Of a stretch of 64,000 nucleotides of DNA, positions 1 through 64,000 are shown one piece after another (within the stretch, counting starts at the first letter, position 1; the number at the start of each line of letters is the position of its first letter). Under the pieces are notes generated by a model. It saw only the letters and a program-made list of their open reading frames with translations, was not told the origin of the DNA and did no database searches. The stretch spans positions 1-64,000 of the forward strand of contig NQMI01000080.1 in the NCBI GenBank assembly GCA_002270565.1, written 5' to 3'. Made by a program: the position numbers and the translations under genes. This stretch comes from Stenocarpella maydis. Lineage: Eukaryota > Ascomycota > Sordariomycetes > Diaporthales > Diaporthaceae.

Positions 1-3000
1 ACTCGCCCGTTCTATACTAAAACCCCCCCCCCGCAAACACCAACACACCCCCACTGCTCGCCCCGTCAGTGGCTGAGCTGCCACAATTGCAGCGGCGGCG
101 TGTGCATCGTGCTCTGAGTAGAAAACTTGCCAGGCACAAATCTGTCCGAGATGGCCCCGATAAGAAAAATAATAGCCTGTCTCTGTCTCTGCCTGCCTGC
201 CTGCCGGGTAGAGAACACAACTCTCATTGGGACTGCTTTGCTGCGTAGTATAGCAAGGACATCAGAAAGTGCAAGGGATCCCCCCTGTCCCTTGTGTTGG
301 ATATAAACGAAGGCCTTGACGGTTTTGTTTGGGCCGTGGCACGGCGTACAGTCGGAAATATATTATACCTCGGGGCTTTGTTTGATGTCGCTGGCAGAGG
401 TGAGAGAAGGGATGTGGGTCCCAGCCCCGATGGACCCGACGGCCGAGCATATGACAACGCTCCATATACACTGCACGTACACTAGAGCTGGAGGATCAGT
501 TGACTGATTGGTAGTCGCTCGTATTTCTATCGTATTCCCGCCGTATAAGTGGTTCATTGTAGTTTGACTGTTGAGCCCGAGGGAGCCCCCACCTACCATG
601 TATCCACCTACAGAGTTCTAGAGGTTACTAGTATGTACACGTCCTTAGGCATCGGCTGACCGGGGGGGGGGGGAGACAGTACGGAGTATTGAGGCCCAAG
701 ACGTCCAAGTGTTCAGGTAGGTCGTGCACTAGAAACCAACCCCATCGCCACGTCGACGACGGACACGTAAGTGTCTTTGCCCCTACACGGCGTACCACGA
801 AATCTGAAGCCCTTGGGGGTCACGCGCCACAGGATCGCCATAAACGGTGTATAAGTCGTTCGTGCGTTAAAACCCACAAGTAGTGTATTGCGCGTCCCCT
901 TGGGGTATTTCGAGGCTGTGGGTCTTGTTCTGCTGGCGCAGGATGACTGTTCTTCCTTCTGCCTTGACACGACCGCTCGAGCCTGCACGATTTCCTTCTT
1001 CCCACACGTGCACATCGCTTCATGTGTGATTGCTCATCATTGGGCCCCCCTGTGACTCCACAAAAGCACCACAGCAGCGGGGAGCCGGAGGCTCTTGAGG
1101 CTCTGTTCTTGTGCTGCTTTCCAACCGCCACAAAAAGATGAGTAATATGCCGGGGGAAAGCGCGGTCGACGTTTACATGTAACGCATGTAATGCAACAAG
1201 CGCCTCGCGGTTCCGTAGTCGTGGGCTGAGCGAGGGCCGAGGTGGGCTCAGGTGGGCGACTCGACGTGCGCCCGCGCAGATGGCGACATGTCGGAATTTA
1301 TCGATTTTATCGATTTAAATCGCTGACGCTCTTGATTAAACTGTCTTGTGCCCTGGGATCTATCGGATCCGTGTCTTGCCGCACGCGGGGCCTTGCAGGT
1401 CGCTCTGGCCGGGTCAGGTCGAGTAGAATTCTCGCGGCAAGGCGATGAGGTAGCTTGAGGAAAAGCACCCCAATCGAGAGGGGCGCGAGGGCCGACCGGG
1501 CGTGTGGGTTGGTTCGGTCGGTTCGGGGCCGCCGAACGAGACACACCTCAACTTGGGGTGAGGTAACATAGGGAGCCCTGCCCGACGGCCTGGTGATTGG
1601 CCAGATGTGCAGCGGAAAATCTTTTCTGGCATCTGTAGTGCATCTCCGGCACAGCCCTGGGGACAAGACCGACCTATCGCCGATGCAAGTACCTGTGTGT
1701 GTGTGTGTGTTTCACCTGCACTTTTATGTCCTGCGGCAGGATTAGGAAATAGAACAGAGAGGAAAGGGACAGAATGGCCTGGAGCACGGCGGAAGCATTG
1801 CGAATCCATGATCTGAGCCGAGCTAGCTGACGGGATGAATGTGTAATTCATCAAGGCCCATCGCGACCTATTATGTACTATGGCGACACGCGAGCCTGCG
1901 GCTAGCGCTATTATTGACCGCGGTTAACGGCCCCGTTTGGCTCCAGAGCAGAGATCGTTAGATCTGGAGCAGATCCGGAAGAGGTACACTAAAAGACGAC
2001 TGGGGGAACATCTTGCTCCCCACAAATCCCCTTTCCTCCCGAGCTGGCTCGCCGTCCAACTGGTTGGTACAATAGGTAGGTAGCCCTACACTGCATCAGC
2101 CTCCCACACTTTAGTGCTGACACAGGCGAGAGTGCCGAGGCTCCTTGTCCCTAGCAGAAAGGGGCCTGACCTGCCTGCAGCTGCAGCCTGGCAGGCCTGA
2201 CTGGGCCCAACTGAGCCTCCCGTCGATACTTTGTAAGACGTCGGACCAAGGCCGCAGCAGGTGGGCCTGCCCTTGCATGAGCGCGACCAGGCCGGCGGGC
2301 CAGAGCATGGGCAGGTGGCATATGGGAGCACTCGCAGTCTTGGAGTCTCGGCCTGGTCTCGGCCTTGGGTCTCGGGTTTGTCTGACAGCGCCGTGCAATG
2401 ATGGGTATAAAAAAAAAATTAAAACTTTAGGGACACCAATTAATATTCAGGCTGCCACGGATGAGGATTGAGGTATCCAACGAGACCACCCACCTGTGCA
2501 TGTACACAGCCAGGCCAGCCTGGCAGCCCAACCGAGGCGTGTTTGGGCGTCGACGGACACGATATCAGTCATGATGCGCGACGATGGCCTCGTAAGCCAA
2601 ATCAAGCGCGTGACCTGTGGCTTAGGCAGTGAGGATAGACGAACAAGAATAGTTAGACTGGCCTACGTGGAATCTGACAAGAATGCGGTGCAATGCAGCA
2701 TAACAATGCGCTATGCACTGACCTGGCCGGCAGTAGGGCTGAGTGCGACTGGGTCACGGGCCGCAAGAGGAAGCCAGCGGGCGTGAGTAATTAGGGCCAG
2801 AAAGGTGACATGCGGACCACGAGGAGCCCGCCGTTCCGCGCCCTCGGGTCCGCCCCGAGCTGGCCTGATCAATATTAGTAACTCTGATTTACACGTAGAG
2901 TCAGTGTAGTGTAGAGAGGTTAACAAGAGGGCTGTGGGGAAGAGGCCCACAGAAGGGGCGCGCCGCTGCTGCGGTGCCGAAGATATGCCAGACAGCCAAC

Positions 3001-6000
3001 CAGCAAAGCGACTGAGCCACATTTGACGGGCTGGCCCCGCACCTAGTGTATAACAGGGGCCGGCCAGTGTTGGATTAGATCTTGCTGCTTGTCAATGCCA
3101 GTGCCAGTCAGTGTCAAGCCCAACAAGACCGAGCCGAGGTGGGCATCGCGTCGTCGGTCACCTTTCCTGGCCCTGCTCTTGACCACGGCACAGCCACGAG
3201 GCCGGCGCATGTACGAGCATGCGGTCGGCTGAACCCACGCTAGAGGACACTCGGATGTCCAGCTGGGCGGGGATGGCGACGCTGATGTGTCGACGTGGCA
3301 TTCAATGCAGAATCGCAGCAGGGCCTGGGATGGCATTGTTGGAAAAGCCCATGTGTGATGGCACGTTCTGGTTGGACCGCCACGTGCGAATTCGAGGTCT
3401 GAAGCTGGGATCAGGAGCGAGGAGGGCGAGAGGGCAACGGAAAGAGGCCTAAGGTGTGGCGAACCTGTGGACGACAGGCCACAGCTCGCGCGGCTGCATG
3501 CGACGAGTGCCGATTGTTCCTGAGAAGGGTAATCACTAGCACTAGTCTGAGATATGCAACCGCCAGGGGTGGTTATGCTAGTGTAGTGTCGACTGCGTAT
3601 GCTCGGCTGGCGCGTGTTATATGCGAGGTGTCTGGTCGTACATGCATGCGGTGCTTGTCCATGAAGCGCCATCCAGAGACGGAGACGGGGGGCGACGGGC
3701 ACAGGCACGGGTACGGGTACGGGTACGGGGTACGGCTGTGGGGCCGGCCACGGGAGGCGACGTCAATGATGGCCGTCTCGTGTGGCTCGCAGTGTTGGGC
3801 TGCCTGCGCAGTGTACGGAGGGAGTACGGTTGATTGTCGGCCGGGTGCCTCAGCGAGGCGCCAGCCAGGGTGCAGGAGGATACTGGTCCATATGCCGCAG
3901 GAACCAGGCATTCGCAAACCTCAGCCCTGTCTTGTGGCCATCCTGCCATGCCAGGCCCTTTTTGGTTTTCCTGGGGGTCAGGGCACCACGTGGGAGTTGC
4001 ATCGGCCTCTGGCACGCCGCCGTTGTGGTCGTCGAATGCCATGGCAGAGGATGGAAAAGGCGAAGGGCGTGGCTGTGGCGGAGCATCTTGGCCGAGTCAG
4101 GCCGGAGGGAGCTTGTCTTGAACAGCGGCCAGCCTCGGCAGGTCAATACAAGGGTCCAGACGGCAACGACGAGGACCCTGGATTTTTCATTCGCACGGGC
4201 ACTTGGCACCAGGACTAGTGTACTCCGTACCCAGGCTAGACTATCCGCGTCACCGCCCAAAACGGAAAGTACAGCAGAAACCTGTCTTGAGGCCCCTGTT
4301 TCGATGCAATCGCCAGCAAGAATTCAAGACGAACCAGGACGAAAGAAAAAAGAAAAGAAAGAGAGAGAAAAGAATCTGTTGAGAGAGGCAGCCCATTAGC
4401 CAGCCAGCCTGCCTGCCTCTGGCTGAAGGATATCGTAATCAACCACTCAGTTTAGTGCTTGCTTCGGACAGAGCGAAACCTTGGGAGGGGAGGCTCGCAC
4501 TGCACCATCTACCACACCTACCTAGGTACACTACTATCAACCTTGGAAGTACCCATGTGCACCAAGTACCTTTTGTTGCTGTGTACCACCAGGTTGGCAG
4601 ATGCAGCGCAGCAGACCGGCAGCAGGTTCCTTCATCCTCCACCAACGCAACACACACACACCAATTATTCATTCCAATCCGAGCACCCCCCCAACCCTGC
4701 TTGTGTCTACTGCAACCTGGCATGATGACCAAGCGGCTCCAATCTTTGTCAACGGTCCGGCTCCGCGGCGATCCGCCCGACGGGCGACACTGCAAACTAC
4801 TGGTCTTGTGTTTTTCCTCCCCACCCTCAATTTGGGGTATTGGGGACGGCAACCCTTCCACCGGCGACGTCACCACTGCATGATGGGCGTACACAGAGGC
4901 TGGGATTGACGAATCAGACGGCCATGGTTGACGGAACAGCGAAGATCATGACGATCGATGTTCGTTTGGAAACACCTTGTCGTCGGCACGAGTTGCGGCA
5001 CAGGAATCATGTCCAATCCAGGGTCCCGGAACAGGCCAGAGAAGCCCTCGAACAAGCTCAGCCATGACATCGCCTCGTGTGCATGCTTGCATGCTCCCTC
5101 CCCATCTTTCGGGAAAACCCATCGACGCAGGACTGCAATTACGCTTCCCCGTTCAGTGTTCCCCATCATCACAATCATCACATCATAGTGCCTGACAAAG
5201 CCACCCCTAGAAACCATCAGCCAGCACTCGTGGCTTCTGGGCATGACCACGCGCACATGCAAAGACCAGCCAAGTAATGCGCAACACCACACGCAGCACC
5301 CACCCATTCCGACCGCGGCAAGCAACAGTACGTACACGACCCAGCTGAGTAACGGGGCCCCGCCCAGCTCGTTCGCAATGCAGAACCGGTCCATTATCTG
5401 CGTCTCAGCAAGCTGGATGCCACACAAGAATAACCCCCGATACTTTTTGGCATGTGTCACGGGCCCCGAGCAAGACGTCTGTCCCTACACTGTCATGCAC
5501 ACCAGGTTGAGGTCAGCCTCGAGCCCACAAACTCGGCCATGACTGTCGTGCTGCCGCGGTTGTTGTTCAATCTGTCCGTCAGCCCGGCCTCGCCCTGACG
5601 AGCGGACCTCTAAGTCCGGGTATCCAGGGATCGGCACGGAGACTGTCAGCACGCCCTCTTGTAAATCAATTCCTGTGGCTGCTGTAGTAGCCTCAAGCGT
5701 CCAGGCCAGATCCGGTACCTGGCAGTCTGACCCAGCACTAGCGTCCCAATGCTGTCGTGCGTGGCCTTTGCTCACCCGCCGGGGAATCGGCGAGAAGACG
5801 TTGCGGGGACGACGACATCCGCAACAACAGCCACACATGCCCGTTTGGTCTCTTTGCTGACCCGGCGTTCCTGTCACTGTCACCCCATCCCGTACAGCTT
5901 GTTATCATGGCCATGTGCACATCTCGAACATATATGAGAGCCCTTTCGCAGGTGGCCGGTCCCAAGAAAACGACTGTCGTGGTGTGACCGACTGCTGACA

Positions 6001-6382
6001 GTGCCTTGGGAGGGACGGGAAGCAACAGCAGTTGACTGACGGACGATGACCATCCCACTGTCGAAAGCGTGCATGGCTTACCCATAGTCAAAATCAGGTT
6101 AGCGACCTCGTGTGGCCCTAGTATGGATACTACCCCTTTGGGGTTAGCGCATCAAGGGCCTCGGGCTGGCCAATTTGTCATTCGGCTGCCTGACAGTAAA
6201 TCCTGTGCTTTCTGCGCGGGGACGGGGGAGGGGGGTAACCTGGGCATCTCCACTACCTGCGCGTGTGGGTACGTACTCGGTACTCTACCTTGTACCCCGG
6301 CTCGGGCGACCAGGGTCCCTCCCTCCCGTCCTCTGCACCCACGACATACCACATCTTGCACAGTCGGCCCACGCCCATTCTC
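1..6382. other. Intergenic region, no convincing gene
   Basis: I see no gene here. The open frames present (longest about 250 codons, at 3454-4218 plus and 3043-3708 minus) have no recognisable domain and random-looking composition, and frames of this length arise by chance in GC-rich DNA. The stretch holds a C run near 25-33, a G run near 661-672, a short GT repeat near 1697-1710, a run of GGGTAC units near 3708-3735 and two copies of the 9-mer TACGGAGTA or its complement (680-688 and 4221-4229). The right part is upstream sequence of the zinc-finger gene at 6507. A gene starting left of position 1 or a non-coding RNA cannot be excluded. Confidence 0.6.
3708..3735. repeat. Short GGGTAC tandem repeat
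   Basis: About four imperfect units of GGGTAC lie in non-coding sequence. The unit is not the TTAGGG telomere repeat, so this is a simple sequence repeat and not an internal telomere relic. Confidence 0.6.
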
Positions 6383-6390
6383 TATATATA
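6383..6390 (+). promoter_or_regulatory. TATA box of the zinc-finger gene
   Basis: The 8-mer TATATATA lies about 117 nt upstream of the chosen ATG at 6507 and is followed by a C/A-rich leader free of ATG. Position and context fit a core promoter of the downstream gene. This is a prediction from spacing only. Confidence 0.5.
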
Positions 6391-6506
6391 CAAACTCCCC
6401 GTCACCACAACGGCACTGGCCAACTTTAAATTTCGCCACTCCCCCCTCGATCTCGCTACTTCGACAAATCCCCAGCACAACCTACAAACGTAACCAACCT
6501 GCCGTG

Positions 6507-8582
6507 ATGATGTGGTTAGCCCCCAACGCTTCAACGACATATAACAATCTCCCCTCGCAGCAACCACAGCGGTTATATAACAACCAGAACACACGCCTAT
6601 CAGCCTTTCTCCCCAACGCCGCCGCCACCACCACCACTACAACAGACCCGACTCTCGATATCGACTCCGAGACCCAGTCGCAAAGCGCATCATCGTCGCC
6701 TCAGTCCATATCCCAGTTTCCGCTATCAACCTTCGATAGCCTGCCCGCCGCGAGCGTCCCGCGGACGGCCCAGGGCGGCCTGTTCAGATTCTCAGCACCC
6801 TCCGTTCAGGCCCAGGGTTTGCCTCCAGTCAACATGATGTACGCAGATTCCTGGCTGGGCGACAACAGCCAGTTCCCGCCGAGGAACGCCCACAGGAATA
6901 TGCACCAGCGCGAGTCTTCGCTCTCATCTCTGGGGTCCATGGGGCCCGCCTCCCCCTTCTCCTTCAACTCGACAAATCCGCAGATCGCCATCAACGAGTC
7001 TGGCGAGCCCTACCACAGCATGCCCATGCCCGATGATCAGACTTATCACCATCTTGCGGCAAAGGCACCAAACGCAACCACTCACGACACCTTCTACACC
7101 AACATGCCATACTCGTCTGATTCGACATCGGTCCAAAATTACGCGAGCATGCTCGCACCACGCAGGCAGCGAGGTGACCGGAGCGGCCTGCTGCCTCCAC
7201 CAGATTTCCCTAGCGGCGGCTCGACCAACTCACGTCCCGTGTCGGTGGCGAGTTCTGTCGCAAGTGACTCACCAGTCACGCCGGCCGCCCCGGAACCCGA
7301 GGAAGACAGGAGGCGAAAAACTGGTGAGGACTTTATCCTGGCCGATTTTCTGAACATTGCCGACGAGGACCCTGACTTACCCCTTCTCAAACCAGCAGCC
7401 GTCCACACTGTCCCCAAGCTGGACCGTACAATAACGGATATCTACAGCGACGAGCTGTACAACCCCAACTTCTCCATCACGTCCATGTCGCCATCTCAGC
7501 CCAGCCAGACCACCATGTCGCCAAACCATGAGGTCTTCGCGCAGAGGTTACAGGCCGCCAACAGCCAGCACCTCAACGCCACCCAGTCTCCCGTCTCAAC
7601 ATCAAGAGGCCGCTCGCCATTCCGCCAGGGTTCGCCTCTGGCACCCGCACCCGCTCATGACTTCCCCCAGCAGCAGGCAGGGAACAGCATGCGCTTCAAC
7701 ACTGCACAGCACATGAGGGAGAAGAGGAAGGCGGAGCAGGATGCTGCTCAGGCCTTGCGCCAGGCCATGGCCGAGCCCAGCACCAGCACTGGCACGCCAC
7801 AGACCATCTCGCCCAAGGATGCAGTCTTGGAATTCAATGACGGGGACAACAACAACTTCCCACTGTTCTCGTCTCAGGAATCAGCCGGGTTCGACGCGAG
7901 CCAGATGTCCAAGGCCACCGCTCAGACCAACAACTTTGGCGCCCTGTCGCTTGACACCTCGTTCGACAACTACCTGAACTCTCAGCTCTCGGGTGGGATG
8001 CAGCTGCCGCAGCAGTACCAATTTGTGGCAAAGCACAGGCACCAGAGCAGCCTGCCGTCTGCCAGCAACGGGTCCTACTCGGTGTCATCCCGGCTCGGCT
8101 CGAGCACATCGGCATCACCGGTATCGACATCGCTGGGCAGCCCGCTGCGGCCGGACGCTGTTGGCGCGGACGGCGGCACGTACACATGCACCTACCACGG
8201 CTGCACGATGAGGTTCGAGTCGCCCACATTGCTTCAGAAGCACAAGCGTGAGGGTCACCGCCAGGCCCATGGCCTGAACGGTCTGCGCAGGCCAGAGGCG
8301 GCACCAGCCTCGTTCCTGAACACGCAGGCGGGACCCCACAAATGTGAGCGCATCAACCCGAGCACGGGCAAGCCGTGCAACACGGTCTTCTCGCGGCCCT
8401 ACGACCTGACGCGACACGAGGACACGATCCACAATGCACGGAAACAGAAGGTGCGGTGCGATGTGTGCACCGAGGAGAAGACCTTCAGCCGCGCAGACGC
8501 GCTTACCCGACACTACCGCGTATGCCATCCGGACCTCGAATTCCCTGGCAAGCACCGCAGGAGGGGTGGGCCCACCAGCTGA
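6507..8582 (+). CDS. C2H2 zinc-finger transcription factor, Rpn4-type
   Basis: Single-exon gene of 691 residues. The first 550 residues are low-complexity (Ser, Gln, Pro, Thr, Asn) with several acidic patches, as expected of an activation region. The C-terminal 133 residues (about 559-691) hold three zinc-finger-like units. The first is C-x4-C-x12-H-x4-H. The second has an unusually long C-x10-C loop followed by FSRPYDLTRHEDTIH. The third has C-x2-C with TFSRADALTRHYRVCH. That arrangement resembles yeast Rpn4, the activator of proteasome genes, and its Pezizomycotina homologues. The open frame continues upstream to 6069, but the ATG at 6507 follows a TATA box and an ATG-free leader, so I chose it; a second ATG follows at once. 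Proteasome control is inferred from family resemblance. Confidence 0.8.
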   Translation: MMWLAPNASTTYNNLPSQQPQRLYNNQNTRLSAFLPNAAATTTTTTDPTLDIDSETQSQSASSSPQSISQFPLSTFDSLPAASVPRTAQGGLFRFSAPSVQAQGLPPVNMMYADSWLGDNSQFPPRNAHRNMHQRESSLSSLGSMGPASPFSFNSTNPQIAINESGEPYHSMPMPDDQTYHHLAAKAPNATTHDTFYTNMPYSSDSTSVQNYASMLAPRRQRGDRSGLLPPPDFPSGGSTNSRPVSVASSVASDSPVTPAAPEPEEDRRRKTGEDFILADFLNIADEDPDLPLLKPAAVHTVPKLDRTITDIYSDELYNPNFSITSMSPSQPSQTTMSPNHEVFAQRLQAANSQHLNATQSPVSTSRGRSPFRQGSPLAPAPAHDFPQQQAGNSMRFNTAQHMREKRKAEQDAAQALRQAMAEPSTSTGTPQTISPKDAVLEFNDGDNNNFPLFSSQESAGFDASQMSKATAQTNNFGALSLDTSFDNYLNSQLSGGMQLPQQYQFVAKHRHQSSLPSASNGSYSVSSRLGSSTSASPVSTSLGSPLRPDAVGADGGTYTCTYHGCTMRFESPTLLQKHKREGHRQAHGLNGLRRPEAAPASFLNTQAGPHKCERINPSTGKPCNTVFSRPYDLTRHEDTIHNARKQKVRCDVCTEEKTFSRADALTRHYRVCHPDLEFPGKHRRRGGPTS

Positions 8583-17829
<9,247 letters not shown>

Positions 17830-17946
17830 TCAGTCGATTCAGTGTTGGCTAGCTAGCTGCCCACGCCCGCTGCAAGAACACTGAACAGCCTTGTCTTGTC
17901 GCCGCTTCTCTTATTGGTGTACAGCTGCAGTGGTACCAATATATTT

Positions 17947-18012
17947 GTGTGTGTATATACATGAGTGAGTGTATGTGTGTGCATATGTATATGTATATGT
18001 ATATTTATATAC
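17947..18012. repeat. TG/TATG microsatellite
   Basis: An imperfect alternating purine-pyrimidine tract of TGTG, TATA and TATG units in the 5' flank of AROM. It is likely length-variable between strains. Confidence 0.6.
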
Positions 18013-19244
18013 AGGCTCTCATGGTTATATATGGACCCCTCAGATGGCAGTTTGTGATCATTATACTCATCCAACCCAAGTATGTTGTTATAGTCTGTCT
18101 ACCTCGAGATGCAGCCTGGCGACGACGTGCCACTCACCAGTCGAACTCTTCCCCCCTGCCCCCAAGACATTGGATACTACTCCACCCACACACCCATCCC
18201 GTGCTCGACATGGTTCTCTCTAATCCGCTACTGCAGGCACACAGAACACCTCGTGGGATGCCCAAGGCTACCTGCTAAGCGCGCCGTTATCCCCCAATGT
18301 AGGTAGGTGTGGCCTTTGCCCGTTCGTACTGAAGCTGTTCCTCTGTTGCTCGTGCCAATGAATTCGGCCCTAGTCCGCACAACTCTCTTGTTCTTGCTTC
18401 TGAATTGAGCTCAAGCTTCCTCTCCACACGCCCTCACCGGCCCCGAGTCAGGCTTGATCGCATCCGAGTCCCACGGCCCTGACGCTGCTGTCTCGCCAGC
18501 CCTCATCTGGCACATGCCTACCATCATCACTGCAGCCTGCATGCCCCCCTACAAGTCCCTATCCAATCCCGGACTTGATTTGTCCTCCAATACTTGCGTG
18601 TATCAAGTATACAGTCATTAACAAAATGTGTACTGAACTCTGGCTTGCGGGGCTTGCCTTGATTATCCACTCTCACAACCACAACGGGAAGCAGGGCAGA
18701 ATTCCAACAGCAGCGGCCGGGTACTGCCCCGGGTCTTGGTGTACATAGACTTGATCCACACTAAGGCACCTAGTCTTGTTACGGTTCAAGATCTCCACTC
18801 CGAGCGGACTTCTCTGGCTGAAGAAACACTTGATTTCTGTAACCTCAGCCTTTCCATCGCCATAGGTAATGCTACGACCGAGATGCCCTGCGTGAACTTG
18901 CCTGATATGATGCGAAAGTGGGTATGCGATTTCTGCCTCTTATAAGACACACTGCAAGGGTTGCTGAAAAATACTGAAAATACCCACTTTAGTCTCTAGA
19001 AACCAGATATCCATATGATGCAGTATGGGATATAACCTCACACCAGGATACGATTCAGCCTTGCCGGAACACAGACAACACCTGCTTCTTTGTTCCGTAT
19101 ATCACTGACTGGCTGATACACCCCATTGAACCGGACTCCCCCTTGTTACGGCTACGCTTTGCTCCCCTGACACGAAAATAGAAATATGTCCCGAGTCCTT
19201 CACTCCTCGCCACATCGCAGAGAAACCAGCTACCCTCAGGCCCT

Positions 19245-22200
19245 CTAGAACCCAAAGCTATCCAGCAAGGAGCTAGCTTCCGGCTCCTCGAACATGGTCG
19301 GCGACCGCAGCGCCCCCAGCTTCATCTCCGGCGGGCCCGAGATGGGCGAGACGGGCAAGTCCTGGACGACCAGCGAGCTGCGGCGCCTGAGCATCTTCAG
19401 CGGGTTGACCTCGCCGCCCAGCTCCGGCTTCAGGCTGGCCCCGGGCAGGAGGAACTCCCAGTTGCGCACGAGGTCGAGGCCCAGCAGGTCGCAGCCCATG
19501 CGGTCGTAGAGTCTGGCGTTGTGCAGCACGAACTCCCACTCTACCTTTGGCGTCACCTTGGACGCGCCCCGCAGGGTCTGCAGCGTCTTTTGCCGCAGCT
19601 GGGCGTACAGCACTATCAGGGCCGGGTCGTCCGTCAGGAAGAGCTTCGAATTCAAGTTTGGCGCGATTGGTGTCTCGACCAGCGTGTACACGGGCGTCTG
19701 GCCATCCGTTAGCACCATTGCACGACAGCCCGGGACTGTGAGGGGTGGATCAGGTACTCACGATGAGAGCGCGCACAGCCATGTCCCTGCGGTGGAGCAT
19801 CCAGAACGCCCATGACGCCAGCCAGCGGTTGCCTTCTTGCGCAGCGATGTTGAGCACCTCCTCTTCCAGCAATTTTCGCAGCACAGGCCCCTGGTCGCCC
19901 TCATAGACCCTCGCAATGGCAATTGCAAGCTGCAGGTCTTTCAGCTGGTTCAGACAGACGTTCACCGCGTCCTGCAGCCTGTCGGCCAGCAAGAAAAAGG
20001 CTGCAGCGTATTCTGCCAAGTGTGTCAGGAGAGAGGAATCAGTACCACACATTGGGAATTGATTCACCCACCGAATCGCCGTTTGCTGAGCAGCGCATAG
20101 GCATTCTTCATCGCCGAGGTCCTCCATCTTGGGTCTTCGAAGTTGTTTGCAAGCAGTCTCTGCGTCCCAGCCTGCTCTCGGTTCCACGATGCCATGCGCC
20201 ACAGGCCCTGGAGGACCGTTTTCTTCCGTAGCGCTAGGTAATAAAGACTACAGTCCACGGGGTTCTTGACCTCGTTCTTGGTGTATTCGTTGCGGGCAAT
20301 GATTTCGAATTGTGCTTTCTGTTGCGGGAGATCAGCGAGCCCGATCTACACCGCTGCTGGAGCAGGGGTAGACTTACCACGGCCGCGTTGTCTGTCAGCC
20401 ACATGAACATGCCACTCTCCCGGGCGTGCTCCCAAAGGAGGCCACCGTGGTGCTGCCGAGCCGCAAAGTCGGTCAGCATATCTTGGCTGGTAGAGTGATA
20501 TGCCCAGTTAATCTCCCTCCATGACATCGTCACTTCGTTGGTTCGCCTTTTCCGGAGAGCGTGCTGCCTGTAGTATATCATGAATCTGGCACCATTCTCG
20601 TCCATTGACCGACGGTGTTTCTCAACCATGCCCATGCACTCAACCATGTCCACAAGTTGGATCTGCTCATGACTCGACATTCGAGGCAAGGCAATATTCG
20701 TTAGCTTCTCATTGATGGCTTGCGCCACATCCTCGCTGAAGACCTCCTCGTCATCGTCCGACACTGTGCGGGCGTCAAAATAAGAGCGCGCCTCCCTTCC
20801 CGGCGTGAACGCTGCTATTGATCTGTCAACGTAGAACTCGTCCAGATCCATCCCAAGATAGTCGTCAAACTCGTCGCCTTCGACCCAGAACTTCAGTGTC
20901 TTGTGAAGGGCAATGAGGATCCGCTGTACGACTGCGACCTTGCCAGCAAGCATGCATTGACTGAGAAACTGTGGGTGGAACACAGGAAGAGGGCCGTTCA
21001 GTCGCTGCACGACATCAAATAGGTCCCATTTGTGATCCTTCTTGTGTGGGAGAGAGACATCCTTGACAAGTGAATGTGAGGGGTCGAATTCGCGGTCATT
21101 GACGAAGAGCTGATTGCCGGCACCAATGACTAGATTCCCGTCCCCCAGCCAGGTTGAGTCGCCGATCGGGTGTGGCGTGAACTCTCGGATATTGATTTCC
21201 CGTACCGGCGCCCACGCTGGGCCCTTGTTCAGGTAGTCGAATCGCATTTGTGCGAGTAGCAGGACTCGCGATGGGAACCCGACGGCCAGGATAGATTGCA
21301 AGTCTGGAGTGGACGTCCAATCCAGGTCCTGAATTGCGTTTTGGGCTTCGAACTGCTGGTTGTATTCAAGCTGAGCGCCGCGTATATCCCAAATTGTGAC
21401 GGCGCTCCTACTGGAGTTGACCAATGCCGCCTTCTTCATGGTACCGCCACTTGCAAGTGCAGGTTCCGAGACACCCGTCTCCATCGAAGCGGTTGACAGC
21501 CAGTCCACCTTGGTATCGCCTACGCGAGCCGTCCAGAACTCAACGCGACCCGTATGTGTGTAAGAGATGGCCACATCGCGCGCGAAGACGTCGAGAAAGC
21601 CCTGTACCATCGGTGCAGAGCCTGCTGGATCCACGGGAAGGACATAAGATAGGTCACCCGCGTCCTTGAGCTCAAATTTGTGGAATTCTTTGATCGATGG
21701 AGGCCCGTGGCCATTCGTTTTCCCATCCTTTTGGACTCCGTTCGTCGCAGGCGAGTCATACGGAGGAAGCCTGACTTCCCATACCAAGCCATTCTTGTCT
21801 GAGGTGATCGTGCCAATGTGTACTACTGAAGATTGCTCGGCGTTCCGTCTGGGCAGGACAAGCAGGCACAGCGGCTTTCCGGATATCTTGTACTCGATTT
21901 CACCGATCAGAGACGGCTTGAGTTGCCTGCAATCCCAGATGGCCAATCTGTCATGATGGAGAAACACCACAAACCGGCCCTTGCGTATTACTGCTATCCG
22001 GTGAATGTGGTCCTTCGAAGATATTGTGCTCTGGCGTGTGAGTTTTGTCTTCTCCATAAAGAGGGAATTCTTCCACACGATGGCCTCCCCTCCGCTAGTC
22101 CTTGAGACCATAGATCTTCCGCTGTAGTTTCTGACCATCTTCGCGATGGAAGCCGAATGGCCCGTCCACACGCATTTCGGCCTGGCGCGGCTCTTGCCAG

Positions 22201-23459
22201 CAATGGGATCGAGAAGGCGCGGGACATTAGCCTCGAAGATTGCGATCCTGCCATCAAAGAAGTGAAAGAGAAAGTTCAAATGGCCGTCGGGCTTGTTGCA
22301 GTATGCATGAATCTCAACGTGTGATGAAGTCCCTGCCGGGCCGTCTCTGAGGAAATCAAATTCGCTTGATATATCCACCACCAGAGGCAGAATCTTGTCC
22401 TCTTCCGGTTTTGATTTAGACCGCGACCCAAAGGATATGTTTTCCATCGCCCAGGCAGACATCTTCCCGTGGTCGTCAAAGGTGATGCAGATTTCAGGGT
22501 TGCGATTGGCCAATTCCACGACATTGACCAACGGGCCATCCCCTTGGCCATACTCAGAGGGTCCCTCCTGAACAGCCGTCTCCGTGGCCGCCGAGAAATC
22601 CCTCCCATGGACAATGGCAGCCCATCGAATGCTCGGGCCAGCCGCCGGGGCAGCAAGTTCGATTTTCCCCCAGAGCTGCAGTTGCTGGTGGCTGTGATTG
22701 TCCGAGCCAGTCCAAACCCGAAGCACATTGTCAAGAGATATAGTATAGAGGACGTTGTCCACGGTCTGTTCGATGTGGTGAGGCTTACGCCATTGTAGGC
22801 TCGTGACGGCCAGAGGGTGGGACAGATACATGAAGTCGAAGCGGATCTCGTCCGAAACGTAGCTGAGCCGCCGCCATACTTTGACCAGTCTGTCATGGTA
22901 TCCGACCGAGGCGACATACGCCGAGTCGTACGACAGCTCGGCATATTTGACGGGGCTTGCGAGGACCTTGCGCCAGTTACAGGCCAGGTCGGGAATCGTC
23001 TGGTGTAGGGTCAAGGCGGATCGCGACACCAGTATTTCCTCGGAGCTCCCCCATGAGAGGGTCATCGCGCATCGGCCGCCATGGCTCGTTCGTTCGTCAT
23101 CGACGTCCGGGGAGAAGGACGTTTCCAGCGCCCATTTCAGTACGCCATCCTCGTGTGCGAATGGTCTGTACACCCGCACGGTGTGGTCGGTACAGACTGC
23201 TATCTTTCCGGAGGCCTCGTCTAGTGCGACAGCCTCGAGGCGTGTTTCGTCGTCGTCGTAGATGGTCTGCAAGAGCGTTTCGTGGTCGGACAAGATTGCA
23301 ATCGCATTGCCGCTTATGTACGCCTGGTGCAAGCCTTTAGAACAATCGGCCAGGATTACGAGAGCTGATACCACTCACGATGATGCGCCTCGATTTCCAG
23401 AAGCCAGTAGCTAGAGCTTGAAGCCTGGCTTCTGGCTTTCCTGGCAGGACCACCTTCAT
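19245..23459 (-). CDS. rav1: RAVE complex subunit Rav1 (WD-repeat protein)
   Basis: Rav1 is the scaffold of the RAVE complex, which reassembles V1 and Vo sectors of the vacuolar H+-ATPase and binds Skp1. Five exons: 23379-23459, 20378-23323, 20072-20318, 19762-20012 and 19245-19697. Introns are 55, 59, 59 and 64 nt. Exon lengths sum to 3978 nt (1325 residues) and all junctions keep frame, for example LTDNAAV to KAQFEIIARNEYTKNEV and SKRRF to EYAAAFFLLADRL. The N-terminal half holds repeated WD-type blades (TDHTVRVYRPF, LRVWTGSDN, KMSAWAMENI). The C-terminal part (NRWLASWAFWMLHRRDMA, LTDDPALIVLYAQLRQKTL) matches the Rav1p C-terminal domain. The start MKVVLPGKPEARLQA gives the N-terminus typical of fungal Rav1. 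The family is certain; exact ends of the short exons are my reading of splice sites. Confidence 0.9.
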
Positions 23460-24195
23460 GCTACCAGGGCCGCGTGATTTGAGCGAACATAGCAGAGTGG
23501 TATCAGAAATGAACAAAACGCGATGCGGCAGAATCTGGGGCGCTTCTCCTATTTGAGGAGAATCCTGCGGGCAGGACGAGTAAGGAAAAATCCAGAACGA
23601 AACTCGCGATGAAGACGGAGTGGTAGTGTAACGAAGATCTGACTGGGAGCTCCCAACAGCTCGCGTCATTCAGCGGCATGCACCTGACAGAGCAGGGATA
23701 CGCCGGTACACCCCGACCTTATGGGCCCCTGCAAGGGGCCTTGTGGGGTTCAAGCCGCCCGAGAGGCCCGTGAAAATGCACGCCCGAACATTTCACCAAC
23801 TGAGCAGTTATGTAGGAAATGGTAAGTACGTATACGTCACTGCTGCACACTAAGGCATTGTAGTTACGGCGTTTAGGATTCTGAGTGGTGATGAATAACT
23901 TCTTCTGACAGTGGCAAGACGCAGTACTTCGGTCTGCAGAACTGCCAAAAACCACTGGTAGCCCAAGGACGGCTTCGGGTGCCGCTACTTACAACATGAC
24001 GGATGCTTGGCCTGCACGCTCGTTTGGTGTAAGGTTGGGGACGCGATCTCAAGGATCGTAGTCGACAATCCGGCTCCGCACAAAGTCTCTAGCTAGCAAC
24101 TAGTTGACTTGATTTTCCCACGAGACAGCGGAAATATAGTGGCTCCGGAGATATAGCCTCTGGCTGCGAGTACCACGGTGCTCTTTACAGAGGCA
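23460..24195. other. RAV1 promoter / COX11 3' flank
   Basis: A 736-nt spacer between two minus-strand genes. A G/C-rich patch at about 23700-23775 contains GGGGTTCAAG, which recalls a tRNA T-loop, but no stem or acceptor pairs with it. No gene is seen. Confidence 0.6.
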
Positions 24196-25161
24196 TCACG
24201 ACTTCGGGAACACATTTATGTTGCCGTTGTCGTCATACTTGGCCTCTGTTCGGGGCACTTAGCACTCAGAACCCGCAAGCGTTGACACAAAGGGCTCGGA
24301 AGAACTCACTGAAGAATGTATAGCTTAGCGTGACGGTCTCGATGCCCTTCATGTTCAAATCCGTCAACATGTCCGGGTCCAGGTAGAAGAAGACGGGCAT
24401 ATCCACCGTCTCGCCCGCGTTGAGCCTCTGCTCCTCGAAGCAAAAGCACTGGATCTTGCTAAAGTACGGCGCCACCTGCGCCGGCGTCACGCTGTACGTC
24501 GCCACTCCGATTATGTCCTTGTCGCTCGTGTTTGTCGCGGTGTAGAAGGCAAGGGCGGTCTCGCCGGGGAGTACCCGCACCTCGCGCTGCTGCGGCGTAA
24601 ACTTCCACGGCAGGACGTCGGACACGGACGCGTTGAAGGTCACACGGAGGCGCTTGGCCCCTTCAACAGGCACTAGGCGTGATGCGAGGTCGTCGTCGGA
24701 GCCGGATGAGCCGCCGTGGCCCGGCGCGCGGACGGGCTGGCCACCCCAGCCGGTGGTTTGGCAAATCTGCCGGAGTCAGATTCTGCTCCAGCAGAAAGTA
24801 GAAGCATGACGCACCATCTTATACATAGGTACTGAGCCATAGGAGAGTGCTACCGTGCCCAGGATGATGCTCAATGTGTAGAACCTGTCAGACAGTCGCG
24901 CCTGGTTAGCAACAGTCTTGGGATCGCGCAAAAGCAAGCGATCGCGCACATTGTTGTCCGGTTCCTCCTCCTGTACACCTCGCGAGCCTGCGCCATGCTC
25001 GGCGACATGTGCGGGGGGCTTCTTGCCCTGGACGTGGTGTTTGTGGACTCGGTCGTATAGCTACGCAGATGCTGTCGGCGGCTCAGGGTCGGCAGCTCAG
25101 AAGGTAGGACTCGGGCACATGGACAGACTGGTCGCGACAGCGCCGTAGCCAAGCCCCGCAT
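24196..25161 (-). CDS. cox11: Cytochrome c oxidase assembly protein Cox11
   Basis: Cox11 delivers copper to the CuB site of Cox1 in the mitochondrial inner membrane. Four exons: 24950-25161, 24815-24884, 24310-24766 and 24196-24245, with introns of 65, 48 and 64 nt (first two branch sites GCTAAC, CTGAC). Total 789 nt, 262 residues. Order: basic, Ser/Thr-rich presequence (MRGLATALSRPVC), one membrane span (FYTLSIILGTVALSYG) followed by SVPMYKMICQTTGWGG, then the intermembrane-space domain with the copper-binding pair in KIQCFCFEEQ and the conserved PVFFYLDPDM and TLSYTFFKAKY. In-frame ATGs at 25191 and 25200 would add 10 or 13 residues; I prefer 25161 because it gives the most typical presequence. 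The short second and fourth exons are easy to miss in automated annotation. Confidence 0.92.
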
Positions 25162-25873
25162 CTTCCATGTCGCACTTTGGAAGCTGAACATTGCTGTCAT
25201 AACATTGTCGAGATGTGATTTGCCAGGTGGTATGGTTTCTGGACTTGAGAGATGAGCTCCATTACAGCATGATACTTCCCCGAACCCTGACAAATGCCGG
25301 CGGGGACCCCTGCTGTACTCAGTGCCTATTTAGGTAGTCTGCCTTACGCCTCACCCACAATCGGTGACATTCAGTATGTAAATCACCTCAACCACCCCTC
25401 CAGCCCCAATATAGAAAGAGGCTCTTTAGTATCTATTTAATTCCTAGAGCCCTTCCTCCTTTCTTTCTATTCTAAATTTCTTTTTTTCAATAAGTACTTT
25501 TGAAATTATAAATATATCTAAAATAATATACTTAAGAATAACTTATTATAATTTTTAATAAATAGCTTTCTTTATTAATAGCCTATGCTAGATTACCTAT
25601 AAGTAACCTATGGAGCTTAATTTTAATAAAACAATAAGGTTTAGAGGGCACCTCTAGTTACTTAATTTGGTGGCCCGTGCGGGCACCTGCCTGAAAGACC
25701 GACCGCTCATCAGGTTCGGACGGCCGAACCTTTTGTCATACACTATGAGCACTTTATTGCTGTATACAAAGCTAGCTAGCTACCTGTACCGTATACCTCC
25801 AGCGAGCACCACAACCTGCCTGCCCGGCGACTACACCACCGCACACGAGCTCGAGACCAGCTTGCCAGGCATC
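25162..25873. other. Divergent promoter region of COX11 and EMC10
   Basis: COX11 (minus) and EMC10 (plus) start at the two edges of this 712-nt space. About a third of it is an AT-rich island (listed separately). The remainder is ordinary GC-rich flank. An in-frame extension of EMC10 upstream to 25667 is open but uses no better start than the ATG at 25874. Confidence 0.6.
25421..25665. repeat. AT-rich island, possible RIP-mutated repeat relic
   Basis: This stretch of about 245 nt is made almost only of A and T with many TA, TTA and AAT steps and few CA or TG steps, in sharp contrast to the GC-rich DNA around it. Such composition is typical of repeats hit by repeat-induced point mutation in Pezizomycotina. 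It is too short and degenerate to identify a parent element. Confidence 0.5.
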
Positions 25874-26555
25874 ATGCGTGTCATTTCCCTCGCATCAGCG
25901 TTGATAGGCGCAGCGTCTGTCGTCTACGCCGAGGCCAGAACAGCCAACATCTACATCCAGCCCCTCGGCTCCAGCTCGTCTCCGGTCCTCCTCGCCGGGC
26001 TCTCCTACGACAGCAGCTCACCCGACGCAGCAAGCAGCGCGTCGGTAACATCCTACGAAGCCCCTGACCTATCGGGCTCGACCAAAATGGTCCGGATCGG
26101 CATTTACGACGGGAACCAGAAAAAATGGGCAGGCTCAACCAGCGTGGCTAGTGCGGAGAACTTTGCGAAGGGCTACGCGCCTCACTTTGTGCTATCGGTT
26201 GACAGAACGTCTGGCGAGGAGGTCGTCCTCGGTGCAAGCGTGAGGGGTGCGAGGATAGATGCTGGGCAGACGCGAGACTTTGGACCGCAGGCGAGCTTGC
26301 TTTTGACAAGCAGGGGGAAGCAGCCGGACCTCAACAAGCCGATCGTGCTGAGCCCCGATGGAAAGAAGGTCGAGAAGGAGGAGAAAACCTTCCTGCAGAA
26401 GTTTGTGCCATCTCCCTTATCCCCTCTGAGAGCCCCATCGGCGATGGTGGTGCTGTACTGGAGTCGTCTAGCTAACAGTACGGTCAAGATACTGGTGGAT
26501 GATCGCCATTGCAATGTTGATAGCAATGGGTGGTGGCGGCGGCGAGGGAAAATAG
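25874..26555 (+). CDS. emc10: ER membrane protein complex subunit 10 (EMC10)
   Basis: Two exons, 25874-26400 and 26489-26555, joined across an 88-nt intron (donor GTTTGT, branch GCTAAC, acceptor AAG); 197 residues. It begins with a signal peptide (MRVISLASALIGAASVVYA), followed by a beta-rich lumenal domain and the run EKTFLQK that leads into YWWMIAIAMLIAMGGGGGEGK. This end, K-(S/T)-F-x-x-K-Y-W, one membrane span and a Gly-rich tail, matches animal EMC10. EMC inserts tail-anchored and multipass membrane proteins in the ER. The unspliced frame runs on to 26653 and would give a wrong C-terminus lacking the membrane anchor. Family identity rests on the C-terminal signature and topology; the lumenal domain diverges strongly. 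Confidence 0.75.
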
Positions 26556-27171
26556 ACGCTAAATTCCTCACCATGGTTCTGAAGACGACACACGGCTCGA
26601 TTACTTTTTGGTGTGGCGGACGACGTGACTTGGACATCGTGATGCTTGCCTGACCATCACAGAAGTGGCCTCGTCCACCAGCTGGGCCACGGTTTCCAGA
26701 AGGCTGTGCAAGGCGCTGTCTCTACCCTACGTGCAGCAAGTTGCTGCACTCTCTCCCCACTTCTTCAGAATCGCCTCTTCTGGCGCCGTATCTTTCATTT
26801 CTGCATTACGCTTCTTATCCCGCGGCCGTGCTTATTGGACTTAGCGGCACCTACCTCATTCACCCCAGGCGTCAGTCTGGAATGGAAGGACTTCTAACCG
26901 CATCCCTGCTGGCCCGAGGGAGCTGAGAGCTTCCCCCGCCAACCAGTCAGTGTTGATTGGACCCACAAAATTTCGCAAGGGAACATTGAAACCACCTGCA
27001 AGCAGTCTAGCAGCTCTCGCCTTCTCTTCTCCCTCCTCCACCATCTTCCTCTTCCCTGCCCCCCCGTGATCGATCGCAAACACAAGCCAACGCCCCCACC
27101 CCTACGTATTGTTGACTGCCAATCGGGTGCGTCCTTTTCTGAAAATCACATCTGCGACAAAAACAATCACA
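26556..27171. other. EMC10 3' flank and CHZ1 promoter
   Basis: Spacer of 616 nt between two plus-strand genes. A pyrimidine-rich tract (about 27011-27065) lies roughly 110-160 nt before the CHZ1 ATG, a usual core-promoter feature in filamentous fungi. No other gene is seen. Confidence 0.6.
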
Positions 27172-27689
27172 ATGGCCACCGAGAACGATCACGTCACCGA
27201 GAACACGGCAGGCGCAACCATCGCTGCCCAGGAGACTCCCGTCGCCGATGCTAAGGGCAAGGGCAAAGCCACCGCGACCGCTGAGGATTTCCCCGCCGAT
27301 GCTGCCATGGACGAGGACGACGATGAGGAAGAGGACGACGAGGACGAGGTGAGCTTGCAATTTCCCACAATGTGCTTATGCGCGACTTTGGATCACTCAT
27401 TGACTGACTGCTTTAACAGCCTGTTGAGGAGGGTGTGTTTGCCTGCGCATTGCGATTCCCCTTCCCTGGACCTTCCCGCGTCTCTAACCTAATATGAAAT
27501 GACCCAGATGAGGATGATGAGAACGGCAACCCTGAGGAGGCCATCTCCCTGGAGAATGTTGTGGGCCGTCGCACACGCGGAAAGATCATCGACTTTGCGA
27601 AGGCCGCGGAGGAGAACCCCGCCGGCGATGATGAGGACGACGATGACGATGACGACTTCGAGGAGGATGACAAGATGGACGAGGACTAA
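27172..27689 (+). CDS. chz1: Histone H2A.Z chaperone Chz1
   Basis: Small acidic nuclear chaperone of 123 residues that holds H2A.Z-H2B dimers for the SWR1 remodeller. Three exons: 27172-27348, a 13-nt micro-exon at 27420-27432 and 27508-27689; introns 71 and 75 nt. The spliced reading joins DDEDE to PVEE and then DEDDENGNPEEAISLENVV. The CHZ motif follows as GRRTRGKIIDFAKAAEE, flanked on both sides by long Asp/Glu runs, as in the family. The micro-exon is needed to keep phase: intron 1 is phase 0, intron 2 is phase 1, and both have in-frame stops or non-conserved sequence if retained. The ATG sits in the context ACAATGGCC. Confidence 0.9.
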
Positions 27690-28743
27690 ATGCTGTAACG
27701 CGCTGCCCGGCCTCGGCGGTCTTGCGCTCAGCACCAAAGAATCAACGTTCGCCTAATGGGGGATTGGCTATGACCGGTTTACGAAGATTACGAAAACGCG
27801 ATCTACCACGGAGGGTTGTCCGTGGGCTCCGTGAAGGCGGGAATACCGTGGAATCCTGGACCAAACGAGACGATTTCAGTATGGATGGCCAGATGCACAA
27901 GCACTGACCCTAGATGCATGGTTCGATTGAGCTATCATTTGGCATTGCCCATTAGCATGTCAAGGTCTTAGAGGTCAAATGGAATCACAGGTACCAGCCC
28001 AACAATGGCCATCAGGGTACTACAGGTGTGGTGTGCAGTGCAGTTCACAGTGATGTACCTGCCCCTCGAGATCCTTGCATCCTGTGATCAAATGGGACAC
28101 TGCATCTGGCTGACCTGGGATACTGAGTACCATCTGTGAGCAAGCTTTGGATTGTGAAAAAGCCAGGCCCCCACCCATTCCAGGAGAAAATTGAAGACTT
28201 GAAGCCAGCCGTTGCTAAGCCCACAACACAGTGGACCACGGTAAGAAGCACCATGCTGCTCAGTATAGGCTTCATGATTTCTGTCACCCCCTGGGTAAGG
28301 CCCTGTACATTAAAAGGCCGCCATTGACAAGCCTCTCCTGCCCTACATTTACAGCCCAGAGGGCCTTTCCAGACTTCTCTATGTCCCCTTTATTTCCTCA
28401 GCCAGCCTTCTCAGACCTCTTTTCTTAAGCTTCTTCTCCAGAATCTACATGATTTTGCGCAAGTTTTGAGCCTTCGTGCCATGACACCCTAGTGACGTTT
28501 GCGGTGTGGCCAGAAACTCCCGTTAAAAGAGACTGCTCTAAATAAATGGCAGATGTTTCTCACAGCATTCAACGAAGTAACCGTCTGGCGGCGACCTTGA
28601 CGCTACGTCTAAGGTTGAGAGTCCAGAACAAGTCTCTGCACACGAATTTGCAGAAACGGCAGCTCAGTAGCAACGGAGACGACAGAGAGGGCCAATCAAC
28701 GCAGTAGCAGTTGACACGGGAGAACTTGGCCCTGTTCAAAAAG
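27690..28743. other. Intergenic region downstream of CHZ1
   Basis: About 1 kb with no recognisable coding sequence. The sequence is less GC-rich than the flanking genes. It may include the degraded 5' part of the pseudogene that follows. Confidence 0.55.
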
Positions 28744-29604
28744 ATGGCGAAGAGGCGAACTAAAGCAGCGTGTTCTCCCCAAGAATCCACGGCCGATTCG
28801 TCAAAAGGGAAACCACGGCGACAACGACGTCGGGTTGTGCCATCCGCGCCCTCAAGAATGGCATCCTCTGGGTCGGCCCCCGAGCCCAGCCTCCTGCAAA
28901 CTCAGAAGATCCATGTGAATAAGTCACTAAATCCGGCGGAACGGCCTCACCCATCGAGTGATTATATCAGGACTACATCGAAAGAGTCGAAGGAGCCATT
29001 AACAAGGTGTCTGAGGTTGTTGGAAACCTGCTAAAGGAGTATCATCAAGAGAGCTACGCAACAGCCTTCAAGTAGGCACCCATAGGCTTAAAAAAAGAGA
29101 AAGAAAGAAAGAAATATCGGGTTCAATAACGGCCTTTTCGCTCCACAGTTATCAGAGGGCTTCAGATCTTAGAGTCTCACCCACTTCCAATAAGCAACTT
29201 GATCCAACGCAGGGAGTGAAATGGACCGGATGTAGTGGGAGCTAGATTACAGAGTGCCTATGATGAAGGAGCCCTCGTCTACGCCCGGAACCAGGCCCTT
29301 TCTCATCTTAGGAAACCGAACCCTGTGGGCTACGCCGAGGTCACGGTTTTCACCACAGACGGCACCGCCCTAAACCTCTTTACACACTATGCTACTCCGT
29401 TGAAGGATGGCATGCTTGAATATCACCAGCATCCCATTACCTACGTCTGTAAACCTCGTCAAGTCTCACCGAGGGCACAAGGAGGACCGAAGAGGGCTCC
29501 GGAATGTACAAGACCACGCAAGGAAACAGTCGTATGCCATGAGGGACCATGCGAGAGACGCTCGGGTGTCTAGGTATGCGTACATGTTACGTCTAAGTCG
29601 GTAG
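28744..29604 (+). pseudogene. Decayed gene of unknown function with a frameshift
   Basis: Three pieces can be joined by plausible introns. The first, 28744-28914, starts MAKRRTKAACSPQ and is basic (RRQRRR). The second is 28971-29071 (DYIERVEGAINKVSEVVGN, EYHQESYATAFK), after a 56-nt phase-0 intron. The third begins at 29246 (LQSAYDEGALVYARNQALSH, GYAEVTVFTTDGTALNLFTH), after a 174-nt phase-2 gap. After HPIT near 29440 the frame breaks and the similar-looking continuation (SVNLVKSHRGHKEDRRGLRN, QSYAMRDHARD) lies in the next frame up to a stop at 29604. From memory this resembles lineage-specific hypothetical proteins of Sordariomycetes, with no known function. It could be a pseudogene, a sequencing error in a live gene, or a gene with an intron I cannot place. 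Confidence 0.45.
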
Positions 29605-30169
29605 AAAGTGAGGACGGCATATTGAGCGGGTTGACGAGGAGGGGGAAAGGCGAAGCAGAGACAGAAGCATTAGAATCAACAGCCTTGGAAATAATGGTGG
29701 CTCACAATACCACAATACCACAGCTCATACCCCTGAGCTGTCATGAGTAGTAGTAGGAGTAGTAGTAGGAGTAGTAGTGTAGCAGTGTGGGGATACAGTG
29801 GCTCGTGGTAAGAGGTAGTAGGTATGTACCCCGCCAGCAGAAGATGCCTTAGTGGTTCGTACCTTACATATCGGCAAAACAGGCCCCCGTCATGAATGGG
29901 CAATTCGATTTAATAGAAGCTCTGGCCCCTCCTGAAAGCGAACCGGACAAAGTGACCTTGCAAACGGCCTGGCCACTCGCATCAAGACAAATGTGAACAA
30001 CTTCGGCCGACCATTCATTTCCCTAATCTTCCAGATCCCTGAGTGGCTCTGCAGGAGCATGCAGGAGCACCCCTATTTCGTTACCTAACAAGCCTGATTC
30101 CTCCTGCACCCACTTCCTCTTTCTCAACACATTCCAACGCCTCGCATGTGAAGGAGGGCGCCATCAACC
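29605..30169. other. BET1 promoter region
   Basis: A 565-nt non-coding stretch with an imperfect GTA/GGA trinucleotide repeat (about 29745-29780, GTAGTAGTAGGA units). A pyrimidine-rich patch just before 30130 lies near the expected transcription start of BET1. Confidence 0.55.
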
Positions 30170-31132
30170 ATGGCATCCAGGTGAGTTTCGCCTCTCCCGT
30201 CCGAGGGCATCCGGCAGCGCCAAGATGGCCCGAACCTCACTTCTCCCGAGTTGCATATCTGTGCAGGCCGGAGAAGCAAAAAAGCCACGGCTTTCCTTTC
30301 GACGGTCGCATGAGAGGGACAACGGAGAGGGTGATGCACTGCACCCAAGCACCATCGCCGGCGCCTCCGCGCACCGGGGCTTACTGCCGCCATGGCAAGA
30401 CACCCTGATAGTTTCTCTTCCATACTGACTCTTCGGGCCCCGCCCCTCTCGGAAACAGGTTCAACTCCTCCCTCCACCAGCGCGACTCGCGCTCCGCACT
30501 GTTCGAGGGCTACACCGGCTCCGGCGCCAACAGCAGGAGGGGCATCACGCCTAGCCCGAGCCGGGGCTATGGCTACGGCTATCCGGGCGGCGGCGCCGGC
30601 GGAGGCGGGCTGCCCAACGGCAACGGGTCGTCGTCATCACACCTGGGCGTCGACGGCGGCAGCAGGGCTGGGTTCCGGCCCGCGACGCCGAACAAAAGGG
30701 GCCAGTACAGCGACGCGGTGCTCAACGAGCTCGAGAGCCAGAACGACGCGCAGATCGACGGCATCATGGGCAAGGTGCGGGTCTTGAAAGACGTACGTTG
30801 CGGACCACCAACATCATTCCCCCCACTCCACCCACGTGTGGGCGCGTGCGGTATACTTTTCATGTGGGAGAGAGAGAGAGATTGGGGGGAGCGGGAATCC
30901 CAAAGCTGATGAGGGTCGATTTTAGATGACGGTGGCGATCGGAGACGAGATCCGCGAGTCGTCCGCCCTCGCGGAAAAGATGAACGACCAGTTCGACAAC
31001 ATGCGGCTGCGCGTGCGGGGCACCATGAACAGGATGCTGGTGATGGCCGAGCGGACGGGCGTCGGCTGGAAGGTCTGGCTAGGCTTCTTCGCCGCTGTGG
31101 TTCTGCTGTTCGTGTACGTGTGGCTGTTTTGA
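30170..31132 (+). CDS. bet1: v-SNARE Bet1, ER-Golgi transport
   Basis: Bet1 is a Qc-SNARE that fuses COPII vesicles with the cis-Golgi. Three exons: 30170-30180 (only 11 nt), 30459-30792 and 30926-31132; introns 278 and 133 nt. The product is 183 residues. The N-terminal half is a Gly/Ser/Arg-rich disordered segment (MASRFNSSLHQRDSRSALFE, GYGYGYPGGGAGGGG). The SNARE motif runs from NELESQNDAQIDGIMGKV through LKDMTVAIGDEIRESSALAE to MRLRVRGTMNRML, and a tail anchor follows (VGWKVWLGFFAAVVLLFVYV). Residue LKD-MTV spans intron 2 in phase 0. The tiny first exon is required to supply the start codon, because exon 2 has no upstream ATG in frame. Confidence 0.92.
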
Positions 31133-31651
31133 ATGGCGTGCGCGCACGCAGAAATGCAACGCGAGGCACGGTTAGCCATCTCGGTTTCCCCATTACCGAC
31201 GACGTAGACTGGCGTGCAAAGCATGCGTGCGGATTGAGCTGCGCTCTTGCTGTGTTTGGTGGGAATACTCCCAAGCCAAACTGGTGGTCGGGCGCGGCTC
31301 AACTGTAATGGCTGGCCATGAATGAGGAGGGAGTTGAGGCATGCGCATGGGTTATGAATCGGCGTCGGGGCGCCTCCTTCTCGCTACGAATGGAATGGAA
31401 TGGGTACATGAGCTTCGAGGAGACCAGGCCACACATATACATATACATATACATACCACTTGGACTGTGACATATCATGGGCAAGAACCAAGTTCACCAA
31501 TAATGCATGCGTAACGCGCCTTCTCGTACAAACGTCTGCCTACCTCGGCCTGCAGTCATGGGAAAGGCCATGGCCACATACTGCAGGCATGCTATACTAT
31601 AATGCCTCGCGCGTTGGGTATCATATTATCCTCACCACGTGCGACTCCCGC
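31133..31651. other. Convergent 3' flanks of BET1 and APC15
   Basis: A 519-nt spacer between two genes that converge. It contains a short TATACA repeat near 31434-31456 and nothing else recognisable. Confidence 0.6.
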
Positions 31652-32854
31652 CTAGCCCCTCCGCCTCATCTGCGGACTGCTTGCCAGGTAGCTGCTCTCA
31701 TCTCTCGAAAGGAGACCGCTGAAGTCCATGTCACTCTGTGCCAGACTGCCCCTCTGGCTGCCCCTGCCACTACTCCTGGGCAAGCTTCTTCTGAACCGGG
31801 AGGACTGCGGGGCGCGGCCGGCGCTGGCAAAGGACACGTCTCTCGTCGCGTCGCTGATTTCGGCCTCGGAGTCGGTGTGTTCGTAACGCCCCTCGGCCTC
31901 GGGGATGTCATCATCGAGGTCGGCGTCCATGTCCATGTCCATGCCGTCCCCGCCGTCGCCCCCGCCCCTGCCGCTGCCCTGGTGGTAGTCGTGTATGAGA
32001 TCGTCCTCCTCGAGCATCTGCTCCCTGTCCTCCGCGTCGGCCGCGTCGTCGTCCATCATCGTGAGCCCGCCGCCCTCCTGGCCCTGCGCTATCACCTCGC
32101 GCACCCGGTCTTCCGTCGCTTGCATGTCACGCCGCTCCGCCGGGCTGATCAGAACCTGCCCGGCATTGTTTTCGGTCTCGTCCACTTCCTCGTCTGTCTC
32201 ATCGTCATCCTCGTCATTCTCCGCATCACTGTCCTCCTCACCACTGTCGTCCCCGTCGAACCCGAACCCCTCAGCCTCGGGGATCTCGTCGTCCAGGTCC
32301 GGCTCCTCCTCGGCCCCGTCCGCCATGGGCTCGTCGTCCAGGTCATCCACGCCGTCCGCTTCCGCCTCGGCCTCGGCCAGCTGCGCGGCCAGCTCCTGCT
32401 CGCGCCGCATGGCCTCGGCGTGCTCCTCCGCCTCGCGGCGCTCCTCGCGCATCTGGAAGAGCGTCTTTGGCACGCCGGGGGGCCTCAGCCACGCGCTGCC
32501 GAAGTTGGTGACGTTCTGGCGGCGGCGCTCCATGATCTGCTCGTCCAGGCGGAGGCGCGCGAGCGGGGTGCGCTCCACCAGCGCGCGCCGCTGGTCGCGG
32601 CCGTGGCCCGGGGGGTGCCCGCCGTGGCGGTTCGCCTGCCCGCCGCCGAGGTTGCCGCCGTCATCAGCCGCCGATGCATCATGGCCGATGAGCTGCTGTA
32701 GGAGGGAGGAGTGGGCGTGCCGCGAGGTGTACCAGAGGCTGTGGGGCTGCAGGGGACGTTGTCAGCGTACGGCGATCCATTGGCACGTGGGGGTTCCCGC
32801 AAGGGGACTCACATCGCGAGGCGTCAGATCAGGGAGCATCGGTACGTAGTCCAT
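31652..32854 (-). CDS. apc15: Anaphase-promoting complex subunit Apc15/Mnd2
   Basis: Two exons, 32813-32854 and 31652-32746, with a 66-nt intron (GTGAGT donor, CTGCAG acceptor); 378 residues. Splicing creates MLPDLTPRDPHSLWYTSR, the signature N-terminus of Apc15/Mnd2 that docks on the APC/C platform. It is followed by LARLRLDEQIMERRRQNVT, NFGSAWLRPPGVPKTLFQMR and a coiled-coil-prone Glu/Arg helix. The rest is a long acidic, disordered tail (DDETDEEVDETENN, MDMDMDADLDDDIPEAEG) ending with Ser/Arg-rich sequence. Apc15 promotes mitotic-checkpoint-complex turnover, and yeast Mnd2 restrains Ama1 in meiosis. Without the 42-nt first exon the diagnostic LPDLTPRD motif is lost, so short automated models starting at MERTPLARLR would miss the family. 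Confidence 0.88.
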
Positions 32855-35800
32855 GATCCGCAGATTGCGCCCGCCTAGCCGGGCGAGTTGGTGAGACGCG
32901 GCACCTCGGTCATGCGAAGATTTTCCCAGTTTTTGGCCTTGCAAGCAACGGTGGGAGATGACCCACGGGGAAATCGAGCTTGCAGGCCGGGTCTTGGGGT
33001 TTACCAGTCGCTTGTTTCGCTTGTTGACGTGCTGCGCGCTGATGGCGGGTGCACAAGCAGCGCCCGCCTACCCCAGGACAAGTAAACTTTTACCCCACCT
33101 TGATGGGTGTACTTGAGCGTTGTACCTGTACTCAAGTACCCTGCGGCTAAGCAGGTGAGCCGCGCGGCTGAATGGCCCGGCTGGGCGGCGGCCAGATCTG
33201 GTTATGCGGAGCTAATCCTTGCTGAGATCTAGCGTTGACGTTTCACCAGCAGGTCGGCAGGCGCAAAAAATTACCCGGGCAAACGTTCCTTGGGCTGCAG
33301 GAAGCCTCTTCGCACATGGCCAGCTGGCGTGGTGGCCAGTTGGGCTGTGGTTGCCCCCCTCACTGCCTGGTCAGCTGGAATGCACAAAGAGCTGGCTTGC
33401 CTAGGTGATCACATGGCCTTCAATCTCCCAATCACCCAGGCAGACCGCCAGGTTGAACAACTGGTCTTGTTTTGTTTTCCCCCGCGCGGATTTGCTCGCT
33501 GCAGCAGTGGGTTGTTTCTAGTCTGTCGGAAGACGGCCTTCGGTCCGGATCAGCAGGAACATAGAGGAACTTGGACAGGGCCTTGATTTTCATCAGGTAA
33601 CTGTAATTGCTCTGTGTGGTTCTGTGTGGTGGCCGCGCAAAATACAATGCAGACAGGCCTTTCGCAAATCGCGGAAGACGGTATTCAAATGAATGCTTGG
33701 CTTGGTCCCGGGTCATTACCGTGGCCTGCAAGGGGAATGGCCAGCGAAAATTGAAAGCGAAAGAAAAAAAAAACACCCAGATGGATATACCTCGGGAAGA
33801 TTCGGGATACGACATCTCTCATGACGCCCTAGCCTGGTGGTTCGGTGGTCGTCGGTGCAGGACATCTCCGGGCTATGCAAGCAGCCGACCTCGGCCTCTC
33901 CTCACAGGGTCGCAACGTGGGCGGCGTGGGAGCGTGGGAGCGAGGTTGCTACTGCGACCAGCGGCTGGCCGGCCAGTGCGTTGCAGGGTCGGACCCCGCA
34001 AACAGCAGGCTACATCTGTGCCGTCGCATTAGCATTGCCCTGGGATCTGCGCCGTCGCACAAAGGTCGTTCCCGTCCCAGCAGCGCTGCAGTCGTGACTG
34101 GGAGACGAGTTGCTGATCAGGATGAAAAAGCGACCAGACGGATGCCTTTGAACAACCAACGGTGGGAAGCCCGAGGGTCGCCCATGCCCCAGACGATCCC
34201 AGTCCCGCTGATCTGATGGCCGCGCGGGGTAAGGCGCTCTTGTTCGCTCATGTGGCAGTGTAGTTGAGGCGAGACGAGGCTAGAGCCTCGGGTATCTGAC
34301 ATGATGTCGTTGGCCCAAGATAAGGCCTTACCTCGACTGCATCTAATCTGATTGGCCGCGCCGCCTGCGAGGCCAATGTTGATGACGATTTTTTGACAGC
34401 AAACTATCGAGAAAGCTGCTCTGACTCTTGGAACACTGGGATTCGCCCGGCATGTTGCCCCCGAAGGCCTGCCAGGTGCCTTTCGTGCTAAGGCTGGCGG
34501 CGACTCAATTGGCATCCGTCATTGGTGGGCGAGGCAAAAGACTGCCGCTATGGTAAAAGTCTACTACGTACATACGTAAATGCACTGGGGAAAGGAGACC
34601 ATCCGGGAGAGCACCGTGCCAATCGATGCCTGCCATTCTCCTTCGGTCCCAGGTACCGTCTTGCTATCCGGTCATTTGTATACTGACCGCGGTGGGTAGA
34701 TTGGTAAATGTATTGATATTGACTTTGTGATCATCTTTTCCTGATGAGCCTGCGACATTAGGCCGTTGCGAGTTTCATGCCGTCTGGCAGTCAGTCAATG
34801 GACAGGGCTCCGGCTCCGCGGGGTCCAGGTTCGGCGGAATATATTTGAATTTGTGATGAGCAAATACAGCTTCGACGTGGCTGCGAGATCGGCTGCTGCC
34901 CAGTGTTGCTAGTGTAAGCCGACGTCCTGATAGGTGGTGGTGAAGGACAGCCTCTTTTTTTTTCCTCTTCTTCGTTGCAGGGGGGTGCTCGAGCTCGCAT
35001 GCGCGACCCTGGGCTAGCATGGGCCCTCCCTTGCTAGCCCTGCTGGCCTGTGTGGGGGAGCTCGGGGGTGGCAGGGCGACAAAGGAACCGTCAACCGCCT
35101 TATTATCATGGCTTGGTACAAGCCTTGGGACTGCCGGGCACCTTGCTTTGCTTCTGCTCTGCTTTCGCATTGCTTCACATGCCATGCTGGCAGATCAGCT
35201 GAGACATGCTGTCATCAGTCGGTGTCCATACGTAAAGTGCCCACCCAGGCAACTTAGTGGTTCTGCGCTGTGGTTGACCAATAAACAGGACTCGTCCAAG
35301 GTCGAGGAAGAGGACAGACCATGCCTCGCCTAGTGGCACGATACTCTCATCTGCTCGCGACGGCTGGGCCCACGGGCAAAGGAATGAAGAATGCTTGTCC
35401 CCGTCGTCACCACCACACAACCCCAGACAAGGTAGGTGCATGAACATGCAGCTCGCGTGTGGAATGCGCCAGCTGTGATTGGTCTGCTGGAAGGGACAGA
35501 CCCAGGAGGCTACATCACTTACCACAGCTCTGGTTCTGGCCGGAAGCGACAAAAATCTTACTGCCCCCACAAGCTTCATCAAAAAGGTTGGTGGGCGAGA
35601 CCGAAGAAGAGAAGAGACAGACAAGCCGCCACGCACCAAGTCTGCGTAAAGGCAAAATGCCAGACAACGCCTAGCAACTGCCCGATCGCCCCGTCCTGCT
35701 GACAACACTGCACATCTGGTCTGGTTTACTAGCCTCCTCACACTCTCGGGAGGTCGCTTAGGGATGATTGTGGTGTGAGTGTGCCGCAACGTAACCCAAC

Positions 35801-36513
35801 ACGCATTGAATGGCAAGGTCGATCGTCTGCAGAGGGGAGGTGGCGTGTAATACAGTAATGGCGTTAGCAGTAGATAGATGTAGAGACACAATGGACATGC
35901 GACTCGGGGCTCTGGCTTAATCGACAAGACGGCTGGATCGGAAGTAGGAAATTGAGAAGCATGTCACGTTGTCACTTTGTCACGTAGCTTGGCTGCTCAC
36001 ATTGCCATATCACAGTACATTTCCCACGCAAGCGAAGTCGGCCAGTGAGAATAGTGCAAATAATCCCGTCTCCGGGTGGTCTGGTGTTTGCTCCTGGCGC
36101 CTAATACGGTCCCACCTTTGTCACTCGCACGCCTGTACCGCCCACGTTTCTGCTGTGCGGGCCCCACCTGTTTTGTTGTAAACCCTTGCAATTTCTATGG
36201 CTGCCGATATCAGTGAAGCAGCACCTGGGCAGGTAAAGTCCTACTCCGTACAGCGCTTTTCACAGCACACGACACCTTGCCCCTCTCTGTCCCAGCTCAA
36301 TTTAGTCGCACCGGGGAGACACTGGGGAGACTGCCACTGCTTGCCTGAGGTCGTCCTAGAACGGAGTCTTGGCCTTCCCCTCCTCCCCTAGTCTGCCAGC
36401 CCATCCTAGCCCTCCCACGCCTCCCCTTCCATAAAGCCTAGTCTCCCCTTCTGTGGCCAAACTTTTTTCGTTCCCCCCCTTCTCTTCACCACCACACACG
36501 TACTGCCTGCTGC

Positions 36514-36532
36514 CCTCTCTCTCTCTCTCTCA
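36514..36532 (+). promoter_or_regulatory. CT-rich core promoter element of GLT1
   Basis: A run of alternating C and T followed by CACACAGACTTTGG. Pyrimidine tracts of this kind sit just upstream of transcription starts in highly expressed genes of filamentous fungi. No TATA box is obvious. The assignment is positional inference. Confidence 0.45.
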
Positions 36533-36619
36533 CACAGACTTTGGCGCTTGGCCCAAGCACTCGCCCCCTCAGCAAGTCTCTGCGTTTACTCGCTGAAAAA
36601 ACACACACAACTTCTCCAA

Positions 36620-37744
36620 GTAAGTAGTAGCCAAACATCCAGTCACATGCTAGCCTGCGCCGTGAAGAGATGGGAGCCAGCCCAAACGCTTTACGCCTTT
36701 TGCCCGCCCTGCCCTCCTATGCCCACCAAGGAGTTCGACAATATTCCGTGTCACGCACGGCTCGGCACCAAAACTCCGTATTTACCAGCCCGTCCGGTCG
36801 GATCGACAGCATCCAGTGGCAGTTCGGTCCCCGAAGACCTGCCCGCCGAACGCCTCCGGCGAAACATACTTTGTGTTGCGCAAGCGGAGTCCGGGTTTTC
36901 CGCGTCGGCGTAGATCCACGCGGGCTGCCGCGACAGCCGGCTCGCTCCTAATCACCCGTGGCGTCTTTGCAACAGTCTTAGGTGCGGAGAAGTCGGGCGA
37001 AAGAGAACATATCCCACGCTTCTTATCAGAGGCCACGCAGGAGTTGCAGGAGCAGCTCTAGGGCGACTTGCTTTTATTGGTCCGTGGCATAACTTGCATA
37101 GCACGCGCCAAACTTCCCAGCCAGGCTCGGGGGACGCACTGGAGATTGTGTCATGGCAGCAGCCATAACCACCTCCTGGAGCTGAAGCTCTCTGTGCTGG
37201 CAATTCCGCCAGATCACCTCTTGTCACCAACTTGTAGCAAGGCGACTGGAACGGCAATCTTGCGTCGGCAACTGTATTGTCACACGATCCAGCGAAGGCC
37301 CGTTTTGCATGATGCAGCCACGAGACAAGAATAACAAAGAAAAAGAAGGCGGCTGCTCCGGAATCATGCATTTCAGTCATGTGTTACAAGCCTTTCCAAG
37401 AGGCAGCACAGTGTTGTGTGAGGCTCTTGGAGCTGACCATGACTGACCCCGCTGGAGCTCGGGCCTGCTTTCTCGATTGTGCAAAAACCAGTGTTCTACA
37501 AGGCCGGTCCAATGCCGAATTGCACTCTTCGCCCGTCCAATCAGAGCTGCGGCCTTTGCGCTGACACCATACACCTGCCGAGACTTCAACCACTGGCCTG
37601 GATCCATCCCAACTCCCACCACTGCCCAGGGCTCCCGGCGGGTGGCAATCGTCGTTTCAAAGAACATCTCTTCCGGCTAATCAGTGCTATTGAGTGACAA
37701 GGGATAAAACCTGTGGAATTTGCTAACAGTGTTTTTTCCCACAG
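36620..37744 (+). other. Probable 5'-UTR intron of GLT1
   Basis: A perfect GTAAGT donor at 36620 follows the CT-rich promoter. A strong acceptor, with the branch-like TGCTAAC, a T/C tract and CCCACAG, ends at 37744. The 132 nt between this acceptor and the GLT1 ATG contain no ATG. An intron of 1125 nt would be long for a fungus, but leader introns often are. Internal alternative sites may exist. Confidence 0.45.
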
Positions 37745-37876
37745 ACTAGCCCACAAGAGCAGCGCTGCTGCTCTCAAAACTAAACAGCAGGCTCATCTCG
37801 GCTATTGTCAGAGACGAGTCTCGAGTCCTCCAGAGACTTCTTAGCCCACCCGGAGACTCAGGAGTGGTGGCCTAGC

Positions 37877-40800
37877 ATGGGCGTGGTTACTGAGTTCGAC
37901 GACAGAGACCAACATTTACTGGCTGAGACCGAAGCGTATCATCCCTATGAATATCAGGAAGAGGGCAACGGCTCTTGGGCCGGTGCCCTGCCGGTGAAGC
38001 AGTAGGTGTTCTTGATCTATCATGGAGACCCCGCAATCGCTAATCGGTTCGACCCAGGGGACTCTACGATCCTGATCTCGAGAAAGATGCGTGCGGTGTC
38101 GGTTTTGCCTGGCATGTAGCCCTCCCAGTCCGAGTCAAGCTCTAGCTAACGCTGTGTAGCCACATCAAGGGCAAGGCAAGCCACAAGATTGTGAGCGATG
38201 GTGAGTGAACGCAGCAGCCCAGACTTTGGTCTCTCTCAGCTTGGGCTGACTATTCCTAGCTCGCAACCTTCTTTGCAACATGACCCATCGAGGTGCGGTG
38301 GGATCTGATGCTCGTGACGGCGACGGTGCCGGTGTCATGACTTCGATTCCCTATAAGTTCTTCATCAAGAACTTCGAGCGCGAAGTTGGCATCAAACTCC
38401 CGCCTCCCGCACAGTACGCTGTGGGCAACCTGTTCTTCAACCCCGAGCCCGAGAAGCTGCAGGAGCAGCAACGGCAATTGGAAGATATTGCCGAATCTCT
38501 GGGCCTGCGAATCCTGGGATGGCGAGAGCCTCCCACCGATCCCAGCCTGCTCGGGCCTGCTGCCCTCAGTCGCCAACCTGTCATTCTCCAGCCTTTTGTG
38601 GTTCTCTCGTCCTACTACGGCTCCGGAAATGCGCCAGAAATGACCGACCCAGAGGAGTTCGACTTCAGGCACTTTGAGAGGCAGCTGTATATGTTGCGGA
38701 AGCGCGCCACGCACACCATTGGCCTCCACAACTGGTTCTACATCTGCTCGCTCTCCAACAAAAACATCGTTTACAAGGGCCAGCTCGCACCCGTTCAGGT
38801 CTACCAGTACTACCATGATCTAGTGAACGCCGACTACGAAGCTCACTTTGCTCTGGTACACTCTCGGTTCTCCACCAACACATTCCCATCGTGGGACCGT
38901 GCCCAGCCTCTTCGATGGGCCGCCCATAACGGTAGGTTCATTAACCCTCAAGCCGATCGCCTATTGGTATTGACATATTTCTAGGCGAAATCAACACCCT
39001 GCGTGGTAACAAGAACTGGATGAGGGCTCGCGAAGGTGTGATGCAGTCGGACGTGTTTGCGGATGAGTTGGAGATGCTGTATCCTATTGTTGAAGATGGT
39101 GGCTCTGATTCTGCTGCTTTTGACAATGTCCTCGAGCTGCTCACCATCAATGGTGTGCTCTCCTTACCGGAGGCTGTTATGCTGATGGTTCCCGAAGCGT
39201 GGCAGGATAATGCCCACATGGACCCCAAGAAGGCCGCTTTCTACGAGTGGGCCGCGTGCCAAATGGAGCCATGGGATGGCCCTGCTCTTTTCACCTTTGC
39301 CGATGGTCGCTTCTGCGGTGCTAACCTCGACCGTAACGGCCTCCGACCTTGCCGGTTCTATGTCATGGACGACGACCGCATCATCTGCGCCTCCGAGGTT
39401 GGTACCATCAGCGTAGAGCCTGAACGTGTGGTGCAAAAGGGTCGTCTGCAGCCTGGTCGCATGCTGTTGGTCGACACCCTGGAGGGGCGCATCATTGATG
39501 ACCGCGAGTTGAAGGAGAGAGTCTCTCAGCGACAAGACTTCCGCTCTTGGCTGGACAGTGAGCTCCTGAAGCTGGACAACGTCCTCAAGCTGTCTGAGGC
39601 TGACAAGTCCCTGGACTTGGCTGCCAAACTTGATTCCTATGCAGTCCAGGAAGACCCACTTCTGCACGCCTTCGGATACACCTTCGAGCAGGTCAGCCTT
39701 ATTCTTGCCCCAATGGCGGCTGACGAGAAGGAGGCCTTGGGCTCAATGGGCAACGACGCTCCCCTCGCCTGCCTTTCCAAGGAGCCGCAATTGCTTGCGA
39801 ACTACTTCAGGCAATTGTTTGCTCAGGTGACCAATCCTCCCATTGATCCTATTCGGGAGTCGATTGTCATGTCCTTGGAGTGCTATGTCGGACCCCAAGG
39901 CAACCTGCTGGAAATTGCTCCCGAGCAATGCGGTCGGCTGCTCCTCAAGAGCCCTATCCTCAGCATCCCGGAGCTCAACACGCTCAAGGCCATGTCCAAG
40001 CTGTATCCCGAGTGGACTGTCAAAGTCATCGACATTACATTCCCCAAGAAGGACGGCATTCAGGGCTACATCAAGCACCTCGATTACATCCGTGACCAGG
40101 CCACTGATGCCATTGAGCAGCGCAACCGTATCATCATCCTCTCTGACCGCAACACGTCGGCGGACCGCGTATCTGTCTCGACGCTGCTGGCGTCCGGAAT
40201 GGTTCACCATCACCTCGTTAACAACAAGTGGCGATCGATGGCCGCCATCGTTGTTGAGACTGCCGAGGCCCGTGAGGTCCAGCACATGTGCGTCCTGCTC
40301 GCCTACGGCGCTGATGGCATCAACCCGTACCTGGCAATGGAATGCATCTTGAAGCTGAACCGGGAGAAGCTCATCCGGAAGAACATGACCAACGATGACC
40401 TCATCAAGAACTACAAGCACTCTTGCGATGGTGGAATCCTCAAAGTCATGAGCAAGATGGGCATTTCTACGCTGGCCAGTTACAAGGGCGCCCAGATCTT
40501 CGAGGCCCTGGGAGTACACAACACCGTCGTGGAATTGGCTTTCAGAGGAACCGCCTCCCGTATCGGAGGCGTCACGCTCGAGCACATCGCAGAGGACGCC
40601 TTCAGGTTCCACGAGCGAGGATTTGCGACCCGCTACACCGTGGGCATCCCCGGTCTCACCGAGTCGGGCGAGTACCACTGGCGGGACGGCGGCGAGCCCC
40701 ACATCAACGACCCCGTCTCCATCGCCAACATCCAGGACGCGGTCCGCAACAAGAACGACAAGTCCTACGAGGCGTACTCCAAGTCTGAGTATGAACAGGT

Positions 40801-43800
40801 CAAGGCCTGCACGCTGCGCGGCATGCTGGACTTTGAGTTCGACGAGTCCAAGTCTATCCCTATCGACCAGGTCGAACCTTGGACCGAGATTGTCCGTCGT
40901 TTCTGCACTGGCGCCATGTCTTATGGATCCATCTCCATGGAGTCCCACGCTACACTCGCGGTGGTAAGCACAATTTCTACCACATCACCTCTTACCTCCG
41001 TATGTTCCGTCACATGTTACTAACGCCTTTTTTTCTTTCCAGGCAATGAATCGCCTCGGAGGGAAGTCCAACACTGGTGAGGGTGGAGAGGATCCCGAGC
41101 GGTCCCAAATCGACGAGTATGGCGACACCAGGCGGTCCGCTATCAAGCAGGTCGCATCTGGACGGTTCGGAGTTACCTCGGCATACCTGGCCGATTCAGA
41201 CGAACTTCAAATCAAGATGGCTCAGGGCGCAAAGCCAGGAGAAGGGGGAGAATTGCCAGGCCACAAGGTCAGCAAGAGTATCGCAAGAACCCGCCACTCG
41301 ACACCTGGTGTCGGTCTGATCTCACCCCCACCACACCACGACAGTAAGAGCTGCCTCACCTTCCCAAACCACACCCACCAAAGCTGCCTTCCTTTCCAAC
41401 ACGACTTTTTCTCTAACCACTGTTTGATCCAGTTTACTCCATTGAGGATCTGAAGCAGCTCATCTACGATCTCAAGTGTTCAAGCCCCCGCTCACGCGTC
41501 TCTGTCAAACTTGTCTCGGAGGCTGGCGTCGGTATCGTCGCCGCTGGTGTTGCAAAAGCCAAGGCTGACCACATCTTGATCTCTGGTCACGACGGCGGTA
41601 CTGGCGCGTCGCGTTGGACTGGCATCAAGCACGCCGGTCTCCCCTGGGAACTTGGTCTCGCAGAAACTCACCAAACACTTGTCTTGAACGACCTTCGTGG
41701 ACGTGTCGTCGTCCAAACTGACGGCCAATTGAGAACTGGCCGTGACGGTATGTCCAACTTTTCGTCCACGTGGCTTAACACCGCCACTGTCCTAATCGTT
41801 TTCCTAATCACAATACAGTTGCCATCGCCTGTCTCTTGGGAGCCGAGGAGTGGGGTTTCGCCACTGCTCCGCTCATCGCAATGGGCTGCATCATGGTAAG
41901 TCGTACTCCAGTAATAATCTTGTAATAACCATGAGGCTGTGGATGTTCCTTTTCTTACGCTGTCTATACAGATGCGCAAGTGTCTCACTGTTGACACCCT
42001 GGTGAGGACCAGTGACGGTCCCAAGAAGGTTTCAGAACTTGAAATTGGCGACGTTCTTTATGATGCGTCGAATCTACCAGTTCAATGTGTCGCTGTTGGC
42101 GACGTCCAGACAGGACAACTCAAAGAGGTTACCTACCAGCAGTTCAATGCCGGCGTCAAAGCGGAGACGTCCTTCAAGTGCACGCCTGATCATCTTCTCA
42201 CGCTCGTCGCCAATGCTGTTTCCCCACAAGTCAGCGGCCGACATCTTGTTTGGTACACGCGATGCAACCGTACTGAGCTTGAACATGAGATCGAGGATCT
42301 TACCTGGGATGATGCTGCAGCCGTTCTCTACAGCGACCTCGTCGATGAGGTAACTGATCAACCTGATGAGGACTTCGTCCAGGACTACGTCGACAGCGTT
42401 GTGAACGACCACTTCCATCAGGGTCACAGTAAATTCAGCAGCCTCATTGACCGAGCAGTACAAAAGCTTGCGCTTGACGATCTTGAGGATCACCAAGAAT
42501 TGGTTCGAAATGCACTGCACGACGCTATCGAGACGCATCGCAATGAGCTGCTGATGAATGAAGCCGACAACGACCAGCAGTCCAGTGACGTCGAAGACGA
42601 GTCGGATGAAGATATGGATGACGTCCAAAACCCCACTGACAACGACTTGGAGGTTTACGATTTGGGTATTCCATCTGACAACTCGTTCCATGAGCCTGCC
42701 ACGACGGAAAACTCGCAGCGTACCATTCCCGACTTCCAAGGTTCCCAGCAGACTGCCAACGATTGTCAGGCCTCGACGCTCACCTATGCTACGGAGTCAT
42801 ACCAGTATGTTAACGCAATCAATGCTGAGCGATTCTCGCGTCTGAAGTCGTCGTTGAACACTGGACATTGCTGCAGTGGCTTCCGCAGAATTCACCGGAC
42901 TATGGCGTCCAACGCCCATGCAGAGCTGGCGCGTTTAGTCCTTGCTAGCGAGCATCACCGTCTTATCGACCCCTACATTGTCAGAGATGGTGATATTCTG
43001 GAGATGACGCCTGACGAGTACAGTGGTATATGTTGCAAGGCCAACCTCAGGCTTTACCGGGCACCCCTTGCATTTGAGCCGGCGGAAATCAACAGCTCGC
43101 TGGTCCCTATTGACCCCTACTGGCTGGGCTTCTGGCTTGGCGATGGGAATAAGAACAGGACGTCGCTAATCTCTTCGGATCTCGAGATCAAGATTTTCGT
43201 CCATGACTACGTTAAACGACTCAATGCGCATCGTCCTGCTGGCAAGAAGTCCCTCAAGGTGACTGAGCGGAAAGGTCAGAGAGCTAGCGACTTTATGCCA
43301 GCGCTCGGTTACACTGCCAACGTCGACGTTGTCCACTACGACATCGTCAATTCTGCCGATAGCCCGGGCGCCACCTGGAATCCCGTCAAGGACGCCCTGA
43401 CGGAGTACGGCTTGCTGGGCAATAAATCCGGCGGAATCCCCGACGACTATATGACTGCGGACGAGGAGACGCGCCTCAAAGTCATCGCTGGACTCATCGA
43501 ATCAGACGGGTCATACATCAAGGATAGCAATGTCTACCAATTCGCGCAGATGGGCGAAGAGCATAAGAAAATTGTCGACGACCTCAAGAAGCTCGCCAAT
43601 AGCTGTGGTATCGAGACTCGGGGTCCTTTCGTGAGAGACATGCCGAACCACCGCGTCAACAACAAGAGTGGAGCCCAAGACTATTACTACATTTATCTTG
43701 GTCGTGGCTCGGCCAAATTTCAGCCTCACCTCTACATGCCACGCAAACGAATGGTCGTCAAGGACGGGAAATTCCGCAACACCGATCTCAGGCCTATTCT

Positions 43801-46800
43801 GCGTGTTGAGGATAGCCAGGCTGGTCAGTATCGTGCAATTCAAGTCGCTGGAGGCGTCTTTCAACTTGAGAATCGCCTCGTCGTCCATAACTGTCATCTC
43901 AACACCTGTGAGTTTTTGTCCCAAGCCACAATTCGACTACTCAATTGTACTAACATTCCCTAGGCCCGGTGGGAATTGCAACACAAGACCCGAAGTTGCG
44001 TGAGAAGTTCAAGGGAACACCTGAGCACGTCATCAACTTCTTCTACTACGTAGCCAACGAATTGCGGGCCATCATGGGCCAGCTTGGTTTCAGGACCATC
44101 AACGAGATGGTTGGCCGCGTCGAGTGCTTGAAGGTCCGAGATGACCTGCGGACACACAAGACCGAGAACCTCGATCTGGACCTCCTGCTCACCCCGGCGC
44201 ACTCCCTGCGGAGCGGTGTCGCCACATTCAACGTCAGGAAGCAGGACCACCGTCTCTATGTCCGCCTGGACAACAAGCTCATCTCCGAGGCCGAGCTCAC
44301 CTTGGACAAGGGTCTTCCAAGTCGTATCGAATGCGACATTGTCAACACAGACCGAGCCATGGGCACTTCGCTCTCTTACCAAATTTCCAAGCGTTATGGA
44401 GAGGCTGGTTTGCCGGTCGATACAGTCCACGTTTCCATCAAGGGATCTGCCGGACAGTCTTTTGGTGCTTTCTTGGCCCCTGGTGTAACCCTTGAGCTGG
44501 AGGGTGATTCCAACGACTATGTCGGCAAGGGTCTATCGGGTGGTCGTCTTGTCATCTACCCGCCTCGCTCCGCTGTGTTCAAGGCGGAAGAGAACGTGCT
44601 GATTGGCAACACGTGTCTGTACGGTGCCACTGCCGGCCACTGTTACTTCCGTGGTGTCGCAGCCGAGCGATTCGCCGTGCGGAACTCCGGCGCCCATGCC
44701 GTCGTAGAGGGTGTGGGTGATCACGGTTGCGAGTACATGACTGGAGGTCGTGTTGTCGTTCTGGGTAGCACAGGCCGTAACTTCGCTGCCGGCATGTCAG
44801 GTGGTATTGCGTACGTTCTCGACAAGGAGCACGACTTCCTTTCCAAGCTCAACGGAGAGATGGTGGAGGCTTCCGGTGTCGACGACCCCGCGGAGATTGC
44901 TTTCCTTCGGGGTATGATTGAGGACCACCACCACTACACGGGTTCTGAGCTTGCTGCTCGTATTCTGGTCGACTTCAACCGGGTCCTGCCTCGATTCGTC
45001 AAGGTTCTTCCAATCGACTACAAGCGAGTTCTCATGGAAGATGCCGCCAAGGCCGCAGAGGCCAAGAAGGCCGAGCTCAACTTACCCGCCATCCCAGGAA
45101 AGAAGGAGGAGAAGGCCAAGGCTGCGCCTCTCCAGGATATGGAGGAAGCCTTGGGAGACAGCAAGGCCGAGTCCAGGCGCGCACTTGTCCTAGACAAGAC
45201 CAGGGGCTTCATGAAGTACCACCGTCGTGCTGAGAAGTATCGTGATGTCAAGACCCGAACCAAGGACTGGGCCGAGCTTTCCTCGCGGCTGGACGAGGAC
45301 GAGCTCAAGTACCAGTCTGCACGATGCATGGACTGCGGCGTTCCCTTCTGCCAGTCTGACACCGGTTGTCCCATCTCAAACATCATTCCTAAGTGGAATG
45401 AATTAATTTTCCAGTGCCTGGATCCGAATACTCTTGTCCGCACGACTGAGGGTCAGAAGGCGATTCGCGATATCACCGTCGGTACCAAGCTTTTCGATCA
45501 CAACGACCTGCCTGTTCTCTGCACTGCCGTGGGAGATATCAAGACGAGCTCCACGATGAGGACCATCAAATACAAAGAGTGGAATTCCAAGACCGATGTG
45601 ACCTTCGACTGCACATCGGACCACATCATGTCCATGAAGTCGTACGGTGTCACGCCCAGCATCAAGCTCGGCTGTGTTGTGGTTTGGTATACCCGTTGTG
45701 ATCGCACTGAGCTCGTTGAAGAGATTAAGGATCTCAAGTGGGATGAGCTTGTGCATCGCCTTTATTCCGAGCTGTCCACTAAGATTGGACGCCGTCCAAC
45801 TGATACTGAAGCCCACGATCATATCAATTCTCTTGTGGATAAGTGGTCGGCCGCCCCTGAGGACGCAAAGAACACTCTTTCTCCTGCCTTTGAGCAGTTC
45901 AAGGCCTCTACTCCAGAGGCTGAGTTGGCTGGTAAGTTCTCTATCTCTCTATTTATTTCACTCCTGTCCTAATCTTTGTCCTAATCACTAAACGCTTTGT
46001 ATAATAACCATGCAATAATCATTCTAACGTTTACTAGATGTTGAGGACGACAGTCTTGAGCCAATCTTCCGTGCAGCTCTTCATGACCAGATGGATGAGT
46101 ATCTTGAGCACCTCATGCCCGAGCAAGAGGAGGTTCCTGATGATGAGGATGATCTGGAGGTCGACCTTGACGCCGTTCGCCCGCGCAAGTTCCGTGTCAT
46201 CTCGCGGATGCCCTCATCGACACACCCTTCGGACCCTTCATACCGCCCAACCGTGATTCCATCATCCTCGCCGCCTCAGCCAGAGTCCCAAGGCGCTCAA
46301 CAGTCTCAGAATACTGGGGAGTCTCAGGGCTCTTCGTACGCTGATACTATTCAGGTCGTTCGCGATGAGGATCACCTAGAGAAGTTTGCCGCTATCCGGG
46401 AGGCAATAGTTCCAAAGTGCACCCATCCTTCTGGGGCCTGCAAGGCGTTCAAGAAGTATCAGGTCCGATTCAAGAACGCGGAACAAGCCAAGCTTGCTCT
46501 CGACTTACTTTCTGGTGATCATTTCCACGTCGTGGATCCCTTTGCCGTCCAGAATGGTAATACCTGGACCATGACGCTCGATGAATACCAAGCCTCTTGC
46601 GCAAACGTCAACAATTCGGCCAACAGGAGGCTCAAACTATACCGAGCTCCCTTGAGGTTTGTTCCCTCTGAGGTACCAGCAACGTCTGTCCCGGTTGACC
46701 CATATTACTTGGGTTTTTGGCTTGGTGATGGTAATAAAAAGGACGCGGCAATTACCAGCACCGACCCGGAGATCAAGGCCTTTATCCAGGCGTATGTGGA

Positions 46801-48844
46801 TCGCCTAAACAATGAGAGACCTGAGGGAAAGGGTGTCTTGAAGCTCATTGAAAATATTACCCACCGGGCAGGCGACGAATCGGAAATCCAGCATCACGGG
46901 AGTCAGAGCAAGGAAACCATCACCAGCACGACGGACGTCTTCAGTTGGAGGATCTCTTCATCAGAGAAGGGTGAAGGCTTTTGGAATCCTGTCCTCAAGG
47001 GGCTGCGAGACCTAGGCTTCACGGGTGACAAGACTATAGGCATTCCTGACCGCTACATGAACGCGGATGAGGATACACGCCTGGCTGTCATCGCGGGCCT
47101 CGTTGAATCGGACGGCGCCCGAATCAACAAGTTCTACCGGTTCTCGCAACTGACCTATGAGCACAAGAAGATCGTGGAGGACCTTCGGAAGCTGGCTCTC
47201 TCCTGTGGTATTCAGTGCTCGCCCATCCGTGAGTACGAGATCAAGCATGGAACAGAGCCGCGATGGGAGTTCGACATCATCAAGGGCTGTGAGAAGTTCC
47301 AGCATCATCTCCTCCTCCCTCGGAAGAAGCTGGGTGATCTGATACCCGGCTGGAAGAACACCAACTGGGATGCCCATACTTTCCATGTTTCAGAGCCTCA
47401 CGATGGAGAATTCCGCGCCATTGAGGTCTCCGGCGGCCTCTACCAGCTCGCAAACCGCACCGTTGTGCACAATTGTCAATGGCAAGATGCTCTCAACCGT
47501 CTTCTCATGACCAACAACTTCCCCGAGTTCACCGGCCGTGTTTGCCCAGCTCCTTGTGAGGGTGCATGTGTCCTAGGCATTAACGAGGATCCTGTTGGCA
47601 TCAAGTCCATCGAGTGTGCCATCATCGACCGTGGCTTCGATATGGGATGGATGGTACCCCGCCCGCCACAGGTTCGTACTGGCAAGAAGATTGCCATTGT
47701 CGGCTCCGGTCCCGCTGGTCTTGCCGCTGCCGATCAGCTGAACCGGGCCGGTCACCTGGTCACCGTGTACGAGCGTGCCGACCGACTTGGTGGCTTGCTG
47801 ATGTACGGTATCCCCAACATGAAGCTTGACAAGCGCATCGTCAAGCGAAGGACCGACTTCATGGCTGCTGAGGGTGTCCAGTTCAAGACCGGTATCAGCG
47901 TTGGCGACGACGTGACGCTGAATGATCTCCGCGCGCAGAGCAATGCCGTTATCCTCGCCACTGGTGCGACAGTGGGCCGCGACCTGGCTATTGAGGGGCG
48001 TAACCTCAACGGTATTCATTTCGCCATGGAGTTCTTGCACAAGAACACGAAGTCCCTGCTCGACTCAGAGCTAGCTGACGGCAGTTACATCACGGCCAAG
48101 GACAAGCACGTTGTCGTCATTGGCGGTGGTGACACCGGCAATGACTGCATCGGCACGTCTGTCCGCCACGGCGCCAAGTCAGTCGTCAACTTTGAGCTCC
48201 TGCCTCAGCCAGCTGAGACGCGCCAGCGTGACAACCCTTGGCCTCAGTGGCCCCGCATCTACCGTGTCGACTACGGTCACAGCGAGGTGCGACAGCACAC
48301 CGGCAAGGACCCGCGTGAATACTGCATCAAGTCCTCCAAGTTTGTCAGCGATGGCAACGGCAACGTCAAGGGTATCGAGACGGTGCGTGTCGAGTGGAGC
48401 AAGGACGATGTCGGAAGGTGGGTCCTGAAGGACGTCGAGGGTAGCGAGGAGTTCTTCCCCGCCGACCTGGTGCTCCTGGCCATGGGTTTCCTGGGCCCCG
48501 AGCAACGCGCGATTGGGGATGAGGTCGAGAAGGACGCCCGGACTAACGTCAAGACGCCTGCGGGCAAATATTCGACAAACATCGACGGTGTCTTCGCCGC
48601 TGGTGATTGCCGACGTGGACAGTCTCTCATTGTCTGGTAAGTTATATAAGCTTTTGACACTTTTCATCAACGTATCTGTACTAACAACACTCTCAGGGGT
48701 ATCAACGAGGGTCGCCAGGCAGCTCGCGAGGTTGATCTCTACCTGGAGCATGCAACAAACCTCCCGGTCACCGGTGGTATCGTGAAGCATTCGGCACACG
48801 AGATTCTCAACAAGGTCAAGGCCACACCTCCCGTGGCCGCCTAG
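37877..48844 (+). CDS. glt1: NADH-dependent glutamate synthase (GOGAT) precursor with two inteins
   Basis: Makes two glutamates from glutamine, 2-oxoglutarate and NADH. Exons: 37877-38001, 38058-38111, 38160-38200, 38260-38931, 38985-40963, 41043-41343, 41433-41747, 41819-41895, 41972-43907, 43964-45931, 46038-48636, 48697-48844. The sum is 10215 nt (3404 residues). Removing inteins of 637 and 651 residues leaves 2116, the usual fungal size. Order: propeptide, catalytic Cys54 in EKDACGVGF, class II glutaminase, central domain, FMN domain ([19 protein letters not shown]) with the 3Fe-4S cysteines split by intein 1, GXGXG domain ([12 protein letters not shown]), 4Fe-4S segment [16 protein letters not shown], intein 2, [15 protein letters not shown] motif [14 protein letters not shown] and NADH motif GGGDTGNDC. 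Intron 2 (38112-38159) has a GC donor. All junctions keep frame. The start [11 protein letters not shown] is the usual fungal GLT1 N-terminus. Confidence 0.97.
38112..38159 (+). other. GC-AG intron in GLT1
   Basis: This 48-nt intron starts GCATGT and not GT, with branch GCTAAC and acceptor GTGTAG. It splits the cysteine codon in GVGFAC-HIKGK, a conserved GOGAT segment, so its position is fixed by the protein. GC-AG introns are a known minor class handled by the normal spliceosome. Confidence 0.85.
41981..43891 (+). mobile_element. Intein 1 in GLT1 with LAGLIDADG homing endonuclease
   Basis: In-frame protein-splicing element of 637 residues inside exon 9, between MRK and CHLNTCPVG. Splicing residues are all present: Cys1 in [13 protein letters not shown], the block-B T-x-x-H at residues 68-71 (TPDH), penultimate His and final Asn in LVVHN, and Cys at +1. 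The endonuclease has both LAGLIDADG-type motifs, LGFWLGDGN (382-390, Asp388) and IAGLIESDG (502-510, Asp509), so it is probably active or only recently inactive. Between block B and the endonuclease lies an extra region with [18 protein letters not shown] and an acidic low-complexity run near [12 protein letters not shown]. There is no stop or frameshift. Inteins in fungal GLT1 are known from other ascomycetes; whether this exact site is one of those needs an alignment. Confidence 0.95.
45415..47473 (+). mobile_element. Intein 2 in GLT1, interrupted by a spliceosomal intron
   Basis: Second protein-splicing element, 651 residues, between NELIFQ and [11 protein letters not shown], encoded by 45415-45931 and 46038-47473. 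Splicing residues are Cys1 in [14 protein letters not shown]-x-x-H at residues 67-70 (TSDH), TVVHN at the end and Cys at +1. The homing-endonuclease motifs are LGFWLGDGN (397-405, Asp403) and IAGLVESDG (524-532, Asp531). It is homologous to intein 1 along its whole length, including the extra WYTRC region. It also has its own low-complexity acidic and Ser/Pro/Gln-rich insert ([33 protein letters not shown]). The element is split by the intron at 45932-46037. Confidence 0.95.
45932..46037 (+). other. Spliceosomal intron inside intein 2
   Basis: A 106-nt segment begins GTAAGT, carries CTAAT and CTAAC branch-like motifs and ends TTACTAG. Read through, it gives an in-frame stop at 45970-45972. 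Removed, it joins GAG TTG GCT G to AT GTT GAG GAC and restores [20 protein letters not shown], which aligns with [17 protein letters not shown] in intein 1. The intron therefore lies in intein coding sequence, in phase 1, and is absent at the matching place in intein 1. Confidence 0.9.
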
Positions 48845-50134
48845 ATTCACCCTGCTCATCACAGACACACTCTCACGACTGTATGAAAGACCTCTTATGT
48901 ACGAGTAATCACGACCATCTACGCACACAAATGAGGTTAGGGCTGGGCAGGGAAAAGCAGTCACAGGGAGAAAAAATAGGACGGGACGGGACGGGACAGG
49001 AGCAAGCTTTCTATTATCATGAGGAAAATTGAGCGGATTTCCCCCTTCGTCTTGCTGTCTGATACCACCTGATGCACACTGATGTTATCATTAGGATGTT
49101 TAGTTGCTTGTGAATGTTGGGTTGGCCTAAAACTCTGATTTACTTTTGATTCTGTTGTTTTTATTGCCTCTCTGTATCGCTATCTGCTTCTTGGCGTCTA
49201 CATATAACTCTCCTTTCACTTCTTGCGTAGATAAAAATCAGCGAAAAACGGTCCGCAACATCTAAAGAGAATATGAGAAGAGTCCTAGCCCTACATCGCA
49301 AGCATGAACAAACCCGAGGTAGAAACCTCCGCACCCGTTCCCACAACACCCACTCCCACAACAACTCTACCTAATACTCACTAGCTCTCTCTGCCTGGAC
49401 CAACATCCAACTCACACGCCCGGTTTACATTACCTAGGTAAGGTGTAGACTAGATTTTTGGTGTGCACGTTGGCCTTGAGCGTTTGGCTATTTATTGCCT
49501 AACGTCTAACATGAGTGATTTGCCCGTGTACCCTCCTCCGTTTTACATGAGAGCACCCATGGCAATACAGCAGGAATAAAGGAGGCACGCGACACTAATT
49601 ACGGATCTCAGGTGGTACCCTGGTAACCAATGGTTGCTAACCATGAGTATAACACGACATGTGGGAGTGTCTGACCTCCTGATAGGTCAATTGAGGGCCG
49701 GCTAGCGCCGCGGAGGCACAGGCAAGAGGCAGGCATCGTGCGTTGCCGCACGTGGGGGCCCCGGCAAAGGGCAACCAAGGCGGCCTAGAGGAGCTTGTCA
49801 GCTAACATCTCCCGTCTCCCATTGCAATGTGACCTCGTCGATTCGACTCTGCAAGAAATGTTGTGTCCAGACTGTATCGTGTCTGGTCCTGATTGCCCGG
49901 GGTCCTGATAAATAATATTGTGCGCAGCTTCCGACCAGGACCATCGAATAGCATTCGGGTAGCAGCGACGAGAGACTGCGACGTTTGAAGAACTATAATT
50001 GTTATCGACCGCTGCCCAGGCCCAGCCTCACACACGCGCCCTCTCTCTCCCCCTCTCCACCCACTAACTGCGTCACCACTTAGGTCTCATCACTTCGGCA
50101 TATATTCGGCTCCGCGAAAAGAGCTCCCGCAAAA
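48845..50134. other. GLT1 3' flank and VTC promoter
   Basis: Spacer of 1.29 kb between two plus-strand genes. It has a short GGGAC repeat near 48980-48998, a TACCTAGGTA palindrome near 49433-49442, and a CT/CCCTC-rich stretch at about 50038-50060 just before the VTC ATG. No coding sequence is recognised. Confidence 0.6.
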
Positions 50135-52651
50135 ATGCGCTTTGGCAAGACGCTCCAGACCTCATTCTACGAGCCATGGAAGGACAAATACCTCGACTAC
50201 CCGAAGCTGAAGAGCATGCTTCGTGAGGACGAATACGAGGAGGACGAATCTTGGACCGAGAACGACGAGACCAGGTTCAGCGACGAGATCTTCAACGTGC
50301 AGCTCGACAAGGTGACCAGCTTCCACGAGGAAAAGTTCAAGGAGCTCAGGGACCGCGTCGACTCCGCCTTTGACAAGCTCAAGGAGCTGCCCGCGTCCGA
50401 GGATGGCCAGCTGCGGAGCGAACTCGCCACCCAGCGCCTAAAGGAGCTCGAGGCCGAGCTGGATGGGATCACCAACGAGGTCAACGAGCTCAAGCGGTAC
50501 AGCAACCTGAACTACACAGGGTTCCTGAAGATCGTCAAGAAGCATGATCGCAAGAGGGGGCTGCGCTACAAGATCCGGCCATTGATGATGCAGCAGCTGT
50601 CGGATCGGCCCTTCAACTCGGAGCAGGCATATGGCCCCTTGATCCACAGGCTGTCATTGGCATACTTCACGGTTAAGCAGCAGTTGGAGGAGGGCGTCAG
50701 CGAGGAGGTCATGGCAGAGCTGCAGGATGGCGTGCAGGAGACCCGCAACGGCGAGACATATTCGGCGCACAAGTGTAAGTGGGCCGTTACCACAGAGACA
50801 CAACGTTGCACCTTGATTGCTGACCTGGTCTGCGGATAGTCTGGGTACATCCCGATAACCTGCTCGAGGTCAAGACCTTCATCATGCGCCGCCTGCCCAA
50901 CCTGGTATACAGCGAGGTTTCGGCAAAGGAGGTCGACGGCAACGAAGACCCCAGCCTGACTTCCCTCTACTTTGACAATTCCAAGTTCGACCTCTATAAG
51001 CGCAAGCTTGGGCGCGAGACAGAGGCGTCTTCATTACGCCTACGATGGTACGGGCAGTTGAGCGCCTCGCCCGAGATCTTCCTGGAACAAAAGATTGTCC
51101 ACGAGGGCGGCAGCAGCGAAGAGCGCAAGTTCACCATCAAGGCCAAGTACGTCAAGTCTTTTATTGATGGCGAGTACAAGATGGAAAAGACCATCGCCAA
51201 GATGGAGCGGCAGGGCCAGAGCGAGCAAGAAGTTGCAAAGTTCAAGGCGACGGTGAACGGCATCCAGGAGTTCATCAAGGAGCGCAAATTGCAGCCGATA
51301 GTGCGGGCAAACTACAAGCGCACTGCGTTCCAGAAACCAACAGACGATCGCATCCGCATCTCCATCGATACTGACCTTGCGTTTGTGCGCGAGGATACCT
51401 TGGACTCCAGGCGGCCGTGCCGCGACCCTAGCGAGTGGCACCGACTTGATATCGACAACAGGAACATCGGGTATCCTTTCAAGGACATCAATCAGAGCGA
51501 GGTGTCAAGGTTCCCACACGCCCTGTTAGAAATCAAGTTGAAGGAGGACGGGCGGCGCAAGCGACCAGAGTGGATTGAGGACCTCATGTCATCCCACATG
51601 GTGCACCCTGCAGCTCACTTCTCAAAGTTTGCGCACGGTGTTGCCGTCCTTTTCGACGACTACGTCAACACCCTGCCCTTCTGGCTGAGCGACCTGGACA
51701 AGGACATCCGCAAGGACCCACAAGCGGCGTTTGAGGAGGAGGAGCAGAAAAAAGCCAGGCGGGCTGCTGACGAGCAGGTTGTGGGAAGCCTGCTCGGCAA
51801 CAAGATGGGCTCGTTCCAGCCATCCAAGAGCTCGCCTGTCAGCAGGTCATACCTGGCAGAGCGCATCGCCAGCGAGAGCGGGGCCGGGCCGGCTGGCTCA
51901 TCCGCGTCCATCGCAGTGGCTGGCCGAGGGGGCCCCGGCGCGAACGGCGAGACCGCGCAGGGCGGGCAGCAGGACGAGCAAGGGGACGAGCCGCAGCAGC
52001 GGAGCTACGGCACCATCATGCCCTCCTTCTCGATCATCACGCGGTACGCCAAGTCGCGGCAGCGCAAGCGCGACAACGTGCAGCTGCCCGAGGGCGTCAC
52101 GGAGCCCGAGACGTGGATCAAGAACGAGGGCCCTCTCAAGGTGGAGCCCAAGGTGTGGCTGGCCAACGAGCGGACCTTTATGAAGTGGCAGCACATCTGC
52201 GTGCTGCTGGGCGGCCTGGCCGTCGCGCTGTACACGGCCGCGGGAAAGGACACGCTCGCCCTGGCCTTTGGCGTCGTCTACCTCGCCATCGCCGCCTTCG
52301 CCGGGGGCTGGGGCTGGCTCATGCACCGTGAGCGCAGGCAGATGATCATCGACCGCAGCGGGAGGGACTTTGACAACCTGGTCGGCCCCATGGTGATCAG
52401 CTTCGCGCTGGTGGCCGCCCTAGTGCTGAACTTTGTGTTCCAGGTGAGAAATGCCCTCCCTGTTCCTGCCCGCCCACAAGGCTCGTCTCAGTGTATCCTG
52501 TGTTTTCCAAGTGGTAGGGCTTCCCGCTGACCTGTTGGCCTCTCTGCTCTAGTACCGCGCTGCTGTTCAGCGATTTGAATCAGACGTAATCCTTGGGCGT
52601 AGGAACTCGACCATAGCGCCGTTACCTGTCGTGGATGAGCTCCTCCGATGA
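50135..52651 (+). CDS. vtc2: Vacuolar transporter chaperone, Vtc2/Vtc3-type SPX-VTC protein
   Basis: Regulatory subunit of the vacuolar polyphosphate polymerase. Three exons: 50135-50774, 50840-52443 and 52553-52651; introns 65 and 109 nt; 780 residues. The N-terminal SPX domain starts MRFGKTLQTSFYEPWKDKYL and has the Lys-rich inositol-pyrophosphate-binding helix (NYTGFLKIVKKHDRK). The tunnel-type (TTM) domain follows (TSLYFDNSKFDLYKRK, LRLRWYGQL, FLEQKIVHEGG, ERKFTIKAKYV), then a Ser/Gly/Gln-rich linker and a three-span membrane domain (HICVLLGGLAVALYTAAG; LALAFGVVYLAIAAFAGG; PMVISFALVAALVLNFVFQ). The last exon adds YRAAVQRFESDVILG. The MxFGxxL...PWK..Y start and the length favour Vtc2/Vtc3 over the catalytic Vtc4. 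Vtc2 and Vtc3 cannot be told apart here, so the symbol is tentative. Confidence 0.88.
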
Positions 52652-54208
52652 GGTTTTTTTTTTGTGGCCGGTTTATGAACCAAGCGGGCGCAGTGGAAGA
52701 CTGGAAATGGTGACGCGACAAGGTTGTTTCTTTCATGGTATGTTTGTTGTGACAAGGCGCACGCGGGCACGGTAGCAGCGGAGTATCAAAAGAAGAAAAG
52801 AGAGGGGGGGGGGAGATTATGGCAACGGCGTATCAGCAGTACGGTAGATAGTAGTCATATGAGCTTCAAGTTTTGTAGCGAGACCTGGTATTGCACCACC
52901 ACAAGATCACCATGTCCAAACTGCTGATTTGTGTCCATCACGCTCCTTCCTGCATGTCAAGGTCTTCGTGATACCCACCAACGCCAGTGCGACGTCTCTC
53001 TCGCTGCTCCCTCCCACACGACACTGGTCGACAATGCGAAACGTCATGACCAAGCTTCCAAAAAGGGGCACGCGCATAACGTTAAGGCCGTCGGTAGTCG
53101 TCGAATAGGACTGTTTTGGGACCCTGCACCTGCCTTGGGTCCGCCTCATTGCGTCGGCCAGCCTCGTTACGCAGGGCTGTGCTTTTATGTAGGTCGAACG
53201 ACCAGAGACAAGTTTTGTTGTAACTGGGGGTTCCGACCAATAGCTGGGCTTGGTGTAGCTGATTGGGCAGCGTGTCCCAGACAGGGAACTTTGTCTGGAA
53301 CGACTTGGAAGGCGCATGAGCGAATAGGCGCACGCCGATATATGTATGTGTATATATATATACATCATATGTGCCGGGTATACGATTCTCTACCATGCAA
53401 TCACAAACATATTGTAGGGCTCTGTGGGTGTGAAATTCAGCAAGGACTTTTTATTCATCTATGTTGTCTTCGGACTACGGGCTTCCCTGAGTTAGTGTTC
53501 TATGCCGCCGTGGTCTGCTTCTCAAACCACATCACCTGCGGTTCGCGATCATCATGTGCGAAAATCGTAGCCTCATGGTAAACACCCAAGTACACTCTCG
53601 ACGGCGAGGGGGTTAAAAACGCAGATGCGCCTTGGGAAGCGGTCTCTGCTCCCGAAAATGTCTCGGCACCGGACTTTTTTTTGTTTCGGTATCGCGCAGG
53701 TTTCCTTTTCAGCCTTTTGCATCCCTTCTGCGGGTCCCGACCTGAACCCCGATTCTCGTTGATCGCATGTGGAGAAATTGGTGTTCCCGTGGCTGGAACC
53801 AGGTAGAATCAGAATTAGGTGTGGCAACCTCGAGCTTCCAGGTGCCCTGTCCTTGCAGTCTGGATCATCCAACTATGGAGGTGTGGCAGCCCGAGGTTGA
53901 TGGAAAAGTGACAGAAGACAGCGACCTGAACGATCTAAGAAAACTGCGAAACGTAATTAGAAGAGCCTAGAGTGGCCACAAGCACAGCCAGTGCTTGACG
54001 GTCTAGGACGAAGTGGAGGCGAAGCGAGACAGGCGCGCAGCTCTCCCAGAGGCCAGCAAGATGGAAGGGACGGCCGTGAAGTAAAAAAAAAAGCTTCGTT
54101 TGCGGGCGGCAAAGCGCTGACAGGTAAAGTGTGGACACCACATGGTCGCGCATGGAGGGGAATTGGTTGGGTTCCTGCTGGCGGGTCTGTGGACCAGAGT
54201 CGGCGTGG
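52652..54208. other. Convergent 3' flanks of VTC and Nudix genes
   Basis: Non-coding spacer of 1.56 kb between convergent genes. It has a short TA repeat near 53347-53361 and homopolymer runs (G near 52805-52812, A near 54083-54091). The longest open frame (52931-53581, plus) shows no domain. Confidence 0.6.
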
Positions 54209-54782
54209 CTACCGCTTCATTGTCGATCGGTCGAGGGCTTCTCGTAGCTCCGGGCGGTCCTTGAGAGCCTCCTTTGCCTCGGGGTATGTCATCCACCTGC
54301 GCTCGCGAGTCTCCACCTCGGGCCAGTCCCGCTCCTCCTTGACAACCGTGACCTCGTAGAAGCGGTAGAGTGACTTGTGCTTGGTGCTCTTCAGGGACCT
54401 CGTCTCAACGATGTCCCCCAAATCATAGTCGATGCGCACCAGGATACCTGCCTCCTCCCATGCCTCGCGCTCCGCAGCTTGGGTGCACTCCTCGTCCGTC
54501 TCCCAGCCGCCTTTTGGCAGGACCCACCCCTTGCGCTTGGTCGACTGTATCATCATGACATATCTCTTGTCCGCGGTCAGCGGGACAACACCAGCGACGA
54601 GACGTTCGCCCTTGGAGTTGTAGCCTGGAGCAGATGGGTTGGTCAGTCCGCTGGGAGGGAAGCGGAAGGAAAAAAAAAAAAGCCCCGGCACATGACGGGC
54701 AGGTACAGAATGAAGACTCACGTTGCTTGGCCCGCCCAGTCCGGGACTCCATGGACCGACTGCTCGAGCCGCCTCCTGACAT
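54209..54782 (-). CDS. Nudix hydrolase, diphosphoinositol polyphosphate phosphohydrolase (Aps1/Ddp1 type)
   Basis: Two exons, 54722-54782 and 54209-54624, joined over a 97-nt intron; 158 residues. Splicing makes RTGRAKQRYNSKGERLVAG, the usual N-terminal stretch of fungal Aps1/Ddp1 proteins. The Nudix box is complete: G-x5-E-x7-REAWEEAG (GGWETDEECTQAAEREAWEEAG in two halves), preceded by GWVLPKGG, the diphosphoinositol-phosphohydrolase form of the motif. Enzymes of this type hydrolyse inositol pyrophosphates, diadenosine polyphosphates and, in yeast Ddp1, inorganic polyphosphate. It is convergent with the VTC gene, which senses inositol pyrophosphates through SPX. The C-terminus (EALDRSTMKR) is short, as in the smaller family members. 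Substrate preference is inferred from the family. Confidence 0.9.
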
Positions 54783-55614
54783 TTTGCGGCGTGATGTGGT
54801 GTCAAATGTATTTAGGTTGTGTGTGCGTGCGTGCGCGCGTGTGTGTGCCTGTGTGAGTGACGGATGAATCCACAAGCAAAATCAGGACTTTTTCTTTTTG
54901 TTCGAGAGGTTTGTGAGAGCGAGCGGAACAACCCAGACACAGAAGAGAGGCAGGAAGTGAAGCCGGGACTTGGAGAAGCCAGCCCTGTACGGGGTCGCGA
55001 TCCGAGTTTAGATCTCGAAAGACCTGGCGTCTTTTAATTGGTTCTGCGCGACATGGTTGAGGACGTTACGGTGAGACGCTGGTTGATCAGGCAGTTTTCA
55101 AGTCGCCTCGGGAGCTTTCACCAGAGCCGAGACTTGATCCGCGAGGGTCGGAAGTGACCTTCCAGGCCCAGGAGACGCGTGGAGAGCCGTGGCGCGCTCG
55201 GGTGGTGTGACGAGAGTTGACAGCAGGCGACAGACAGACAGGCAGTAGGGGTGAACTGAGTGGCCACCTCAGGGATGCTGTCGGTCGGAGCACTGGGTCT
55301 AGGTGTTGGCGATCGCCTTGCTCTGTGAATCGCAAGGGGTATGATGTGCTGAGAGGTGCAGAGTGAATGCAGCGGCCGCGCTACATTGGCCCGCAGGAGG
55401 GCCTCTCAGACAGCAAGCAGGTTGCACGCAGGCCCTGGGGTCCGGCTAAGCGCGTGACTGGCTCGAGGGCGTCAAGATGCACAGAAAGTCCCGGGACCGG
55501 AGGGGGGGGAGCCTCAAGAGCAGGCAGCAGCGACAGGCCAACGATTGAGAGGGACCAGGAAATGAGGCCAGCAGCGGGAGCGGCGCAGTCGCTAAGGTTG
55601 AAGGGGAGGTAGGG

Positions 55615-55644
55615 CTGGATCTGGATCTGGATCTGGATCTGGAT
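55615..55644. repeat. CTGGAT hexanucleotide repeat, five units
   Basis: Five perfect tandem copies of CTGGAT, followed by one GCGGAT variant, in non-coding sequence. It is a simple sequence repeat likely to vary between strains. Confidence 0.85.
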
Positions 55645-56120
55645 GCGGATGGGGGGGTTGACGGGGGAAAGGATGAGGGTCAGGGAGGCAGTGGAGGAGG
55701 GTGAGGCTCGGTGAGGAGGTGGCAGAAATTGTGACGAGGCGGGATCACGAGAGAGATGGTCTGGGAGTCTGACGGTAAAGCGGACAAGGAGTAGAGCTCT
55801 ACTGGCGTGGGCCGCCGTGAGAGCACCAACTTGTCGTGTGCCATAGCAGGAGGGATGGAGGGGGCGGATGAGGAAAAAACCAAGTCGGCTTCGCTTTATA
55901 TCTCGAGTAGCCCATCTGTCCCTGCACACCAAACATGAAGGTACCGGGGCCCCCGGCTATGTCACTCAATGTCCACTCATTGTCACCCGCGCAGATCGGA
56001 CCACCTTTTCCCTGACGACCAGCCGGTTTAGGCCAGGAGACTATGCCACTGGCGGAGCTCAGAGCTCAGGGCTGGGTCTGTTACCAAGGGGGGGGATAGG
56101 AAAAGATGGAGAGATAGACT

Positions 56121-56140
56121 GACGGACGGACGGACGGACG
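56121..56140. repeat. GGAC tetranucleotide repeat
   Basis: Five tandem units of GACG/GGAC in non-coding sequence, about 1.3 kb upstream of the Nudix gene start. Confidence 0.8.
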
Positions 56141-56251
56141 TGCATGACAACAGACAAGGTGCTTAGCTGGGCAGAGACCCAGACGTGGGAAAAACGATAG
56201 AATGACATACATACATCCAAGAAGCAATGGACAATGGAGCGGGAGCCAGCT

Positions 56252-56293
56252 ACCTACCTACCTCACCAAGGTACCTCACCAAGGTAGGTAGGT
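56252..56293. repeat. Perfect 12-bp inverted repeat with an internal direct repeat
   Basis: ACCTACCTACCT at 56252-56263 is the exact complement of AGGTAGGTAGGT at 56282-56293, with an 18-nt loop. The segment also contains two tandem copies of ACCTCACCAAGGT-like sequence. It could form a cruciform or be a double binding site. Confidence 0.7.
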
Positions 56294-58447
56294 GCCATAG
56301 ACAGCAACAGAAAGGGGTACGGCCAGCCTTTCCTGTGGCCCGAGACTGAGGTTGGACGTGATGCTGCGAGGAGGGAGCTACTGTACAGTGAGTACCTGAT
56401 ATGGTAGGTATTAGGAGCAGGATACGGAGTACTCTGGCAAAAGCAGTCCAAGGGTATACCCAAGTACCTAGCTATGTAGCCATGTACATGGGCGGTACAT
56501 ATGCAGGCTCTTTCGTCCATGTGCCGTCTGTTACTGCGACCCGGAGAGCAGGCACAGGCGAGGGTGGGTTATTGCCTTCTTTCTAGTGCCTTTGCACTTG
56601 TGTGCCTGGGCTGTGGCCTGTTTTTTTCGAGTCCTGGACACTTCGGGAAGGGGCCAGTCGGCAGACGTGGTGCTGCTGCTGGTAGCTGGCTGGCAGGCCC
56701 GGCCGGGCTGGGCTAGGCTCAGGAGCTGGGAGGAGCAGGACCAAGGCTGACCAGGCTCAACCGACGCAGCACAGCGCGACGCAGCCTGTCTTGTCTTGTC
56801 TGAGCGTGGAGCCGCTTTGAGAAAAAAAAAGTCGCCAATGCAAGGAGCCCTTCGGTTGGAATGGTGCAGCCCCCGTTTAAAAATTGGTTCCCTTGTACCC
56901 GGTACTCTGCAGGGCTGCAGCACATCTGCTGACTCGCTGTACCGTCACCGCGACGCCCTAACAGGAGCAGCATTACTCCGTGCTCCGTTTGGCTAGCCCT
57001 CTCGCCGTCTCGAAGTCCTTATCGACTCCGTTCAAGTCCTTATCGGGTGCGTCACACATCCCTACGCCGTGACAATAGCTTCACGCCCCCAATGCAACAG
57101 TGCCAGATCCCTTGGTGGGTGTCAGGTACGGTAACGGTGGCTGCTGGCTGCTGGCTGTGCGCATCGCCGCATAGGATACTATGGGCACGGCATCGCATGG
57201 CGTGGCAGTTTCCGCGACTTCTCTTGCGGCAGGTTTCGCAACCTCGATCCTGCACCCAATGGGCCGCCCCCCGACTCATGCCCACGCGACGACACGCTGC
57301 CGTTGTACGTGACCGACCCGAGGGCGGGAGCTACAACGCCATGACAGCTCGCTGTCCTCTGGGGTCAGCCTCTGCCTGTGGGATGGTGCATGCGGCCTGC
57401 CTCATATACTGTGCAAGTGACAGCTGGTGCCACTCCCCACGACTAGTGTCCACGACTAGTACGTACCTTGCCAAGTATACAGATACAGATGCCCACTGCA
57501 CACTTCTACATCAGCCTTCCACCGTCTTTGTTTCCGCGGCCCAATTCTTGAAACAAGCCCAGGCCCTGACTTGTTGCCTCCTCATCACGAGCGTGGAAAC
57601 GAATGCATCATGCTCGTCGGTGGTCGGGACTCAGGGTTTATTGTCTCATCCCGTCCCGAACCGTATGTTATGTATGTCGACTCCCCTGGCAGCTACCGTG
57701 CGGCCTATCAGAGCCCGTCCCGAGTATCCCTGGGGCCTTGTGGCCTTGCAGTTCGCCGCCTGCCCGCCTAGTCTTGACGTGGTTGGCTGTGCCATTAGCT
57801 GCCCCTCGCGATCACTGCAGGCTAGCCATCGACACTGCATCGACCTGTCCTGAATCCTGAACGAACACTCTGCCGTCGACAACACCCAAGGCAGCACAGG
57901 TGTCTCCCCCAGGCCTGCCACAACCTCCCAGCTGCTGTCAACTGTCCGCTTCAGCCTCTTCCGGACGACCCAGTCGCCTCGGGAGGAACTTGCAACCACT
58001 GCCAGCACAGTCTGCTATCCAACCCCTCCTCCCCCAGGGCCAGGCAGGATCCATCGTTTGCTCCGACGTCGAGGTCGAGCTCATCCGAGTCCCTCCCAGC
58101 TCCCGCCCCCGGAGACCAAGGCTGGACGCTCCCTCCGGTCCAACCAGCGACCCTCTTCCCACCAGGGCCGTCTTGTCGCATCGCCGCGTGCTTCGAGGCC
58201 TCGAAATCAACCAAGAAGAAGCCCCAAGGTCCCCCAGCCCAGGAGCAGCCAGTCCCCCCCCCCCCCCCCCTGGCCTCTCTCCCATCAACCCCCGCCCGAA
58301 ACGCTGGCTCCCGTCGACGGACCTGCCCCTACCTCCCTTTTTGCAAACCCATACCGTCCGTACCGTTCCGTATCCGTACCGCTGGGGGCCGCCGAGACAG
58401 CGTCTCTTGTCACAAGACGTCCTGTTAAGAAAAAGTTGCGGGTGGCC

Positions 58448-60748
58448 ATGGAAAGCACAAGCCTGCAGACCCCTGATGATGCATTGTCCTACATTGCGCC
58501 AATAGGTGAGTTCGTACCCTATACGTGCCATTTCACCGCATCTCACCCAACCATTCGGACCCGTGTCAGATCTTTGCAACGTCGTTGGCTGCTGTTTTAC
58601 TGGTCAGAAATAGGCCAAAACCTTACCACCTTCTTCATCCTGCTCTCGCGCCTCGTCTTACTTCACCTCACCTCTCCACCACCCCAAACTGCCAAAATGC
58701 CAAAGCTGGTACGGACTATGGCCAACCCGCTCGGCGCCTTCTGACCCTGGGTCATGGGTCGAACGTCCCTCGTTGACCTTGCAGTGCGGGTCACAGTCAT
58801 ACCGCTGGCTTTCGATGCCCATATATGCCTGCGCAGGCGTCTGCAGCGGCCCATGCATGTGCAGCAGCGCAGGGGAAGGTCAATCCACATTGACGCTACT
58901 TTCGAGTGAGAGCTTTCCAGCTGCTGTACCATTTGGCCGTCTAGTAGTGCATCTGCGACTTGTCCTCCCAAAAAGCAACGCCGACCTCAACAGTTTCCTG
59001 GTGTAACACGTCCCGGGATGTCTACTCTGAGCTGTACTCCTAGGAGACACCATCCTTGTATAGCGTTCCCGTCCCCTCGGCTGTAGGACCGGTGGTGGTG
59101 TTTCTGCTTGACGACGTGCTCTGTTTTTGCATGTCAACTCTCGACAGGGCTGATAGGAAGCGCCACAATGGCCGCTACTTGCACTCGTTTCCACTGACAC
59201 GTTCTTGTGACACAGGGTACAGTAACTCCTCCGACTGCGGATACTGCCGAAAGACTCGCAGCGGTCAGTCAAACGTCAAACGTGAATCTCTCCTTGAACC
59301 CTATCCACAAGAGCGAAGGAGCCCCGCAGGCCTTTGGCTGCTCACATTCTGCGATGAAACATGAAACACCTCGGTCATCACTCTCATCGTGGCCGTGCTG
59401 CTTGCTGGTCCCAAGACTTCGTCCCACAGCAGTCTAGCTTGTCTTGTGAAAGACGCGCTCTGTTCTGGCAACTAACTCATGAGCAGGATATTCGTACTAT
59501 GCATCGGGTTACTCGCTCGCCCCTGAATTCTATGAAGCACTCATAAATCGCTGCTGGAGGCGCTCAGGAACCCTGCTGTACCGGCCGAACCAGAAGAGCG
59601 CATGCTGCCCGCACTACACCCTCCGCCTCGACTCAGCCGAGTTCAAGCCGTCCCGGGACCAGCGTCAAGCAGTGAACCGCTTCAACCGCTTCGTCACTGG
59701 CGACGACTATGCGAAGGAGGCCGCTCGGCGCTATCCTCTGACGCGAGACCAGGCCCGCAAGCGCGACACCTGCTTCGACCTCGTGGAGAGGATCCACGAG
59801 GCAGAGGCGGACCGCTTGAAGACTCCACCCCAGCCGGCCCATGAGCTCAAGGTGACGCTGGAGCCAGACACCTTCACCGATGAGAAGTTCGCCGTCTTTG
59901 ATAACTACCAGAGAGTTGTGCACCGAGAGGCCCCTTCAAGTATCAGTCAGAGGGGGTTCAAGAAGTTCCTCTGCAACTCGCCCGTCAGGAGAGGTATACA
60001 CACTGATTCCAACGGCAAGAGCCGCCAGGTTGGCTCATTCCACCAGTGCTATCGACTAGATGGCAAGTTGGTAGCTGTCGGGGTGCTCGACCTACTCCCC
60101 GAGGCAGTCAGCGCCGTCTACTTCATGTATCATGAGTCCATACATAAGCACCAACCCGGTAAACTCGGCGCGTTGAGAGAGATTGCCCTGGCGATGGAAG
60201 GCGGCTATCGGTACTGGTGGGCTGGCTATTACATTCACAGCTGCCCGAAGATGCGCTACAAGATCGATTATCAGCCACAGTACGTTCTGGATCCGGAGAC
60301 CTTGACCTGGGACCTTTTGGACCAGGAAGCCCTGCAAATCTTCGACAAGAAGCACTATGTCAGCCTGTCTAGAGACCGGAAAAGTAGTACGGATGGTAAA
60401 GAAAACGAGGTCAGCAAGAGCACGAGCGATGGTTCTGCCGCAGATGGCACCAACGTCGACGAGGACAGCGACATGGAATCCGGCGACGAAGACATCTCGA
60501 TTTTTCACAGCAACATGCCGGGGATCGTTTCCATGTCCGATCTCGAGAACAAGGCTGACCTGGATCACATACGCGTCATGTCTGATAACACGGATGGTTT
60601 CTTCTTCACTGCAGAGGCGAACATCTGGGACCGCAGCAGCATACGTGAAATCGGGACACTCAAATCCCGAATCGCGGAGCTGGCGGCCGCCATAGGGCCG
60701 GATCTTCTCCCACGGGTCTGTCTCGATTTCCGACGAAGACGGCAGTAG
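58448..60748 (+). CDS. ate1: Arginyl-tRNA-protein transferase Ate1
   Basis: Transfers arginine to N-terminal Asp, Glu or oxidised Cys, marking proteins for the N-degron pathway. Three exons: 58448-58505, 59216-59281 and 59487-60748; introns 710 and 205 nt; 461 residues. The N-terminal domain carries the cysteines CGYC (exon 2) and CCPHYTLRL (exon 3), known Fe-S/heme-binding positions of Ate1, and INRCWRRSGTLLYRPNQ. The GNAT-like catalytic half has VGSFHQCYRLDGKLVAVGVL, SAVYFMYHES and YYIHSCPKMRYK. A Ser/Asp-rich linker follows. The start MESTSLQTPDDALSYIAPIG matches the usual ...SPIGY N-terminus, which supports the long first intron. The exon 2 donor could instead be GTCAGT at 59263-59268, removing six residues. 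The last residues (CLDFRRRRQ) are not typical, so the 3' end may be mis-set. Confidence 0.85.
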
Positions 60749-61546
60749 CGGGGTAGGCGGTCTCGCTTCACTGCGCGCTCTTCTCACTGAAGTGTTCGGA
60801 GGGCTGCCTTATTCCGGAAAGTACAGGGTGAGTACTCGAAGGATGCGGTACTGCTGAGAGACCAGCCATCCGCGTCCCTCGGTTCAGACGAACCAGAGCT
60901 CAGGTCTGTTATCGGACACGCACGTCGAGAAACTGCATGCCGCAAGGCCCAATATATATATTCTCGACGCACGGATCTGGTGGCCTGAGAGATAGTCAAT
61001 ACTCTGGGGCCAGTTCGCTGTAGCAATGCCAATATTAACAGACTTGTCGTGGCTGAGCATTGATGAGTATCTGGTTCCATGTGCGAGAAGCTGTATGGGC
61101 CGGCTCCAATCCAGGACTGTCGCGCCGTGTGCACCTCCTTGGCTGGAGAAAGCACACGCCACAAGAGTGACTGGCTGTGATGGGCACGGTACCTCCCGTA
61201 GTGGACTCGCCTCGGGCTGGCTCATGGGTTGCTGGGTGATTGGCAGGAGGGCAGTTACCACGCGACCAGTTGCGATTCTGGGATTAGTCGTTGGATCCAA
61301 TCAAGGGACTGGAGAGCGACAAACACGCAAATGGCTAATGGCTACGGCCAAGTGAACGTTTTGGTCACGAACCGTTGAACAAATCGACTAGCGGTATGGA
61401 GAATATTATATTACCTATGTCGCTGGCCCCGGGGCCATGCCGGTGATCTATAGCGCTTGTCAATTATAGAGCAACCCTTTCTCCAGTCATACCAGTTTGA
61501 CCGCTTTCATCGCCCCCCCCCCCCGGCAAAGGCATCAGAGAGCATC
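60749..61546. other. Convergent 3' flanks of ATE1 and the dehydrogenase gene
   Basis: A 798-nt spacer with no recognised gene. It contains a C homopolymer near 61512-61524 next to the stop of the dehydrogenase gene. Confidence 0.6.
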
Positions 61547-62975
61547 CTACGCGGCCGGAACCTTGGCCGATAGCGCTTCACGTATCTCCTTCCAGACGTG
61601 GGCCTGCATCAGCCGGGCCTCCTTGCTAGCCAGGACCGGCGTGGACCGGCTGGCGTACTGGGCGTCTGTGAGGTAATGAGTCAGAAACTTGCCCTGCAAC
61701 AGAGGAGTGTCAGCGAGCAGTCCACGGCAACCCAGGTTATATCCACACCAACCCGGCGCAAGCGCCTTCTTTGGGCATTGGGCGGCTTACGTGGCCCTCG
61801 GGCCCGGCGAGAGCGCCAGTGAGGTAGATGCGCGCGCCGTAGTCGGGCGACTTCCCGACCATGTTCATGAAGATGGGCGCGGCTATCCTGGCGAGGACCG
61901 AGTTCTCCTGCATCGACCGGGAGAGTTCCGTCTTGACGGGGCCCGGACAGACGCTGGTCACGACCACCTGCGGCCTTGAGGGAGGTAGACTGTCAGCAAC
62001 GGTGGCTTTTCCTGTGGCTGATATCAAGGGGGCGACACATACTCGCCATCCTCGCCCAGGGCCATCCTCGAGACCTCCTCGAGCGCGTACATGAGCATCA
62101 GCTTGGAGTAGTTGTACATGGGGCTCGTCAGGCCGGCCTCGAAGTTGTCCTCGTAGGAGTAGTGCGCCAACACACCGCCCTCGTCCTCGGCGTAGGATGA
62201 CCACGGCCCGATGTCGACCGACATGTGCAGGCCCGAGCTGACAAAGACCGCCCTCGCGGGTGCCGCCCTCTTGTCTCGCTGCTGCTTCATCCAGGGGACG
62301 AGGAGGAGGGCGAGGAGGGTCGTGCTGAGCGTGTTGACCTGGATGATCTCCTCCCTGCAGGCCTGAATCAGCATAGTTGACACGAGGACCGGCCGCCTGT
62401 AGTGCAGCTTGCAGCAAAACTCACATGCCCTCCGGGCTCCTCCTGAACTGCGAGTTGGTCACGCCCGCGTTGAAGACGATCACATCGGGCCCGCCGCCGG
62501 AAGCGCCGAACCGGCCCCTGACGGCCTCGGCAAAGGCCACGCACGAGGCGTAGCTGTTCATGTCCAGCTCCATGATGCTGACCTTGCCCGCGGCGGCGGC
62601 GGCGGCAGATACGATCTTCTGCCTCGCGGCCTCTGCGCGCGGGGACGAGGCGCTCCTGGCCGTTATGATGACCTCGTCGGCCCCGAGCCTGAGGAAGTGC
62701 ACGGCGGCGGCGAGGCCCAGGCCGGCCGTGCCGCCGGTGACGACGATGGTCTGCCGGGCGAAGGCGTCGGCTGGTGGCAGCGGGGCCGGGAAGAACTTCC
62801 CGGCGAGGGCCTTCAGGGACATTGTCCTTAGGAAGAGGAGGAAGGCGTTGACCTCGGACCTGACCAGGGATCTGCGCTTGCTCCTGCTCACGCTGTGGAT
62901 GGCACCTTTCTCCGGATCGGCTGAGGGTCGTGACGGGACCTGAGATGGAGGCGCATGTTCATTTGGGGGAGGCAT
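61547..62975 (-). CDS. Short-chain dehydrogenase/reductase
   Basis: NAD(P)-dependent oxidoreductase of unknown substrate. Four exons: 62425-62975, 62043-62354, 61791-61974 and 61547-61693; introns 70, 68 and 97 nt; 397 residues. The Rossmann motif is TGGTAGLG (after QTIVV), the NNAG-type motif is FNAGV, the catalytic Ser is in VFVSSGLH and the Y-x-x-x-K pair is in YNYSK, with SVCPGPVKTELSRSM after it. These fit a classical SDR of the retinol-dehydrogenase-like group. About 70 residues precede the nucleotide-binding fold (basic, then LFLRTMSLKALAGKFF), which may be an organelle or membrane signal. All junctions keep frame. It shares a 566-bp divergent promoter with RRP42. I cannot name a pathway. 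Confidence 0.85.
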
Positions 62976-63541
62976 GATGAGGATATTATGTACAGAAGGG
63001 ATGAGCTAGCCTGGCTGGTGTGTACGAGATGGTGTACATACAACATGGGCCATTGTGAGAGGATTCCCCCGAGGTGTTGCGGGGCCGTCGAAACCAAAAC
63101 ACGCTGGGGGTCCGAAACGCGAGGAGGAGACCCTCCGAGCATCCCTTCCCATCGTCACATGCAAACCAGCGCAGGGTCCCATGGCATCGCCATCGGACAC
63201 TTTTTCAAATTCCGCATGCGCAGGACCTTTGTCATCAGACGGAGAGGGCGGCGCCGTGGGGCGGGATGCGGAGGCATTGTGGCCCCGGAGCATGTTGACG
63301 GGGTGCAGTCATTTCGTCCGGCCTTTGTAAGCACATGTGGGAGGCCAAGCACTGGCGAAGGCTTACGGAGTACGGAGTACAGAGTACACACCCCAGCAGC
63401 GCCCGTGGCAGGCGGGCCTTGTCCTGACCCTGCCCAGCTCTGCCTGCCGCCAAAAATTTCAGGTCCGAGAGCTCAAATCCCACGTTCATCCACCCGCCCC
63501 CCCCTTCCTTTGTACGTTCACATGCCCCCGCCCGCAAAGCC
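62976..63541. promoter_or_regulatory. Bidirectional promoter of the dehydrogenase gene and RRP42
   Basis: The two start codons face away from each other across 566 nt, so both promoters must lie here. Two overlapping TACGGAGTA copies (63364-63372 and 63371-63379) sit about 165 nt before the RRP42 ATG. A C/CCT-rich stretch follows near 63497-63510. No TATA box is obvious on either side. Confidence 0.6.
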
Positions 63542-64000
63542 ATGGCCTCGACGCAGCACGTCAACCTCTCGCCCGCCGAGCTGGCCTACCTCCACGCCTC
63601 GCTCTCGCTGACCCCGCCCCTGCGGCCCGACGGGCGCTCGCCGACGCAGTTCCGGCCCCTCAGCGCCGAGACGGGCATCCTCCCGGGGACCAACGGCAGC
63701 GCCCGCATCTGCTTCGCCGACGGCACCGAGGCCATCGTCGGCGTCAAGGCGGAGATCGCAAAGACTGAGGTGCGGTACGGCGCGGGCAACACGCTGCTCG
63801 ACACGGACCTGATCCACACGGGGGGTGACGATGACGGCGCCGAGGGCGCGGCCGCCGCGGGGAGGACCGGCGTCGAGGGCCAGAGCAGCTGGGTCGAGAT
63901 CGCCGTGGAGATCCCGGGCGCAAGGGACGACGACGCGAGCACCATCTACTTGGCTGAGATGTTGAGCGAGGCGCTGCTTGCAGACGGTCAATTCGCAACG
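63542..64000 (+). CDS. rrp42: Exosome complex subunit Rrp42 (5' part)
   Basis: First 153 codons of a gene cut by the right edge. Rrp42 is one of the six RNase-PH-like ring subunits of the RNA exosome, catalytically inactive, acting in nucleus and cytoplasm in rRNA processing and RNA decay. The protein starts MASTQHVNLSPAELAYLHAS. It continues with LRPDGRSPTQFRPLSAETGI, GSARICFADGTEAIVGVKAE and VEIAVEIPGARDDD, the RNase PH domain 1 pattern of the Rrp42 branch. An acidic, Ala/Gly-rich insert (GGDDDGAEGAAAAG) interrupts the domain, as in many fungal copies. No intron is seen within the visible part. Confidence 0.88.
   Translation, partial: MASTQHVNLSPAELAYLHASLSLTPPLRPDGRSPTQFRPLSAETGILPGTNGSARICFADGTEAIVGVKAEIAKTEVRYGAGNTLLDTDLIHTGGDDDGAEGAAAAGRTGVEGQSSWVEIAVEIPGARDDDASTIYLAEMLSEALLADGQFAT

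What the first reader, a model, noticed from the sequence alone, without database searches (positions are those of the whole stretch)
41981..47473. One gene, two inteins: a doubly interrupted glutamate synthase
GLT1 carries two complete, separate inteins (637 and 651 residues) that together make up 38 percent of the precursor. Both keep all the residues needed for protein splicing (Cys1, TxxH, His-Asn, Cys+1). Without both, the enzyme has the usual 2116 residues. Single inteins in fungal GLT1 are established; two full-length ones in the same nuclear gene seem rare, and I do not know of this exact pair. Each enzyme molecule needs two successful protein-splicing events.
Basis: partly seen in the sequence, partly recalled or inferred. 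Interest (0 to 1): 0.9.

Follow-up and report, generated by a model that had tools for sequence, protein, structure and literature searches.

The report
Two separately acquired inteins, one gene
A fungal gene for the nitrogen enzyme glutamate synthase carries two self-removing protein inserts of different lineages, one at a long-known position and one at a position I could not find described, and the second belongs to a group that seems to jump between unrelated genes.

Summary
Confirmed. GLT1 (37877-48844, +) encodes a 3404-residue precursor with two inteins of 637 and 651 residues; without them 2116 remain. Both keep the splicing residues and both LAGLIDADG aspartates. Neither can be removed precisely as a GT-AG intron. 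The host is Diaporthe-like (first extein part 96% identical to D. citri).

Tests add four things. (1) Intein 1 sits at the known site MRK|CHLNTC. Intein 2 sits at FQ|CQWQ, which I found in none of the passages or listings seen. (2) They are not a within-gene duplication (AU p 5e-110); intein 2 groups with inteins in chitin synthase, SNF5, Sel1-repeat and kinesin proteins. (3) D. citri has an intein of intein 2's clade at the site that intein 1 occupies here. (4) At six of six new-site placements that could be compared, intein-free relatives have no Cys at +1, so the Cys seems to come with the element.

Intein 2 also contains a spliceosomal intron; six of six N-terminal site-b relatives break there.

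Splicing and homing are inferred. Of 21 returned GLT1 proteins showing both sites, none has two inteins.

The parts
37877..48844 (+). GLT1 (NADH-glutamate synthase) gene, 12 exons, precursor 3404 aa
   Evidence: spliced model without internal stop; extein 96% identical to D. citri INS49_011307
41981..43891 (+). Intein 1, 637 aa, site a (MRK|CHLNTC), with LAGLIDADG endonuclease
   Evidence: homologues at the same site; model matches PI-SceI
45415..47473 (+). Intein 2, 651 aa, site b (FQ|CQWQ), with LAGLIDADG endonuclease
   Evidence: homologues at the same site
45932..46037 (+). Spliceosomal intron (106 nt, GT-AG, phase 1) inside intein 2
   Evidence: 6 of 6 site-b N-part rows end at the same residue
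43892..43894 (+). Cys+1 codon of intein 1 (first Cys of CHLNTC, present in intein-free enzymes as recalled)
47474..47476 (+). Cys+1 codon of intein 2; N, D, G or S in 21 of 21 rows without an intein there
41896..41971 (+). Intron ending 9 nt before intein 1
43908..43963 (+). Intron starting 16 nt after intein 1

Best explanation
Both elements are full-length inteins of the fungal GLT/CHS kind. After mRNA splicing, which also removes an intron from within intein 2, ribosomes make a 3404-residue precursor. Each Hint domain then excises its own intein (N-S shift at Cys1, transfer to Cys+1, Asn cyclisation, S-N shift), leaving a 2116-residue enzyme. The two arrived separately. Intein 1 occupies the old site a. 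Intein 2 comes from a clade found in several unrelated nuclear genes and seems to bring its own +1 Cys. Shown here: anatomy, intact motifs, sites, separate lineages. Inferred: that splicing is efficient, that the endonucleases cut, and how new sites are reached.
For: Intact splicing and endonuclease residues in both; homologues over the full length of each; no precise GT-AG removal; PI-SceI fold match of intein 1, E 2.9e-16, and of the second exon of intein 2, E 1e-8; intein 2 in a 23-row clade with 100/99 support that excludes intein 1; holding the two together rejected, p-AU 5e-110; +1 residue not Cys in intein-free relatives at 6 of 6 placements compared.
Against: No splicing or cleavage was observed. 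Pfam Hom_end passes its cut-off only on intein 1 (24.0 against 21.1 bits) and not on intein 2 (17.5); Hint_2 on intein 1 is below cut-off. Models are of middling or low confidence (mean pLDDT 73 and 57) and whole-chain TM-scores to PI-SceI are low (0.27-0.41 in rows 1-11). Intein 1 sits on a long branch between the two clades, so its membership of the site-a clade is unsure.
Confidence: 0.85

Rival explanations
1. The second intein arose by copying the first within the gene.
For: Both lie in one gene and are homologous, 39% identical.
Against: A tree that holds them together is rejected, p-AU 5e-110. Intein 2 is 72% identical to the intein of an SNF5-domain protein and 52% to the D. citri site-a intein.
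Confidence: 0.02
2. One or both elements are removed as introns, or no longer splice, so the gene makes no full enzyme.
For: Introns flank intein 1 closely and one lies inside intein 2. No expression data.
Against: No slide of either boundary gives GT...AG; the gene's introns are 48-106 nt; splicing residues are intact; the extein frame is intact.
Confidence: 0.06
3. The two inteins serve the host as redox- or metal-sensitive switches of glutamate synthase.
For: Both lie in cysteine-rich regions (CHLNTC; between CMDCGVPFC and CPAPCEGAC; iron-sulphur roles recalled). Two DnaB inteins of Mycobacterium smegmatis are differentially responsive to stress (PMC6195587, start of abstract in search listings).
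Against: Patchy distribution, different lineages at site a in near relatives, and intact endonuclease aspartates fit a mobile element. No test of regulation was made.
Confidence: 0.1
4. Cys was already at +1 in the ancestor at each clade II site, so nothing was imported.
For: Single residues can change; one row has Ser at site b and the kinesin relative has Thr, both usable nucleophiles. Only one or a few intein-free relatives were seen per site.
Against: 0 Cys in 21 rows at site b; A, G, V, V and T at the five other placements.
Confidence: 0.2

Closest known systems
GLT1 inteins at site a (GLTi-a)
   Same: Intein 1: same host and same site MRK|CHLNTC as other fungal GLT1 inteins; full-length with endonuclease. 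GLT1 inteins are reported in Debaryomyces, Pichia, Podospora and Phaeosphaeria (PMC1635734, passages).
   Different: Intein 1 is divergent (36-43% identity among site-a rows of full length, long branch) and shares its gene with a second intein.
Chitin synthase inteins (CHSi)
   Same: Intein 2 groups with 11 chitin synthase inteins against the site-a inteins (100/99). GLTi-CHSi kinship and intragenomic transfer are proposed in PMC5784728 (passages).
   Different: Intein 2 lies in GLT1 at site b and holds an intron; nearest intein by identity over full length is in an SNF5-domain protein (72%).
Genes with two or more inteins in prokaryotes (haloarchaeal MCM, Mycobacterium smegmatis DnaB)
   Same: Two inteins in one gene, each with its own site; a Pro to Ser change at +1 brought by the MCM-d intein is reported (PMC10643990, passages).
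   Different: Prokaryotic, other host proteins, no mRNA introns.
PRP8 inteins
   Same: Fungal nuclear inteins with introns close to the insertion site (PMC1508164, passages) and at seven sites across species (PMC6805012, passages).
   Different: Other host and lineage; no gene with two at once appeared in the passages seen.

Membership tests
Intein | Cys/Ser at position 1, TxxH, terminal His-Asn, Cys/Ser/Thr at +1 | tested here: met
   both inteins
Intein | In-frame insert in a conserved protein, absent from homologues at the same site | tested here: met
   site b empty in 21 of 21 rows; for site a no intein-free row was aligned here, empty site a is recalled from known enzymes
Intein | LAGLIDADG endonuclease with both catalytic Asp (full-length intein) | tested here: met
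   intein 1 D388 and D509, intein 2 D403 and D531, from block positions
Intein | Match to curated Hint or Hom_end models above cut-off | tested here: inconclusive
   Hom_end above cut-off on intein 1 only; Hint_2 below
Intein | Hint plus endonuclease fold | tested here: met
   intein 1 to PI-SceI E 2.9e-16, low TM; intein 2 second exon only, low-confidence model
Intein | Autocatalytic protein splicing | not testable with these tools
   needs expression
GLTi-a (GLT1 site a) | Insertion at MRK|CHLNTC | tested here: met
   intein 1
GLTi-a (GLT1 site a) | Intein 1 groups with other site-a inteins | tested here: inconclusive
   outside clade II (100/99) but on a long branch between clades, and the split joining it to clade II has 95/83 in the unrooted tree; joins P0052 in a smaller tree with a long-branch warning
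GLTi-a (GLT1 site a) | Intein 2 at the same site | tested here: not met
   intein 2 is at FQ|CQWQ, so it is filed as a site-b intein
Clade with chitin synthase inteins | Intein 2 groups with CHS inteins against site-a inteins | tested here: met
   23-row clade, 100/99

The most novel reading that the evidence does not exclude
Clade II is a promiscuous family of eukaryotic nuclear inteins. It moves between unrelated genes (GLT1 at two sites, chitin synthase at several, SNF5, Sel1-repeat, kinesin), replacing one host codon by 'intein plus Cys'. It therefore carries its own splicing nucleophile and is not limited to sites that already have one. The double GLT1 is what results when such an element joins an older resident intein in the same gene, and in Diaporthe the two lineages compete for site a.
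Probability: 0.5. Interest if true: 0.78.

Novelty: new variant of a known kind. Interest (0 to 1): 0.62.

Why it matters
Inteins are thought to reach new sites very rarely, and a site must offer a suitable flanking residue such as Cys or Ser (PMC1635734, passages). A nuclear gene with two separately acquired full-length inteins, a site a held by different lineages in near relatives, and a clade spread over several genes with Cys at +1 where relatives have none would make two questions directly testable: how inteins jump, and how one enzyme copes with two. It is also a natural case of RNA splicing nested inside protein splicing.

Tried and rejected
Within-gene duplication: rejected. Removal as introns: no precise GT-AG pair. 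A mosaic origin of intein 1: a 60-residue scan showed a slight rise towards clade II at residues 321-420 and no clear switch. SNF5 intein nested inside the site-b inteins: seen in the 51-row tree, not upheld when site-b N-parts were added (site b as one clade not rejected, p 0.29), so only close kinship is claimed. Transfer to SNF5 through an intron-free copy: considered and dropped, because P0030 may be a transcript contig. Shared flanking residues as an endonuclease target: none seen by eye beyond the Cys; the DNA of the other sites was not at hand. A second GLT1 copy: none found with one extein piece. Whether the +1 Cys of SNF5 is new: untested, that search did not complete. All site-a inteins (with the three Lipomyces rows) as one clade is rejected only at p 0.02.

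Rows: the main tree used 49 of 87 returned proteins, my choice (near-duplicates, many partial rows and prokaryotic rows left out), plus the two window inteins. The search scored only the 7988 candidates sharing most words.

Full report
Gene and inteins. The window lies on a 214-kb contig of a 53.5-Mb assembly. GLT1 runs from 37877 to 48844 on the + strand and after 11 introns encodes 3404 residues. A first model failed; a GC-AG intron at 38112-38159 gave an open frame. Intein 1 is 637 aa at 41981-43891 and intein 2 is 651 aa at 45415-47473; the protein without them has 2116 aa. The first extein part (1191 residues) is 96.2% identical to Diaporthe citri INS49_011307 and 83% to a Fusarium lateritium protein, and a D. 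citri chitin synthase is 91% and 97% identical in two pieces to its counterpart in this genome. The host is therefore a Diaporthe or a near relative (inferred).

Intactness. Both inteins keep Cys1, TxxH, His-Asn and Cys+1 and the block C and block E aspartates. Pfam Hom_end passes its cut-off on intein 1 (24.0 against 21.1 bits) but not on intein 2 (17.5); Hint_2 on intein 1 is below cut-off. An AlphaFold2 model of intein 1 (mean pLDDT 73) matches PI-SceI at E 2.9e-16, although whole-chain TM-scores are low (0.27 and 0.39 for the top row). A low-confidence model of intein 2's second exon alone (mean pLDDT 57) matches PI-SceI and I-DmoI. Sliding either boundary never gives GT...AG, and the gene's introns are 48-106 nt. 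GC3 is 0.69 in the extein and 0.61 and 0.62 in the inteins; codon fractions correlate with the extein at r 0.80 and 0.86.

Sites. Site a is MRK|CHLNTC; I recall its first Cys as an iron-sulphur ligand. Site b is FQ|CQWQDAL, between two cysteine motifs. In 21 returned GLT1 rows both sites can be read; all 21 have an intein at site a, none at site b, and the residue at the site-b position is N in 12, D in 5, G in 3, S in 1. Site b is occupied elsewhere: P0037 and P0046 hold the C-terminal part followed by CQWQDAL; P0071, P0072, P0074, P0075, P0077 and P0079 hold the N-terminal part after WNEL(V/I)F and one residue, and six of six end just after the residue where intein 2 has its intron, reading on as SK or GK, as a GTAAG donor would. 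Extein identity to the window is 72.5-96.6% for these six (middle part) and 78.2% and 95.9% for P0037 and P0046 (C-terminal part). Site b and its nested intron thus predate Diaporthe or have spread between fungi. These eight rows come from unnamed sources and do not show site a, except that P0074 reads into CHLNTC from a stretch that is no intein end.

Origins. In a tree of 51 inteins a 23-row clade (100/99) holds intein 2 with two site-b relatives, 11 chitin synthase inteins, three Sel1-repeat, one SNF5, one kinesin, a free Dissoconium record, one unknown host, and two site-a inteins (D. citri P0001, and P0032). Host names follow Pfam accessions or source names; the meaning of the accessions is recalled. 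Intein 1 lies outside this clade, on a long branch between it and the other site-a inteins; the unrooted tree has a split on either side of it (100/99 and 95/83), and a smaller tree joins it to P0052 with a long-branch warning. Holding inteins 1 and 2 together is rejected at p 5e-110. All site-a inteins plus the Lipomyces rows as one clade is rejected at p 0.02. D. citri's site-a intein is 52% identical to intein 2 and 36% to intein 1, while the exteins are 96% identical. Site a has thus been filled by different lineages in nearly identical genes. D. citri's record stops before site b, so whether it has a second intein is unknown.

The +1 Cys. Clade II hosts against intein-free counterparts: Sel1-repeat RA-A-MLGD empty, RA|C-TLGD occupied; chitin synthase GRY-G-SNLL against GKF|C-SNLL, NPL-V-AVQN against NPL|C-AMQN, QKA-V-QAHV against QKT|C-QAHV; kinesin GK-T-YTM against C-DSM, with the N-flank not visible; GLT1 site b N/D/G/S against C. 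That is six of six placements compared with no Cys in the intein-free form. Ser (one row at site b) and Thr (kinesin) could also serve as nucleophiles. Further chitin synthase placements (P0035, and P0036, P0038, P0045, P0049) align less clearly and are not counted; SNF5, P0048 and Dissoconium were not tested. The D. citri site-a intein has the CHLNTC Cys at +1. A Pro to Ser change brought by an archaeal intein is on record (PMC10643990, passages), so the principle has a precedent; the breadth is what looks new.

Literature. I read passages of PMC5056185, PMC5784728 (also its outline and section 8), PMC1635734, PMC1508164, PMC6805012, PMC8529194, PMC10643990 and PMC2814812. They report GLT1 inteins (GLTi-a the only GLT1 site named in what I read), chitin synthase inteins and their kinship. 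Neither these passages nor the listings of nine searches showed a GLT1 gene with two inteins, site b, or inteins in SNF5, Sel1-repeat or kinesin genes; only SNF5 was a search term. Subscription papers, among them Poulter et al. 2007 on fungal nuclear inteins (cited in PMC5056185), were not seen, nor were supplementary tables.

Judgement. The parts are of known kinds: full-length inteins and intragenomic spread. What stands out is the separate origin of the pair, the second site, the nested intron, and the spread of a clade with Cys at +1 where relatives have none. Function was not tested.

Noticed in passing
L014 about 3390-5250 (own genome C209:194890-196750): A decayed intein-like stretch with stop codons and without Cys1, seemingly inside an intron of a coronin-like gene (name recalled), between exons ending NLLK and starting VNPEYLS.
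   Followed up: partly
L015, minus strand (own genome C111, around 789800-792600): A third intact-looking intein, in a gene that reads like PRP8 (name recalled); only weak matches to inteins 1 and 2.
   Followed up: partly
45932-46037: Spliceosomal intron inside intein 2; 6 of 6 site-b N-part rows end at the same place.
   Followed up: yes
P0074 residues 1-23: A site-b-bearing GLT1 whose frame reads ...ISQ|CHLNTC, as if an intron ended exactly at the site-a insertion point.
   Followed up: no
P0053, P0064, P0067, P0068, P0070: Free-standing intein-like ORFs of Lipomyces beginning MNPSQG or similar, with Gly in place of Cys1; three of them (P0053, P0064, P0068) form one group among site-a inteins.
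   Followed up: no
P0055 around residue 338: In a kinesin-motor protein the intein is followed by CDSMSGDM where the window genome's relative has TYTMSGDM, so the Cys falls at the Walker A Thr.
   Followed up: partly
38112-38159: A GC-AG intron is needed to keep the GLT1 frame.
   Followed up: no
50135-52530: The next gene downstream begins like a VTC/SPX polyphosphate synthase (recognised from memory).
   Followed up: no
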